This document shows, in pieces, positions 1 through 45,236 of a stretch of 45,236 bases of DNA. Location: positions 1-45,236 of the forward strand of contig CAMDAQ010000006.1 of NCBI GenBank assembly GCA_945888705.1, written 5' to 3'. Position 1 is the first letter of the stretch. Every line of letters begins with the position of its first letter. Both the position numbers and the translations under genes were made by a program. Below the pieces are notes generated by a model. That model worked only from the letters and a program-made list of their open reading frames with translations, was not told the DNA's origin and did not search any database. This DNA comes from Singulisphaera sp. GP187 (GTDB taxonomy: Bacteria; Planctomycetota; Phycisphaerae; Phycisphaerales; SM1A02).

Positions 1-983
1 ATCTCGCGCGCGAGATCGAACTTGCGCGCGATCGCGGTCGGGTGTTCCGGATGGTGCGCATCGAACGCCTGCGCGAGCCGGAACTGCTCGATCCAGTGCT
101 CGTACCGGGCCAGCCCGACGGTCTGCCCCGTGGCGCCGCCGCAGGGGCCGGTCGCGCACACCGGGCTGCCGGCGAGCGTGTTCGTCTGGGGATCCCAGTC
201 CACGCCCGCGCCCTTCATGACGGCTGCGGGGATCGTGCCGTCGATGTGTCGCGCCATGACCCAGGAAAGGGCGCGCTGCTTCTGCAGTCCTTCCGGATCG
301 TTGTAGCCGGCCTTGATCTCCTCGCGTACCAGCCAGTGCGCGATGAGCTTGCGATCGGTCTCGAACCAGCGCTTGCCCTGCGCATCGATCATGCCGCCGA
401 CCGGCACGTGGAAGGTCGAGACCCACTGCTGGCAACGGTGGCCGATCGCGCGCGCCTGGTCCGCGAGTTCCGCCGGGATCCGTGGCCCGAACGACTGGGC
501 GATGCGCGCCTCGGCCCACTGGTCGATCGACCAGCCGTCGCCCTCGCTGAGCATGCGCGCGAGCGTCGGACGGTCCAGGTTCAGCAGCGCGACGAACGCG
601 ACCTTCTGGCGGTAGAGCTGCTCGGAAAGATCGGGTGCCGGATCAAAGGTCGCCAGCAGGTCATCGACCGTCGGGAACTCATCGCCTCGCAGGTCCGACC
701 AGCGGCGCAGCGTTCGGCGCATCTCGTACAGGTGACCGCTGACCTGCTCGAGCGCCGTCTCCAGCCGCAGCATCAATCGGGTGCGCTCGGCGCCGTCATG
801 CACGAAGTGCTTCAGGCAGAAGGCGGTGAACGAGGCCCCGTCGCCGTCGGTGTCGCGCCACAGCGCTGCCGCCCGGGGCACGCCCGCCGCGGCGCGTGCG
901 CGCGCCGTCTCGCCGTGCGCCTGCACGAGCGCGTTGATGGTCTCCTCGATCGGCCAGGTCGCGGCGGCTGCTGCGGTCGTCAT
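1..983 (-). CDS. uncharacterised protein, N-terminal 327 residues (runs off the left edge)
   Basis: An open frame reads from ATG at 983 to the window edge without a stop, so the C-terminus is missing. The product is soluble-looking: no signal peptide, no membrane segment, rich in charged helices. Recognisable stretches are FCLKHFVHDG near residue 55, KVAFVALLNLDRPTL near 125, and VDWDPQTN near 265. The pattern reminds me of a conserved family of about 500-600 residues seen in Bacteroidetes and other phyla with no assigned function; this is from memory only. I see no catalytic motif such as HExxH. The TAGACT box 7 bases before the ATG suggests a leaderless mRNA. The opposite strand is also open over most of this length, but its composition fits a mirror of this frame. 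Confidence 0.7.
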   Translation of the reverse strand, partial: MTTAAAAATWPIEETINALVQAHGETARARAAAGVPRAAALWRDTDGDGASFTAFCLKHFVHDGAERTRLMLRLETALEQVSGHLYEMRRTLRRWSDLRGDEFPTVDDLLATFDPAPDLSEQLYRQKVAFVALLNLDRPTLARMLSEGDGWSIDQWAEARIAQSFGPRIPAELADQARAIGHRCQQWVSTFHVPVGGMIDAQGKRWFETDRKLIAHWLVREEIKAGYNDPEGLQKQRALSWVMARHIDGTIPAAVMKGAGVDWDPQTNTLAGSPVCATGPCGGATGQTVGLARYEHWIEQFRLAQAFDAHHPEHPTAIARKFDLARE

Positions 984-989
984 GGCGCC

Positions 990-995
990 AGTCTA
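990..995 (-). promoter_or_regulatory. candidate -10 box of the left-edge gene
   Basis: TAGACT on the minus strand ends 6 bases before the ATG at 983, which would place the transcription start at the A of the start codon. No convincing -35 box is visible, and no Shine-Dalgarno sequence precedes the ATG on this strand. Confidence 0.35.
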
Positions 996-1118
996 GGAGG
1001 ATGCCCGGTGGCCTAGAAACGCGCCGATGGGCCGGGCGATCCAGCTCAAGCACCACGGCGGGACACGCCACGACCGCGACGGCGTGTCATGGTGCGATGC
1101 ACGCCGACGACGCGTGAC

Positions 1119-2147
1119 TCAGTCAGACTTTCCCGGCAGGTTCAGCCCACGAGCCTCGATCGCCCGCAGCAGCGCGATCGTGAGTCGCTCGCGGACCGGT
1201 GCGAAGTCGCCGCCCTTGGTGGTCGTGGTCGTGGCGGTGCACTCGACTTCGAGGATGCCCGCGTTCCAGCCCTTCACCTGCACGCCGACCGATGCGGCCG
1301 TCAGCATCGGTTCGGCCCTCATCAGGTCGGCCAGCTCGTGCGTGCACGCCTCGAGGGTGTCCGCCGGTGCATCGGGACGCATCGGCAGCACCATCTGGTA
1401 CCGAAGGCCGGTTCGCGTCGACAGGTTCTCGATCTCCGCGTTGGCGACCGTGGCATTCGGCAGCGCGACCACCGTCTGCTCGGCCGTGCGCACGCGGGTG
1501 CTGCGCAAGCCGATCTCCTCGACCACGCCCTTCACCGAACCGATGCGGCACGAATCGCCCGGGCGCAGCGGTTGATCGAGCACCACGCTCAGGCCGCCGA
1601 AGAGGTTCTCGAGCGTCTTCTGCGCAGCGAGCGCCATCGCGATGCCACCGATCCCCAGACCAGCGAGAAGGTGCGTGACATCGACCCCGAACTGTGACAG
1701 GACGCCCAGGACCGCAATGCCGATCGTCAGCCAGCGCACCACGCGCACCGCCACCGGAACCAACAAGGCCACGCTGACCCGGCCGCGTGCATGGAAGCCG
1801 GATCGAGCCAGCTCCCCCGCGGTCGATGCCGCGCGCAGCACGCCCCACGCCACCAGCAGCACGAACGCCACTCGCACGCCTGTGTGCAGGTCGTTGCGCA
1901 GCGTGGGTTCGACGTCGATCCAGCGCAGGCTCGTGCGCGCGCCGAGCAGGAAGCCCAGCAGCAGCAGCGGCGGCGACGCCGACCGCACGAACGCCTCGTG
2001 CACGGGATTGGTCGATGCGCTCGCCAGGCGGCGCACGATGCTGAGCGCCACACGGGCGATCGCCAAGCCGGCGACGGAACCGATGCCCAAGTACAGGAGC
2101 CCATCGAGATCCGAAAGGGTGCGCGTCGAGAGGAGTTCCATCGGCAT
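1119..2147 (-). CDS. MscS-family small-conductance mechanosensitive channel
   Basis: 342 residues, inner-membrane channel that opens under membrane tension during osmotic downshock. Hydrophobic segments lie near residues 17-38, 58-78, 90-106 and 125-150. They are followed by the glycine/alanine-rich pore helix (GLGIGGIAMALAAQ, residues 163-176) and the KTLENLFGG element of the family. The beta domain follows (QPLRPGDSCRIG, VVEEIGLRSTRVRT, LPNATVANAEIENL). The C-terminal domain is short, so this is a compact MscS with extra N-terminal helices. ATG at 2147 is preceded by GCTAGAGT 10 bases away, so the transcript is probably nearly leaderless. It lies downstream of atpD behind a terminator and looks like its own unit. 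Confidence 0.9.
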   Translation of the reverse strand: MPMELLSTRTLSDLDGLLYLGIGSVAGLAIARVALSIVRRLASASTNPVHEAFVRSASPPLLLLGFLLGARTSLRWIDVEPTLRNDLHTGVRVAFVLLVAWGVLRAASTAGELARSGFHARGRVSVALLVPVAVRVVRWLTIGIAVLGVLSQFGVDVTHLLAGLGIGGIAMALAAQKTLENLFGGLSVVLDQPLRPGDSCRIGSVKGVVEEIGLRSTRVRTAEQTVVALPNATVANAEIENLSTRTGLRYQMVLPMRPDAPADTLEACTHELADLMRAEPMLTAASVGVQVKGWNAGILEVECTATTTTTKGGDFAPVRERLTIALLRAIEARGLNLPGKSD

Positions 2148-2156
2148 GGTCTTCGC

Positions 2157-2162
2157 ACTCTA
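2157..2162 (-). promoter_or_regulatory. candidate -10 box of the MscS gene
   Basis: TAGAGT preceded by GC on the minus strand, 9 bases before the start codon at 2147. The same GCTAnnnT form occurs before pfkA, lysS, atpD, fabZ, rpsJ, rpoA and infC. No good -35 box is seen. Confidence 0.4.
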
Positions 2163-2178
2163 GCCGCGCACCATGAAA

Positions 2179-2204
2179 CAGGGCCTGCCGATCGGCAGGC
2201 CCTG
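2179..2204 (-). terminator. intrinsic terminator after atpD
   Basis: A perfect 11-bp stem (CAGGGCCTGCC / GGCAGGCCCTG) closes a GATC tetraloop 28 bases after the atpD stop. On the minus strand it is followed by TTTCAT, a short U-run, so termination may be only moderately efficient. Confidence 0.75.
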
Positions 2205-2231
2205 CAGTGGTGTCGTGTTGGGACGGACCCG

Positions 2232-4839
<2,608 letters not shown>

Positions 4840-4846
4840 GCGGCGG

Positions 4847-5320
4847 TCAGATCACCATGCCGGTGATCAGTCCTTCGAAGACCATCTTGTTGTTCACGAA
4901 GCCCTGTGCGAGGCTCACGAATCGGCGCGGGTTGAAGGACTGTTCCTTGACCGCGACCACGAAGCGATCACCGGGAACGACCTGCCCTCGGAACGAGACA
5001 TCGTCGCAGCGGACGAAGCCGAGGAACCCTTCCGGCTGACGCGTGCGCTTGTGCGTGTAGCTGCAGAGCTGCGCGCCGGCCTCGATCATCATGACGCCGG
5101 GGAAGAGGGGCCGCCCGGGAATGTGGCCGGCGCACCAGAACTCATCGGGCCGAACGTCCTTGTAGCCCACGGCCGAGTGCCCGTCCTCGCTCATCCAGCA
5201 GACGCGGTCGAGCATCCGCATGTGGCCGGACTGGGGCAGAAGGGCGTCGATCGGGAAGGCACCGGAGGCGTCCACACCCAAGTCCACGGTCGAAATGTCA
5301 ATAATTGGCGCATTTGCCAC
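4847..5320 (-). CDS. FabZ-like 3-hydroxyacyl-ACP dehydratase (hotdog fold)
   Basis: 157 residues. The family dehydrates beta-hydroxyacyl-ACP in fatty acid elongation. The active-site helix reads AGHIPGRPLFPGVMMIEAGAQL, with H66 and E80 in the positions of the FabZ catalytic pair. The N-terminus (about 30 residues before LLPQ) is longer than in typical FabZ. The start is GTG at 5320; no strong Shine-Dalgarno is present, and a GCTATCCT box lies about 35 bases upstream. It could instead be a specialised FabZ paralogue acting on other acyl chains: no other fatty acid genes adjoin it, and manA follows. The fold is certain, the exact substrate is not. Confidence 0.88.
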   Translation of the reverse strand: MANAPIIDISTVDLGVDASGAFPIDALLPQSGHMRMLDRVCWMSEDGHSAVGYKDVRPDEFWCAGHIPGRPLFPGVMMIEAGAQLCSYTHKRTRQPEGFLGFVRCDDVSFRGQVVPGDRFVVAVKEQSFNPRRFVSLAQGFVNNKMVFEGLITGMVI

Positions 5321-5355
5321 GGTTTTTCTCGCTTTCGGCTGCCGACTTCCCCGGG

Positions 5356-5361
5356 AGGATA
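5356..5361 (-). promoter_or_regulatory. candidate -10 box of the fabZ-like/manA unit
   Basis: TATCCT preceded by GC on the minus strand, giving a predicted leader of about 28 bases to the GTG at 5320. The -35 is poor. It lies next to the oppositely directed histone-like promoter, so the 110-base gap is a divergent regulatory region. Confidence 0.4.
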
Positions 5362-5384
5362 GCCCAAACGCCTCGACCTGCGTG

Positions 5385-5390
5385 TAGCCT
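5385..5390 (+). promoter_or_regulatory. candidate -10 box of the histone H1-like gene
   Basis: TAGCCT in the context GTGTAGCCTC, with a predicted leader of about 34 bases to the ATG at 5431. The identical GTGTAGCCTC string precedes pheS at 33958. Confidence 0.4.
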
Positions 5391-5430
5391 CCTCTCGGCC
5401 CATCCGGGCAGCCAACCCCAAGGAGACCCC

Positions 5431-5616
5431 ATGATTCACGAGCTCTATGCCAAGTTGGAAAAGCTGATCGCCGACGCCAAGGCCGACCTCGACAAGGCCG
5501 CCGGTGGCAACAAGGCGGCTGGCACGCGTGCCCGCAAGCACATGCAGGAAGTCCGTTCGATCGCCGCCGACATCCGCAAGGCGATCCTCGACAACCGCGA
5601 CAAGCCCACGCCCTGA
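5431..5616 (+). CDS. small histone H1-like DNA-binding protein
   Basis: 61 residues, lysine- and arginine-rich. The GNKAAGTRARKHMQEVR core at residues 26-42 matches the short Hc1/histone H1-like proteins I know from Bacteroidetes, Chlamydiae and planctomycetes. Such proteins are thought to bind and compact DNA; the role here is inferred. The frame is open upstream to 5305, but the ATG at 5431 has AGGAG 6 bases before it and yields the standard N-terminus (MIHELYAKLEKLI). It is monocistronic: its own promoter box at 5385 and a strong terminator at 5642. Confidence 0.85.
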   Translation: MIHELYAKLEKLIADAKADLDKAAGGNKAAGTRARKHMQEVRSIAADIRKAILDNRDKPTP

Positions 5617-5641
5617 GCGCCGGGTTTGTGCACGAACCTTC

Positions 5642-5677
5642 ACCGACGGCGGCTCGTCCGCCGTCGGTTGTCGTTTT
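5642..5677 (+). terminator. intrinsic terminator of the histone H1-like gene
   Basis: An 11-bp perfect stem (ACCGACGGCGG / CCGCCGTCGGT) with loop CTCGT, followed by TGTCGTTTT. The same CTCGT loop occurs in the terminator after rplQ. The opposite strand has no U-run, so it probably acts only on the plus strand. Confidence 0.85.
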
Positions 5678-5686
5678 GGTCGTCGC

Positions 5687-6253
5687 TCAGGCCGGCAATG
5701 GCCGAATCGCCTTGGCCAGAGCCAACATGCCCTTGAACAAGGGGTTGGAGGCATCGCCGGCGAGTTCGTACATCGCGCTCAGGCATCCAGACGGCACGCA
5801 CCCGCAGAGTTCCAGGCGACGAAGGGCCGGTGCGATCTGCTGGGCCTGACCCGCGCTGATCGCGTCGGTCATCAGGAACGGTGTGCGGCCCGCCGCTCGC
5901 AGATCCAAGGCGGTCTGCAGCACGCACACGTGTGCCTCGACCCCGCACACCATGACATTCGAACGTCCGTGGCCAGACAGCCACGCCTCGAGCTGGGGCA
6001 GGACCGCGCTGAAGCGGGTCTTCTCGAATCGACACGAGCCAGCCGGGAGCGCCTGGGTGATGGCGGCCACCGTCGGCCCGAGGCCCCTGAGGTAATGCTC
6101 GCTCAGGGCGATCGGCAGCCCGAAGTGCGCGGCAGCGCTCATGAGCAGGGCGGTGTTTTCGGTGATCGCCTCGGCGTTGGCGATCGTGGGCATCAGTCGT
6201 TCCTGCAGATCGATCACGAGCAGGCACGCGTTGTCAGGGGTCAGGCGCTGCAT
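5687..6253 (-). CDS. isochorismatase-like cysteine hydrolase
   Basis: 188 residues. The catalytic triad of the isochorismatase/nicotinamidase superfamily is visible: D15 in LLVIDLQ, K78 in RFEKTRFS, and C110 in GVEAHVCV. The size and the VCGVEAHVCVLQTALDL motif fit the YcaC-like branch, whose substrates are mostly unknown, better than true isochorismatases or nicotinamidases. It starts 3 bases after the purB stop, the last gene of the pfkA-plsY-purB unit. The neighbours are metabolic housekeeping and do not point to a substrate. Confidence 0.88.
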   Translation of the reverse strand: MQRLTPDNACLLVIDLQERLMPTIANAEAITENTALLMSAAAHFGLPIALSEHYLRGLGPTVAAITQALPAGSCRFEKTRFSAVLPQLEAWLSGHGRSNVMVCGVEAHVCVLQTALDLRAAGRTPFLMTDAISAGQAQQIAPALRRLELCGCVPSGCLSAMYELAGDASNPLFKGMLALAKAIRPLPA

Positions 6254-6256
6254 GGG

Positions 6257-7699
6257 TCAGACTCGCAGGTCGACGGCGCCGTCGAGCCGACCGGCGTAGC
6301 GGCCGCGCACGGCTGCAACGGTGCACGACAGGAAGGCATCGACCTGCTCCGGGGCCCGGCCGACGAATCGTGAAGGATCGGTGACGCCGCCAAGGTCGAC
6401 CCCGGCGAAGACCGGATCGCCGGCCAGCCGCTCGAGCAGATCGTTCGGGCGACCATGCTCCTTCACTTGGGCGGCGGCTGCCACGCTGTGCAGGCGGATC
6501 CGCTCGTGCGCATCCTGGCGGTCAGCACCGCGTTCGACCGCGGCCATCAGGATCGCCTCCGTCGCCATGAATGGGAGCTCGGCCATCAGCCGGGCCCGTA
6601 CTTGGTGCGGGTAGACGACCAAGCCGTCGACGACGTTGCAGACGAGATCGAGCGCGCCATCGAGCGCGAGGAACGACTCCGCGATCGACAGCCGGCGGTT
6701 GCTCGAGTCATCGAGCGAGCGCTCGAGCCACTGCACGGCCGCGGTGTCGAGGGCGTTCTGCGGCATGCTCATGACGAAGCGGGCGAGGCCGCACGCGCGC
6801 TCGCAGCGCATCGGGTTGCGCTTGTACGGCATCGCGCTCGAGCCGATCTGGTCCTTCTCGAACGGCTCCTCGAGTTCCTTGAGGTTCGCGAGCAGGCGGA
6901 TGTCCGTCGCGCACTTGTGGATCGCGGCGGCAGCAGCGGCAAGGCTCGACAGCACCTGCGCATCGACCACGCGTGTGTAGGTCTGCCCGCAGACCGGGTG
7001 CAGCCGTCCCTCGGGCCAGCCCAGGAGCTGCGCAAAGCGGCGCTCCAGGGCATCGACCTTGGCGGGATCGTTGCCGCACAGCTGCAGGAAGCTCGCCTGC
7101 GTGCCGGTCGCGCCGCGCAGGCCCCGCAGGGCGAGGCCGTCGCGTCGGTGCTCGATGTCGGCGAGCGACAGCGCGAGGTCGTACGCCCACAGGCACGCGC
7201 GCTTGCCCACGGTCACGGGCTGGGCAGGCTGGTAGTGCGTGAAGCCCAGGCAGGGCAGCGCACGATGCGTGGCCGCGAACCGACCCAGGCGATCGATCGC
7301 CCGCGCCAGCTTCACGGCCACCAGGTCGAGCGCCTCGCGCATCAGGATCGCGTCGGCGTTGCAGACCACATCCTGGCTGGTCGCGCCCAGATGGATGATC
7401 GCGCGGGCCTCGGGCGCCGCATCGCCGAGGGTGTGCACGTGCGCCATGACGTCATGGCGCAGGGCGCGCTCGTGCTTCGCGGCGGCTTCGAAATCGATGT
7501 CATCGAGGTGCGCACCGATCGCGGCGACCTGCGCGGCCGAGACCGGCAGGCCCAGCTCATGCTCGGCGGTCGCCAGCGCGTGCCAGATGCGCCGCCACGT
7601 GCTGAACTTGCGCTGCGCGCTGAAGAGCGAGCGCATCTCGCGGCTGGCGTTGCGTTCCTCGAGCGGGCTGCGGTAGCCGTGGTGGGTGGAATCGTTCAT
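6257..7699 (-). CDS. purB: adenylosuccinate lyase, eukaryote-like subfamily
   Basis: 480 residues. It cleaves SAICAR and adenylosuccinate in purine synthesis and releases fumarate. Superfamily signatures are IIHLGATSQDV (residues 101-111), FTHYQPAQPVTVGKR (153-167) and GSSAMPYKRNPMR (286-298). The N-terminus (YRSPLEERNAS, then FSTWRRIW) and the phrases ASFLQL, CATDIRLLANLKE and PFMATE closely follow human ADSL as I remember it, rather than E. coli or Bacillus PurB. ATG at 7699 overlaps the plsY stop (ATGA). The frame remains open upstream to 8335, but that part is a shadow of plsY. Confidence 0.95.
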   Translation of the reverse strand: MNDSTHHGYRSPLEERNASREMRSLFSAQRKFSTWRRIWHALATAEHELGLPVSAAQVAAIGAHLDDIDFEAAAKHERALRHDVMAHVHTLGDAAPEARAIIHLGATSQDVVCNADAILMREALDLVAVKLARAIDRLGRFAATHRALPCLGFTHYQPAQPVTVGKRACLWAYDLALSLADIEHRRDGLALRGLRGATGTQASFLQLCGNDPAKVDALERRFAQLLGWPEGRLHPVCGQTYTRVVDAQVLSSLAAAAAAIHKCATDIRLLANLKELEEPFEKDQIGSSAMPYKRNPMRCERACGLARFVMSMPQNALDTAAVQWLERSLDDSSNRRLSIAESFLALDGALDLVCNVVDGLVVYPHQVRARLMAELPFMATEAILMAAVERGADRQDAHERIRLHSVAAAAQVKEHGRPNDLLERLAGDPVFAGVDLGGVTDPSRFVGRAPEQVDAFLSCTVAAVRGRYAGRLDGAVDLRV

Positions 7700-8364
7700 C
7701 GTTGCTTGGCGGCACTGCCGCCGATCCTGTTCTCGGTGCCCGCGCGCAGGCGGGCGATGTTGGAGCGGTGCTTCCAGATGACGAGCGCGCCAAGCGCAGC
7801 GTTCACCGTGACCATCGGCCAGACGCCCTCGATCGACCAGCCATCCGGCGTGCGCGCGTTCCACGCCAGCGTCGCGATCGGCAGCGCGGCAGCAGCCACG
7901 ATCGAGGCCAGCGACACGTAGCGCGACAGCAGCACCGTGATGACCCACAGCGCGAAGGCTGCCAGCACGGGTACGCCGACCGCCGGCCAGATCGCGCAGA
8001 GTCCGCCGAAGATCGTGGCCACGCCCTTGCCGCCCTTGAAGCGGATCCATGGGCTGAACATGTGCCCGAGCATGGCCGCAGCCGCGATCCCGACCCACGC
8101 GAACTGCATGCCCGGGGCGAGCTCTGCGGTGGGCTTGCCCCAGAGTCCGGCCTGCGTTCCGGCGATCGCCACCGGCACGAAGCCCTTCAGGAAATCCAGC
8201 CCGAAGCAGAGGAAGCCCCATGGGCGGCCGAGCACGCGGCCCACGTTGGTGGCCCCGGGGTTGCGGCTGCCTTCCTGCATGATGTCGCGACCATGCGCGC
8301 GCGCGATCAGCACGCCGAAGGGCACGCTGCCGCATGCGAATGCCACCAAGGCCATCAGGAGCAT
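7696..8364 (-). CDS. plsY: glycerol-3-phosphate acyltransferase PlsY
   Basis: 222 residues, an integral membrane enzyme that transfers the acyl group of acyl-phosphate to glycerol 3-phosphate, the first step of phospholipid synthesis. The three PlsY motifs are present: GSVPFG near residue 12; GSRNPGATNVGR near 32, where the family usually has SGNxGATN; and GHMFSPWIRFKGGKGVAT near 100. Several hydrophobic segments are seen. ATG at 8364 follows the small 84-residue gene by 31 bases, and its stop overlaps purB. No plsX is visible. Confidence 0.93.
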   Translation of the reverse strand: MLLMALVAFACGSVPFGVLIARAHGRDIMQEGSRNPGATNVGRVLGRPWGFLCFGLDFLKGFVPVAIAGTQAGLWGKPTAELAPGMQFAWVGIAAAAMLGHMFSPWIRFKGGKGVATIFGGLCAIWPAVGVPVLAAFALWVITVLLSRYVSLASIVAAAALPIATLAWNARTPDGWSIEGVWPMVTVNAALGALVIWKHRSNIARLRAGTENRIGGSAAKQR

Positions 8365-8395
8365 GCCGCGATCCTACGGCAGCGCGAGCGGGCCT

Positions 8396-8650
8396 TCAGG
8401 AGCGCCAGAGTTCGCCAAGCCCGCGGTGCAAGGCCCAGCGGGTGGTCGTGGTCCGCAGCTCCGCTGCGAAGCCCATCGCCACCAGCGGCGCCCCCTCGAC
8501 TTCGGCCTCGAGCCCATCCGCATCGATCCAGAGGTGGATCAGCTTCACGCCTTGCCGCTCCGCGAGTGCCTCGGCCGCTGCGCGCACCGTCTCGCGGACC
8601 TCATGGTCGGCGAGCGCACGGGGCAGGGCGTGGAGCGCCACCGCAGCCAT
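8396..8650 (-). CDS. small uncharacterised protein in the pfkA operon
   Basis: 84 residues, alternating helix-like and strand-like stretches, no membrane segment, no recognised domain. The case for a real gene: it starts 3 bases after the pfkA stop, fills the gap to plsY exactly, runs in the operon direction, and shows the GC-rich third codon positions of its neighbours. I cannot assign a function. It contains one tryptophan-bearing strand (IHLWIDADGLEAEVEG) followed by a short hydrophobic stretch. Confidence 0.65.
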   Translation of the reverse strand: MAAVALHALPRALADHEVRETVRAAAEALAERQGVKLIHLWIDADGLEAEVEGAPLVAMGFAAELRTTTTRWALHRGLGELWRS

Positions 8651-8653
8651 CGT

Positions 8654-9802
8654 TCAGAACACCGCGCTCGGCTCGCGCGAGGCCCGGGGTGCATGCGCGG
8701 TATCGCCGAAGCTCGTGCCGATCGCACGCGCAGCCGACACGAGCGGATGGTCGACAGGGACCAGACGCTGCTTGCCGGCTGAGGCCATGAGGTCGATGTC
8801 GCTGAAGATGTTGTTCTGGCGCACGACGAGACGGTTTCGCGCTCCATCCATGAGCATGGCGATGGCGTGGTAGCCGAAGTGCGTGGCCAGGATGCGGTCC
8901 GCGGCGATCGGCGTGCCCCCACGCACGATGTGGCCCAGATTCGTGCTGCGCACGTCGGCCGTGGTGCGCTTGGCCAGTTCCTGGGCGACCCACGCGCCGA
9001 TGCCACCGAGCCGCACGGGATCGGGGCTGGTGGGATCGATCTGGCGGATCATCTGGCTGCCGCCCTTGGGCATGGCGCCCTCGCCGACGACAATGATCGC
9101 GAAGCCCGGTCCGTGCGCCACGCGCCGATCGATGTATTCGCACATCGTGTCGAGCTCGAACGGGATCTCGGGGATCAGGATGATGTCGCTGCCGCTGGCG
9201 ACGCCCGCGGTGAGCGCGATCCAACCGGCGTTGCGGCCCATGACCTCGCACACCATCACGCGGTGGTGGCTGTCGGCGGTCGAGTGCAGCTTGTCGAGGG
9301 CGTCGGTCGCCGTGGCGACCGCGGTCAGGAACCCGAAGGTGATCTCGGTCCCGTGCAGGTCGTTGTCGATCGTCTTCGGCACGCCGATGATGTTGATGCC
9401 CGCATCGACCAGGCCCGTGGATGCCGCCATGGTGCCGTCGCCGCCGATCACGACGATCGCATCGAGGCCGTGGCGCCCGACCGTGGCGATGCACTGCTGC
9501 GTGCAGTCGGCGAAGACCGGCGAGCCGTCGGGGTTGCGACCGATCGCCCATTTGCGCGGGTTGCACTTGTTGTTCGTGCCCAGGATGGTGCCGCCGCGCG
9601 TGAGGATGCCCGACACGTCGGCGAAGCTCAGCGGATGGACACGGTCCTCGATCAGGCCCTGGAAGCCATCCTCGATGCCGAAGACCTGGATGCCGTGCTG
9701 GAGCATCGCGGTCTTGGCGACCGCGCGGATGACGGCGTTGAGTCCCGGGCAGTCGCCGCCGCCGGTGAGGATGCCGATGCGCTTGATCTGGGACGGGCTC
9801 AT
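8654..9802 (-). CDS. pfkA: 6-phosphofructokinase, group III type
   Basis: 382 residues. It phosphorylates fructose 6-phosphate in glycolysis. Motifs are LTGGGDCPGLN (12-22), GGDGT (120-124), PKTIDND (142-148, with the catalytic Asp in TIDND) and MGRNAGWIAL. Glycine in GGDGT is the usual sign of ATP use. The lysine in PKTIDND occurs in PPi-dependent and actinobacterial-type enzymes. The combination fits the mixed-substrate group III, where ATP use is the better guess. The frame extends upstream to 9913, but ATG at 9802 gives the normal N-terminus and lies 13 bases after a TACCAT box. It is the first gene of the five-gene minus-strand unit. Confidence 0.93.
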   Translation of the reverse strand: MSPSQIKRIGILTGGGDCPGLNAVIRAVAKTAMLQHGIQVFGIEDGFQGLIEDRVHPLSFADVSGILTRGGTILGTNNKCNPRKWAIGRNPDGSPVFADCTQQCIATVGRHGLDAIVVIGGDGTMAASTGLVDAGINIIGVPKTIDNDLHGTEITFGFLTAVATATDALDKLHSTADSHHRVMVCEVMGRNAGWIALTAGVASGSDIILIPEIPFELDTMCEYIDRRVAHGPGFAIIVVGEGAMPKGGSQMIRQIDPTSPDPVRLGGIGAWVAQELAKRTTADVRSTNLGHIVRGGTPIAADRILATHFGYHAIAMLMDGARNRLVVRQNNIFSDIDLMASAGKQRLVPVDHPLVSAARAIGTSFGDTAHAPRASREPSAVF

Positions 9803-9810
9803 GGGAGTCC

Positions 9811-9853
9811 GGCGATGGTAGCGGGTGCCACGATCGCATTCGCTACCATCGCC
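9811..9853. promoter_or_regulatory. 13-bp inverted repeat between pfkA and lysS, probably two divergent -10 boxes
   Basis: GGCGATGGTAGCG at 9811-9823 and its exact inverse at 9841-9853 are separated by 17 bases. Each arm contains GCTACCAT read outward: -10 of pfkA at 9815-9820 on minus, and -10 of lysS at 9844-9849 on plus. The symmetry can be explained by two divergent promoters sharing a core element, or by an operator for a dimeric regulator covering both. Neither strand has a good -35 box. Confidence 0.55.
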
Positions 9854-9876
9854 TGCATTCCATGAAGGAGTCCATC

Positions 9877-11439
9877 GTGAGCGAGCAGCCCTCGGGCGAG
9901 CAGGAAGATCCATCGGTCCTCGTGGCGGCGCGACGCGCCAAGCTCGAGCGGCTTCGCACGGAACTCGGCGTCGAGCCGTTCGGCCAGCGCGTCGACGGCA
10001 TCACTCCGCTCGCACAGGCGCGCGCAGCCTTCGACGAGGCCGCGCATGTCGCCTACGAGGATGGGGCGAAGGCGGCCAAGGCCGATCCCGCCGTGCGCAT
10101 CGAGGACCGCCGTGCCGCGGTCACCGTCGCCGGCCGCGTGGTGCAGCATCGCGACATGGGCAAGCTCGTCTTCATGTGGCTGCGTGACCATTCGGGCGAC
10201 CTGCAGGTCAGCGTCTCCAAGGCCAGCGTCCCCGAGTCCGCGTTCAAGGTCGCCTCGATGGCCGACTATGGCGATCTCCTCAGCGTGACCGGGCGCGTCG
10301 GCCGTACCAATCGCGGCGAGACCTGCGTGTGGGCCGAAGGCGTCACTATGCAGTGCAAGAGCCTGGAACCGCCGCCGGGCAAGTGGCACGGCCTCTCCGA
10401 CGACGAGACCCGCTATCGCCGACGCTACGTCGACATGTACGCCAACCCGGCCACGGTGCGTACGTTCCAGCTCCGATCGCGCATCGTGAGCGCGATCCGC
10501 CGCTTCATGGAGGCTCGGGGCTATCAGGAGGTCGAGACCCCGATGATGCAGGCGATGGCCGGCGGCGCCGCGGCGCGCCCCTTCGCCACGCACCACAACG
10601 CGCTTGACATGCAGCTCTTCATGCGCATCGCGCCGGAGCTCTACCTCAAGCGGTTGCTCGTCGGCGGCCTGCCCAAGGTCTTCGAGATCAACCGCAACTT
10701 CCGCAACGAGGGCGTGGACCGCAGCCACAATCCCGAGTTCACCGCGATGGAGGCGTACGAGGCCTTCGGTGACTACATGACGATGCTCGAGATGGTCGAG
10801 AGCCTCGTGCACGCGGTCGCCTGCGACGTGGCCGGCGTGCCCGAGGGCGGCGCGGTGGCGCTCCCGTTCGGCGACCTCGTCATTGACTACGCCAAGCCCT
10901 TCCGTCGCGTGCGCTACGAGGAACTCTTCCATCAGGCCTTCGGCTTCGACATGGAGGATGAGGCTCGCGCGCGCGCGACCGCCAAGGAACTCCACGTCGA
11001 GGGCGCCGCGACCAAGGACCTGTGGCTCGTGGTCAACGAGCTCTTCGAAGAGAAGGCCGAGGCCCTGCTCGATCCATCGAAGCCCACGTTCGTCCTCGAC
11101 TATCCCAGCGCCATCAGCCCGCTCACGCGGCCGAGCCGAAGCCGTCCGGCGATTGCCGAGCGCTGGGACCTCTTCATCGCCGGCATGGAGATCGGCCCGG
11201 CGTACACCGAGCTAAACGATCCCGACATCCAGCTGGCCAAGTTCACCGAGCAGCTCAAGGGTGCCGACGAGGAAGAGAGCACCTTCCGTTCGCTCGATCA
11301 GGACTTCATCACCGCGCTGCGCGTGGGCATGCCACCTGCCGGCGGCATGGGCATGGGCATCGATCGCCTGGTCATGCTCCTCTCCAACAGCCAGTCGATC
11401 CGCGACGTCATCCTCTTCCCGCTCATGCGCGCGGAGTGA
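9877..11439 (+). CDS. lysS: lysyl-tRNA synthetase, class II
   Basis: 520 residues, charges tRNA-Lys in the cytosol. An N-terminal OB-fold anticodon domain (about residues 75-190) precedes the class II core. Motif 2 contains FEINRNFRNEG followed by HNPEFTAMEAYEAF; motif 3 is GMGMGIDRLVML near the C-terminus. I chose GTG at 9877 because AAGGAG at 9865-9870 sits 6 bases upstream. An in-frame ATG at 9862 would place that ribosome site inside the gene. A divergent -10 box lies at 9844. The next gene follows after 62 bases. Confidence 0.94.
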   Translation: MSEQPSGEQEDPSVLVAARRAKLERLRTELGVEPFGQRVDGITPLAQARAAFDEAAHVAYEDGAKAAKADPAVRIEDRRAAVTVAGRVVQHRDMGKLVFMWLRDHSGDLQVSVSKASVPESAFKVASMADYGDLLSVTGRVGRTNRGETCVWAEGVTMQCKSLEPPPGKWHGLSDDETRYRRRYVDMYANPATVRTFQLRSRIVSAIRRFMEARGYQEVETPMMQAMAGGAAARPFATHHNALDMQLFMRIAPELYLKRLLVGGLPKVFEINRNFRNEGVDRSHNPEFTAMEAYEAFGDYMTMLEMVESLVHAVACDVAGVPEGGAVALPFGDLVIDYAKPFRRVRYEELFHQAFGFDMEDEARARATAKELHVEGAATKDLWLVVNELFEEKAEALLDPSKPTFVLDYPSAISPLTRPSRSRPAIAERWDLFIAGMEIGPAYTELNDPDIQLAKFTEQLKGADEEESTFRSLDQDFITALRVGMPPAGGMGMGIDRLVMLLSNSQSIRDVILFPLMRAE

Positions 11440-11501
11440 TGGCCGCGCATGCGTCCGATCTCGATTACGTCCGGCCACCATTCGCCCAAGGGACCACGAC
11501 C

Positions 11502-13022
11502 ATGATCACCGCCTCGTCCAGCATCGTCCGATCGATTGCCTTCATCGCGCTTGCGTTCGTGGTGCATCCGGCCGCTGCCGGCTGGACCACGCTCGAAGAA
11601 GCTTGGTACATGATGACCCTCGGCGGCCAGCCCTGCGGGCATCTGCGCACCATGCTGCAGCAGGACGGGGATCTCTATCGAACGCTCTCCGAGTCCACGC
11701 TCAGCGTGGGGCGCGCCGGGGCATCGGTCACGGTCACGATCTCCTCGACCTTTGATGAGCGCGCGGACCACACGCCCGTGGCTGCCTCGCTCACGCAGTC
11801 GATGGGCGGCGCGCCCACCACGACCGACTGGACCTTCTCGCCCACCGGCATCGAGGTGAAGGCGCAGCAGGGCGGGCGCGCCACCACCTCAACCAAGCCA
11901 TTGCCGCCTGCGGGTTGGCTCACGCCTCGCGCCGCCGATGCGCTGCGCAAGAAGGCGCTCAAGGATGGCCTGGTGACCGTCGAGTTCACCACCATCGATC
12001 CCCAGAACGGCACGGCACCCATGTCGGTCAAGAGCCAGCGCACGGGCACGGGCCCGCTCACGATCGATGGGAAGCAGCTCGCCGGCACCACGTGGACCAC
12101 GCGCACCTCGCTCTTGCCGATCGACACGATCGAGGAGTACGACGCCGCGGGAGTGATGGTCCGCCAGGTCACCCCGATGGCGCTCGGCAGGATCGAGGCC
12201 GTGCTGACGACCAAGGACAAGGCGCTGGGCGGTGGCGGTGCGGCCGGTGCCGTGGCCGCGGCGGCGCCTGAGCTGCTCGTGGCCAGCTTCATCCAGCTCG
12301 AGCCCTCGGTCCCTGACCTCGACTGCGCCGAGATCGTCGTGTGGGACCTGCGCACCAAGGATGGCACGCCGCTGGACCTTCCCGATGCGGGCGGCCAGTC
12401 CACGCGACGGACCGATCGCGGCGAACAGGTCATCGTCAAGCGTGGGGCCACCACGCCTGCGCCCACGGGCGATGCGCTCAAGGAGTTCCTCGAGCCGAGC
12501 CAGATGTGTGACACCAACGATGCGCGCCTGAAGGCCCTCGCCAAGCGTGCGCTGCGCGGCAAGGAGCAAGCGCCGGCCGCCGAGCGCGCCGAGGTGCTGC
12601 GAGCATTCGTGCTGGAGTACATCGAGCGCAAGGACCTCGGGTCCGCCTTCGCCAGCGCCAGCGACGTCGCGCGCTCCAAGTCCGGCGACTGCAGCGAGCA
12701 CGCCACGCTGCTGGCGGCGCTCCTGCGCTGCGCTGGCATCCCGGCGCGCGGTGCCACGGGCCTCGTGTACGCCGACAGCTTCGCTGGCGGCAAGCACGTC
12801 ATGGGTTGGCACATGTGGACGCAGGCCGTGATCGACGGCGCCTGGGTCGATCTCGATGCCACGCGGCCTGACTGCGCGTTCGACGGCGGCCACATCCTCA
12901 CGGCGGTCTCGGCCCTCGGTGATGGAGGCCTGGGTGGCGACCTCGGCAGCGTCGTTGCGTTGATGGGCAACCTTGCCGTCGACGGCGTCGAGGTCGGCGG
13001 TGCGCGGAAGCCTGCGCCGTGA
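11502..13022 (+). CDS. secreted transglutaminase-like protein
   Basis: 506 residues. Residues 1-26 form a signal peptide (hydrophobic SIAFIALAFVVHPAAAG, cleavage likely after AAA). Residues 30-250 resemble a beta-rich domain with no name I can give. The C-terminal transglutaminase-like core has a visible Cys-His-Asp triad: C397 in SGDCSEHATLLAALLR, H437 in GWHMWTQ, and D452 in WVDLDATRP. The family includes cysteine proteases and amidases as well as true crosslinkers, so the reaction is open. The frame is open upstream to 11022, but that part lies inside lysS; ATG at 11502 gives the signal peptide. The next gene overlaps its stop. Confidence 0.85.
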   Translation: MITASSSIVRSIAFIALAFVVHPAAAGWTTLEEAWYMMTLGGQPCGHLRTMLQQDGDLYRTLSESTLSVGRAGASVTVTISSTFDERADHTPVAASLTQSMGGAPTTTDWTFSPTGIEVKAQQGGRATTSTKPLPPAGWLTPRAADALRKKALKDGLVTVEFTTIDPQNGTAPMSVKSQRTGTGPLTIDGKQLAGTTWTTRTSLLPIDTIEEYDAAGVMVRQVTPMALGRIEAVLTTKDKALGGGGAAGAVAAAAPELLVASFIQLEPSVPDLDCAEIVVWDLRTKDGTPLDLPDAGGQSTRRTDRGEQVIVKRGATTPAPTGDALKEFLEPSQMCDTNDARLKALAKRALRGKEQAPAAERAEVLRAFVLEYIERKDLGSAFASASDVARSKSGDCSEHATLLAALLRCAGIPARGATGLVYADSFAGGKHVMGWHMWTQAVIDGAWVDLDATRPDCAFDGGHILTAVSALGDGGLGGDLGSVVALMGNLAVDGVEVGGARKPAP

Positions 13023-13954
13023 GCCTCTCGCAGTGGCCGAGCGAGGTGCCGCGCATCGCCGCGCGTGATGCGAGTGGCCACAAGGGCACCTTCGGTCGCG
13101 TTCTGGTCGTCGGTGGTTGCTCGCAGTCGCCCGTGGTGATGGTCGGTGGCCCCGCACTCGCTGCGCTCGGCGCGCTTCGTTCTGGATGTGGGCTCGCGGA
13201 GCTGGCGATGCCGGCATCGCTCCTCGTGGCGGGGCTCACGATCGCACCATCTGCAGTGGGTCACGCCATCGAGCTCGATGAGTGCGGTCTGCCGACGGCC
13301 CGCGCACTCAAGGCACTCGCTGAACGCGCGGCCTTCGCCGATGCCGTCGTCTGCGGCCCCGGGCTCGGTGCGAACGCCGGCTTGATCGTGCGAGCGATCA
13401 TGCCTTCGGCGCAGCGGCTCGTCCTCGATGCCGATGCCCTCAACGCATTCGCATTCGATGTGGGCGCGCAGCCGCCGTCGGTCGTCGCGTCGGAACCTGA
13501 CCTTTGCACCGCACTGCGAGCACGTGCACCGGGAACCACCATCCTCACGCCGCACGTCGGCGAAGCGCGTCGGCTGGCGCGCGCGTGCGGGCTCATCGAG
13601 ACCGCCTCCGCAGCGGACCTCTCCCGTGCGCTCGGTGCGGTGGTCGTGCTGAAGTCGCACGAAACCTCGATCGCCGATGTCGCCCACGCTTGGTCCGTCC
13701 GAGCGGGAACGAGCGCGCTGGCGACAGCGGGTTCTGGCGACGTGCTCGCGGGCGTCATCGCTGGGCTCTGGGCGCAATCGACTGAGTGCTCGCCGTTCGA
13801 TCTTGCCCGCCAGGCCGTGTGCCTGCATGGGCTCGCCAGCGTGCACTGGACCGCTGCGCACGGCCATGCGGGACTCTTGGCACAGGACCTTGCGTCTGAG
13901 ATCCCTGCAGAACTTGAGCGCTGGCGGCTCGGTGGCTCGCCCACGATGCGGTAG
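13019..13954 (+). CDS. nnrD: ADP-dependent NAD(P)H-hydrate dehydratase (YjeF C-terminal domain)
   Basis: 311 residues, ribokinase-like fold. It repairs hydrated NADH and NADPH using ADP. Motifs: KGTFGRVLVVGG (22-33), CGPGLG (112-117), TPHVGEARRLA (177-187), and the nucleotide-binding ATAGSGDVLAGVIAGL (235-250, catalytic D241). The epimerase half (NnrE) often fused to it is absent. The GTG at 13019 overlaps the preceding stop (GTGA), so translation is probably coupled. Confidence 0.9.
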   Translation: MSLSQWPSEVPRIAARDASGHKGTFGRVLVVGGCSQSPVVMVGGPALAALGALRSGCGLAELAMPASLLVAGLTIAPSAVGHAIELDECGLPTARALKALAERAAFADAVVCGPGLGANAGLIVRAIMPSAQRLVLDADALNAFAFDVGAQPPSVVASEPDLCTALRARAPGTTILTPHVGEARRLARACGLIETASAADLSRALGAVVVLKSHETSIADVAHAWSVRAGTSALATAGSGDVLAGVIAGLWAQSTECSPFDLARQAVCLHGLASVHWTAAHGHAGLLAQDLASEIPAELERWRLGGSPTMR

Positions 13955-13984
13955 CCTCCACCGCTTCCCCATTCAGGACCCACC

Positions 13985-14992
13985 ATGCCCGACCGACCCC
14001 ACGTGAAGATCAAGGACATCCAGCCCGGCGCTGCCATCGCGGGCGTCTACGGCCTGCAGAACCCGCAGGTCGGCAACACCCGCATGGGCAAGCCCTTCTT
14101 CAAGACGATCCTGCGCGATGCCACCGGTGAAGTGCCGGCGCGCCTGTGGACCTTCGACGAAGCCCGCCTGCCCGAGGTGTCGCGCACCGGCTTCGCGTGG
14201 GTGACCGGTCGCAGCGAGACCTACCAAGGCTCCATCCAGATCATCCTCGAGAGCGTCGAGGCCGTCGAGGTCGACGCGGCCGATCTCGTCAACCTGCTGC
14301 CGAGCACGCCTCGCAGCATCGATGGCATGTTCGCGCGCGTGAAGGAACTGCTCGGCACGCTCGAGCATCCGGGCATGCGCGCCCTCGCCGATGCGTACCT
14401 CGGCGATGCCGCGCTCATGGAGGGCTTCTGTCGCGCACCGGCCGCCGTCAGCGTGCACCACGCGTTCATCGGCGGCCTGCTGCAGCACACGCTGCAGCTG
14501 CTCGAGCTCGCCGATCGCATGCTGCCGCTGTACCCCGAGCTCAACCGCGACCTCGTGCTCATGGGGCTCTTCCTCCATGACCTGGGCAAGGTGTGGGAGC
14601 TCGACTGGGAGCGTGGGTTCACCTATACCGTCGATGGCAACCTCGTTGGCCACATCGTGCGCGGCGCGGTCGTCCTCGAGACGAAGGCAGCCGTCGTGCG
14701 CCGCGGCGGCGCGGACCTGCCGCGCGAAGCGGTACGCGTGCTCATGCACATCGTGCTCAGCCACCATGGCCTGCCCGAGCATGGTGCAGCCAAGCTGCCG
14801 AGCACGCCCGAGGCGATCTTCGTGGCGCAGCTGGACAACCTCGATGCCAAGACCTTCGTCGCCATCGGCCAGGCCGACCGCGGCTCCATCCGTGCCGGCA
14901 TGGCCGAGTTCACCGACCGCGTCTGGTCGCTCGATACCCGGATCTACCGACCCGACCCGCTGCACATGCCGGCCACCGTGCCGGCATCGTGA
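13985..14992 (+). CDS. YhaM-like 3'-5' exoribonuclease (OB fold plus HD domain)
   Basis: 335 residues. Residues 8-95 form an OB-type nucleic acid binding domain (KPFFKTILRDATGEVPARLW). Residues 155-300 form an HD phosphohydrolase domain with HHAFIGGLLQHTLQLLE, the metal-binding HD at 198-199 in LFLHDLGKVWEL, and LSHHG at 258-262. This order matches YhaM/CBF1 nucleases that trim RNA and single-stranded DNA. A TAGCCT box at 13952-13957 overlaps the nnrD stop and may give it a separate promoter. Its 3' end overlaps the convergent gene at 14944 by 49 bases. Confidence 0.88.
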   Translation: MPDRPHVKIKDIQPGAAIAGVYGLQNPQVGNTRMGKPFFKTILRDATGEVPARLWTFDEARLPEVSRTGFAWVTGRSETYQGSIQIILESVEAVEVDAADLVNLLPSTPRSIDGMFARVKELLGTLEHPGMRALADAYLGDAALMEGFCRAPAAVSVHHAFIGGLLQHTLQLLELADRMLPLYPELNRDLVLMGLFLHDLGKVWELDWERGFTYTVDGNLVGHIVRGAVVLETKAAVVRRGGADLPREAVRVLMHIVLSHHGLPEHGAAKLPSTPEAIFVAQLDNLDAKTFVAIGQADRGSIRAGMAEFTDRVWSLDTRIYRPDPLHMPATVPAS

Positions 14993-16356
14993 ACGATCGC
15001 CGGCCACGTGCGATCCGCCGCCAGCGCGGCCGCGCGCCGCTGTGCGCGAGCGGGGGCATGGTGCCGAAGGTCATCCAGTTCCAGCGCATGGCGTGAACGC
15101 TGCGACGCGACGAAGTCGCGCATCGCGCGGAACGCCGCGCGTCGTGCGGCCGATCCGCGCGGCTCGCGGTTCATCGCGGCAAGCAGCGTGCGCCGATCCT
15201 CGAGCGCGCGGCCAGTGGAGTCGAGCAGTTCCGGATTCGTCCATGCGCGTCGGAACAGGTCCACGCTTGGCACCGGCGCGACCTGCAGCGGCAGAAGGTG
15301 CGTGGCGGTGGCGATCGAGTAGGGGCCCGGTCGGACACCGATCCAGCCAGCCCACCACGCATCGCCGGCGCGCTCGTACGTGCCGCCTCCGACGCCGTGC
15401 ACGAACCTCGACAGCAGCAACCGGAGCAATCCGCTGGCGACGAAGGCCCGCGGCAGGATCGGCTCGCCCTTCGATCGAGCCTCGCGCACGCCGGAGGCCG
15501 TGGCACGACGGCGCAGTCCGCCCTTGCCCATCAGCCAGAGCGGCAGTTCGCTCTGCTCGCCACGCTCGGCCAGTGGCGTGGCGGCACGGGGTGCATGCAC
15601 AAGCGACGCGTTGAAGGTGGCGGCGCACGCTCCCGGATCCTTGAGCATGAGCTCGAGCACGACCTGGCTGGCCGCCGTGGTCATCAGCGATGAGGTCGTG
15701 ATCGTGACGGCGCATGGGCGTGCGCCCATCGTCGCCAGCACGCGTTGGTTGGCCAGTGCGGCCTGCACCGCCACGCTCGGTGCAGCGGCGTGCTGCTCAA
15801 GCGCATCGAACCATGCACGGAGCCGTTCGCCGATCCACGGCAGCGCCCAGGTGGCATCGTCCAGCCGATCTCGCCCCGTCGGCCGCTTCACGGCGGGCAT
15901 CCACGCGGTGGCGGCTCCAGCGACCGCTGGGCCCCAGCGGACCAAGAGCCCATCGACGAGCCCATCGGTCAGGATCGGTGCGCGGACCATCGTCGCGTCG
16001 TCGTTCGCATCGTGATCGACGATGGCGTGCACGCACGCCGACGGTGGCGCGTCGTGCACCACGGCCGCTTGCTTGGCCAGGATGCCCATGTGCCACGCGC
16101 CCGCCTGATGTCCGAATCCATGCGCGCCGACCGGAATGCCCAGCTGCCGACGGCTTTCGTCAAGCGTCGCCGCGAGCGGCCCCGGGATCGCGTCGCGACC
16201 ATCTCCGTCGTTCGCACCTGCGCTGTCCCATTCGGCCCACGGGCGGTTCGCCGCATCCGTCGCGGGATCCGTGGTGCGTGCAGTTGTGCGATCCGCCGTG
16301 CGATCCGCCATGCGATTCGTTGCGCGATCCGCCGTGCGATCAGTTGCGCGATCCAT
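14944..16356 (-). CDS. planctomycete-type uncharacterised protein with N-terminal tetrapeptide repeats
   Basis: 470 residues. Residues 1-36 are degenerate four-residue repeats (ATDR, TADR and variants). The rest matches a family I remember from planctomycetes: GHQ at 82-84 with HMGILAKQ, VDHDANDD at 113-120, ELPLWLMGKGG near 270, LPRAF at 301-305, and FVHGVGGGTYE at 318-328. No function is established to my knowledge. The layout GHQ...K...DHD loosely resembles BshC, the cysteine-adding enzyme of bacillithiol synthesis; that is only a hypothesis. It starts 14 bases after the glycosyltransferase stop. An internal start after the repeats (none with a good ribosome site) cannot be excluded. Confidence 0.75.
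   Translation of the reverse strand: MDRATDRTADRATNRMADRTADRTTARTTDPATDAANRPWAEWDSAGANDGDGRDAIPGPLAATLDESRRQLGIPVGAHGFGHQAGAWHMGILAKQAAVVHDAPPSACVHAIVDHDANDDATMVRAPILTDGLVDGLLVRWGPAVAGAATAWMPAVKRPTGRDRLDDATWALPWIGERLRAWFDALEQHAAAPSVAVQAALANQRVLATMGARPCAVTITTSSLMTTAASQVVLELMLKDPGACAATFNASLVHAPRAATPLAERGEQSELPLWLMGKGGLRRRATASGVREARSKGEPILPRAFVASGLLRLLLSRFVHGVGGGTYERAGDAWWAGWIGVRPGPYSIATATHLLPLQVAPVPSVDLFRRAWTNPELLDSTGRALEDRRTLLAAMNREPRGSAARRAAFRAMRDFVASQRSRHALELDDLRHHAPARAQRRAAALAADRTWPAIVHDAGTVAGMCSGSGR
16261..16356 (-). repeat. degenerate 12-bp tandem repeat coding the N-terminus of the 470-residue protein
   Basis: About eight copies of a 12-base unit close to GCGATCCGCCGT (plus strand), each coding four residues such as TADR or ATNR. 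The period is a multiple of three, so copy-number change would alter protein length without breaking the frame. Confidence 0.8.
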
Positions 16357-16370
16357 GGTGCGCTCGCGGC

Positions 16371-17144
16371 TCAGGCAAGCCGAAGCGCTGCGGGCCGCTG
16401 GGCGGGTTGGTCAAGACGGCGCAGTGCATCGGCCCGGCGCAGCTCATCCATGCGCGCGAGTTCGCGCGCCAGCGTGGTGCGGTAGGTCGCCAGTCGGTGC
16501 GAAGGATCGTCGAGGCCGTTGCCGAAGGTGCGGTTCAGGTCCACGTACACGCGCGAGACCGGGATCTCACGCACCCGCAGGCCCAGCGCAGCGGCCTGCA
16601 CCCAGAGCTGCAGCGGGAAGTCGTACCCGGTCACGTCGAGCCGCAGCCGCGCCATCGATTCCGTGCGGTGCGCCTTGAAGCCGCAGAAGGAATCCGTGAT
16701 CGACCAGCCCAGCACTGCATTCAGTTCGGCGGTGATGGTTCGATTGATGCGCCGACGATCCGGCGGTGCCGCGTCACCCGCAGTCGTGAGGTAGCGCGAG
16801 CCGCTCACGATGTCGCTGTCGTCGTCGCGGATGGCACGCAGGAACTCAGGGATGAACCGGGGCTCGTGCTGCTCGTCGCAGTCCATCGTGATGACCCAGT
16901 CATACCGGCGCGCGGCCGCGAAGGCGAAGGCATCGCGCAGCGATTGACCGTACCCCTGGTTGACTGGGTGCCGGATGCAGTGCACGGGCTGGCGCGCGAT
17001 GAGCCGGGGCGTGTCGTCGGTGCTTCCGTCATCCACCACCAGGATGTCCAGACCGTATGGCCGCACGGCGGCCAGCACGCTGTCGACATGGGCCGCCTCG
17101 TTGTGGACGGGTATGGCGATGAGGGTTCTGGGCGTAGGGCGCAT
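16371..17144 (-). CDS. family 2 glycosyltransferase, polyprenyl-phosphate mannosyltransferase-like
   Basis: 257 residues, soluble GT-A domain. IAIPVHNE (9-16), VVDDGSTDDT (36-45), VNQGYGQSLRDAF (61-73) and MDCDEQH (87-93, the metal-binding DxD) are the hallmarks of DPM1-like enzymes that move a sugar from a nucleotide donor to a lipid phosphate. No C-terminal membrane segments are present. The acceptor and sugar are not determined by the sequence. It lies 56 bases downstream of the lipoprotein gene and just upstream of the 470-residue protein, so the four minus-strand genes may form one unit. Confidence 0.87.
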   Translation of the reverse strand: MRPTPRTLIAIPVHNEAAHVDSVLAAVRPYGLDILVVDDGSTDDTPRLIARQPVHCIRHPVNQGYGQSLRDAFAFAAARRYDWVITMDCDEQHEPRFIPEFLRAIRDDDSDIVSGSRYLTTAGDAAPPDRRRINRTITAELNAVLGWSITDSFCGFKAHRTESMARLRLDVTGYDFPLQLWVQAAALGLRVREIPVSRVYVDLNRTFGNGLDDPSHRLATYRTTLARELARMDELRRADALRRLDQPAQRPAALRLA

Positions 17145-17200
17145 GTCGTCGTCTTCGTCGCAGGCGGGCCTTGGTTTCGTCCATGCGGTCGGCAGCGGCC

Positions 17201-17941
17201 TCAGCGGCGCACAGCCGTTCCCTGCAGGTCCCGGACGAACTCGTGGTTCGATTCACGCAGGCGCAGGCCGAACACCCGCACCAGGTCGCTCGTGCGCTCA
17301 GCCACAGGCCCAACGCCCGGCAGCACGTACAGCTCGGACACATGGATGGCCTGGGCGCTTGTCATGGTGGACTCGAATCGGACCTTGACCAGCTGCACCA
17401 CGGTCGGCCCAGTCGGCAGGTCCGCGAGCATGGCACCGCCGTGCTCGAGGGTTCGTCGCGATGGTCCCTGCGTGCGGGCCTCGCCGCTCTTCAGGTAGGT
17501 CACCAGCATCTGCGCCTCGGCCGTCGTGATCTCGCCGGGGGCGAGCTTGGCCGGTGCCATGCCCAGCGGCGGCGAGAACTCGCTGCGCGAGCGGTCCCCG
17601 ATCGCATCGACGGAGTCGAGGAACCAGCATCCCTGGTCATCGCGGCTGTAGCGCTTGATCTCGTCACCGATGCCATCGACTTCCATCGCGCCGATGTCGG
17701 GAAAACGCTCGGTGAGCGCGCGGCCCGAGGCGACCTCGACCCACTGCTCGGGTGGCCGGCCGCGGCCCATGATCTCGTCGCCGGTCAGGGCGACGGCGTG
17801 GTCTGCTTCAAGGGGCGATGCCCGGAACGCGTACGTCGCTTTCGGTGGCGTGCATCCCACCAGCGTGGCGACCAGCGTGGCCGCGAGTGCTGAGCATGCG
17901 GCGGCACGCGCGCGCGATCGGCATGGTGCGAGCGGGCTCAT
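17201..17941 (-). CDS. uncharacterised lipoprotein
   Basis: 246 residues. An arginine-containing N-region and hydrophobic stretch end in LVGC, a lipobox with the modified cysteine at C30; the mature protein should be membrane-anchored on the outer face. The mature part is mixed alpha/beta with no motif I recognise; a strand-rich C-terminus includes VVQLVKVRFEST and IHVSELYVLPGVG. Its ATG overlaps the stop of the upstream secreted protein (ATGA), suggesting coupled synthesis and perhaps a shared complex. Confidence 0.75.
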   Translation of the reverse strand: MSPLAPCRSRARAAACSALAATLVATLVGCTPPKATYAFRASPLEADHAVALTGDEIMGRGRPPEQWVEVASGRALTERFPDIGAMEVDGIGDEIKRYSRDDQGCWFLDSVDAIGDRSRSEFSPPLGMAPAKLAPGEITTAEAQMLVTYLKSGEARTQGPSRRTLEHGGAMLADLPTGPTVVQLVKVRFESTMTSAQAIHVSELYVLPGVGPVAERTSDLVRVFGLRLRESNHEFVRDLQGTAVRR

Positions 17942-19554
17942 CGGATCGGGAGTCCCGCGGCCTTCCAGCGCGCCTTGATGTCATCCTGCGTCGAGAGTTC
18001 GGTCGTGGTGCCGTCGGCCTCGACGCGCTTCACCAACAAGCCGTTGGCATCGAACCACGATCGCTCGACCGGCTTGTCGCGCCCGGGCTGCGATTCAAGC
18101 AGCCACTGCTTGCCATCGCGCGTCCAGCGATCCTGCCTGATCGGCAATTGCGCCAAGCGCCCGTCGTACGCGGCCATGCCGAACTCGCCAGTGAAGGAGC
18201 CATCGCGCGGCAGCAATCGGCCCAGGTGCCAGAGTTCGCCCTGCGAGAGGTAGTAGCGGGGGTCGGGCTCCCACTCGAGCTCCGTCCCGTCGGGAATGCG
18301 CGCGCTGGTCGTCATGACGTGCAGCACCGGTACTGGTTGTGCTGCGGTCGGTGGCGGACGAAGGCCGGTCTCGGCGAAGCTGCGGGCCTTCTTGCCGATG
18401 CGGTCAGTGGCGATCGCCGACCAGCTTTCGCTCTGTCGGTCCCACGCGGTCCAGAAGCGTGCCGCGGTGTCGGTGAACGCGCCGTCCTTGATGCTGAGCA
18501 CCGTGCGCGACTGGATCTCCGTCAGCAGTCCTTCATCTCGATCGATGCCTGCGAAGCGCTGCGGATCCCGGCTCGGGTCGACTTCGCCGCGCAGGCCCGG
18601 CCGCGACGAGAGCGTCATGTAGCCGATCTCGGCGGGTCGCCCTTCCGCATCGAGGCGGTGGATGCGGAACCAGCGCGGTGCTGGCGACGCCGCCGCGCGC
18701 AGCAGCGCGGGATCGATGCGCTCGAGGAGTTCCGAGCCCGCCTTCAAGCGCTCGACCTGCCGCACGGCGATCGCGTCACGATCAGTGAAGTCCCAGCTCG
18801 CGAAGAAATCCTTCAAGGTCGTTCGTGCTGGTGGAAAGTCGAGCGAGCTCGAGACCACGCTGCAGACCAGGAACTGGCTCGGCGCCATCTGCACGAGGTA
18901 CCAGCCCGTGATCGCGGTCGTCGATGCATCCAAGGGCACGCTGGCATAAAAGAGGCGCCCGTCGCGATCACCACACGGCAGCAGCTCGTTCGCAAGGATG
19001 ATCGGCTTCTGGCCCCGGTCCTGCATCGCATGCAGGTGATCGGTCACGAGCGACTCGCACGTGGCGTCGAGTTCGCTCGGTACCAGGATCGACAGCCGGC
19101 ATCGGTAGCGCGGCGGATCCTGCTGATCATCCAGCACGAAGGCCGGCGTCGCGCTCTGCATGTCACGTGCGAAGACCGCGCCCTTGGGAAGGTGCAGCGT
19201 CATGCCGAGCGATTCGATGGCGGTTGCCTTGGCTTCGAGCGTGGCAGGAACAGCACTCGGGTTGACTGCCGGCACCTTGTTCTCGGACTTTTGAGATGCC
19301 GCGGGAGTTTTCGCGGGTGTTATGGGCCTGTTCGAGCCTGACGCATCGGTCTTGGTTGAACTTTTGGAAGCGGGCTTGGGCGGTTGCGCGGAACCGTTTG
19401 GCTTCGTGGTCGTGGATGCGGGTGAACCTGCGGGAGGCAGGGGCGGCGTGCTGCCTTGGCTCGCGCCCTTCGGGGCGTCCTGCGCGATCGTGTTGGTGCC
19501 GATCGCGAGCACCGCCGCGACCATGCATGTCCTCATAACGAAATCGCTTGCCAT
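17938..19554 (-). CDS. uncharacterised secreted protein with a proline/serine/threonine-rich linker
   Basis: 538 residues. The N-terminus carries a signal peptide ([13 protein letters not shown], cleavage near TIAQDA). Residues 25-110 are low complexity, rich in P, S, T and K, like a wall-spanning or surface linker. The remainder (115-538) looks globular with many tryptophan-containing strands. ATG at 19554 adds six residues; ATG at 19536 (MRTCMVAAV) gives a cleaner signal peptide and may be the true start. I recognise no domain. The next gene, a lipoprotein, overlaps by four bases. Confidence 0.75.
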
Positions 19555-19594
19555 TGCAGCATCCTATTCACTTCGCTTTCACCTTCAACCCGCA

Positions 19595-19622
19595 TTGACA
19601 GATTGCGGAAGATCGCTACTCT
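19595..19622 (+). promoter_or_regulatory. strong sigma-70-type promoter of the ribosomal operon
   Basis: TTGACA at 19595-19600, a 16-base spacer, and TACTCT (preceded by CGC) at 19617-19622. This is the only consensus -35 box I found in the window. The predicted start near 19629 leaves a leader of about 98 bases before rpsJ, with room for feedback regulation. Confidence 0.75.
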
Positions 19623-19726
19623 TGCCGATTCCCCCCAACCGGACGGGTCATCCCCGCAGCGTCCGCTTGGTGCCTCGACTGCAGGGAAGACGACGAACGA
19701 ACCTAGAAATCAAGGCACGAACGAAC

Positions 19727-20032
<306 letters not shown>

Positions 20033-20049
20033 TCGAATCACCCTGTCAT

Positions 20050-20068
20050 CCGGCGCCCCGCGCGCCGG
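20050..20068 (+). other. hairpin between rpsJ and rplC
   Basis: A 7-bp GC stem (CCGGCGC / GCGCCGG) with loop CCCGC, 18 bases after the rpsJ stop. No U-run follows, so it is not a canonical terminator. It could affect mRNA processing or stability, or serve in feedback control. Confidence 0.45.
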
Positions 20069-20131
20069 AGTGTCCCGCAAGGGCCAAGTCCAAAGCGACC
20101 TCTGGCCAGTCCCTGAACCGAGCATCAAGCC

Positions 20132-20815
20132 ATGCCAGCCATCATCGGAAAGAAGATCGGAATGACCCGCTACTTCACCGCCGACGGGAAGAACGTCCCC
20201 GTCACGGTGATCCAGGCCGGCCCGTGCGTCGTCACGCAGGTCAAGACCAGCGAGACCGATGGCTACGCCGCTGTGCAGCTCGGTTTCGAGGAACTGGCCG
20301 CCCGCAACTCCAGCATGCCCGTCATTGGCCACGATGCCAAGGCCGGCAGCGATCCGCTGCGCGTGCACCGCGAAGTGCGCTGCGCCAGCGATGACGAGGC
20401 CAAGGGCTTTGAACTCGGCCAGCGCATCGATGCCAGCTGCCTCGACGGCATCAAGTTCGTCGATGTCATCGGCACCAGCAAGGGCAAGGGCTTCACCGGC
20501 ACCATGGTGCGGTGGAACTTCAAGGGCCTCTGCGCCAGCCACGGCACCGAGCGCAAGCACCGCTCGCCGGGCTCCATCGGCAGCCACGGTACCGACCGTG
20601 GCCACGGTGCGAAGATCAAGAAGGGCAAGAAGATGGCCGGTCACGTCGGCGACGAGCGCGTGACCGTCCGCTGCCTCGACGTGGTGTCCATCGACGCCGC
20701 TAAGAATCTCATCCTGGTCAAGGGCGCTGTGCCCGGGGCCAGCAACGGCTATCTGTTCATCCGAGCCAGCAACCGGCTCTACAAGCGAAAGGCGCGCATC
20801 CAGGCCAGCGCGTGA
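20132..20815 (+). CDS. rplC: 50S ribosomal protein L3
   Basis: 227 residues, somewhat longer than E. coli L3 (209). IGKKIGMTRYF at the N-terminus, SKGKGFTGTMVRWNFKG in the middle, and KKGKKMAGHVGDERVTV are family marks. L3 nucleates 50S assembly near the peptidyl transferase centre. The region before KKGKKMAG reads GSHGTDRGHGAK, lacking the glutamine-containing loop that is methylated in E. coli. A 186-base spacer with hairpins separates it from rplD. Confidence 0.96.
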   Translation: MPAIIGKKIGMTRYFTADGKNVPVTVIQAGPCVVTQVKTSETDGYAAVQLGFEELAARNSSMPVIGHDAKAGSDPLRVHREVRCASDDEAKGFELGQRIDASCLDGIKFVDVIGTSKGKGFTGTMVRWNFKGLCASHGTERKHRSPGSIGSHGTDRGHGAKIKKGKKMAGHVGDERVTVRCLDVVSIDAAKNLILVKGAVPGASNGYLFIRASNRLYKRKARIQASA

Positions 20816-20907
20816 CCTGGATGATCTCGCAGGCCCTTTTCACCTGACGCCACGGCCACAAGCCATCGGCGCAGGCGGATCGGGAACCGCGGGATCGCGA
20901 CAAGACT

Positions 20908-20988
20908 GTTGGACCTGAGTCAAGCCGGTCCGAGCCCTCGGTCGTGATTGGGGCAAGGCAGGCAAGGCGCATGGCGGGACACCCCGCC
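20908..20988 (+). promoter_or_regulatory. structured leader before rplD
   Basis: Two hairpins in the long rplC-rplD spacer: TTGGACC / GGTCCGA (20908-20914 with 20926-20932) and GGCGGG / CCCGCC with loop ACAC (20973-20988), the second ending just before the ribosome site AGGAAAG at 20990. L4 regulates its own operon in E. coli from a different position; a similar role here is a guess. Confidence 0.35.
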
Positions 20989-21001
20989 GAAGGAAAGAAC
21001 C

Positions 21002-21649
21002 ATGATCGATCTTCCCATCTACAACAAGGAAGGCAAGCAGGTCGACTCGCTCAAGATCGACCCCGCCACGCTCGGCGGCGAGGTGCGCGTTGCGCTCCTC
21101 AAGCAGGCCTACGTCACGACCCACGGCAACCAGCGGCAGGGCTCGGCCCGCACCAAGAGCCGCGGCTCCGTCGAGGGCTCGACCCGAAAGCTCTACAAGC
21201 AGAAGGGCACCGGCAACGCCCGCGTCGGTGCTGCGCGCGTTCCCACCCGCAAGGGCGGTGGCGTCGCCTTCGCAAAGACCCGCACCCGCGAGGACTTCCG
21301 CAGCGAGCTCCCCAAGAAGATGCGCCGCCTGGCCAACCGCAACGCGCTGCTGGCCAAGCTCGTCGACAACGAAGTCAAGTGCATCGACTCGCTGTCCTTC
21401 AAGGCGCCCAAGACCGCTGACTTCGCCAAGCTGATCCGCGCCGTCGGCGTCGATCGCACGTGCCTGGTCGCGCTTGCCCCCGGCAACGACACCGCGCTCA
21501 AGTCCGCCCGCAACCTCGCCGGCGTGGATTGCTGCAGTGTCGACCAGCTCTGCGCCTACGGCCTGCTGAACCACCGCTACCTCGTGGTCGACAAGGCTTC
21601 GCTGCAGTCGTTCCTCGATGAGAGCGCCTTCGCCAAGGAGACCACGTGA
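21002..21649 (+). CDS. rplD: 50S ribosomal protein L4
   Basis: 215 residues. RQGSARTKSRGSVEGS and KQKGTGNARVGA form the basic loop that lines the exit tunnel; KAPKTADF and the C-terminal fold are normal. ATG at 21002 is preceded by AGGAAAG. The frame is open upstream to 20948, but that part lacks family similarity. The stop overlaps the rplW start. Confidence 0.96.
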   Translation: MIDLPIYNKEGKQVDSLKIDPATLGGEVRVALLKQAYVTTHGNQRQGSARTKSRGSVEGSTRKLYKQKGTGNARVGAARVPTRKGGGVAFAKTRTREDFRSELPKKMRRLANRNALLAKLVDNEVKCIDSLSFKAPKTADFAKLIRAVGVDRTCLVALAPGNDTALKSARNLAGVDCCSVDQLCAYGLLNHRYLVVDKASLQSFLDESAFAKETT

Positions 21650-21927
21650 TGGAAGCCACCACCGTCATCCGTCGCCCGCTGCTCAGCGAGAAGGCGACCG
21701 CGTCCAACGAGGCCGCGAACCAATACGTGTTCGAGATCGACCGTCGCGCCACCAAGACCGACGTGAAGAACGCGATCCAGGCCATCTACAAGGTCCGCGT
21801 GCTGGCCGTCCAGACGCAGAACCGTCGTGGCCGCGACCGCATCTACAAGTTCGGCCTGGTTCCCGCCAAGGTCACCAAGCGCGCGATCGTGCGCATCCAC
21901 CCCGAAGACAAGATCGAGCTCTTCTGA
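21649..21927 (+). CDS. rplW: 50S ribosomal protein L23
   Basis: 92 residues. IRRPLLSEKATA at the N-terminus and NAIQAIYKVRVLAVQTQN are typical. L23 lies at the tunnel exit and docks trigger factor and SRP. ATG at 21649 overlaps the rplD stop; a GTG three bases earlier is also in frame but less likely. Confidence 0.96.
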   Translation: MEATTVIRRPLLSEKATASNEAANQYVFEIDRRATKTDVKNAIQAIYKVRVLAVQTQNRRGRDRIYKFGLVPAKVTKRAIVRIHPEDKIELF

Positions 21928-21944
21928 GCCACGGAGCCTGAACG

Positions 21945-22799
21945 ATGCCAATCCGCGTCTACAAGCGTGTCACCAACGGCCGGCGCAATGCCAGCGTGAA
22001 CATCCACGCCGAAGTCACCAAGAAGCGCCCTGAAAAGAGCCTGCTCCGCCCGCTCCACAAGACCGGCGGCCGCAACTGCCAGGGCAAGCTCACCGTCATC
22101 CAGCAGGGCGGCGGCCACAAGCGCCGCTACCGCCTCATCGACTGGACCCGCAACAAGCTCGACGTGACCGCCAAGGTCATCGGGATCGAATACGACCCCA
22201 ACCGCTCGTGCCACATCGCGCTGGTCGAGTACCCCTGCGGCGAGCGTCGCTACATCCTTGCTCCCAAGGGCCTCACGGCCGGTGACACCGTCACCAGCAG
22301 CAAGAACAGCATCGACCCGCGCCCGGGCAACTGCATGCCGCTGGCCCACGTGCCCGCCGGCATGGACGTGCACAACGTCGAGATCATCCCCGGCCGCGGC
22401 GGCAAGCTCGTTCGCAGCGCCGGCATGGCCGCCCGACTTTCCAACAAGGAAGGCCGCTGGGGCACGCTCGTCATGCCGTCGGGCGAACTCCGCCAGGTCA
22501 GCCTCGACTGCCGGGCCACCATCGGTGCGGTCGGCAACCCCGATCACGCCAACGTCGTCCTGGGCAAGGCCGGTCGCGCCCGCTGGCTCGGCCGCCGTCC
22601 GCGCACCCGTGGCGTGGCCATGAGCCACCACCAGCACCCGCACGGCGGTGGTGAAGGCCGTTCGAAGGGTGGCCAGGAGCCGACCAACGCCTCGGGCACG
22701 CAGTCCAAGGGCGGTCGTACCCGCCGCTATGGCAAGTCCAGCGACAAGCGCATCCTGCGTCGTCGCTTCAGCCGCCGCTACGGCCAGCTCAAGATCTGA
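21945..22799 (+). CDS. rplB: 50S ribosomal protein L2
   Basis: 284 residues. GGGHKRRYRLIDW, GDTVTSSKN, GRGGKLVRSAG and WLGRRPRTRGVAM are standard. In the peptidyl-transferase loop the near-universal NPVDHPHGGGEG reads SHHQHPHGGGEG (from residue 227), replacing four residues including the aspartate. The tail FSRRYGQLKI resembles planctomycete L2. The operon position is normal. Confidence 0.97.
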   Translation: MPIRVYKRVTNGRRNASVNIHAEVTKKRPEKSLLRPLHKTGGRNCQGKLTVIQQGGGHKRRYRLIDWTRNKLDVTAKVIGIEYDPNRSCHIALVEYPCGERRYILAPKGLTAGDTVTSSKNSIDPRPGNCMPLAHVPAGMDVHNVEIIPGRGGKLVRSAGMAARLSNKEGRWGTLVMPSGELRQVSLDCRATIGAVGNPDHANVVLGKAGRARWLGRRPRTRGVAMSHHQHPHGGGEGRSKGGQEPTNASGTQSKGGRTRRYGKSSDKRILRRRFSRRYGQLKI

Positions 22800-22818
22800 A
22801 CCACAGGACACCTGAACC

Positions 22819-23109
22819 ATGTCACGATCACTGAAGAAGGGCCCGTTCGTCGACGAGAAGCTCTACCGCAAGGTGGAGAAGGCCTCGGGCAACACCAAGC
22901 GCACCGCGATCAAGACCTGGTCGCGCGCCTGCACCATCGTTCCCGAGTTCGTCGGGTTCACCTTCCAGGTCCACAACGGCCGCAAGTTCATCGACGTGTA
23001 CTGCACCGAGGACATGGTCGGCCACAAGCTGGGCGAGTTCTCGCTCACCAAGACCTTCAAGGGACACACCAACAAGAAGGAAGGCATCGCGGAAGGCAGC
23101 AAGGGCTGA
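22819..23109 (+). CDS. rpsS: 30S ribosomal protein S19
   Basis: 96 residues. [14 protein letters not shown] at the N-terminus and [16 protein letters not shown] near the end are diagnostic. S19 pairs with S13 in the 30S head next to the A-site tRNA. It starts 19 bases after rplB. Confidence 0.96.
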
Positions 23110-23133
23110 TCGCGGTCCGCCGAGGACACCACC

Positions 23134-23463
23134 ATGGCATACAAGGCATCACACAAGTTCTGCCGCATCGCGCCCCGCAAGGCCCGTCTGGTCGCTGACC
23201 TGATCCGTGGCCGCGGCGTCGCCGATGCGCTGACCGAACTCGAGTTCTCGAAGCGTCGCGGCGCCTACTTCGTGCAGGGCGTGCTCAAGAGCGCCATCGC
23301 GAACGCCGAGCAGGCCAGCGCCGACGTCTCGCGCCTGGTCGTCGTCGAGAGCCGTGTCGACGAAGGCCCGACCATCAAGCGGTTCCAGCAGAAGGACCGC
23401 GGTCGCGCACACCCGATCATGAAGCGCACCAGCCACATCATCGTGGCGGTGGACATCAAGTAA
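23134..23463 (+). CDS. rplV: 50S ribosomal protein L22
   Basis: 109 residues. CRIAPRKARLVADLIRG near the N-terminus and the C-terminal hairpin that reaches into the exit tunnel (QQKDRGRAHPIMKRTSHI) are typical. It lies between rpsS and rpsC as usual. Confidence 0.96.
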   Translation: MAYKASHKFCRIAPRKARLVADLIRGRGVADALTELEFSKRRGAYFVQGVLKSAIANAEQASADVSRLVVVESRVDEGPTIKRFQQKDRGRAHPIMKRTSHIIVAVDIK

Positions 23464-23476
23464 CCGGAGCACCACA

Positions 23477-24181
23477 ATGGGACAGAAAGTTCATCCGTTC
23501 GGCTTCCGCGTCGGCGTCACCGAAGCGCACAAGAGCCGCTGGTTCGCCCCCAAGGCGCTCTTCGGCGAGCTGCTGGTCGAAGACCACAAGATCCGCGCGT
23601 ACATCGACAAGCGCCTCAACCGCACGCCGCCGTTCGCCGCGGTCAGCGACATCCACATCGAGCGCACCCGCGAGGAACTCACGGTCATCATCAAGACCGC
23701 GCGTCCCGGCCAGGTGCTCGGCCAGAAGGGTGCCAGCCGCGAGCAGCTCGTCAACGAGCTGCAGGTGCTCACCGGCCGCAAGGTCGCCGTGCAGGTCGTC
23801 GAGGTCCGCAACCCGGAAATCGATGCCAAGCTCATCGCCGAGACCATGGGCGAGCAGCTCAAGAAGCGCGCGAACTTCCGCCGCGTGCTGAAGATGCGCT
23901 GCGAGAACGCCATCCAGAACGGCGCGAAGGGGATCCGCATCCTCCTGTCGGGCCGCCTCGGCGGCGCCGAAATGAGCCGCCAGCTCGACTCGCGCCTGGG
24001 CAGCATCCCGCTGACCACCCTGCAGGCGCACGTCGACTACGCCGTCGCCCACTCGTCCACCACCTACGGCGTCATCGGCGTCAAGGTGTGGGTGTTCAAG
24101 GGCCTGTACTCGAACAACCAGGAAGAGGAATACCAGTCGAAGGCTGCCGGCGGCCGTGCGCGCGCCCGCGGACGTCGCTGA
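23477..24181 (+). CDS. rpsC: 30S ribosomal protein S3
   Basis: 234 residues. MGQKVHPFGFRVGV at the N-terminus, a KH domain with the LGQKG loop at 81-85, and GRLGGAEMSR in the C-terminal domain. S3 forms part of the mRNA entry helicase. A basic C-terminal tail (GGRARARGRR) ends the protein. Confidence 0.96.
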   Translation: MGQKVHPFGFRVGVTEAHKSRWFAPKALFGELLVEDHKIRAYIDKRLNRTPPFAAVSDIHIERTREELTVIIKTARPGQVLGQKGASREQLVNELQVLTGRKVAVQVVEVRNPEIDAKLIAETMGEQLKKRANFRRVLKMRCENAIQNGAKGIRILLSGRLGGAEMSRQLDSRLGSIPLTTLQAHVDYAVAHSSTTYGVIGVKVWVFKGLYSNNQEEEYQSKAAGGRARARGRR

Positions 24182-24219
24182 GTTCCCCAACGACCAACGG
24201 ACCCAGAGAGGACTGAACC

Positions 24220-24639
24220 ATGGCCTTGATGCCAAAACGAGTCAAGCACCGCAAGATGCAGCGCGGCAAGATGAAGGGCAACGCCACGCGCGGCAACTAC
24301 GTCGCCTATGGCGACTACGGCCTCCAGGCCCTCGACACCCACTGGGTGAGCGGGCGCCAGATCGAAGCCGGCCGCATCGCAGCCCAGCACTTCCTGCGCC
24401 GCCAGGGCAAGCTGTACATCCGCGTCTTCCCGCACAAGTCCATCTCGAAGAAGCCGCTGGAAACCCGAATGGGCACCGGCAAGGCCGATGTCGAGTACTG
24501 GGCGGCCTGCGTGAAGCCCGGAACGATGCTGTTCGAGATCGCCGGCGTGTCCGAGGAGCTTGCCAAGCAGGCCCTCGCCCGCGTCGCCCACAAGATGCCC
24601 ATCCGTTGCCGCTTCGTCGGCCGCCGGCTGGCCGTCTGA
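24220..24639 (+). CDS. rplP: 50S ribosomal protein L16
   Basis: 139 residues. MALMPKRVKHRKMQRGKMKG, IEAGRIAA, the RVFPHKSISKKPLETRMG loop and GTGKADVEYW match the family. L16 organises the A site of the 50S subunit. The spacing to rpsC is 38 bases. Confidence 0.96.
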   Translation: MALMPKRVKHRKMQRGKMKGNATRGNYVAYGDYGLQALDTHWVSGRQIEAGRIAAQHFLRRQGKLYIRVFPHKSISKKPLETRMGTGKADVEYWAACVKPGTMLFEIAGVSEELAKQALARVAHKMPIRCRFVGRRLAV

Positions 24640-24664
24640 CCCAGGACCAACCGAGGAACCAGAC

Positions 24665-24871
24665 ATGGAAGCCAAGGACATCCGCAAGCTGACCGACGAG
24701 CAGATCTCCGCCGAGGTGCAGGGGCTCAAGCGCCGCCTCTACGACCTCCGCGTGCAGACCATGGTCGAGAAGGTCAACGACCATTCGCAGTTCGGCAAGA
24801 TCAAGCGTGACGTGGCCCGCCTGCTCACCGAGCAGAACACCCGCGCCACCAAGAAGGAGACCGCCCGATGA
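24665..24871 (+). CDS. rpmC: 50S ribosomal protein L29
   Basis: 68 residues, two long helices. MEAKDIRKLTDEQI at the start and QFGKIKRDVARLLT near the end are typical. It is a tunnel-exit protein next to L23. The frame is open further upstream, but ATG at 24665 gives the family length. Its stop overlaps rpsQ (ATGA). Confidence 0.94.
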   Translation: MEAKDIRKLTDEQISAEVQGLKRRLYDLRVQTMVEKVNDHSQFGKIKRDVARLLTEQNTRATKKETAR

Positions 24872-25179
24872 GCCTGAAGAAGCCCTTGGTGCTGCCTGAG
24901 AACAGCCCCCGCGTGGTGGGCGTGGTCGAGAGCGACCGCACCAGCAAGACGCGCAAGGTCGTCGTGGCCTACGTCGCCAAGCACCCGCGCTACAACAAGT
25001 TCGTCCAGCGCCGCACCGTGCTGCACGTGCACGACGAGAACAACGAGAGCCGCCGCGGCGACCGCGTCGAGGTCGCCGAGTGCCGCCCCGTGTCCAAGAC
25101 GAAGTCGTGGGCGCTCGTGCGCATCGTCGAGCGCGCGCCGGCCGGTCTCGAATACAAGCCAGAGGAGGCGGGCGCCTGA
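24868..25179 (+). CDS. rpsQ: 30S ribosomal protein S17
   Basis: 103 residues, OB fold. GVVESDRTSKTRKVVV and HPRYNKFVQRRTVLHVHDE are typical. A C-terminal tail (PAGLEYKPEEAGA) makes it about 15-20 residues longer than E. coli S17. The start overlaps the rpmC stop. Confidence 0.95.
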   Translation: MSLKKPLVLPENSPRVVGVVESDRTSKTRKVVVAYVAKHPRYNKFVQRRTVLHVHDENNESRRGDRVEVAECRPVSKTKSWALVRIVERAPAGLEYKPEEAGA

Positions 25180-25194
25180 CGCCCGGCAACTGAC

Positions 25195-25581
25195 ATGATC
25201 CAAAAAGAATCCAGGCTCGATGTCGCTGACAACAGCGGCGCCAAGGAAGTGATGGTCATCGGCGTGCTCGGCGCGAGCACCGCCCGCGGCCGCTTCCGCC
25301 GCCTCACCATGACCGTCGGCGACAAGGTCGTCGTGGCCATCAAGAGCGCGATCCCCAACGGCGACGTCAAGAGCGGCGACAAGGCGAAGGCCGTGATCGT
25401 GCGCGCGTCGTACCCCGTGCGCCGCGACGACGGCAGCTACGTCCGCTTCGACACGAACGCGTGCGTGCTGATCGACGACGACGGCAACCCGCGCGGCACC
25501 CGCATCTTCGGTGCGGTCGCCCGCGAGCTGCGCGAGAAGAACTACATGAAGATCGTCAGCCTTGCGACGGAGGTGGTCTGA
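25195..25581 (+). CDS. rplN: 50S ribosomal protein L14
   Basis: 128 residues. [19 protein letters not shown] at the start and [20 protein letters not shown] near the end are highly conserved. L14 contacts L19 and 16S rRNA at the subunit interface. Its stop shares a base with the rplX ATG. Confidence 0.97.
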
Positions 25582-25928
25582 TGCCAGCGCACGTGAAGAA
25601 GGGTGACGTCGTCATCGTCACCGCCGGTGATGACAAGGGCAAGACCGGCGAGATCGTCTCGGTCGACACCAAGGCCAGCCGGGTCGTGGTGCGCGGCGTG
25701 AACATCCACAAGCGCCACCTCAAGCCCACCCAGGGCCGTCCCCAGGGTGCGATCGTCGAGATGGAACTGCCCATCCACATGAGCAACGTGAGCCCGGTCG
25801 TCGATGGCAAGCCCACCCGCGTGCGCTTCGCCACGAAGTCCGACGGCTCGAAGGTGCGCGTGGCGGCCCGCAACGGTGCCGAACTCTCCACGCTGCACGG
25901 ACCCCGCACCGCCAAGAAGGCCAAGTGA
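25581..25928 (+). CDS. rplX: 50S ribosomal protein L24
   Basis: 115 residues. The KOW motif region VKKGDVVIVTAGDDKGKTGEI and VVVRGVNIHKRHLKP are diagnostic. It is an early 50S assembly initiator near the tunnel exit. ATG at 25581 overlaps the rplN TGA. Confidence 0.95.
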   Translation: MPAHVKKGDVVIVTAGDDKGKTGEIVSVDTKASRVVVRGVNIHKRHLKPTQGRPQGAIVEMELPIHMSNVSPVVDGKPTRVRFATKSDGSKVRVAARNGAELSTLHGPRTAKKAK

Positions 25929-25945
25929 GCCCCGGAGCCACCACC

Positions 25946-26551
25946 ATGCCTCACGCCGTCCCATCCACCCCGACCCCCCGGCTGCAGCAGCTGTTCCTCG
26001 AGACCGTCACGCCGAAGCTCCTCAAGGAGTTCGGCCTGGCCAACGTCAACCAGGCGCCCACGATCGAGAAGATCGTGATCAACGTCGGCGTCGGCAAGCA
26101 GCTCGAGAACCAGAAGCTCAAGCCCGAGTACCGCGACACGGTGATCAGCACGCTGAAGACCATCAGCGGCCAGAAGCCGATCATGGTGCTCGCCAAGAAG
26201 AGCGTGAGCAACTTCAAGGTGCGCGAGGGCGCGCCGAGCGGCTTCATGGTCACCCTGCGCCGCGAGCGCATGTGGTCCTTCATGGATCGCTTCATCAACC
26301 TGGCCACGCCCCGCATCAAGGACTTCCGCGGTCTCGGCGACCGCGCCTTCGACAAGGGCGGCTCGTACTCCTGCGGCCTGACCGAGCAGTCGGTGTGGCC
26401 CGAGATCAACATGGCGAACGTGAACTTCAGCCATGGCATGAACATCAACATCGTGTTCCGCAACAGCAACCCCAAGATGAGCCGCTTCGCCCTCGGTGAG
26501 CTCGGCATGCCCTTCGAACGGCGTGACGAGAACGGCAAGCGCATCGTCTGA
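25946..26551 (+). CDS. rplE: 50S ribosomal protein L5
   Basis: 201 residues. [38 protein letters not shown] and [20 protein letters not shown] are family marks. L5 binds 5S rRNA. I chose ATG at 25946 over the in-frame GTG at 25925 that lies in the spacer. The N-terminus is about ten residues longer than in E. coli. Confidence 0.95.
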
Positions 26552-26568
26552 TCCACGAAGGACCAACC

Positions 26569-26754
26569 ATGGCAAGCAAGCGCACCTTCGCCCGAATGAA
26601 GCAGACCCCCAAGTTCAGCACCCGCAAGCGCAATCGCTGCGAGCTGACCGGCCGCGCACGCGGCTATTACCGCAAGTTCCGCATCAGCCGCATCATGCTC
26701 CGTGAGCTGGCCCTCCAGGGCCTCATCCCGGGCATGCGCAAGGCGAGCTGGTGA
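26569..26754 (+). CDS. rpsN: 30S ribosomal protein S14, short form with degraded zinc site
   Basis: 61 residues, the length of the zinc-binding (type Z) S14, with its YYRKF and IPGMRKASW signatures. Of the four zinc cysteines only C24 remains; the others read T27, S40 and M43, so zinc binding is unlikely. It is thus a short but zinc-free S14, between the classic long C-minus and short C-plus forms. It sits at the normal spc position between rplE and rpsH. Confidence 0.95.
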
Positions 26755-26779
26755 TCGACACCGAACCCAGGAGCAACAC

Positions 26780-27178
26780 ATGAGCCTCCAAGACCTGACT
26801 GCCGACATGCTCACCCGCATCCGCAATGCGGTGAAGCAGAACCGCAAGAGCGTGACCTGCCTGAACAACAAGCTGAACCGCGGCATCCTCCAGGTGCTCG
26901 TGGACGAGGGCTACCTCGGCGGCTTCGAGGTCGTCGACGACGGCCGGCAGGGCGTGCTGCGCGTCGCCCTGAAGTACGGCGAGCGCGGCGAAAGCCTGAT
27001 CCACCGCCTCGAGCGCGTCTCGAGCGTGGGTTGCCGCATCTACAAGGGCTGTGACTCGCTGCCGCGTCCGCAGCAGGGTCTCGGCATTGCCATCGTGAGC
27101 ACGAGCCGCGGTGTCATGAGCGACCGCAAGGCGCGCGAGATGCGCGTGGGCGGCGAAGTCGTGGCCACCGTCAGCTGA
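26780..27178 (+). CDS. rpsH: 30S ribosomal protein S8
   Basis: 132 residues. DMLTRIRNAVKQNRKSV at the start and GLGIAIVSTSRGVMSDRKAR near the end are diagnostic. S8 binds the central domain of 16S rRNA and in E. coli represses the spc operon. The frame is open upstream to 26702; ATG at 26780 gives the family N-terminus and has CAGGAG in front of it. Confidence 0.95.
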   Translation: MSLQDLTADMLTRIRNAVKQNRKSVTCLNNKLNRGILQVLVDEGYLGGFEVVDDGRQGVLRVALKYGERGESLIHRLERVSSVGCRIYKGCDSLPRPQQGLGIAIVSTSRGVMSDRKAREMRVGGEVVATVS

Positions 27179-27203
27179 ACCACCGGAACAACAGGAGCGA
27201 ACC

Positions 27204-27767
27204 ATGTCACGCATCGGAAAGAAGTCGATCCCGGTCCCCGGCGGGGTGAAGGTCGCGGTCAACGCCGCCAGCCGCACCGTCAGCATCGAAGGGCCCAAGG
27301 GCAAGACGAGCTTCGTCTACCGCCCCGAGGTCAAGGTGGACTTCAGCGAGGCCGACAAGGCCATCACCTGCACGGTCGACGATCCGGCGAAGATCGACCT
27401 CGGCAATCGCCGCGCCTATTGGGGCACCACCCGCGCGACCCTGAACAACATGGTCGCCGGCGTGACCAAGGGCTACGAGCGCAAGCTCGAGATCGTCGGC
27501 GTCGGCTGGGATGCCAAGGTCGCCGGCAAGAAGATCACCCTCAAGCTCGGCTACGCCGACCCGATCGAGCTCGCCATCCCCGATGGCTTGACCGTGGCCG
27601 TCGAGCAGGGCGTGAACGTCACCATCACCGGCATCGACCGCCAGAAGGTCGGCGCCTTCGCTTCGCTCATCCGCAGCAAGCGCAAGCCGGAGCCATACAA
27701 CGGCAAGGGCGTGAAGTACTCCGACGAAGTCATTCAGCGCAAGCAGGGCAAGGCCTTCGGCGCCTGA
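27204..27767 (+). CDS. rplF: 50S ribosomal protein L6
   Basis: 187 residues, two similar domains. MSRIGKKSIPVPGGVKV at the start and KRKPEPYNGKGVKYSDE near the end are typical. L6 supports the GTPase-associated centre. It is preceded by AGGAG. Confidence 0.96.
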   Translation: MSRIGKKSIPVPGGVKVAVNAASRTVSIEGPKGKTSFVYRPEVKVDFSEADKAITCTVDDPAKIDLGNRRAYWGTTRATLNNMVAGVTKGYERKLEIVGVGWDAKVAGKKITLKLGYADPIELAIPDGLTVAVEQGVNVTITGIDRQKVGAFASLIRSKRKPEPYNGKGVKYSDEVIQRKQGKAFGA

Positions 27768-27811
27768 TCCCAGGCCCTACCAACGCCCTGACCAAACTTT
27801 AGGAAACGACC

Positions 27812-28171
27812 ATGGACAAGTGCACCAAGAAGCTCGCCGCGCGCACCCGTCGCAAGAAGGGGCTGCGCAAGCGCATCCAGGGGACGCCGGATCGTCCGCG
27901 CCTCACCGTCTTCCGTTCGCTCAAGCACATCTATGTGCAGGTGATCGACGACTACGCGGGCCGCACGCTCGCGAGCGCCAGCACCCGCGACGTCGATGGC
28001 GCAGCGCCGGGCGGCAACTCCGCCGCTGCAGCGACGATCGGCAAGGCCGTCGCAGAGCGCGCCATGAAGGTCGGCGTGCAGAAGGTCGTGTTCGACCGCA
28101 ACGGTTTCCGATTCCACGGCCGCATCAAGGCCCTCGCCGACGCGGCTCGCACCGCCGGCCTGCAGTTCTGA
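27812..28171 (+). CDS. rplR: 50S ribosomal protein L18
   Basis: 119 residues. [34 protein letters not shown] and [20 protein letters not shown] are diagnostic of the 5S rRNA-binding L18. It has a normal position between rplF and rpsE. Confidence 0.96.
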
Positions 28172-28192
28172 GCCAACCACCAAGGACCACCA

Positions 28193-28939
28193 ATGGCAGA
28201 GATGCTTGAAGACAACGGAACCGACGCCATCACCGTGGGCGTCTACCGCACCAGCTCCACGGTCGCCGGCGGCCGTCGCTTCAGCTTCGCCGCACTCGTC
28301 GTCGTCGGCAACCGCCGCGGCGAAGTCGGCGTGGGCTACGCGAAGAGCAACCAGGTCCCGCAGGCGGTCGAGAAGGCCACCCGCGAAGCGCGTCGCAAGA
28401 CCAAGCGCTACCCGATCCAGGCGACCACCGTGCCCCACACCGTCGAAGGCCGCTTCGGCGCCTCGAAGGTGGTGCTGGTGCCCGCCAGCCCGGGAACGGG
28501 CATCAAGGCCGGCGCCGCCGTGCGCGCGGTGCTTGAACTGCTCGGCGTCAAGGACTGCCTGAGCAAGGCCTACGGCAGCAGCAACCCGAAGAACTTGGTC
28601 AAGGCCACCTTCGATGCGCTGGCCATGCTGCAGACCCGCGAACGCGTCGAAGCGCTGCGCGGCGTCACCCTCGGCACGACTGCCGTGGAAGATGCCATCG
28701 CGCGCGGCATGGCGTTCATGCCCAAGTCGTCGGGCGGCCCGCGCGCCCAAGCCCCGGTCAACACCGTCGGCGACGATCGCCGTCGTGGCGGCCAGCGTGG
28801 CGGTCCACGTGGTGGTGGTCGCCGATTCGATGGTGGCGAGGCGCCAGCGCCCGCAGCAGCACCTGCACCTGCACCTGCACCAGCACCCGCTGCACCGGCC
28901 CCTGAAGCCCCCGCAGCCGATGCCCCTTCGGCAGGCTGA
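28193..28939 (+). CDS. rpsE: 30S ribosomal protein S5 with RGG and Ala-Pro C-terminal extension
   Basis: 248 residues against about 166 in E. coli. The core (residues 10-165) is normal, with VVVGNRRGEVGVGYAKS and SEGTGI-like SPGTGIKAGAAVR. Beyond it comes a glycine/arginine-rich stretch with RGG motifs (198-212) and then an Ala-Pro repeat (217-245). RGG regions often bind RNA; the function of this tail is unknown. rpmD (L30), usually next, is missing. Confidence 0.95.
   Translation: MAEMLEDNGTDAITVGVYRTSSTVAGGRRFSFAALVVVGNRRGEVGVGYAKSNQVPQAVEKATREARRKTKRYPIQATTVPHTVEGRFGASKVVLVPASPGTGIKAGAAVRAVLELLGVKDCLSKAYGSSNPKNLVKATFDALAMLQTRERVEALRGVTLGTTAVEDAIARGMAFMPKSSGGPRAQAPVNTVGDDRRRGGQRGGPRGGGRRFDGGEAPAPAAAPAPAPAPAPAAPAPEAPAADAPSAG
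28841..28896 (+). repeat. hexanucleotide-like repeat coding the Ala-Pro tail of S5
   Basis: Tandem GCACCT/GCACCA/GCGCCA units at the 3' end of rpsE encode alternating Ala and Pro. The period is a multiple of three, so the tail length can vary without a frameshift. Confidence 0.7.
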
Positions 28940-28987
28940 TCCCGAACACGAACGAACACCGAGCACAAGCAGAGGAGCGCAGCTCAC

Positions 28988-29431
28988 ATGATGATCCATG
29001 ACATTACGAAGAAGGCCGGCGCGCACACCAAGCGCATGCGTCGCGGCCGCGGTGAAGGCTCCGGCATCGGCGGCACCAGCCGTCGTGGCCACAACGGTGC
29101 CAAGAGCCGTGCAGGCTGGACCAGCCGCCCCGGCTACATGGGTGGTTCCACGCCGCTCATGCGCCGCTTCCCCAAGATCGGCTTCAAGAACGCCTTCGCC
29201 ACGACCTACGCGGTCGTGAACGTGTCGGACCTCGAGAAGCACTTCGATGCCGGCGCGCACGTCGACCTCGACGCGCTGGTGAAGGTCGGCCTCGTGCGCA
29301 ACCGAAAGCTGCCGGTCAAGGTGCTCGGCACCGGCGACCTCGCCAAGAAGCTCTCGGTCACCGCCGGCAAGTTCTCGGAAACCGCCAAGGCCAAGATCGA
29401 GAAGGCCGGCGGCAGCGTCACCGTCGCGTGA
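28988..29431 (+). CDS. rplO: 50S ribosomal protein L15
   Basis: 147 residues. KRMRRGRGEGSGIGGTSRRG, FEGG-equivalent YMGGSTPLMRRFPKIGF, and the C-terminal L15 domain are present. Two ATGs in a row (28988, 28991) allow either start. It follows rpsE directly, without the L30 gene between them. Confidence 0.95.
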   Translation: MMIHDITKKAGAHTKRMRRGRGEGSGIGGTSRRGHNGAKSRAGWTSRPGYMGGSTPLMRRFPKIGFKNAFATTYAVVNVSDLEKHFDAGAHVDLDALVKVGLVRNRKLPVKVLGTGDLAKKLSVTAGKFSETAKAKIEKAGGSVTVA

Positions 29432-29441
29432 TGCCCATCCC

Positions 29442-30854
29442 ATGCTGAGCGCCTTCCTGAACATCTTCCGCATCCCTGACCTGCGCAACCGCGTGCTCTT
29501 CACGCTGGGCATGCTGGTCATCTACCGCGTCGGCTTCTGGATCCCGCTCATCGGGGTCGACCAGGCCGCGCTGTCGAACCTGGCCGAGAAGGCCACGGAA
29601 GATGCCACGGGCTTCGGTCGTCTGCTCCAGTTCGCCAGCATCTTCTCGGGCGGCAGCCTGCAGCAGAGCACGGTGTTCGGCCTCGGCATCGCGCCGTACA
29701 TCACGGCGTCGATCATCTTCCAGCTGCTCCAGACGGTCTATCCGCCGCTGGCCGCGCTGAAGAAGGAAGGCATGTCGGGCCAGCAGAAGGTGATGGAGTA
29801 CACCCGCTACGCCACCGTGGCGCTCTGCTTCGTGCAGGGCTTCATGTGGCTGGGCTACCTCTACAGCCAGAACCTGGTCGAGCCGCAGTACGTGTCGGGC
29901 GGCGGCCGCATGGTCTTCTACGTCTCGGGCGTCACCGCGCTCGTGGCCGGCAGCCTCTTCCTGATGTGGCTTGGCGAGCAGATCGACAAGTTCGGCATCG
30001 GCAACGGCATCTCGATCATCCTGACCGCGGGCATCCTGGCGCGCATGCCGGCCGCGATCCAGTGGCTGTTCGACAACTTCAACCCGAGCGTCCAGGCTTC
30101 CGATGGCAAGGTGGGCGCGCTGGGCCTCGTGCTCCTGGTCGCCTGCTTCGTGGCGGTCGTCATGGGTGCGGTCATCATGACCGTGGCCACGCGGCGCATC
30201 CCGATCCAGCAGGCCAAGCACGTCTCCGGTCGCCGCATGTACGGCGGTGGCCGCCACTATCTGCCGCTGCGCCTGAACCACGCCGGCGTCATGCCGATCA
30301 TCTTCGCCAGCAGCCTGATGATCTTCCCGAGCATGATCCTGGGCTGGGTCGCGGGTCTGGCCACCTCAGGTGGCTGGAGCCAGTGGCTCGTCGAGTCGAC
30401 CGCGTTCCTCGCGCAGAACTTCCAGATGGGCGCGTACCCGTACGTGCTCGTCGAGATCGTGCTCATCTACGTCTTCAGCTACTTCTGGGTCACCATCCAG
30501 ATGTCGCCCGAGGAGATGAGCAAGCAGCTCAAGGAACACGGCAGCTTCATCCCCAACGTGCGCCCCGGTCCGCGCACCGCCGAGTACCTCGAGGACGTCA
30601 TCAGCCGCATCACGTATGTCGGCGCCGGCTTCCTGTGCGTCATCGCGATCATCCCCACGCTCGTCTCCGAGGCTTTCGGCGTGCCGCCGTACGTGAGCCA
30701 GTTCCTCGGCGGCACCGGCCTGCTGATCGTGGTCAGCGTCGCCCTCGACATCGTCCAGCGCCTGGAGGCGAACCTCCTCATGCGCAACTACTCGGGCTTC
30801 CTCAGCGACGGCGCCCAGGATGGCCCGCGCATCCGGAGCGCCCGGGCGACCTGA
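29442..30854 (+). CDS. secY: protein translocase subunit SecY
   Basis: 470 residues, ten expected membrane segments, the pore of the Sec translocon. The N-terminal FLNIFRIPDLRNRVLFTLGM, the plug-region GGSLQQSTVFGLGIAPYITASI (split across residues 68-90), GNGISIIL, and FSYFWVTIQMSPEEMSKQLKEHGSFIP (loop at the ribosome side) are diagnostic. adk and map, which often follow, are absent; infA comes next. Confidence 0.96.
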   Translation: MLSAFLNIFRIPDLRNRVLFTLGMLVIYRVGFWIPLIGVDQAALSNLAEKATEDATGFGRLLQFASIFSGGSLQQSTVFGLGIAPYITASIIFQLLQTVYPPLAALKKEGMSGQQKVMEYTRYATVALCFVQGFMWLGYLYSQNLVEPQYVSGGGRMVFYVSGVTALVAGSLFLMWLGEQIDKFGIGNGISIILTAGILARMPAAIQWLFDNFNPSVQASDGKVGALGLVLLVACFVAVVMGAVIMTVATRRIPIQQAKHVSGRRMYGGGRHYLPLRLNHAGVMPIIFASSLMIFPSMILGWVAGLATSGGWSQWLVESTAFLAQNFQMGAYPYVLVEIVLIYVFSYFWVTIQMSPEEMSKQLKEHGSFIPNVRPGPRTAEYLEDVISRITYVGAGFLCVIAIIPTLVSEAFGVPPYVSQFLGGTGLLIVVSVALDIVQRLEANLLMRNYSGFLSDGAQDGPRIRSARAT

Positions 30855-30890
30855 GCCCCGCATCACCCCCGCACCACCACAAAGGAGCCC

Positions 30891-31109
30891 ATGCCCAAGG
30901 AAGACAAGATCTCTCTCGAAGCCGAGGTGACGGAAGCGCTCCCGGACAGCAAGTTCCGGGTCAAGCTGCCGAACAACCAGGAGATTATCGCCTACGTGAG
31001 CGGCAAGATGAGGAAGTTCTTCATCCGCATCACCCCCGGCGACCGGGTCACGGTCGAACTCAGCCCGTACGACATGACCAAGGGTCGGATCGTCTTCCGT
31101 CAGCAGTGA
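30891..31109 (+). CDS. infA: translation initiation factor IF-1
   Basis: 72 residues, single OB fold. [19 protein letters not shown] and the HxGKMRK-equivalent [18 protein letters not shown] with [12 protein letters not shown] end match IF-1. It blocks the A site during initiation. AAAGGAG sits 3 bases before ATG. The usual histidine of the SGKMRK region (ISGKMRKHYIRI in many bacteria) is F here. Confidence 0.95.
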
Positions 31110-31147
31110 GCCCACTGGCCATCACAAGGAACCACACGGAGCACACC

Positions 31148-31264
31148 ATGAAAGTCCGAAGCAGCATCAAGCGCCGCACCAAGGATTGCCAGATCGTCGT
31201 CCGCAAGGGCAAGCGCATCGTCATCAACAAGAAGAATCCCCGCCTGAAGCAGCGGCAGGGCTGA
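31148..31264 (+). CDS. rpmJ: 50S ribosomal protein L36, zinc-free form
   Basis: 38 residues, MKVRSSIKRR at the start and KQRQG at the end, exactly the L36 length. Of the usual zinc ligands C11, C14, C27 and H33, only C14 remains; the others are T, N and L. It lies between infA and rpsM in the normal place. The gene is too short for most automatic ORF cut-offs and is easy to miss. Confidence 0.93.
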   Translation: MKVRSSIKRRTKDCQIVVRKGKRIVINKKNPRLKQRQG

Positions 31265-31289
31265 ACGACCGAACCGAAAGGACCAGACC

Positions 31290-31667
31290 ATGCCACGTAT
31301 CGCAGGCGTCGACATCCCCGAGAAGAAGAAGATCATCGTGTCCCTCCAGTATGTCCACGGGATCGGCCAGAAGGTCGCGACCGACATCCTGGGCAAGTGC
31401 GGCATCGATCCCGATCGTCGCGCGCACACGCTGAATGACCAAGAGCTCGCGGCGATCGCCGCCGAGATCGACGAGAGCCATCTCGTCGAGGGCGCCCTGC
31501 GTCGCCAAGTGCAGACGCAGATCCAGCGCCTGAAGGAAATCCACTCGTACCGCGGCGACCGTCACCGCAAGGGCCTTCCAGCCCGCGGCCAGCGCACCCG
31601 CACGAACTCCCGTACCCGCAAGGGCCGCAAGAAGACGGTCGCCGGCAAGAAGGGCGTGAAGGGCTGA
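31290..31667 (+). CDS. rpsM: 30S ribosomal protein S13
   Basis: 125 residues. MPRIAGVDIPEKKKIIVSL, YVHGIGQKVA and GLPARGQRTRTNSRTRKG are diagnostic. S13 contacts P-site tRNA and the 50S subunit. Confidence 0.97.
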   Translation: MPRIAGVDIPEKKKIIVSLQYVHGIGQKVATDILGKCGIDPDRRAHTLNDQELAAIAAEIDESHLVEGALRRQVQTQIQRLKEIHSYRGDRHRKGLPARGQRTRTNSRTRKGRKKTVAGKKGVKG

Positions 31668-31697
31668 TCCGGCCCCGAGCCCCCCAAGGAACACACC

Positions 31698-32072
31698 ATG
31701 GCTACCAAGAAGAAGGTTCGCAAGAACGTCGTCAAGGGCATCGTGCACGTGCACGCGTCCTTCAACAACACCATCGTCACCATCACCGACCTCAACGGCG
31801 AGACGGTGGCGTGGGACTCGGCCGGCACGGCCGGTTTCAAGGGCGCCCGCAAGGCGACCCCGTTCGCGGCGAGCCGCGCGAGCGAGCGCGCAGCCAGCAA
31901 GGCCAAGCGCGTGGGCATGCGCGAGTGCGATGTCCGCGTGAAGGGCCCAGGCCCCGGCCGCGAGAGCGCCGTCACGGCCCTGGGTGCGTCCGGCCTGCGC
32001 GTGCTGACCATCGAAGACCACACCGGCGTGCCCCACAACGGCTGCCGGGCGCCCAAGAAGCGCCGAATGTGA
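31698..32072 (+). CDS. rpsK: 30S ribosomal protein S11
   Basis: 124 residues. [29 protein letters not shown] and the C-terminal [18 protein letters not shown] are diagnostic. rpsD (S4), which normally sits between rpsK and rpoA, is absent; a 149-base spacer takes its place. Confidence 0.97.
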
Positions 32073-32090
32073 TCCACGCAGTCCGTTCGC

Positions 32091-32096
32091 TACACT
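32091..32096 (+). promoter_or_regulatory. candidate internal promoter before rpoA
   Basis: TACACT preceded by CGC, in the spacer after rpsK. The -35 region is poor. A predicted start near 32103 leaves a leader of about 118 bases, in which GGTCC at 32180-32184 could pair with GGACC near 32205. It would allow rpoA-rplQ to be transcribed apart from the upstream genes. Confidence 0.4.
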
Positions 32097-32221
32097 GATC
32101 CGTCCAACTTTTCCTGCCTCACCGAAGGGGCCCAGTCCGCCCGGCAGCGGCCTGGAGCATCCGATCGAGGCAGGTCGACCGGTCCCGAAGAACCTGTCCT
32201 GCCGGACCTTGGAGACTCACC

Positions 32222-33229
32222 ATGCACATCCGTTGGCGCGGCCTTGAACTTCCTGCCGCCGTCCTCGTTGATCCCGCTTCGCGCACCGACACCTTCGGCC
32301 GCTTCGTGGCCGAGCCGTTCGAGCGCGGCTTTGGCACCACCATCGGCAACAGCATTCGCCGCATCCTGCTCTCGAGCCTCGAGGGCGCTGCGGTCACCAG
32401 CGTGCAGATCGGCGGCGTGTCGCACGAATTCAGCACGATTTCCGGCGTCCTCGAGGACGTCACCGAGATCCTGCTGAACTGCAAGGACCTGATCGTGGAC
32501 ATGGACGGCGATGAATCGCAGGTCCTTCGCCTGCGCGCCAAGGGCAAGGGCGCCGTCACCGCCGAGCACATCGAGTGCCCGGCCGGCGTGATGATCGTGA
32601 ACAAGGACCGCCACATCGCCACGCTCACCGGTGATGTGTCGCTCGAGATGCAGCTCACCATCGAGCGCGGCCGTGGCTACCAGCCCGCCAGCGAGCAGTA
32701 CACCAACGGCCAGGAGCAGGTCGTCGGCGTGATCCCGATCGACGCGATCTTCAGCCCGGTGCAGCGCGTGCGCTACCGGGTCGAGGCCACCCGCGTCGGC
32801 CAGCGCACCAACTACGACAAGCTCATCCTCGACGTGTGGACCAATGGCACCGTGACCCCGGAAATGGCCGTGGTCGAGGCTGCCAAGATCATGCGCAAGC
32901 ACCTCAACCCGTTCGTGCAGTACGCCACGGCGGGCGAGACCCTGGCCATCCAGGGCATCGGCGCCGAGACCGCGAGCGAAGAAGAACTCTTCCGCAAGCT
33001 CTCGATGCCGGTCACCGGCCTCGAGCTGGGCGTGCGATCAAGCAACTGCCTCGAAAGCGCGCAGGTCCGCTTCGTGCACGAACTCGTCACCCTCACGATC
33101 GACGATCTGCTCCAGATCCGCGCCTTCGGCAAGACCAGCTTGCGCGAGGTCGAGGACAAGCTCGCCGAGCACGGCCTGAGCCTCGGCATGCGCCTGCCCG
33201 AGGGCTTCACCCCCTCGGTCCAGGCCTGA
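32222..33229 (+). CDS. rpoA: DNA-directed RNA polymerase subunit alpha
   Basis: 335 residues. The N-terminal assembly domain has FVAEPFERGFGTTIGNSIRR. The C-terminal promoter-binding domain has LGVRSSNCLESA and FGKTSLREVEDKLAEHGLSLGMRLP. The length is normal. It is followed by rplQ after 26 bases, as in most bacteria. Confidence 0.97.
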   Translation: MHIRWRGLELPAAVLVDPASRTDTFGRFVAEPFERGFGTTIGNSIRRILLSSLEGAAVTSVQIGGVSHEFSTISGVLEDVTEILLNCKDLIVDMDGDESQVLRLRAKGKGAVTAEHIECPAGVMIVNKDRHIATLTGDVSLEMQLTIERGRGYQPASEQYTNGQEQVVGVIPIDAIFSPVQRVRYRVEATRVGQRTNYDKLILDVWTNGTVTPEMAVVEAAKIMRKHLNPFVQYATAGETLAIQGIGAETASEEELFRKLSMPVTGLELGVRSSNCLESAQVRFVHELVTLTIDDLLQIRAFGKTSLREVEDKLAEHGLSLGMRLPEGFTPSVQA

Positions 33230-33255
33230 AGCCATAGAACCCCTAAGGAGTCATC

Positions 33256-33849
33256 ATGCGTCACCGCGTTTCAGGAAAGCAGCTGAGCATCAAGGCGGAC
33301 CACCGCCGGGCCATGCTGCGCAACCTCGCTGCCGGCCTCTTCGAGCACGGCCAGATCGAGACCACCGTGGCCAAGGCCAAGGCCGTCCAGCCGTTCGTCG
33401 AGAAGCTGATCACGACCGCCCGCAAGCGCTCGCTCGCGGCCCGTCGCACGCTCAACTCGCGCCTCACCGATCGCAACGTCTTCCGTTGGATCGCCGACGG
33501 ACAGGTCAAGAACCCGCAGAAGCTCACGAGCGACTTCTGGGATCTGCCCAAGGAAGACGAGATCGTGTTTGACGAGTCGACGGGCGAGATCAAGCGCGGT
33601 CCGCGCCTGGTCGAGCACCTGATCAAGCGCGTCGCGCCGCTCTTCGAAGGTCGAGCCGGCGGCTACACCCGCATCGTGCGCCTGGGCAAGCACCGTCAGG
33701 GTGATGCCAGCGACCTGGTGCTGCTCCAGCTCGTCGGCCGCGAAAGCGGTTCGCAGGTGTCTGGCGCCGCCAGCCGCCGTCGCGAGAAGGCGGACAACCG
33801 CACCAAGTTCGCCGCTGCGCGCCGCAAGGCCAAGCCAGCTGCGGCTTGA
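33256..33849 (+). CDS. rplQ: 50S ribosomal protein L17 with insertion and basic tail
   Basis: 197 residues against about 127 in E. coli. MRHRVSGKQLS and the AMLRNLAAGLFEHGQIETT core are normal, as is RAGGYTRIVRLGKHRQGDAS later. Between them lies an insertion of roughly 45 residues (about 73-118, containing SDFWDLPKEDEIVFDE). The last 30 residues form a lysine/arginine/alanine tail. It is the last gene of the superoperon, with a terminator 51 bases on. Confidence 0.95.
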   Translation: MRHRVSGKQLSIKADHRRAMLRNLAAGLFEHGQIETTVAKAKAVQPFVEKLITTARKRSLAARRTLNSRLTDRNVFRWIADGQVKNPQKLTSDFWDLPKEDEIVFDESTGEIKRGPRLVEHLIKRVAPLFEGRAGGYTRIVRLGKHRQGDASDLVLLQLVGRESGSQVSGAASRRREKADNRTKFAAARRKAKPAAA

Positions 33850-33900
33850 GTTCGGCTGGCTCGGGACACTCGGGCCTTCGCCATACGCATCGATCATCAC

Positions 33901-33936
33901 CAACGACCCGGCCTCGTGCCGGGTCGTTGTGCTTTC
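33901..33936 (+). terminator. terminator of the ribosomal superoperon
   Basis: A 12-bp perfect stem (CAACGACCCGGC / GCCGGGTCGTTG) with loop CTCGT, followed by TGCTTTCG. The U-run is short. The loop is identical to that of the terminator at 5642. Confidence 0.8.
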
Positions 33937-33959
33937 GGCGCGCGATCGAGTGTTTGGTG

Positions 33960-33965
33960 TAGCCT
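33960..33965 (+). promoter_or_regulatory. candidate -10 box of pheS
   Basis: TAGCCT in GTGTAGCCTC, 9 bases before the pheS ATG, so the transcript would carry only a few leader bases. No clear -35 is present. Confidence 0.4.
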
Positions 33966-33974
33966 CGACCGGCC

Positions 33975-34967
33975 ATGCTTGCCGAGCTCGACGCCCTCCA
34001 AACCAGTGCGATCACTTCGCTCGCCGCGACGTCGGCACCCGCTGCGCTCGAGGCCTGGCGCGTCGAGTGGCTGGGCGCCTCGGGCCGTCTCAAGGATGCG
34101 ATGGCTGCGCTGAAGGCGCTGCCCGGCGCGGAAAAGCCCGCGGCGGGCAAGCGGTTGAACGAACTCAAGGCAGCGCTTGAGGCGGCCTTCGCCGAGCGCA
34201 AGTCGATCGTCGGCGCACGCCCATCCGGGCCGATCGTCGACGTGACGGAGCCGGGTGCTGCGTGCGGGCTCGGTCGGCAGCACGTGCTGACCAGGACCAT
34301 TGATGGGATCGTCGACGTCTTTGGACGCATGGGGTTCAGCGTGGTCGAGGGCCCCGAGGTCGAGGACGAGTGGCACAACTTCAACGCGCTCAACATCCCC
34401 GATGGTCACCCCGCGCGCGAGCCAACGGACAACTTCTACATGGGTGCGCAAGGCGGGGCGCTGCGCCTGTTGCGCACGCAGACGAGCACCGTGCAGATCC
34501 GCGCGATGGAGACCACGCCGCCGCCGTTGAAGGTGTGCGCGGTGGGGCGCGTGTACCGACCTGACACGCATGATGCCACGCACTACAGCATGTTCCACCA
34601 GGTCGAGGGCCTGTACGTGGATCGCCACGTGAGCATGGCCGACCTGAAGACGACGCTGATCCAGTTTGCGCGCGCGTACTTCGGGGCTGATGCCGAAGTG
34701 CGCATGCGGCCGAGCTTCTTCCCGTTCACCGAGCCCAGCGCCGAGGTGGACATCATGATGCACGTGCGCGGTCAGCGGCAGTGGGTCGAGATCGGCGGCT
34801 GCGGCATGGTTGACCCGGCGGTGTTCGCGGCGGTGGGGATCGACCCCGAGCACTGGAGCGGATTCGCCTTCGGCTTGGGCGTGGAGCGCATCTGCATGCG
34901 CCGCTACGGCATTTCGGACATTCGCTGGCTGTTCGAGAACGACGCGCGGTTCTTGCGCCAGTTCTGA
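33975..34967 (+). CDS. pheS: phenylalanyl-tRNA synthetase alpha subunit
   Basis: 330 residues, the catalytic half of the alpha2-beta2 enzyme. It has an N-terminal coiled-coil region (residues 1-90), then the class II core with FHQVEGLYVDRHVSM (motif 2 region) and GFAFGLGVERICMRRYGI (motif 3, with the alanine that shapes the Phe pocket). ATG at 33975 fits the family N-terminus. No pheT follows; the next gene is a sigma factor. Confidence 0.95.
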   Translation: MLAELDALQTSAITSLAATSAPAALEAWRVEWLGASGRLKDAMAALKALPGAEKPAAGKRLNELKAALEAAFAERKSIVGARPSGPIVDVTEPGAACGLGRQHVLTRTIDGIVDVFGRMGFSVVEGPEVEDEWHNFNALNIPDGHPAREPTDNFYMGAQGGALRLLRTQTSTVQIRAMETTPPPLKVCAVGRVYRPDTHDATHYSMFHQVEGLYVDRHVSMADLKTTLIQFARAYFGADAEVRMRPSFFPFTEPSAEVDIMMHVRGQRQWVEIGGCGMVDPAVFAAVGIDPEHWSGFAFGLGVERICMRRYGISDIRWLFENDARFLRQF

Positions 34968-35223
34968 GGCCTGCGCGGGGAAGCGGCCAACGCAACAAGG
35001 CTGCTCTCACGCTGCCAGCCAAACTGCCAGCATGGAGACAAGCCCCGATTGGGGGAGGACGGGGATCACGCCGTCGGCACAGCGTCGGCAGCCCCGGAAT
35101 GCTGCCGACCCCTACACGAGTCGCAACCCAGCAGCGCGTCGGCGGTTGCGCGGTAAATGGGCGTGATTTCATCAACTCGTTGTCACAACCGGGGAGGATG
35201 GCCGTTGAACGTACGATCCTTTC
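34968..35223 (+). promoter_or_regulatory. 256-base intergenic region between pheS and the sigma factor gene
   Basis: It contains a 9-bp hairpin (GTCGGCAGC / GCTGCCGAC, 35084-35109, loop of 8) without a U-run, possibly a weak terminator or processing site. A TACGAT box at 35212-35217 lies 6 bases before the sigma factor ATG, implying a leaderless start. I see no tRNA or small gene here. Confidence 0.4.
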
Positions 35224-35898
35224 ATGCCGTTGCCCATCAGCGATTCCTTCCCGCCGTCGGCCCGCTCGTGGCTGGCCGTGGCGCGCGACGGCTCACTGGA
35301 GCAGCGCCGCGAACTCGCTGGCAGCCTCACCGCCGTCTATCGCGAGCCGTTGCTGCGCTACCTGCAGGCCTTCGGCGCCAGGCTTGATGTCGAGGATGTG
35401 GTGCAGGATCTCTGCGCGCGGATCCTTGATCCGGCGTTCCTCGATGGCTGGCAGCGCTCCGAGCGCCCGTTCCGGCTCTGGCTCCGCACGGCAGCGCGCT
35501 TCGAGCTCATGAATCGTATTCGTGCCGAGCGTCGTCGTGCGGGCGCCGCCGATGATTCGCTCGCGGAGCTCGTCGAGTCCGACAACGCCCAAGCCGCCTT
35601 CGATCGCGCGTACGCAGGATCCCTGATTCGTGCGGCATCAGATGCCGCACAGCGTGCGCTCGATGCGCAGGGGCGTGCACATGAATGGACGCTCTTCATC
35701 GAGCACTCCTTGAATGGCAAGCCGTACGCGGAGTGCGCGCCGCCCTTAGGGATTCCGGTCGATGCGGCTCGCCATGCCACGGCGCGCGTGCGGGGTCTTG
35801 TGCTCGATGCGCTCCGCGGGGTGCTCTCGGCCGAACAGGTTGCCGAGGCCGACGTCGAGCGCGAACTGGTGGCACTGCTCTCGTACCTGCAGCCATGA
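35224..35898 (+). CDS. ECF-like RNA polymerase sigma factor
   Basis: 224 residues. Region 2 is visible as RLDVEDVVQDLCARIL (residues 55-70) and FRLWLRTAARFELMNRIRAERRR (86-108, sigma 2.2-2.4 type). A later helix-turn-helix-like stretch (YAECAPPLGIPVDAARHATARVRGLV) would be region 4, but it is divergent. The long linker and weak region 4 are typical of planctomycete sigma factors. ATG at 35224 directly follows a TACGAT box. Its stop overlaps the next gene, which is probably translated with it. Confidence 0.78.
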   Translation: MPLPISDSFPPSARSWLAVARDGSLEQRRELAGSLTAVYREPLLRYLQAFGARLDVEDVVQDLCARILDPAFLDGWQRSERPFRLWLRTAARFELMNRIRAERRRAGAADDSLAELVESDNAQAAFDRAYAGSLIRAASDAAQRALDAQGRAHEWTLFIEHSLNGKPYAECAPPLGIPVDAARHATARVRGLVLDALRGVLSAEQVAEADVERELVALLSYLQP

Positions 35899-36332
35899 GC
35901 GCGGTGGTTCCCGATGGTGCTGGCCCTGATGATGCGCGCTGCGCCGCGCTCTACGCGGCCTTGCTGGGTGCTCGGTTGCCGACCGACGTGCTCATCCGCC
36001 AGTGGATGGCGCGGTCCGATGCAGCGTCCCTCGTCGATGGGATCCTTCAGCGGCTGCCCCAGCCCGGCGGCTTGGAATCGATTGAGTCCATCGATGCCGA
36101 GCGCCATGGCTCCGATGGTCCAGTCCGCGCCGAGTGGCCGCCGTCGCTGCGCGTGGTCGGCACGGTCCGCTACGTGGCCATGGTGGCACTGGCGTTGCAC
36201 GAGCATGGCGTGTGGCGCAGTTCGCGCCCGGCAAGCGAACTGGCCCCCGTGGCGGCTGCGATGCTGCCGATCGTGCCGGACCCCTGGCGCGCGCCGCTGC
36301 AGGCCGTGCTCGCGCGCGCTCAGGTCGTGTAG
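35895..36332 (+). CDS. uncharacterised protein coupled to the sigma factor
   Basis: 145 residues, mostly helical, alanine- and leucine-rich. It has no membrane segment and no zinc-type anti-sigma HxxxCxxC motif. ATG at 35895 overlaps the sigma factor stop (ATGA). The position suggests a partner or regulator of the sigma factor, but no known anti-sigma fold is recognisable. The 3' end overlaps the convergent argJ by 13 bases. Confidence 0.65.
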   Translation: MSAVVPDGAGPDDARCAALYAALLGARLPTDVLIRQWMARSDAASLVDGILQRLPQPGGLESIESIDAERHGSDGPVRAEWPPSLRVVGTVRYVAMVALALHEHGVWRSSRPASELAPVAAAMLPIVPDPWRAPLQAVLARAQVV

Positions 36333-37525
36333 TCGGCGTTGATCTCGACGTAGCGCTTGGTCAGGCCGCAGCTGTGGAAGACATCGCTGCACCCACCTTG
36401 GCCCAAGTCAATCGAGATGTGCACGACGTCAGCCGTGAACGCCGTGCGGCGGTCGGCTGCGGTGCTGTCGGCTGGGGCGCCGTGCTCGAACAGCGGCACG
36501 CCGTTGGCGCCCACGCGCAGGTCCTCGACATCGAAGGGCACGCCGGCACGACCCGCCGCGGCCAGGATGCGCCCCCAATTGGGATCGCCGCCGGTCACGG
36601 CGGTGCGCACGAGCAGGCTCATGGCCACGGTGCGCGCGACCTGAAGGGCCGCCGCGGGCGTGGCGGCACCAGTCACCGTGACCTTGATGCCGCGCTCGAA
36701 GCCCTCGCCATCCTGCACGACCTTCAGGGCAAGGTCGGTGCAGACCTCGTCGAAGGCAGCCTGGAGCAGCGCTTCATCGCACGCACCGGCCTGGCCGCTC
36801 GCGAGGGCGAAGACGCTGTCGTTCGTGCTCGTGTCGCCATCGACGCTGATGCGGTGGAAGCTCCGATCGACGCTACGGCGCAGGAGGCGATCGAGCGTGG
36901 GGGCATCGACGGCCGCATCGGTGGTGATGGCCACGATCATGGTGGCCATGTCGGGGTGGATCATGCCCGCGCCCTTGGCCACACCGGTCACGCGCACGTT
37001 GCCGACGGTCCGTGTGCAGGCCTTGGCGCGGGTGTCGGTGGTCATGATGGCGGTGGCGAACGGTGCGCAGGAGTCGGCCGTGAGCCCCGCATGCAGCTCA
37101 GGCAGGGCCGACACGATCCGTTCACTCGGGAGCAGCACGCCGATCACGCCGGTCGAGTTCACGAGCACCGCATCAGGCGCGCAGTCGAGCAGCCGTGCGA
37201 CGGCATCGATGGTCTCGTGGCAGGCCGCCATGCCGCGTGGACCCGTGGCGGCGTTGGCGCAGCCGGAGTTGATCAGCAGCGCCGTGCAATGACTGCGGCT
37301 GCGTGCGAGGTTCGTGCGCGATACCTGGATCGGTGCAGCAGCCACGAGGTTGCGCGTGAACATGGCTGCAGCCACGGCGCCCTTGGCACAGACGATCAGC
37401 CCCAGATCGGGGGCGCCCGACTTCTTGATGCCGGCGGCGACACCGGAGCACGTGAAGCCCAATGGCAGGGGAAGATCGGCCGGGCCGGCGGAGGCGCCGC
37501 GTGGTGCGCTCGAGGTCGTGGTCAT
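36320..37525 (-). CDS. argJ: glutamate N-acetyltransferase / amino-acid acetyltransferase ArgJ
   Basis: 401 residues. It transfers the acetyl group from N-acetylornithine to glutamate, closing the arginine acetyl cycle. The self-cleavage site KGAGMIHPDMATM is at 184-196, with cleavage between A194 and the nucleophile T195 expected. NSGCANAATG (86-95) and the C-terminal GGDPNWGRI are family marks. It is the last gene of the arginine operon, 78 bases after argH. Whether it also uses acetyl-CoA cannot be read from sequence. Confidence 0.95.
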   Translation of the reverse strand: MTTTSSAPRGASAGPADLPLPLGFTCSGVAAGIKKSGAPDLGLIVCAKGAVAAAMFTRNLVAAAPIQVSRTNLARSRSHCTALLINSGCANAATGPRGMAACHETIDAVARLLDCAPDAVLVNSTGVIGVLLPSERIVSALPELHAGLTADSCAPFATAIMTTDTRAKACTRTVGNVRVTGVAKGAGMIHPDMATMIVAITTDAAVDAPTLDRLLRRSVDRSFHRISVDGDTSTNDSVFALASGQAGACDEALLQAAFDEVCTDLALKVVQDGEGFERGIKVTVTGAATPAAALQVARTVAMSLLVRTAVTGGDPNWGRILAAAGRAGVPFDVEDLRVGANGVPLFEHGAPADSTAADRRTAFTADVVHISIDLGQGGCSDVFHSCGLTKRYVEINADYTT

Positions 37526-37603
37526 TGGTTTGGCCAGGGGCGGGGTGAGAGCGGGGGCAGGGCAGGACTCAGGGTGGGGGGCAAGGCAGGGTCAGCGCAG
37601 GGG

Positions 37604-39496
37604 TCAGCTTGCGGACACCGTGGCAGCCGCGAGCTCGAACACCATCGCGATCTCGTCGCACTGTTCCTTCTTGGGGCAGTTCGCGCAGTCCTTCAGCACC
37701 TTTTCGGGAAGGCTGTTCACGCTGACCTGGCGGAAGCCGCAGCGCTCGAAGAACTGCGGGGTGCGGGTCAGCACGAAGACCTTCTGCAGGCCGAGCTTCG
37801 CCGCCCAGTCGAGGAAATACTGCACGAGCTTCTGGCCGATGCCGTGCCCGAGCATGGATGGATCGATGCCCAGGCTTCGGATCTCGGCCAGCTGCGGCGT
37901 GTACACCCAGAGCGAGCCGCAGCCGACGACCTTGTCCGTCGAGCCGTCGGCCAGCTGGGCGACGGCGAACTCCTGCACGCACTCCATGATCTCGTCGCGG
38001 GAGCGTGGCAGGTTTTCGCCTTCGCGGGCCCAGTGCTCGACGAGCGAGACGATGCCGTCGAGATCGGCCATGCGAGCCTTGCGGATCGTGACGCCACCCA
38101 TGGGGGTGCGGACGCGACGATGGCCGAGCCGCGCCTTGCGTGCGCCGAGCAGCTCGGCAACGCGGCCGGGCGCCGTGCCGCCTGGCACATCGCGCTTGCG
38201 CAGTGCGCTGTCGACGGTGAGGGCGGTGTAGACGTCGGAGCCGATGCGCGCATCGACGCTGGCCATCTGTTCGACGCTCAGGCCTTCGAGCGGCTTGCGC
38301 TCGATGATCGCTTCGCGCACGAGACGGCCGGCGACATGGTGCGCATCGCGGAAAGGCAGGCCCTTGGCGACGAGGTAGTCGGCGAGTTCGGTGGCGTTGG
38401 AATAGCCACCGAGCGCGGCAGCGCGGCAGCGCTCGCGGTTGATGGTCATGCCATCGAGCACGATCGCCGCCATGCGCAGGCACATGGAGAGGTGCTCCAT
38501 GCAGTCGAAGAGCGGCTCCTTGTCCTCCTGCTGATCCTTGTTGTAGGCCAGCGGCAGCCCCTTGAGGACCGTGAGGATCGTGACGAGGTTGCCGATCTGG
38601 CGGCCGGTCTTGCCACGGATCAGCTCGAGCGCATCGGGGTTCTTCTTCTGCGGCATCAGGCTGCTGCCGCTGGTGACGGCATCGCTGAGCTCGACGAAGC
38701 CGGCCTCGGCGCTGGTGTAGAAGATCACGTCCTCGGCGAAGCGCGAGAGATGCACCGCGCAGAGGGTGGATGCGGCGATCGTCTCGACGACGAAGTCGCG
38801 GTCGCTCACCGCATCAAGGCTGTTCGCGCTGGCGGCGTTGAAGCCAAGGCTTTCGGCCAGCCGCACGCGATCGATCGGGTACGTGGTGCCGGCAAGCGCG
38901 CCCGAACCGAGCGGGCAGACGGCCGTGCGGCGCGCCGCATCGGCCAGACGATCGCTGTCGCGCGAGAGCTTCTCGACGTACGCCAGGCACCAGTGCGCGA
39001 AGAGGAGCGGCTGCGCGCGCTGCAGGTGCGTATAGCCCGGGAAGACCGTGTCCCTCTCGCGCTCGGCCAGCCGCAGCAGGGCATCGATCGCGCCGTCGAT
39101 CTCGATGCGCCGCTGCTCGATCTGGGCGAGGGTCCACAGGCGCAGGTCGGTGGCGACCTGGTCGTTGCGGCTGCGCCCGGTGTGGAGCTTCTTGCCCAGA
39201 TCGCCGATGCGGGCGACGAGCTCGCGCTCGACGAAGGAGTGCACGTCCTCGTCCTGAGCGGATTCGATCGACGAGGGATCGGACTCGACGAGCTCAAGCA
39301 CCGCCTCGAGGCCCTCGGTGACGCGCGTGAGCTCGGTCGCGTCGAGCACGCCGGCATGCTTGAGCGCGCGCGCCCACGCGATGCTGCCCTCGATGTCCTG
39401 ATGCACGAGCCGGCGATCGAAGGGCAGGCTGTCGTTGAAGCGCTTGAAGAGGGGATCCACTTCGCCGCTGGCGCGGCCAGCCCAGAGCGCAGTCAT
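37604..39496 (-). CDS. argH: argininosuccinate lyase fused to N-acetylglutamate synthase
   Basis: 630 residues, against about 460 for a normal ArgH. Residues 1-460 are argininosuccinate lyase: HTGRSRND (105-112), THLQRAQP, and GSSLMPQKKNP (277-287). Residues 468-630 form a GNAT acetyltransferase (VTIRKARMADLDGIVSLV at the start, LGHGIGQKL at 549-557 for acetyl-CoA). The C-terminal CANCPKKEQCDE cluster (C604, C607, C613) matches short stand-alone N-acetylglutamate synthases as I remember them. The protein thus carries the first committed and the last step of arginine synthesis. ArgH(A) fusions are known in some marine gammaproteobacteria. Its start overlaps the argG stop. Confidence 0.93.
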   Translation of the reverse strand: MTALWAGRASGEVDPLFKRFNDSLPFDRRLVHQDIEGSIAWARALKHAGVLDATELTRVTEGLEAVLELVESDPSSIESAQDEDVHSFVERELVARIGDLGKKLHTGRSRNDQVATDLRLWTLAQIEQRRIEIDGAIDALLRLAERERDTVFPGYTHLQRAQPLLFAHWCLAYVEKLSRDSDRLADAARRTAVCPLGSGALAGTTYPIDRVRLAESLGFNAASANSLDAVSDRDFVVETIAASTLCAVHLSRFAEDVIFYTSAEAGFVELSDAVTSGSSLMPQKKNPDALELIRGKTGRQIGNLVTILTVLKGLPLAYNKDQQEDKEPLFDCMEHLSMCLRMAAIVLDGMTINRERCRAAALGGYSNATELADYLVAKGLPFRDAHHVAGRLVREAIIERKPLEGLSVEQMASVDARIGSDVYTALTVDSALRKRDVPGGTAPGRVAELLGARKARLGHRRVRTPMGGVTIRKARMADLDGIVSLVEHWAREGENLPRSRDEIMECVQEFAVAQLADGSTDKVVGCGSLWVYTPQLAEIRSLGIDPSMLGHGIGQKLVQYFLDWAAKLGLQKVFVLTRTPQFFERCGFRQVSVNSLPEKVLKDCANCPKKEQCDEIAMVFELAAATVSAS

Positions 39497-40728
39497 CGGG
39501 CAAGATCCTGCGTGGCGATGTTCTGCTTCAGGGCGCGGATGCGCGACGGCAGGCTGAAGAGCCGGATGAAGCCATCGGCATCCTTGTGGTCGTAGACCTC
39601 GTCCTGGCCGAAGGTCGCGAAGTTCTGGCTGAAGAGGCTGTTGGGACTGCGACGGCGGACCGCCGCGGCCGTGCCCTTGTAGCAGCGCACGACGACGTCA
39701 CCATCCATGACCTGCGCGATGGACTGCGCAGCGGCCCACATCGCTGCACGAACCGGAGTGAACCACGTTCCGTTGTAGACGTGGTCGCCGAACTCGAGCG
39801 CGAGGCGTTGCTTCCAGTGCAGCGTGTCGCGGTCGAGCACGAGCTGCTCAAGTCCACGCAGCGCTTCCATGAGGATCGTGCCGCCCGGGGTCTCGTAGGC
39901 ACCGCGGCTCTTCATGCCGACGAGCCGGTTCTCGACGAGATCGATGCGACCGACGCCGTGGCGGCCCGCTATCGCGTTGAGCGTGTTCATGATGCTGACG
40001 CTGTCCATGGCTCGGCCGTCGACCGCGGTGGGGAAGCCGCCCTTGAACGAGATCGTCACATCCTGGTGCTGGTCAGGGGCCTGCGCAGGGCTCGTCGTGA
40101 GCATCCACACATCCTCCGGCGGGGCCTTCCAGGGATCCTCGAGGTCGCCGCCCTCGTGCGAGATGTGCCAGAGGTTCGCATCGCGCGAATAGAGCTTTTC
40201 CTTGCTCGCGGCGCAGGGGATGTTGCGCACGGCGAGGTAGTCGAGCATGGCTTCGCGCGAACGCAGGTTCCAGGTCGGCAGGCGCCAGGGCGCGATCACC
40301 GCAAGCTGCGGGGCCAGCGCCGCGTACGTGCTCTCGAAGCGGACCTGGTCGTTGCCCTTGCCGGTGCAGCCGTGGGCAAGCGCATCGCAGCCGGTCTGCA
40401 GCGCCGCGGTGACCTGCGCGCGTGCGATGCACGGGCGGGCGATGCTCGTACCCATGAGGTAACGGCCTTCATAGACCGAGCCCATGATGGCCATGGGGAA
40501 GGCGAACTCCTCGAGGAACTCCTGCTTGAGGTCCATGACCACGCACTCGCACGCGCCGGTCGAACGGGCCTTCTGCTCGATGCCGTCGAGTTCGCGGTCG
40601 CCCTGTCCGACATCGGCCACGACGGCGACGACGTCGGCGTCGTAGTGCTCACGGAGCCAGGGAATGATGCAGCTGGTGTCGAGGCCACCGGAGTAGGCGA
40701 CGGCGATCTTGGTGGGTGAGGTGGGCAT
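39493..40728 (-). CDS. argG: argininosuccinate synthase
   Basis: 411 residues. It joins citrulline and aspartate with ATP. The PP-loop AYSGGLDTS is at 11-19; HGCTGKGNDQVRFE and the C-terminal YNGTWFTPVR are diagnostic. It follows argF after 57 bases and overlaps argH by four (ATGA). Confidence 0.97.
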   Translation of the reverse strand: MPTSPTKIAVAYSGGLDTSCIIPWLREHYDADVVAVVADVGQGDRELDGIEQKARSTGACECVVMDLKQEFLEEFAFPMAIMGSVYEGRYLMGTSIARPCIARAQVTAALQTGCDALAHGCTGKGNDQVRFESTYAALAPQLAVIAPWRLPTWNLRSREAMLDYLAVRNIPCAASKEKLYSRDANLWHISHEGGDLEDPWKAPPEDVWMLTTSPAQAPDQHQDVTISFKGGFPTAVDGRAMDSVSIMNTLNAIAGRHGVGRIDLVENRLVGMKSRGAYETPGGTILMEALRGLEQLVLDRDTLHWKQRLALEFGDHVYNGTWFTPVRAAMWAAAQSIAQVMDGDVVVRCYKGTAAAVRRRSPNSLFSQNFATFGQDEVYDHKDADGFIRLFSLPSRIRALKQNIATQDLAR

Positions 40729-40785
40729 GGTCGGTTCTCTCGTGGGAAGGTACGGGTCGATGGTGGTGGTCGGTTGGGAAACGGT

Positions 40786-41811
40786 TCAGGCTGCGAAGTC
40801 GGCCGGCACAAAGGTGGTCGGTAGTTCGACGAGGTCAGGGCGCAGGAGCGCCAGCAGGATGGCGCACTGCACGTGCATGCGGTTCTCGGCTTGGTCGAAG
40901 ACGACCGACGTGGCCGCATCGATCACGTCGTCGGTGACTTCTTCGCCGCGGTGGGCCGGCAGGCAGTGCATGAACACCGCACCCGGTGCGGCCTTGGCCA
41001 TCAGCGCGGCGTTCACCTGATAGGGGCGCAGCGCGGTACGCTTGGATTCGGCATCGGCTTCGCCCATGCTGATCCAGGTGTCCGTGTAGACCGCATTCAC
41101 GCCTGCAACGGCCTCAGGGTCGTGCGTGAACCGGATCGATGCGCCCGTGCGCATGCAGCGGGCCTGCACCGCACGCACGATGTCGGCGGACGGGGCGAAC
41201 CCCGCCGGCGTGATGACGGTGAGCCGGCCGCCCACGGACGCGATGCCTTCCATCAGCGAATGACAGACGTTGTTGCCATCGCCCACCCAGGCCACATGGG
41301 GCGTTGCGGGCGAGCCGAAGCGCTCGGCGAGCGTGAGCAGGTCAGCCATGGCCTGGCACGGATGATGCAGATCGCTGAGGGCGTTGACGACGGGGATCGA
41401 GGACCAGGCCGTGAGCCCCTCGACCGTGCCGTGCGACATGGTGCGCACGACGAGCGCATCGAACCACCGCTCCATGCTGCGGGCCCAGTCGCTCAGGGCT
41501 TCGCGCTGGCCGATCGGCGAATCACGCTGGTCCATGAAGACCACGCTGCCGCCCATGAGCTGGAAGCCGACCTCGAACGAGGCGCGCGTGCGCAGCGAGG
41601 GCTTCTCGAACGCGAGGGCGAGCGCCATGCCGCGGAACGCCGTCGACCACGTTGAAGGATCGCGCTTGATGCGCGCGGCGAGCGCGAGCAGGCCGTGGAC
41701 CTCGTGCTGCGCGAGATCATGCACGCAGGTGAGGTGGCGCGTGGCGACCGGGCGATGCGCGGATGGACGGGCGGGGCGCGAAGGCTGCGAGGTGGAGGCG
41801 ACGGCTGTCAT
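40786..41811 (-). CDS. argF: ornithine carbamoyltransferase
   Basis: 341 residues. It makes citrulline from ornithine and carbamoyl phosphate. FEKPSLRTR (68-76) and HPCQ (150-153) bind carbamoyl phosphate; DTWISMG (244-250) and HCLP (282-285) bind ornithine. The SMG loop favours true ornithine over acetylornithine carbamoyltransferases, and ArgJ in the same operon supplies free ornithine. The first 25 residues are a low-complexity extension (PSRPARPSAHRP). ATG overlaps the argB stop. Confidence 0.93.
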   Translation of the reverse strand: MTAVASTSQPSRPARPSAHRPVATRHLTCVHDLAQHEVHGLLALAARIKRDPSTWSTAFRGMALALAFEKPSLRTRASFEVGFQLMGGSVVFMDQRDSPIGQREALSDWARSMERWFDALVVRTMSHGTVEGLTAWSSIPVVNALSDLHHPCQAMADLLTLAERFGSPATPHVAWVGDGNNVCHSLMEGIASVGGRLTVITPAGFAPSADIVRAVQARCMRTGASIRFTHDPEAVAGVNAVYTDTWISMGEADAESKRTALRPYQVNAALMAKAAPGAVFMHCLPAHRGEEVTDDVIDAATSVVFDQAENRMHVQCAILLALLRPDLVELPTTFVPADFAA

Positions 41812-42617
41812 GGGCAGGGAACCGTTGAGGGTGCGCTGATGCGGGTTCCGGCGACGCCACCGGTGAGCAGGTTTGAGAGGGCGGCGGGATCGGCCCAGCC
41901 GGCGATCGTGACGGCTACGCCCGTGAAGCCGGCGGTCTCGAGGGCGCCGCGAACCTTTGGGATCATGCCGCCGGTGATCGTGCCGTCGGTGATGAGCCTG
42001 TCGATCGCTGCAGCATCGAGAGCGGGAATGATGGCACCGCTCGCATCGAGCACGCCCGGGACATCGGTGAGGAAGACGAGGCCTTGCGCGCGAAGGATCG
42101 AGGCGACCGCGGCAGCGGCATCGTCGGCGTTGACGTTGAGCAACTCACCCGATGCGCTCGTGCCGATGCTGCTGACGACCGGCAGCACACCCGCGCCGAG
42201 CAGTGCGCGGAGGCCAGTGGGATCGCCGCCGAGGACTGAGCCCACGCAACCGGGATCGAAGCCAAGGTGCGTGGCCCGGGCGCACGCGGCGAGCCCGGCA
42301 TCGGTGAGCCGAAGTCCGCACGCGCGCGCACCGGCGGCGATCATGCAGGCGACGAGCTGGGCGTTGACCTGGCCGCTCAGCACGCCGCTGATCTGCAGCA
42401 CCTGTTCGGGGGGCGTGATGCGGATGCCATCACGCCGCTCGGTCGTCATGCCGAGTGCGGCGAGCTGGCGATCGACGGCCCTGCCGCCACCATGCACGAC
42501 GACGACACAGCCGGGCTGCGCAGCGTGCATGGCCGCGATCTGCCTGCAGACGACGTCGAGCGCCGATGGGCTGTCCATCAGCGCGCCGCCGAGCTTGATG
42601 ACGAAGGGGGTGCTCAC
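41808..42617 (-). CDS. argB: acetylglutamate kinase
   Basis: 269 residues. It phosphorylates N-acetylglutamate, usually the feedback-controlled step when ArgJ is present. FVIKLGGALMD (5-15) and VVVHGGGRAVDRQL (38-51) bind ATP and substrate; LNVNADDAAAAVAS and TGGMIPKV are family marks. The frame is open upstream to 42908 inside argC, so I chose the GTG at 42617 overlapping the argC stop. It lacks the N-terminal helix typical of arginine-inhibited hexameric kinases, so it may be insensitive; this is inference. Confidence 0.93.
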   Translation of the reverse strand: MSTPFVIKLGGALMDSPSALDVVCRQIAAMHAAQPGCVVVVHGGGRAVDRQLAALGMTTERRDGIRITPPEQVLQISGVLSGQVNAQLVACMIAAGARACGLRLTDAGLAACARATHLGFDPGCVGSVLGGDPTGLRALLGAGVLPVVSSIGTSASGELLNVNADDAAAAVASILRAQGLVFLTDVPGVLDASGAIIPALDAAAIDRLITDGTITGGMIPKVRGALETAGFTGVAVTIAGWADPAALSNLLTGGVAGTRISAPSTVPCP

Positions 42618-43678
42618 GCCAAGGCTCCGGCATCGGTGCGGGCAGCGGTGTGACGCGAAAGGCCCAGGCCCATCGATTCGGGGAAGCCGAAGCGGATGTT
42701 CATGCACTGCAGCGCCTGCCCAGCCGCGCCCTTGACCAGGTTGTCGATGGCGCTCGCGATGACCAGGTGGCCGCGGCGATCGCAACCACCAAGCCCGATG
42801 TCGCAGAAGTTCGTCCGCTCGACGCCCGCCACGCTGGGCCATGAACCTGCGGGCAGCACGCGGACGAATGCGCTGGCCCCGAAGCGGTCGGCGAGCGCCT
42901 GTCGGCATGCGTTGACGGTGGCGCCCGGCGCAAGGTCTGCATGGATCGTGGAGAGGATGCCGCGGTCCCAGCAGCCCAGGTGCGGCGTGAACAGCACGTC
43001 GGCGCCGGTTTCCTGCGCCATCTCGGGCTGGTGGCGGTGCGAGAGCACGCCGTAGGGTTGCATCGAGACTTCGCAGAAGAGGCTCTTCACCGCGGCGGTC
43101 CGTCCAGCACCGCTCACGCCGCTGGTGCTGTCGACGATCACGCGACCGGGCAGGACGAGGCCGGCATCGACCAGCGGTCGCACCGGGAGGATGACGCTGG
43201 TCGGATAGCAGCCGGGCACGGCGATGAGGTGCGCCCCGCTCAACTCGCTCTGCCTGAGTTCGGCCAGGCCGTAGACGGCGGTGGCGAGCAGCCCCGGGTG
43301 ACGATGCTCGAAGCCGTAGTGCGCCGGGTACAGCGACGGATCGCGCAGGCGGAACGATGCGGAGAGATCGAGCACGACAAGGCCCGCATCGAGGAGCGCC
43401 GGCGCAAGCGCCTCGCTTGCTTCGTGCGGTGTGCAGAGGAAGACCGCCTTGGCGCCCGACGCGATGATGGCGGACGGATCGGCCGCCTCGATGGGCAGGT
43501 CGGCCACGCCGCGCAGGCGCGGATGCACGCTCGACAGCGCTTCATCGCCCGCGCGCGAGCCCGAGCCGTAGACGCCGACGATCGACACCTCGGGGTGCGC
43601 GGCGAGCATGGCGACGAGCTCGGCTCCGCTGTAGCCAGCGGCACCGACAACGGCAACGGGAAGGGTGGGCGTGGTCAT
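42614..43678 (-). CDS. argC: N-acetyl-gamma-glutamyl-phosphate reductase
   Basis: 354 residues. It reduces acetylglutamyl phosphate with NADPH. GAAGYSG (12-18) is the nucleotide-binding loop and C157 in VPGCYPTS the catalytic cysteine; SHRHQPEM and GAAGQALQCMN are typical. It follows argR by 24 bases and overlaps argB. Confidence 0.96.
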   Translation of the reverse strand: MTTPTLPVAVVGAAGYSGAELVAMLAAHPEVSIVGVYGSGSRAGDEALSSVHPRLRGVADLPIEAADPSAIIASGAKAVFLCTPHEASEALAPALLDAGLVVLDLSASFRLRDPSLYPAHYGFEHRHPGLLATAVYGLAELRQSELSGAHLIAVPGCYPTSVILPVRPLVDAGLVLPGRVIVDSTSGVSGAGRTAAVKSLFCEVSMQPYGVLSHRHQPEMAQETGADVLFTPHLGCWDRGILSTIHADLAPGATVNACRQALADRFGASAFVRVLPAGSWPSVAGVERTNFCDIGLGGCDRRGHLVIASAIDNLVKGAAGQALQCMNIRFGFPESMGLGLSRHTAARTDAGALA

Positions 43679-43702
43679 GGTGGTGGAAGTGCGGCCGACC
43701 GC

Positions 43703-44170
43703 TCAGGCGGTGGCCTTGCGGCGGGCGGGCGAGGCGGCGACGGTCAGCCGACGCACGAGTTCCTTGGCGTTCGATGCGGTGCGCGTGGCCACGAAGACGC
43801 AGTCATCGCCGGCGATGGTGCCGACGACGCCGCGCATGCTCGATCGGTCGAGCTGGAGCGCCAGCGCGCTGGCCTGGCCCGGCGGGGTGTGGAGCACCAC
43901 GAGGTTCCCGGCCTGTTCGACGCCGGCCAGGAGCCGCCGCGCGAGGGCATCGAGCGCATCGCCCGAGGGCTCGGGTGTGCCATCCTGCAGCCGGTAGCCA
44001 CCGGCGCCCTTGAGCACCCCGAGTTCCGCAAGATCACGCGAGAGCGTGGCTTGCGTGGTTCGAATGCCCTGTGCAGCGAGCTCGCGCTGGAGTTCGTGCT
44101 GGCTGTGCAGCTCGGCGCCGGCGATGAGGCGAGCGATGGCGCGATGGCGTTGGACCTTGGTGGCGGCCAT
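43703..44170 (-). CDS. argR: arginine repressor
   Basis: 155 residues. The N-terminal winged helix contains SQHELQRELAAQGI and TTQATLSRDLAELGV. The C-terminal oligomerisation and arginine-binding domain contains GTIAGDDCVFVATRT. It heads the arginine operon and is probably autoregulated: a palindrome at 44198-44210 overlaps its promoter. ATG at 44170 is 13 bases after a TATATT box, so the leader is very short. Confidence 0.94.
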   Translation of the reverse strand: MAATKVQRHRAIARLIAGAELHSQHELQRELAAQGIRTTQATLSRDLAELGVLKGAGGYRLQDGTPEPSGDALDALARRLLAGVEQAGNLVVLHTPPGQASALALQLDRSSMRGVVGTIAGDDCVFVATRTASNAKELVRRLTVAASPARRKATA

Positions 44171-44180
44171 GGGGAAGTGG

Positions 44181-44211
44181 ATGAATATACAGCGCTCTGC
44201 ATACTATGCAA
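44181..44211 (-). promoter_or_regulatory. argR promoter with ARG-box-like operator
   Basis: On the minus strand TTGCAT (44211-44206), a 16-base spacer and TATATT (44189-44184) form a promoter. The exact palindrome TGCATACTATGCA (44198-44210) overlaps the -35, and TGAATATACA at 44182-44191 looks like a further half-site. Both resemble ARG boxes. This AT-rich stretch stands out from its GC-rich surroundings. Confidence 0.65.
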
Positions 44212-44222
44212 GCGGGTGCATG

Positions 44223-44248
44223 AAAAAACCGCGCCGAGTCGGCGCGGT
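44223..44248 (-). terminator. intrinsic terminator of infC
   Basis: On the minus strand an 8-bp stem (ACCGCGCC / GGCGCGGT) with loop GACTC is followed by six Ts. It is the best intrinsic terminator in the window. It lies 34 bases after the infC stop and directly before the argR promoter. Confidence 0.92.
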
Positions 44249-44281
44249 CGTGCGGTGCTCGTTCGCGGGCGATCCTGTGGA

Positions 44282-44974
44282 TCACTCGGCGTGATCGCTG
44301 CCCTCGTCCGGTCCGTCGTCGTCGGCCTCGGGTTCCTGCGGCGGGAGTTCCTTGGAGCCTTCGATCTTCTGGCCGGCAGCGGCCATCTTGCGCTTGTAGG
44401 TGTCGATCTTGGTGCGGTCGGGCGAGAGGATCGCCGACTGCCGGCGGCCAGCCATGCGGGGCGACATGTCGAGGCGCGCCACGTCGAGCAGCGCGTTGAT
44501 GACCTGCTTGATGAGCTGGTCGCCGATCTCGCGGTGCGCGAGTTCACGCGCGCCGCGGAAGCTCTGCACGATCTGGACCTTATTGCCTTCGATGAGGAAC
44601 GCACGCGCCTGGCGCACGCGAAGCTCGACGTCATGCACGCCGATCTTCATGCTGCGCCCGAGCCGGACTTCCTTGAGTTCGCCGCCCTTGGAATTCTGGC
44701 GATTCTTCTTCTCGGTCTTCGCCTGTTCGTACTTGAACTTGCCGAAGTCCATGATCTTGCAGACCGGGGGGCGCACGTCGGCGGCGATCTCGACGAGGTC
44801 GAGGCCGGCCTCCTGGGCCATGCGCTTGGCCTCGTCGGTCTCGACGACACCGATCATCGTGCCGTGCTCGTCGATCAGGCGGATCGGGCTGATGCGGATG
44901 CGGTCATTGATGCGCGGGCCCGCGGGGGCGAAGTCGCGCTGGAAGGGAGGACGGCGAGGCGGGAACTGGCTGAT
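44282..44974 (-). CDS. infC: translation initiation factor IF-3 (probable AUC start)
   Basis: About 230 residues. GPRINDRIRISPIRLIDEHG, CKIMDFGKFKYEQAKTEKK, GVHDVELRVRQARAFLIEGN and MAGRRQ-type C-terminal motifs define IF-3. The C-terminus carries an acidic tail of some 45 residues beyond the usual end. I place the start at the ATC at 44974 because AGGAG lies exactly six bases upstream, and IF-3 genes are known for AUU-type starts used in autoregulation. The first ordinary candidate is GTG at 45013 (13 codons earlier), which has no ribosome site. The usual partners rpmI and rplT are not downstream; argR is. Confidence 0.9.
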   Translation of the reverse strand: MSQFPPRRPPFQRDFAPAGPRINDRIRISPIRLIDEHGTMIGVVETDEAKRMAQEAGLDLVEIAADVRPPVCKIMDFGKFKYEQAKTEKKNRQNSKGGELKEVRLGRSMKIGVHDVELRVRQARAFLIEGNKVQIVQSFRGARELAHREIGDQLIKQVINALLDVARLDMSPRMAGRRQSAILSPDRTKIDTYKRKMAAAGQKIEGSKELPPQEPEADDDGPDEGSDHAE

Positions 44975-44985
44975 GGGAGGCTCCT
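44972..44985 (-). promoter_or_regulatory. ribosome binding site and ATC start of infC
   Basis: AGGAG at 44985-44981, spacer CCTCCC, then ATC at 44974-44972 in frame with IF-3. No ATG, GTG or TTG occurs at this distance. Confidence 0.6.
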
Positions 44986-45177
44986 GGGTGTCAGCTCGAA
45001 CGGTGATGGCCACGGCGCGCTGACAGCGACCGTGAACCTGATGTCAGGGTTCCACTGCGTGGGTGGAGGATGTCCATGCTCGCTCGCGACGGCCTCATGG
45101 GAGGACGCGAGTGGGGGAAGTCATCATTCGGCGATGGTCCGCTGCATGGGGAAATGACGCCACGTGGCGCCGCGCGG

Positions 45178-45206
45178 ACACTAGCCCAAGATCAGGGCCG
45201 GCACAA
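45178..45206 (-). promoter_or_regulatory. infC promoter
   Basis: On the minus strand TTGTGC (45206-45201), a 17-base spacer and TAGTGT preceded by GC (45183-45178). Transcription would begin near 45171, giving a leader of almost 200 bases before the ATC start. The rest of 45014-45236 holds no gene that I can support. Confidence 0.55.
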
Positions 45207-45236
45207 GCAGACGCCGTGAATTCGGCGGAGGCGGCG

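Follow-up and report, generated by a model that had tools for sequence, protein, structure and literature searches.

Where does translation of infC, the gene for initiation factor IF3, begin at this locus of a Phycisphaerae-type planctomycete, and would its start codon make the factor a brake on its own synthesis? The window, that is, the whole stretch of 45,236 nucleotides that was analysed, is an entire contig of a 2.36 Mb genome in 186 contigs, and infC lies on its minus strand close to the contig end. The product is IF3: PF05198 (102.7 bits) and PF00707 (73.5 bits) both score above cut-off, and TIGR00168 gives 167 bits against a cut-off of 60. We assign a probability of roughly 85% to the reading that the AUC at 44974-44972, directed by AGGAG, starts IF3 translation, and that through this weak start IF3 most likely keeps its own synthesis in check.

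Table 1. Features at the putative infC start region of the window.
Feature	Position	Strand	Basis
infC coding sequence, AUC start to stop, 230 aa	44282..44974	-	IF3_N and IF3_C domains, TIGR00168, phmmer matches to IF3 structures
Probable infC ATC start codon	44972..44974	-	SD spacing; homologous start ATC, ATT, ATA or CTG in 56/56 countable family loci
Shine-Dalgarno (SD) AGGAG, 6 nt 5' of ATC	44981..44985	-	16S genes found in 5 congeners carry anti-SD CACCTCCTTT
Inverted repeat TGTCAGC..GCTGACA, directly 5' of SD	44989..45025	-	genus-level; not clearly family-wide
GTG, sole in-frame ATG/GTG/TTG; judged non-start	45011..45013	-	no SD; codons after GTG evolve as non-coding
In-frame TGA, limit of any upstream extension	45044..45046	-	

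The first-pass annotation had placed the probable start at an ATC six bases from AGGAG and had noted that the only conventional start, GTG 45013, has no ribosome site. The coordinates are reproduced: AGGAG (44985-44981) and ATC (44974-44972) are separated by the spacer CCTCCC, the ATC is in the IF3 frame, and between the TGA and the IF3 core the GTG is the only in-frame ATG, GTG or TTG. Our start caller, which asks for an SD match of at least 4 nt at a fitting spacing, picks ATC 44974 alone among the candidate codons of the infC frame and finds no SD match at the GTG. By comparison with its relatives, the infC of the window has a start outside AUG, GUG and UUG behind an SD. No 16S gene was found in the window's assembly, while 16S genes were found in five of the eight other genomes of the same genus that were searched; all five carry GGATCACCTCCTTT at the 3' end, and therefore AGGAG matches the anti-SD. 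Pairing with the anti-SD yields a duplex energy of -6.6 kcal/mol upstream of the ATC and -4.4 kcal/mol upstream of the GTG, values that are equalled or undercut at 21% and 49%, respectively, of 5000 random window positions. An SD alone is not rare in the GC-rich DNA of the window, and the single SD-ATC site, not improbable by chance, would not convince on its own. With a lone site convincing so little, it is the relatives that decide the start.

Searches recovered IF3 from 58 of 61 genomes of the window's family (f1), 58 of 61 of a class sample and 94 of 99 of a phylum sample, the samples overlapping. The nearest named relatives are Planctomycetota MAGs L107, L108 and L109 (IF3 identity 98, 96 and 93%; one is named Phycisphaerae). 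We fetched 202 loci, comprising all 58 from the family and all others except G087 and G123, whose matches lack the N-terminus; second fragments of G090, G099, G104 and G140 were left out. After removal of L190 (contig end), L035 (alignment gap, wrong frame) and L276 (anchor failed), 199 usable loci remained, a sample that leans toward the window's own family.

All 56 countable loci of the family are given a non-conventional start by the automatic caller (ATC 35, ATT 13, ATA 6, CTG 2), and L035, which stands outside these 56, was read by eye as ATC behind AAAAGGAATCGACCC. Across the 199 loci the raw counts are ATC 80, ATT 59, ATA 16, ACG 12, TTG 11, CTG 5, ATG 3, GTG 2 and none 11. Calls were set by hand at 21 loci, none of them in the window's family (12 were given a codon, 8 were marked unclear and 1 was left unchanged). 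The reviewed set then holds 168 other starts (ATC 79, ATT 61, ATA 16, ACG 7, CTG 5), 23 conventional ones (TTG 13, ATG 7, GTG 3) and 8 unclear loci; among the 143 planctomycete loci from other families, 112 use ATC, ATT, ATA, ACG or CTG, 23 use ATG, GTG or TTG, and 8 are unclear. At least one non-conventional call occurs in 58 of the 73 families sampled and at least one ATG, GTG or TTG call in 12. An upstream TTG with a 4-nt SD match is present in three of the 56 family loci (L010, L011 and L040). By eye, different genera share an N-terminal motif that runs from the start codon (in many family loci I-A-R-R-R-F/Y-F-R-P) but differ in the sequence preceding it.

The caller returns ATT for infC of E. 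coli MG1655, our positive control. As a second control we used rplT, with a usable match at 36 of at most 180 loci (22 planctomycete, 14 named): ATG or GTG was called at 28, no SD was found at 8, and no other start was called. While none of the 36 rplT loci lacks a conventional start before the core, 84 of 193 infC loci have no ATG, GTG or TTG between the visible in-frame stop and the core.

Codons preceded by an SD at like spacing were also compared in and out of the infC frame. In the relatives this holds for 70/133 in-frame ATC codons vs 26/271 out of frame, for ATT 49/109 vs 25/255, for ATA 15/50 vs 15/163 and for ACG 19/84 vs 40/350; the conventional codons in frame reach 6/55 (ATG), 4/45 (GTG) and 11/73 (TTG). 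Codons adjacent to starts show elevated SD counts as well (ACC 29/99 and TAC 13/49 in frame, CAT 110/294 out of frame), so counts for single codons are not clean, and the 23% for ACG does not on its own amount to proof. An earlier scan that took the strongest SD and then the codon behind it in a wide spacing window did not separate the start from adjacent codons, and the frame comparison and the caller took its place: ATC (24.2 of 199) and ATT (16.7) led in frame, and CAT and CCA, the same sites shifted, led out of frame. What exceeds chance is conservation, namely the 70 of 133 in-frame ATC codons with an SD together with 56 of 56 countable family loci that start outside ATG, GTG and TTG.

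Could IF3 instead be made from GTG 45013, with a 13-residue N-terminal extension and the ATC as an ordinary internal isoleucine codon? This GTG is the sole conventional candidate in frame, and it is unchanged, with its frame open, in all nine genomes of the genus, the best point in its favour, although conservation is high throughout the leader. It lacks an SD match, and of the 13 codons GTG to CCC, 5 vary nonsynonymously and 1 only synonymously in the nine genomes (the window's included), vs 14 and 75 of the 186 codons after the ATC (Fisher p = 0.001, a test with small numbers and related genomes, from which L107-L109 were excluded as likely copies of counted genomes). The in-frame codons upstream of the ATC thus appear to change like non-coding DNA; their conservation as protein, which the first-pass annotation had named as evidence against an AUC start, is not seen. 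Moreover, ATG, GTG and TTG are absent altogether from the in-frame stop to the core at 27 of the 56 family loci, and the codon aligned with the ATC is only ever ATC, ATT or ATA, or twice CTG, where an ordinary isoleucine would be expected to give way to valine and other leucine codons as well. We regard initiation at the GTG as very improbable. The start of infC at AUC, by comparison, is strongly supported by the family and phylum data; comparative sequence supports both its position and the long avoidance of ATG, GTG and TTG there.

The leader was searched for further elements. Members of the genus retain the inverted repeat next to the SD, in some genomes as a U-G variant. A leader hairpin is weak at the level of the family, with a mean longest stem of 6.7 vs 5.9 in mononucleotide shuffles of the 56 loci. 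The leaders of three congener loci gave no Rfam match at gathering score, and no sigma-70-like promoter was found in positions 1100-1600 of the congener locus L292, where a terminator-like hairpin directly follows thrS. An upstream frame of 35 codons (ATG 45098 to TGA 44991) ends 16 nt before the ATC, and its translation might couple ribosomes to infC. All nine genomes of the genus preserve this frame together with its stop, but its variable codons, 3 synonymous-only vs 14 nonsynonymous, led us to reject it as coding, and by eye no SD precedes either of its ATG codons; such coupling is extremely doubtful.

Myxococcus dsg/IF3 has an AUC start. AUU, AUC and AUA starts of infC are already known, from E. 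coli, Streptomyces and S. aureus. Like E. coli infC, the planctomycete gene encodes IF3, has a start outside AUG, GUG and UUG behind an SD and follows thrS, as seen in the congener L292 (TIGR00418, 431.8 bits, cut-off 383.65; the window ends before that gene). Unlike the E. coli gene, it has AUC and not AUU, and the thrS-infC gap, measured in L292 from the thrS stop to the ATC, is 326 nt vs 3. Of the E. coli-type order thrS-infC-rpmI-rplT, the thrS part is found in L292 and the rpmI-rplT part is not: downstream of infC (window 42614-44285) there is instead an ArgR-like ORF, with 118.7 bits just below the TIGR01529 cut-off of 130.45, followed by argC (TIGR01850, 376 bits, cut-off 233.6).

The same ATC codon and the same proposed loop are described for Streptomyces infC in the accessible text of PMC5472188, which also states that in most Streptomyces the annotated infC start is wrong. 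The 'different rare codon' of the first-pass annotation had therefore already been in print; what differs is the phylum, together with the additional ATT, ATA, ACG and CTG calls in planctomycete relatives. In S. aureus, as the available part of PMC13009471 reports, infC likewise has a non-canonical start, AUA, with autoregulation proposed there too; that start was measured by retapamulin ribosome profiling, whereas the planctomycete AUC comes from comparison. For the ATT of Xanthomonas euvesicatoria infC the same argument, that there is no conventional in-frame start, appears in the accessible sections of PMC5559785, there with mass spectrometry peptides where the planctomycete evidence is comparative. 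ATT starts of infC are further reported, in the portions of the articles at hand, for Listeria (PMC13068326) and B. subtilis (PMC1805508).

What might such a start do? Where the start codon is not ATG, GTG or TTG, IF3 destabilises the 30S complex; on this ground infC is described as autoregulated in E. coli, with ATT, and in Streptomyces, with ATC (PMC5472188, accessible text). In the window, IF3 would be translated from the AUC at 44974-44972, guided by AGGAG; when IF3 is scarce the AUC would be used more, and when it is abundant, less. Since IF3 destabilises complexes on such codons, it most likely holds back its own synthesis through the weak start, and by analogy with E. coli and Streptomyces we infer autorepression through the weak codon for the infC of the window. 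An AUC start could also merely keep IF3 output low without feedback. A weak start reduces expression in any case, and in S. aureus reporters in RPMI medium output from three other genes' non-canonical starts was about 10% of that from AUG (PMC13009471, available part). Yet the factor that discriminates against these codons is IF3 (PMC5472188, accessible text), the gene that retains them phylum-wide is IF3's own, and the rplT control shows no such starts; low output without feedback is unlikely, and self-limitation remains the reading we prefer. The conventional starts at 23 of 199 phylum loci imply that the device is dispensable.

Apparent ACG starts of infC behind SD sites are observed at L300 and L302-L305 (family f58) and at L306-L308 (family f28). 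In f58, ACG is found in five of six genomes, each from another genus, and the sixth has TTG or ATT; in f28 it is found in 3/3 genomes from two genera, two of the genomes being near-identical at this locus. Three of the f58 genomes and all of f28 are already within the 199. From the in-frame stop to the core, L300 and L307 contain no ATG, GTG or TTG and no ATC, ATT or ATA, and L305 contains only an ATC that is part of the core motif; with no other plausible start at these three loci, ACG or something odder must serve. Of all our results, these apparent ACG starts in two families were the least anticipated. A literature search that covered few subscription papers found no report of ACG infC starts and no paper on planctomycete infC starts. 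A survey of genes preferring non-AUG starts by Gvozdjak and Samanta (arXiv, 2020), cited in other papers, may cover part of these findings.

Conventional starts cluster by family, as ACG does. TTG is called in 4/4 loci of f14 (L077, L080, L195, L214) and 5/5 of f27 (L081, L093, L102, L225, L227), and ATG in 4/4 of f40 (L098, L240, L254, L260; calls set by hand); for f43, the caller gives CTG in each of its two genomes. Beyond the phylum our coverage consists of named loci only. Raw calls at 79 named loci, some of them planctomycetes, are ATA 42, ATC 17, ATT 9, none 8, TTG 1, ATG 1 and CTG 1; at the named alphaproteobacterial loci (L131-L186, nearly all Rhodobacterales by title) the aligned start is ATA in 38 of 43, ATC in 4 and CTG in 1, and by eye the Nitrospirales L136, L150 and L165 appear to use ATG.

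The first-pass annotation had suggested that a shared device in a distant phylum would be 'old or recurrent'. On an IF3 protein tree (FastTree, 196 rows, unrooted, 65 of 191 inner branches open) the minimum is 11 changes between conventional and other starts and 54 between codons with ATG, GTG and TTG pooled. The pattern within the phylum suits an old trait that was lost several times and whose codon drifted, but gain and loss are inseparable on this unrooted tree. From its presence in most planctomycete families sampled, the device looks old, with drift of its codon. We think it rather probable that discrimination by IF3 holds infC to starts other than AUG, GUG and UUG, within which the codon drifts freely among AUC, AUU, AUA, CUG and ACG phylum-wide with occasional escapes to UUG, GUG or AUG, and that ACG is a conserved start in f58 and f28.

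An IF3 start of the putatively autoregulatory type is now placed in Planctomycetota. Gene finders that accept only ATG, GTG and TTG would have to misplace or truncate infC in such genomes. The TTG, GTG and ATG lineages offer a natural comparison for what the loop is worth. If the phylum-wide reading is true, lineages with and without the loop would be available for comparison, and ACG would be a natural, conserved bacterial start codon.
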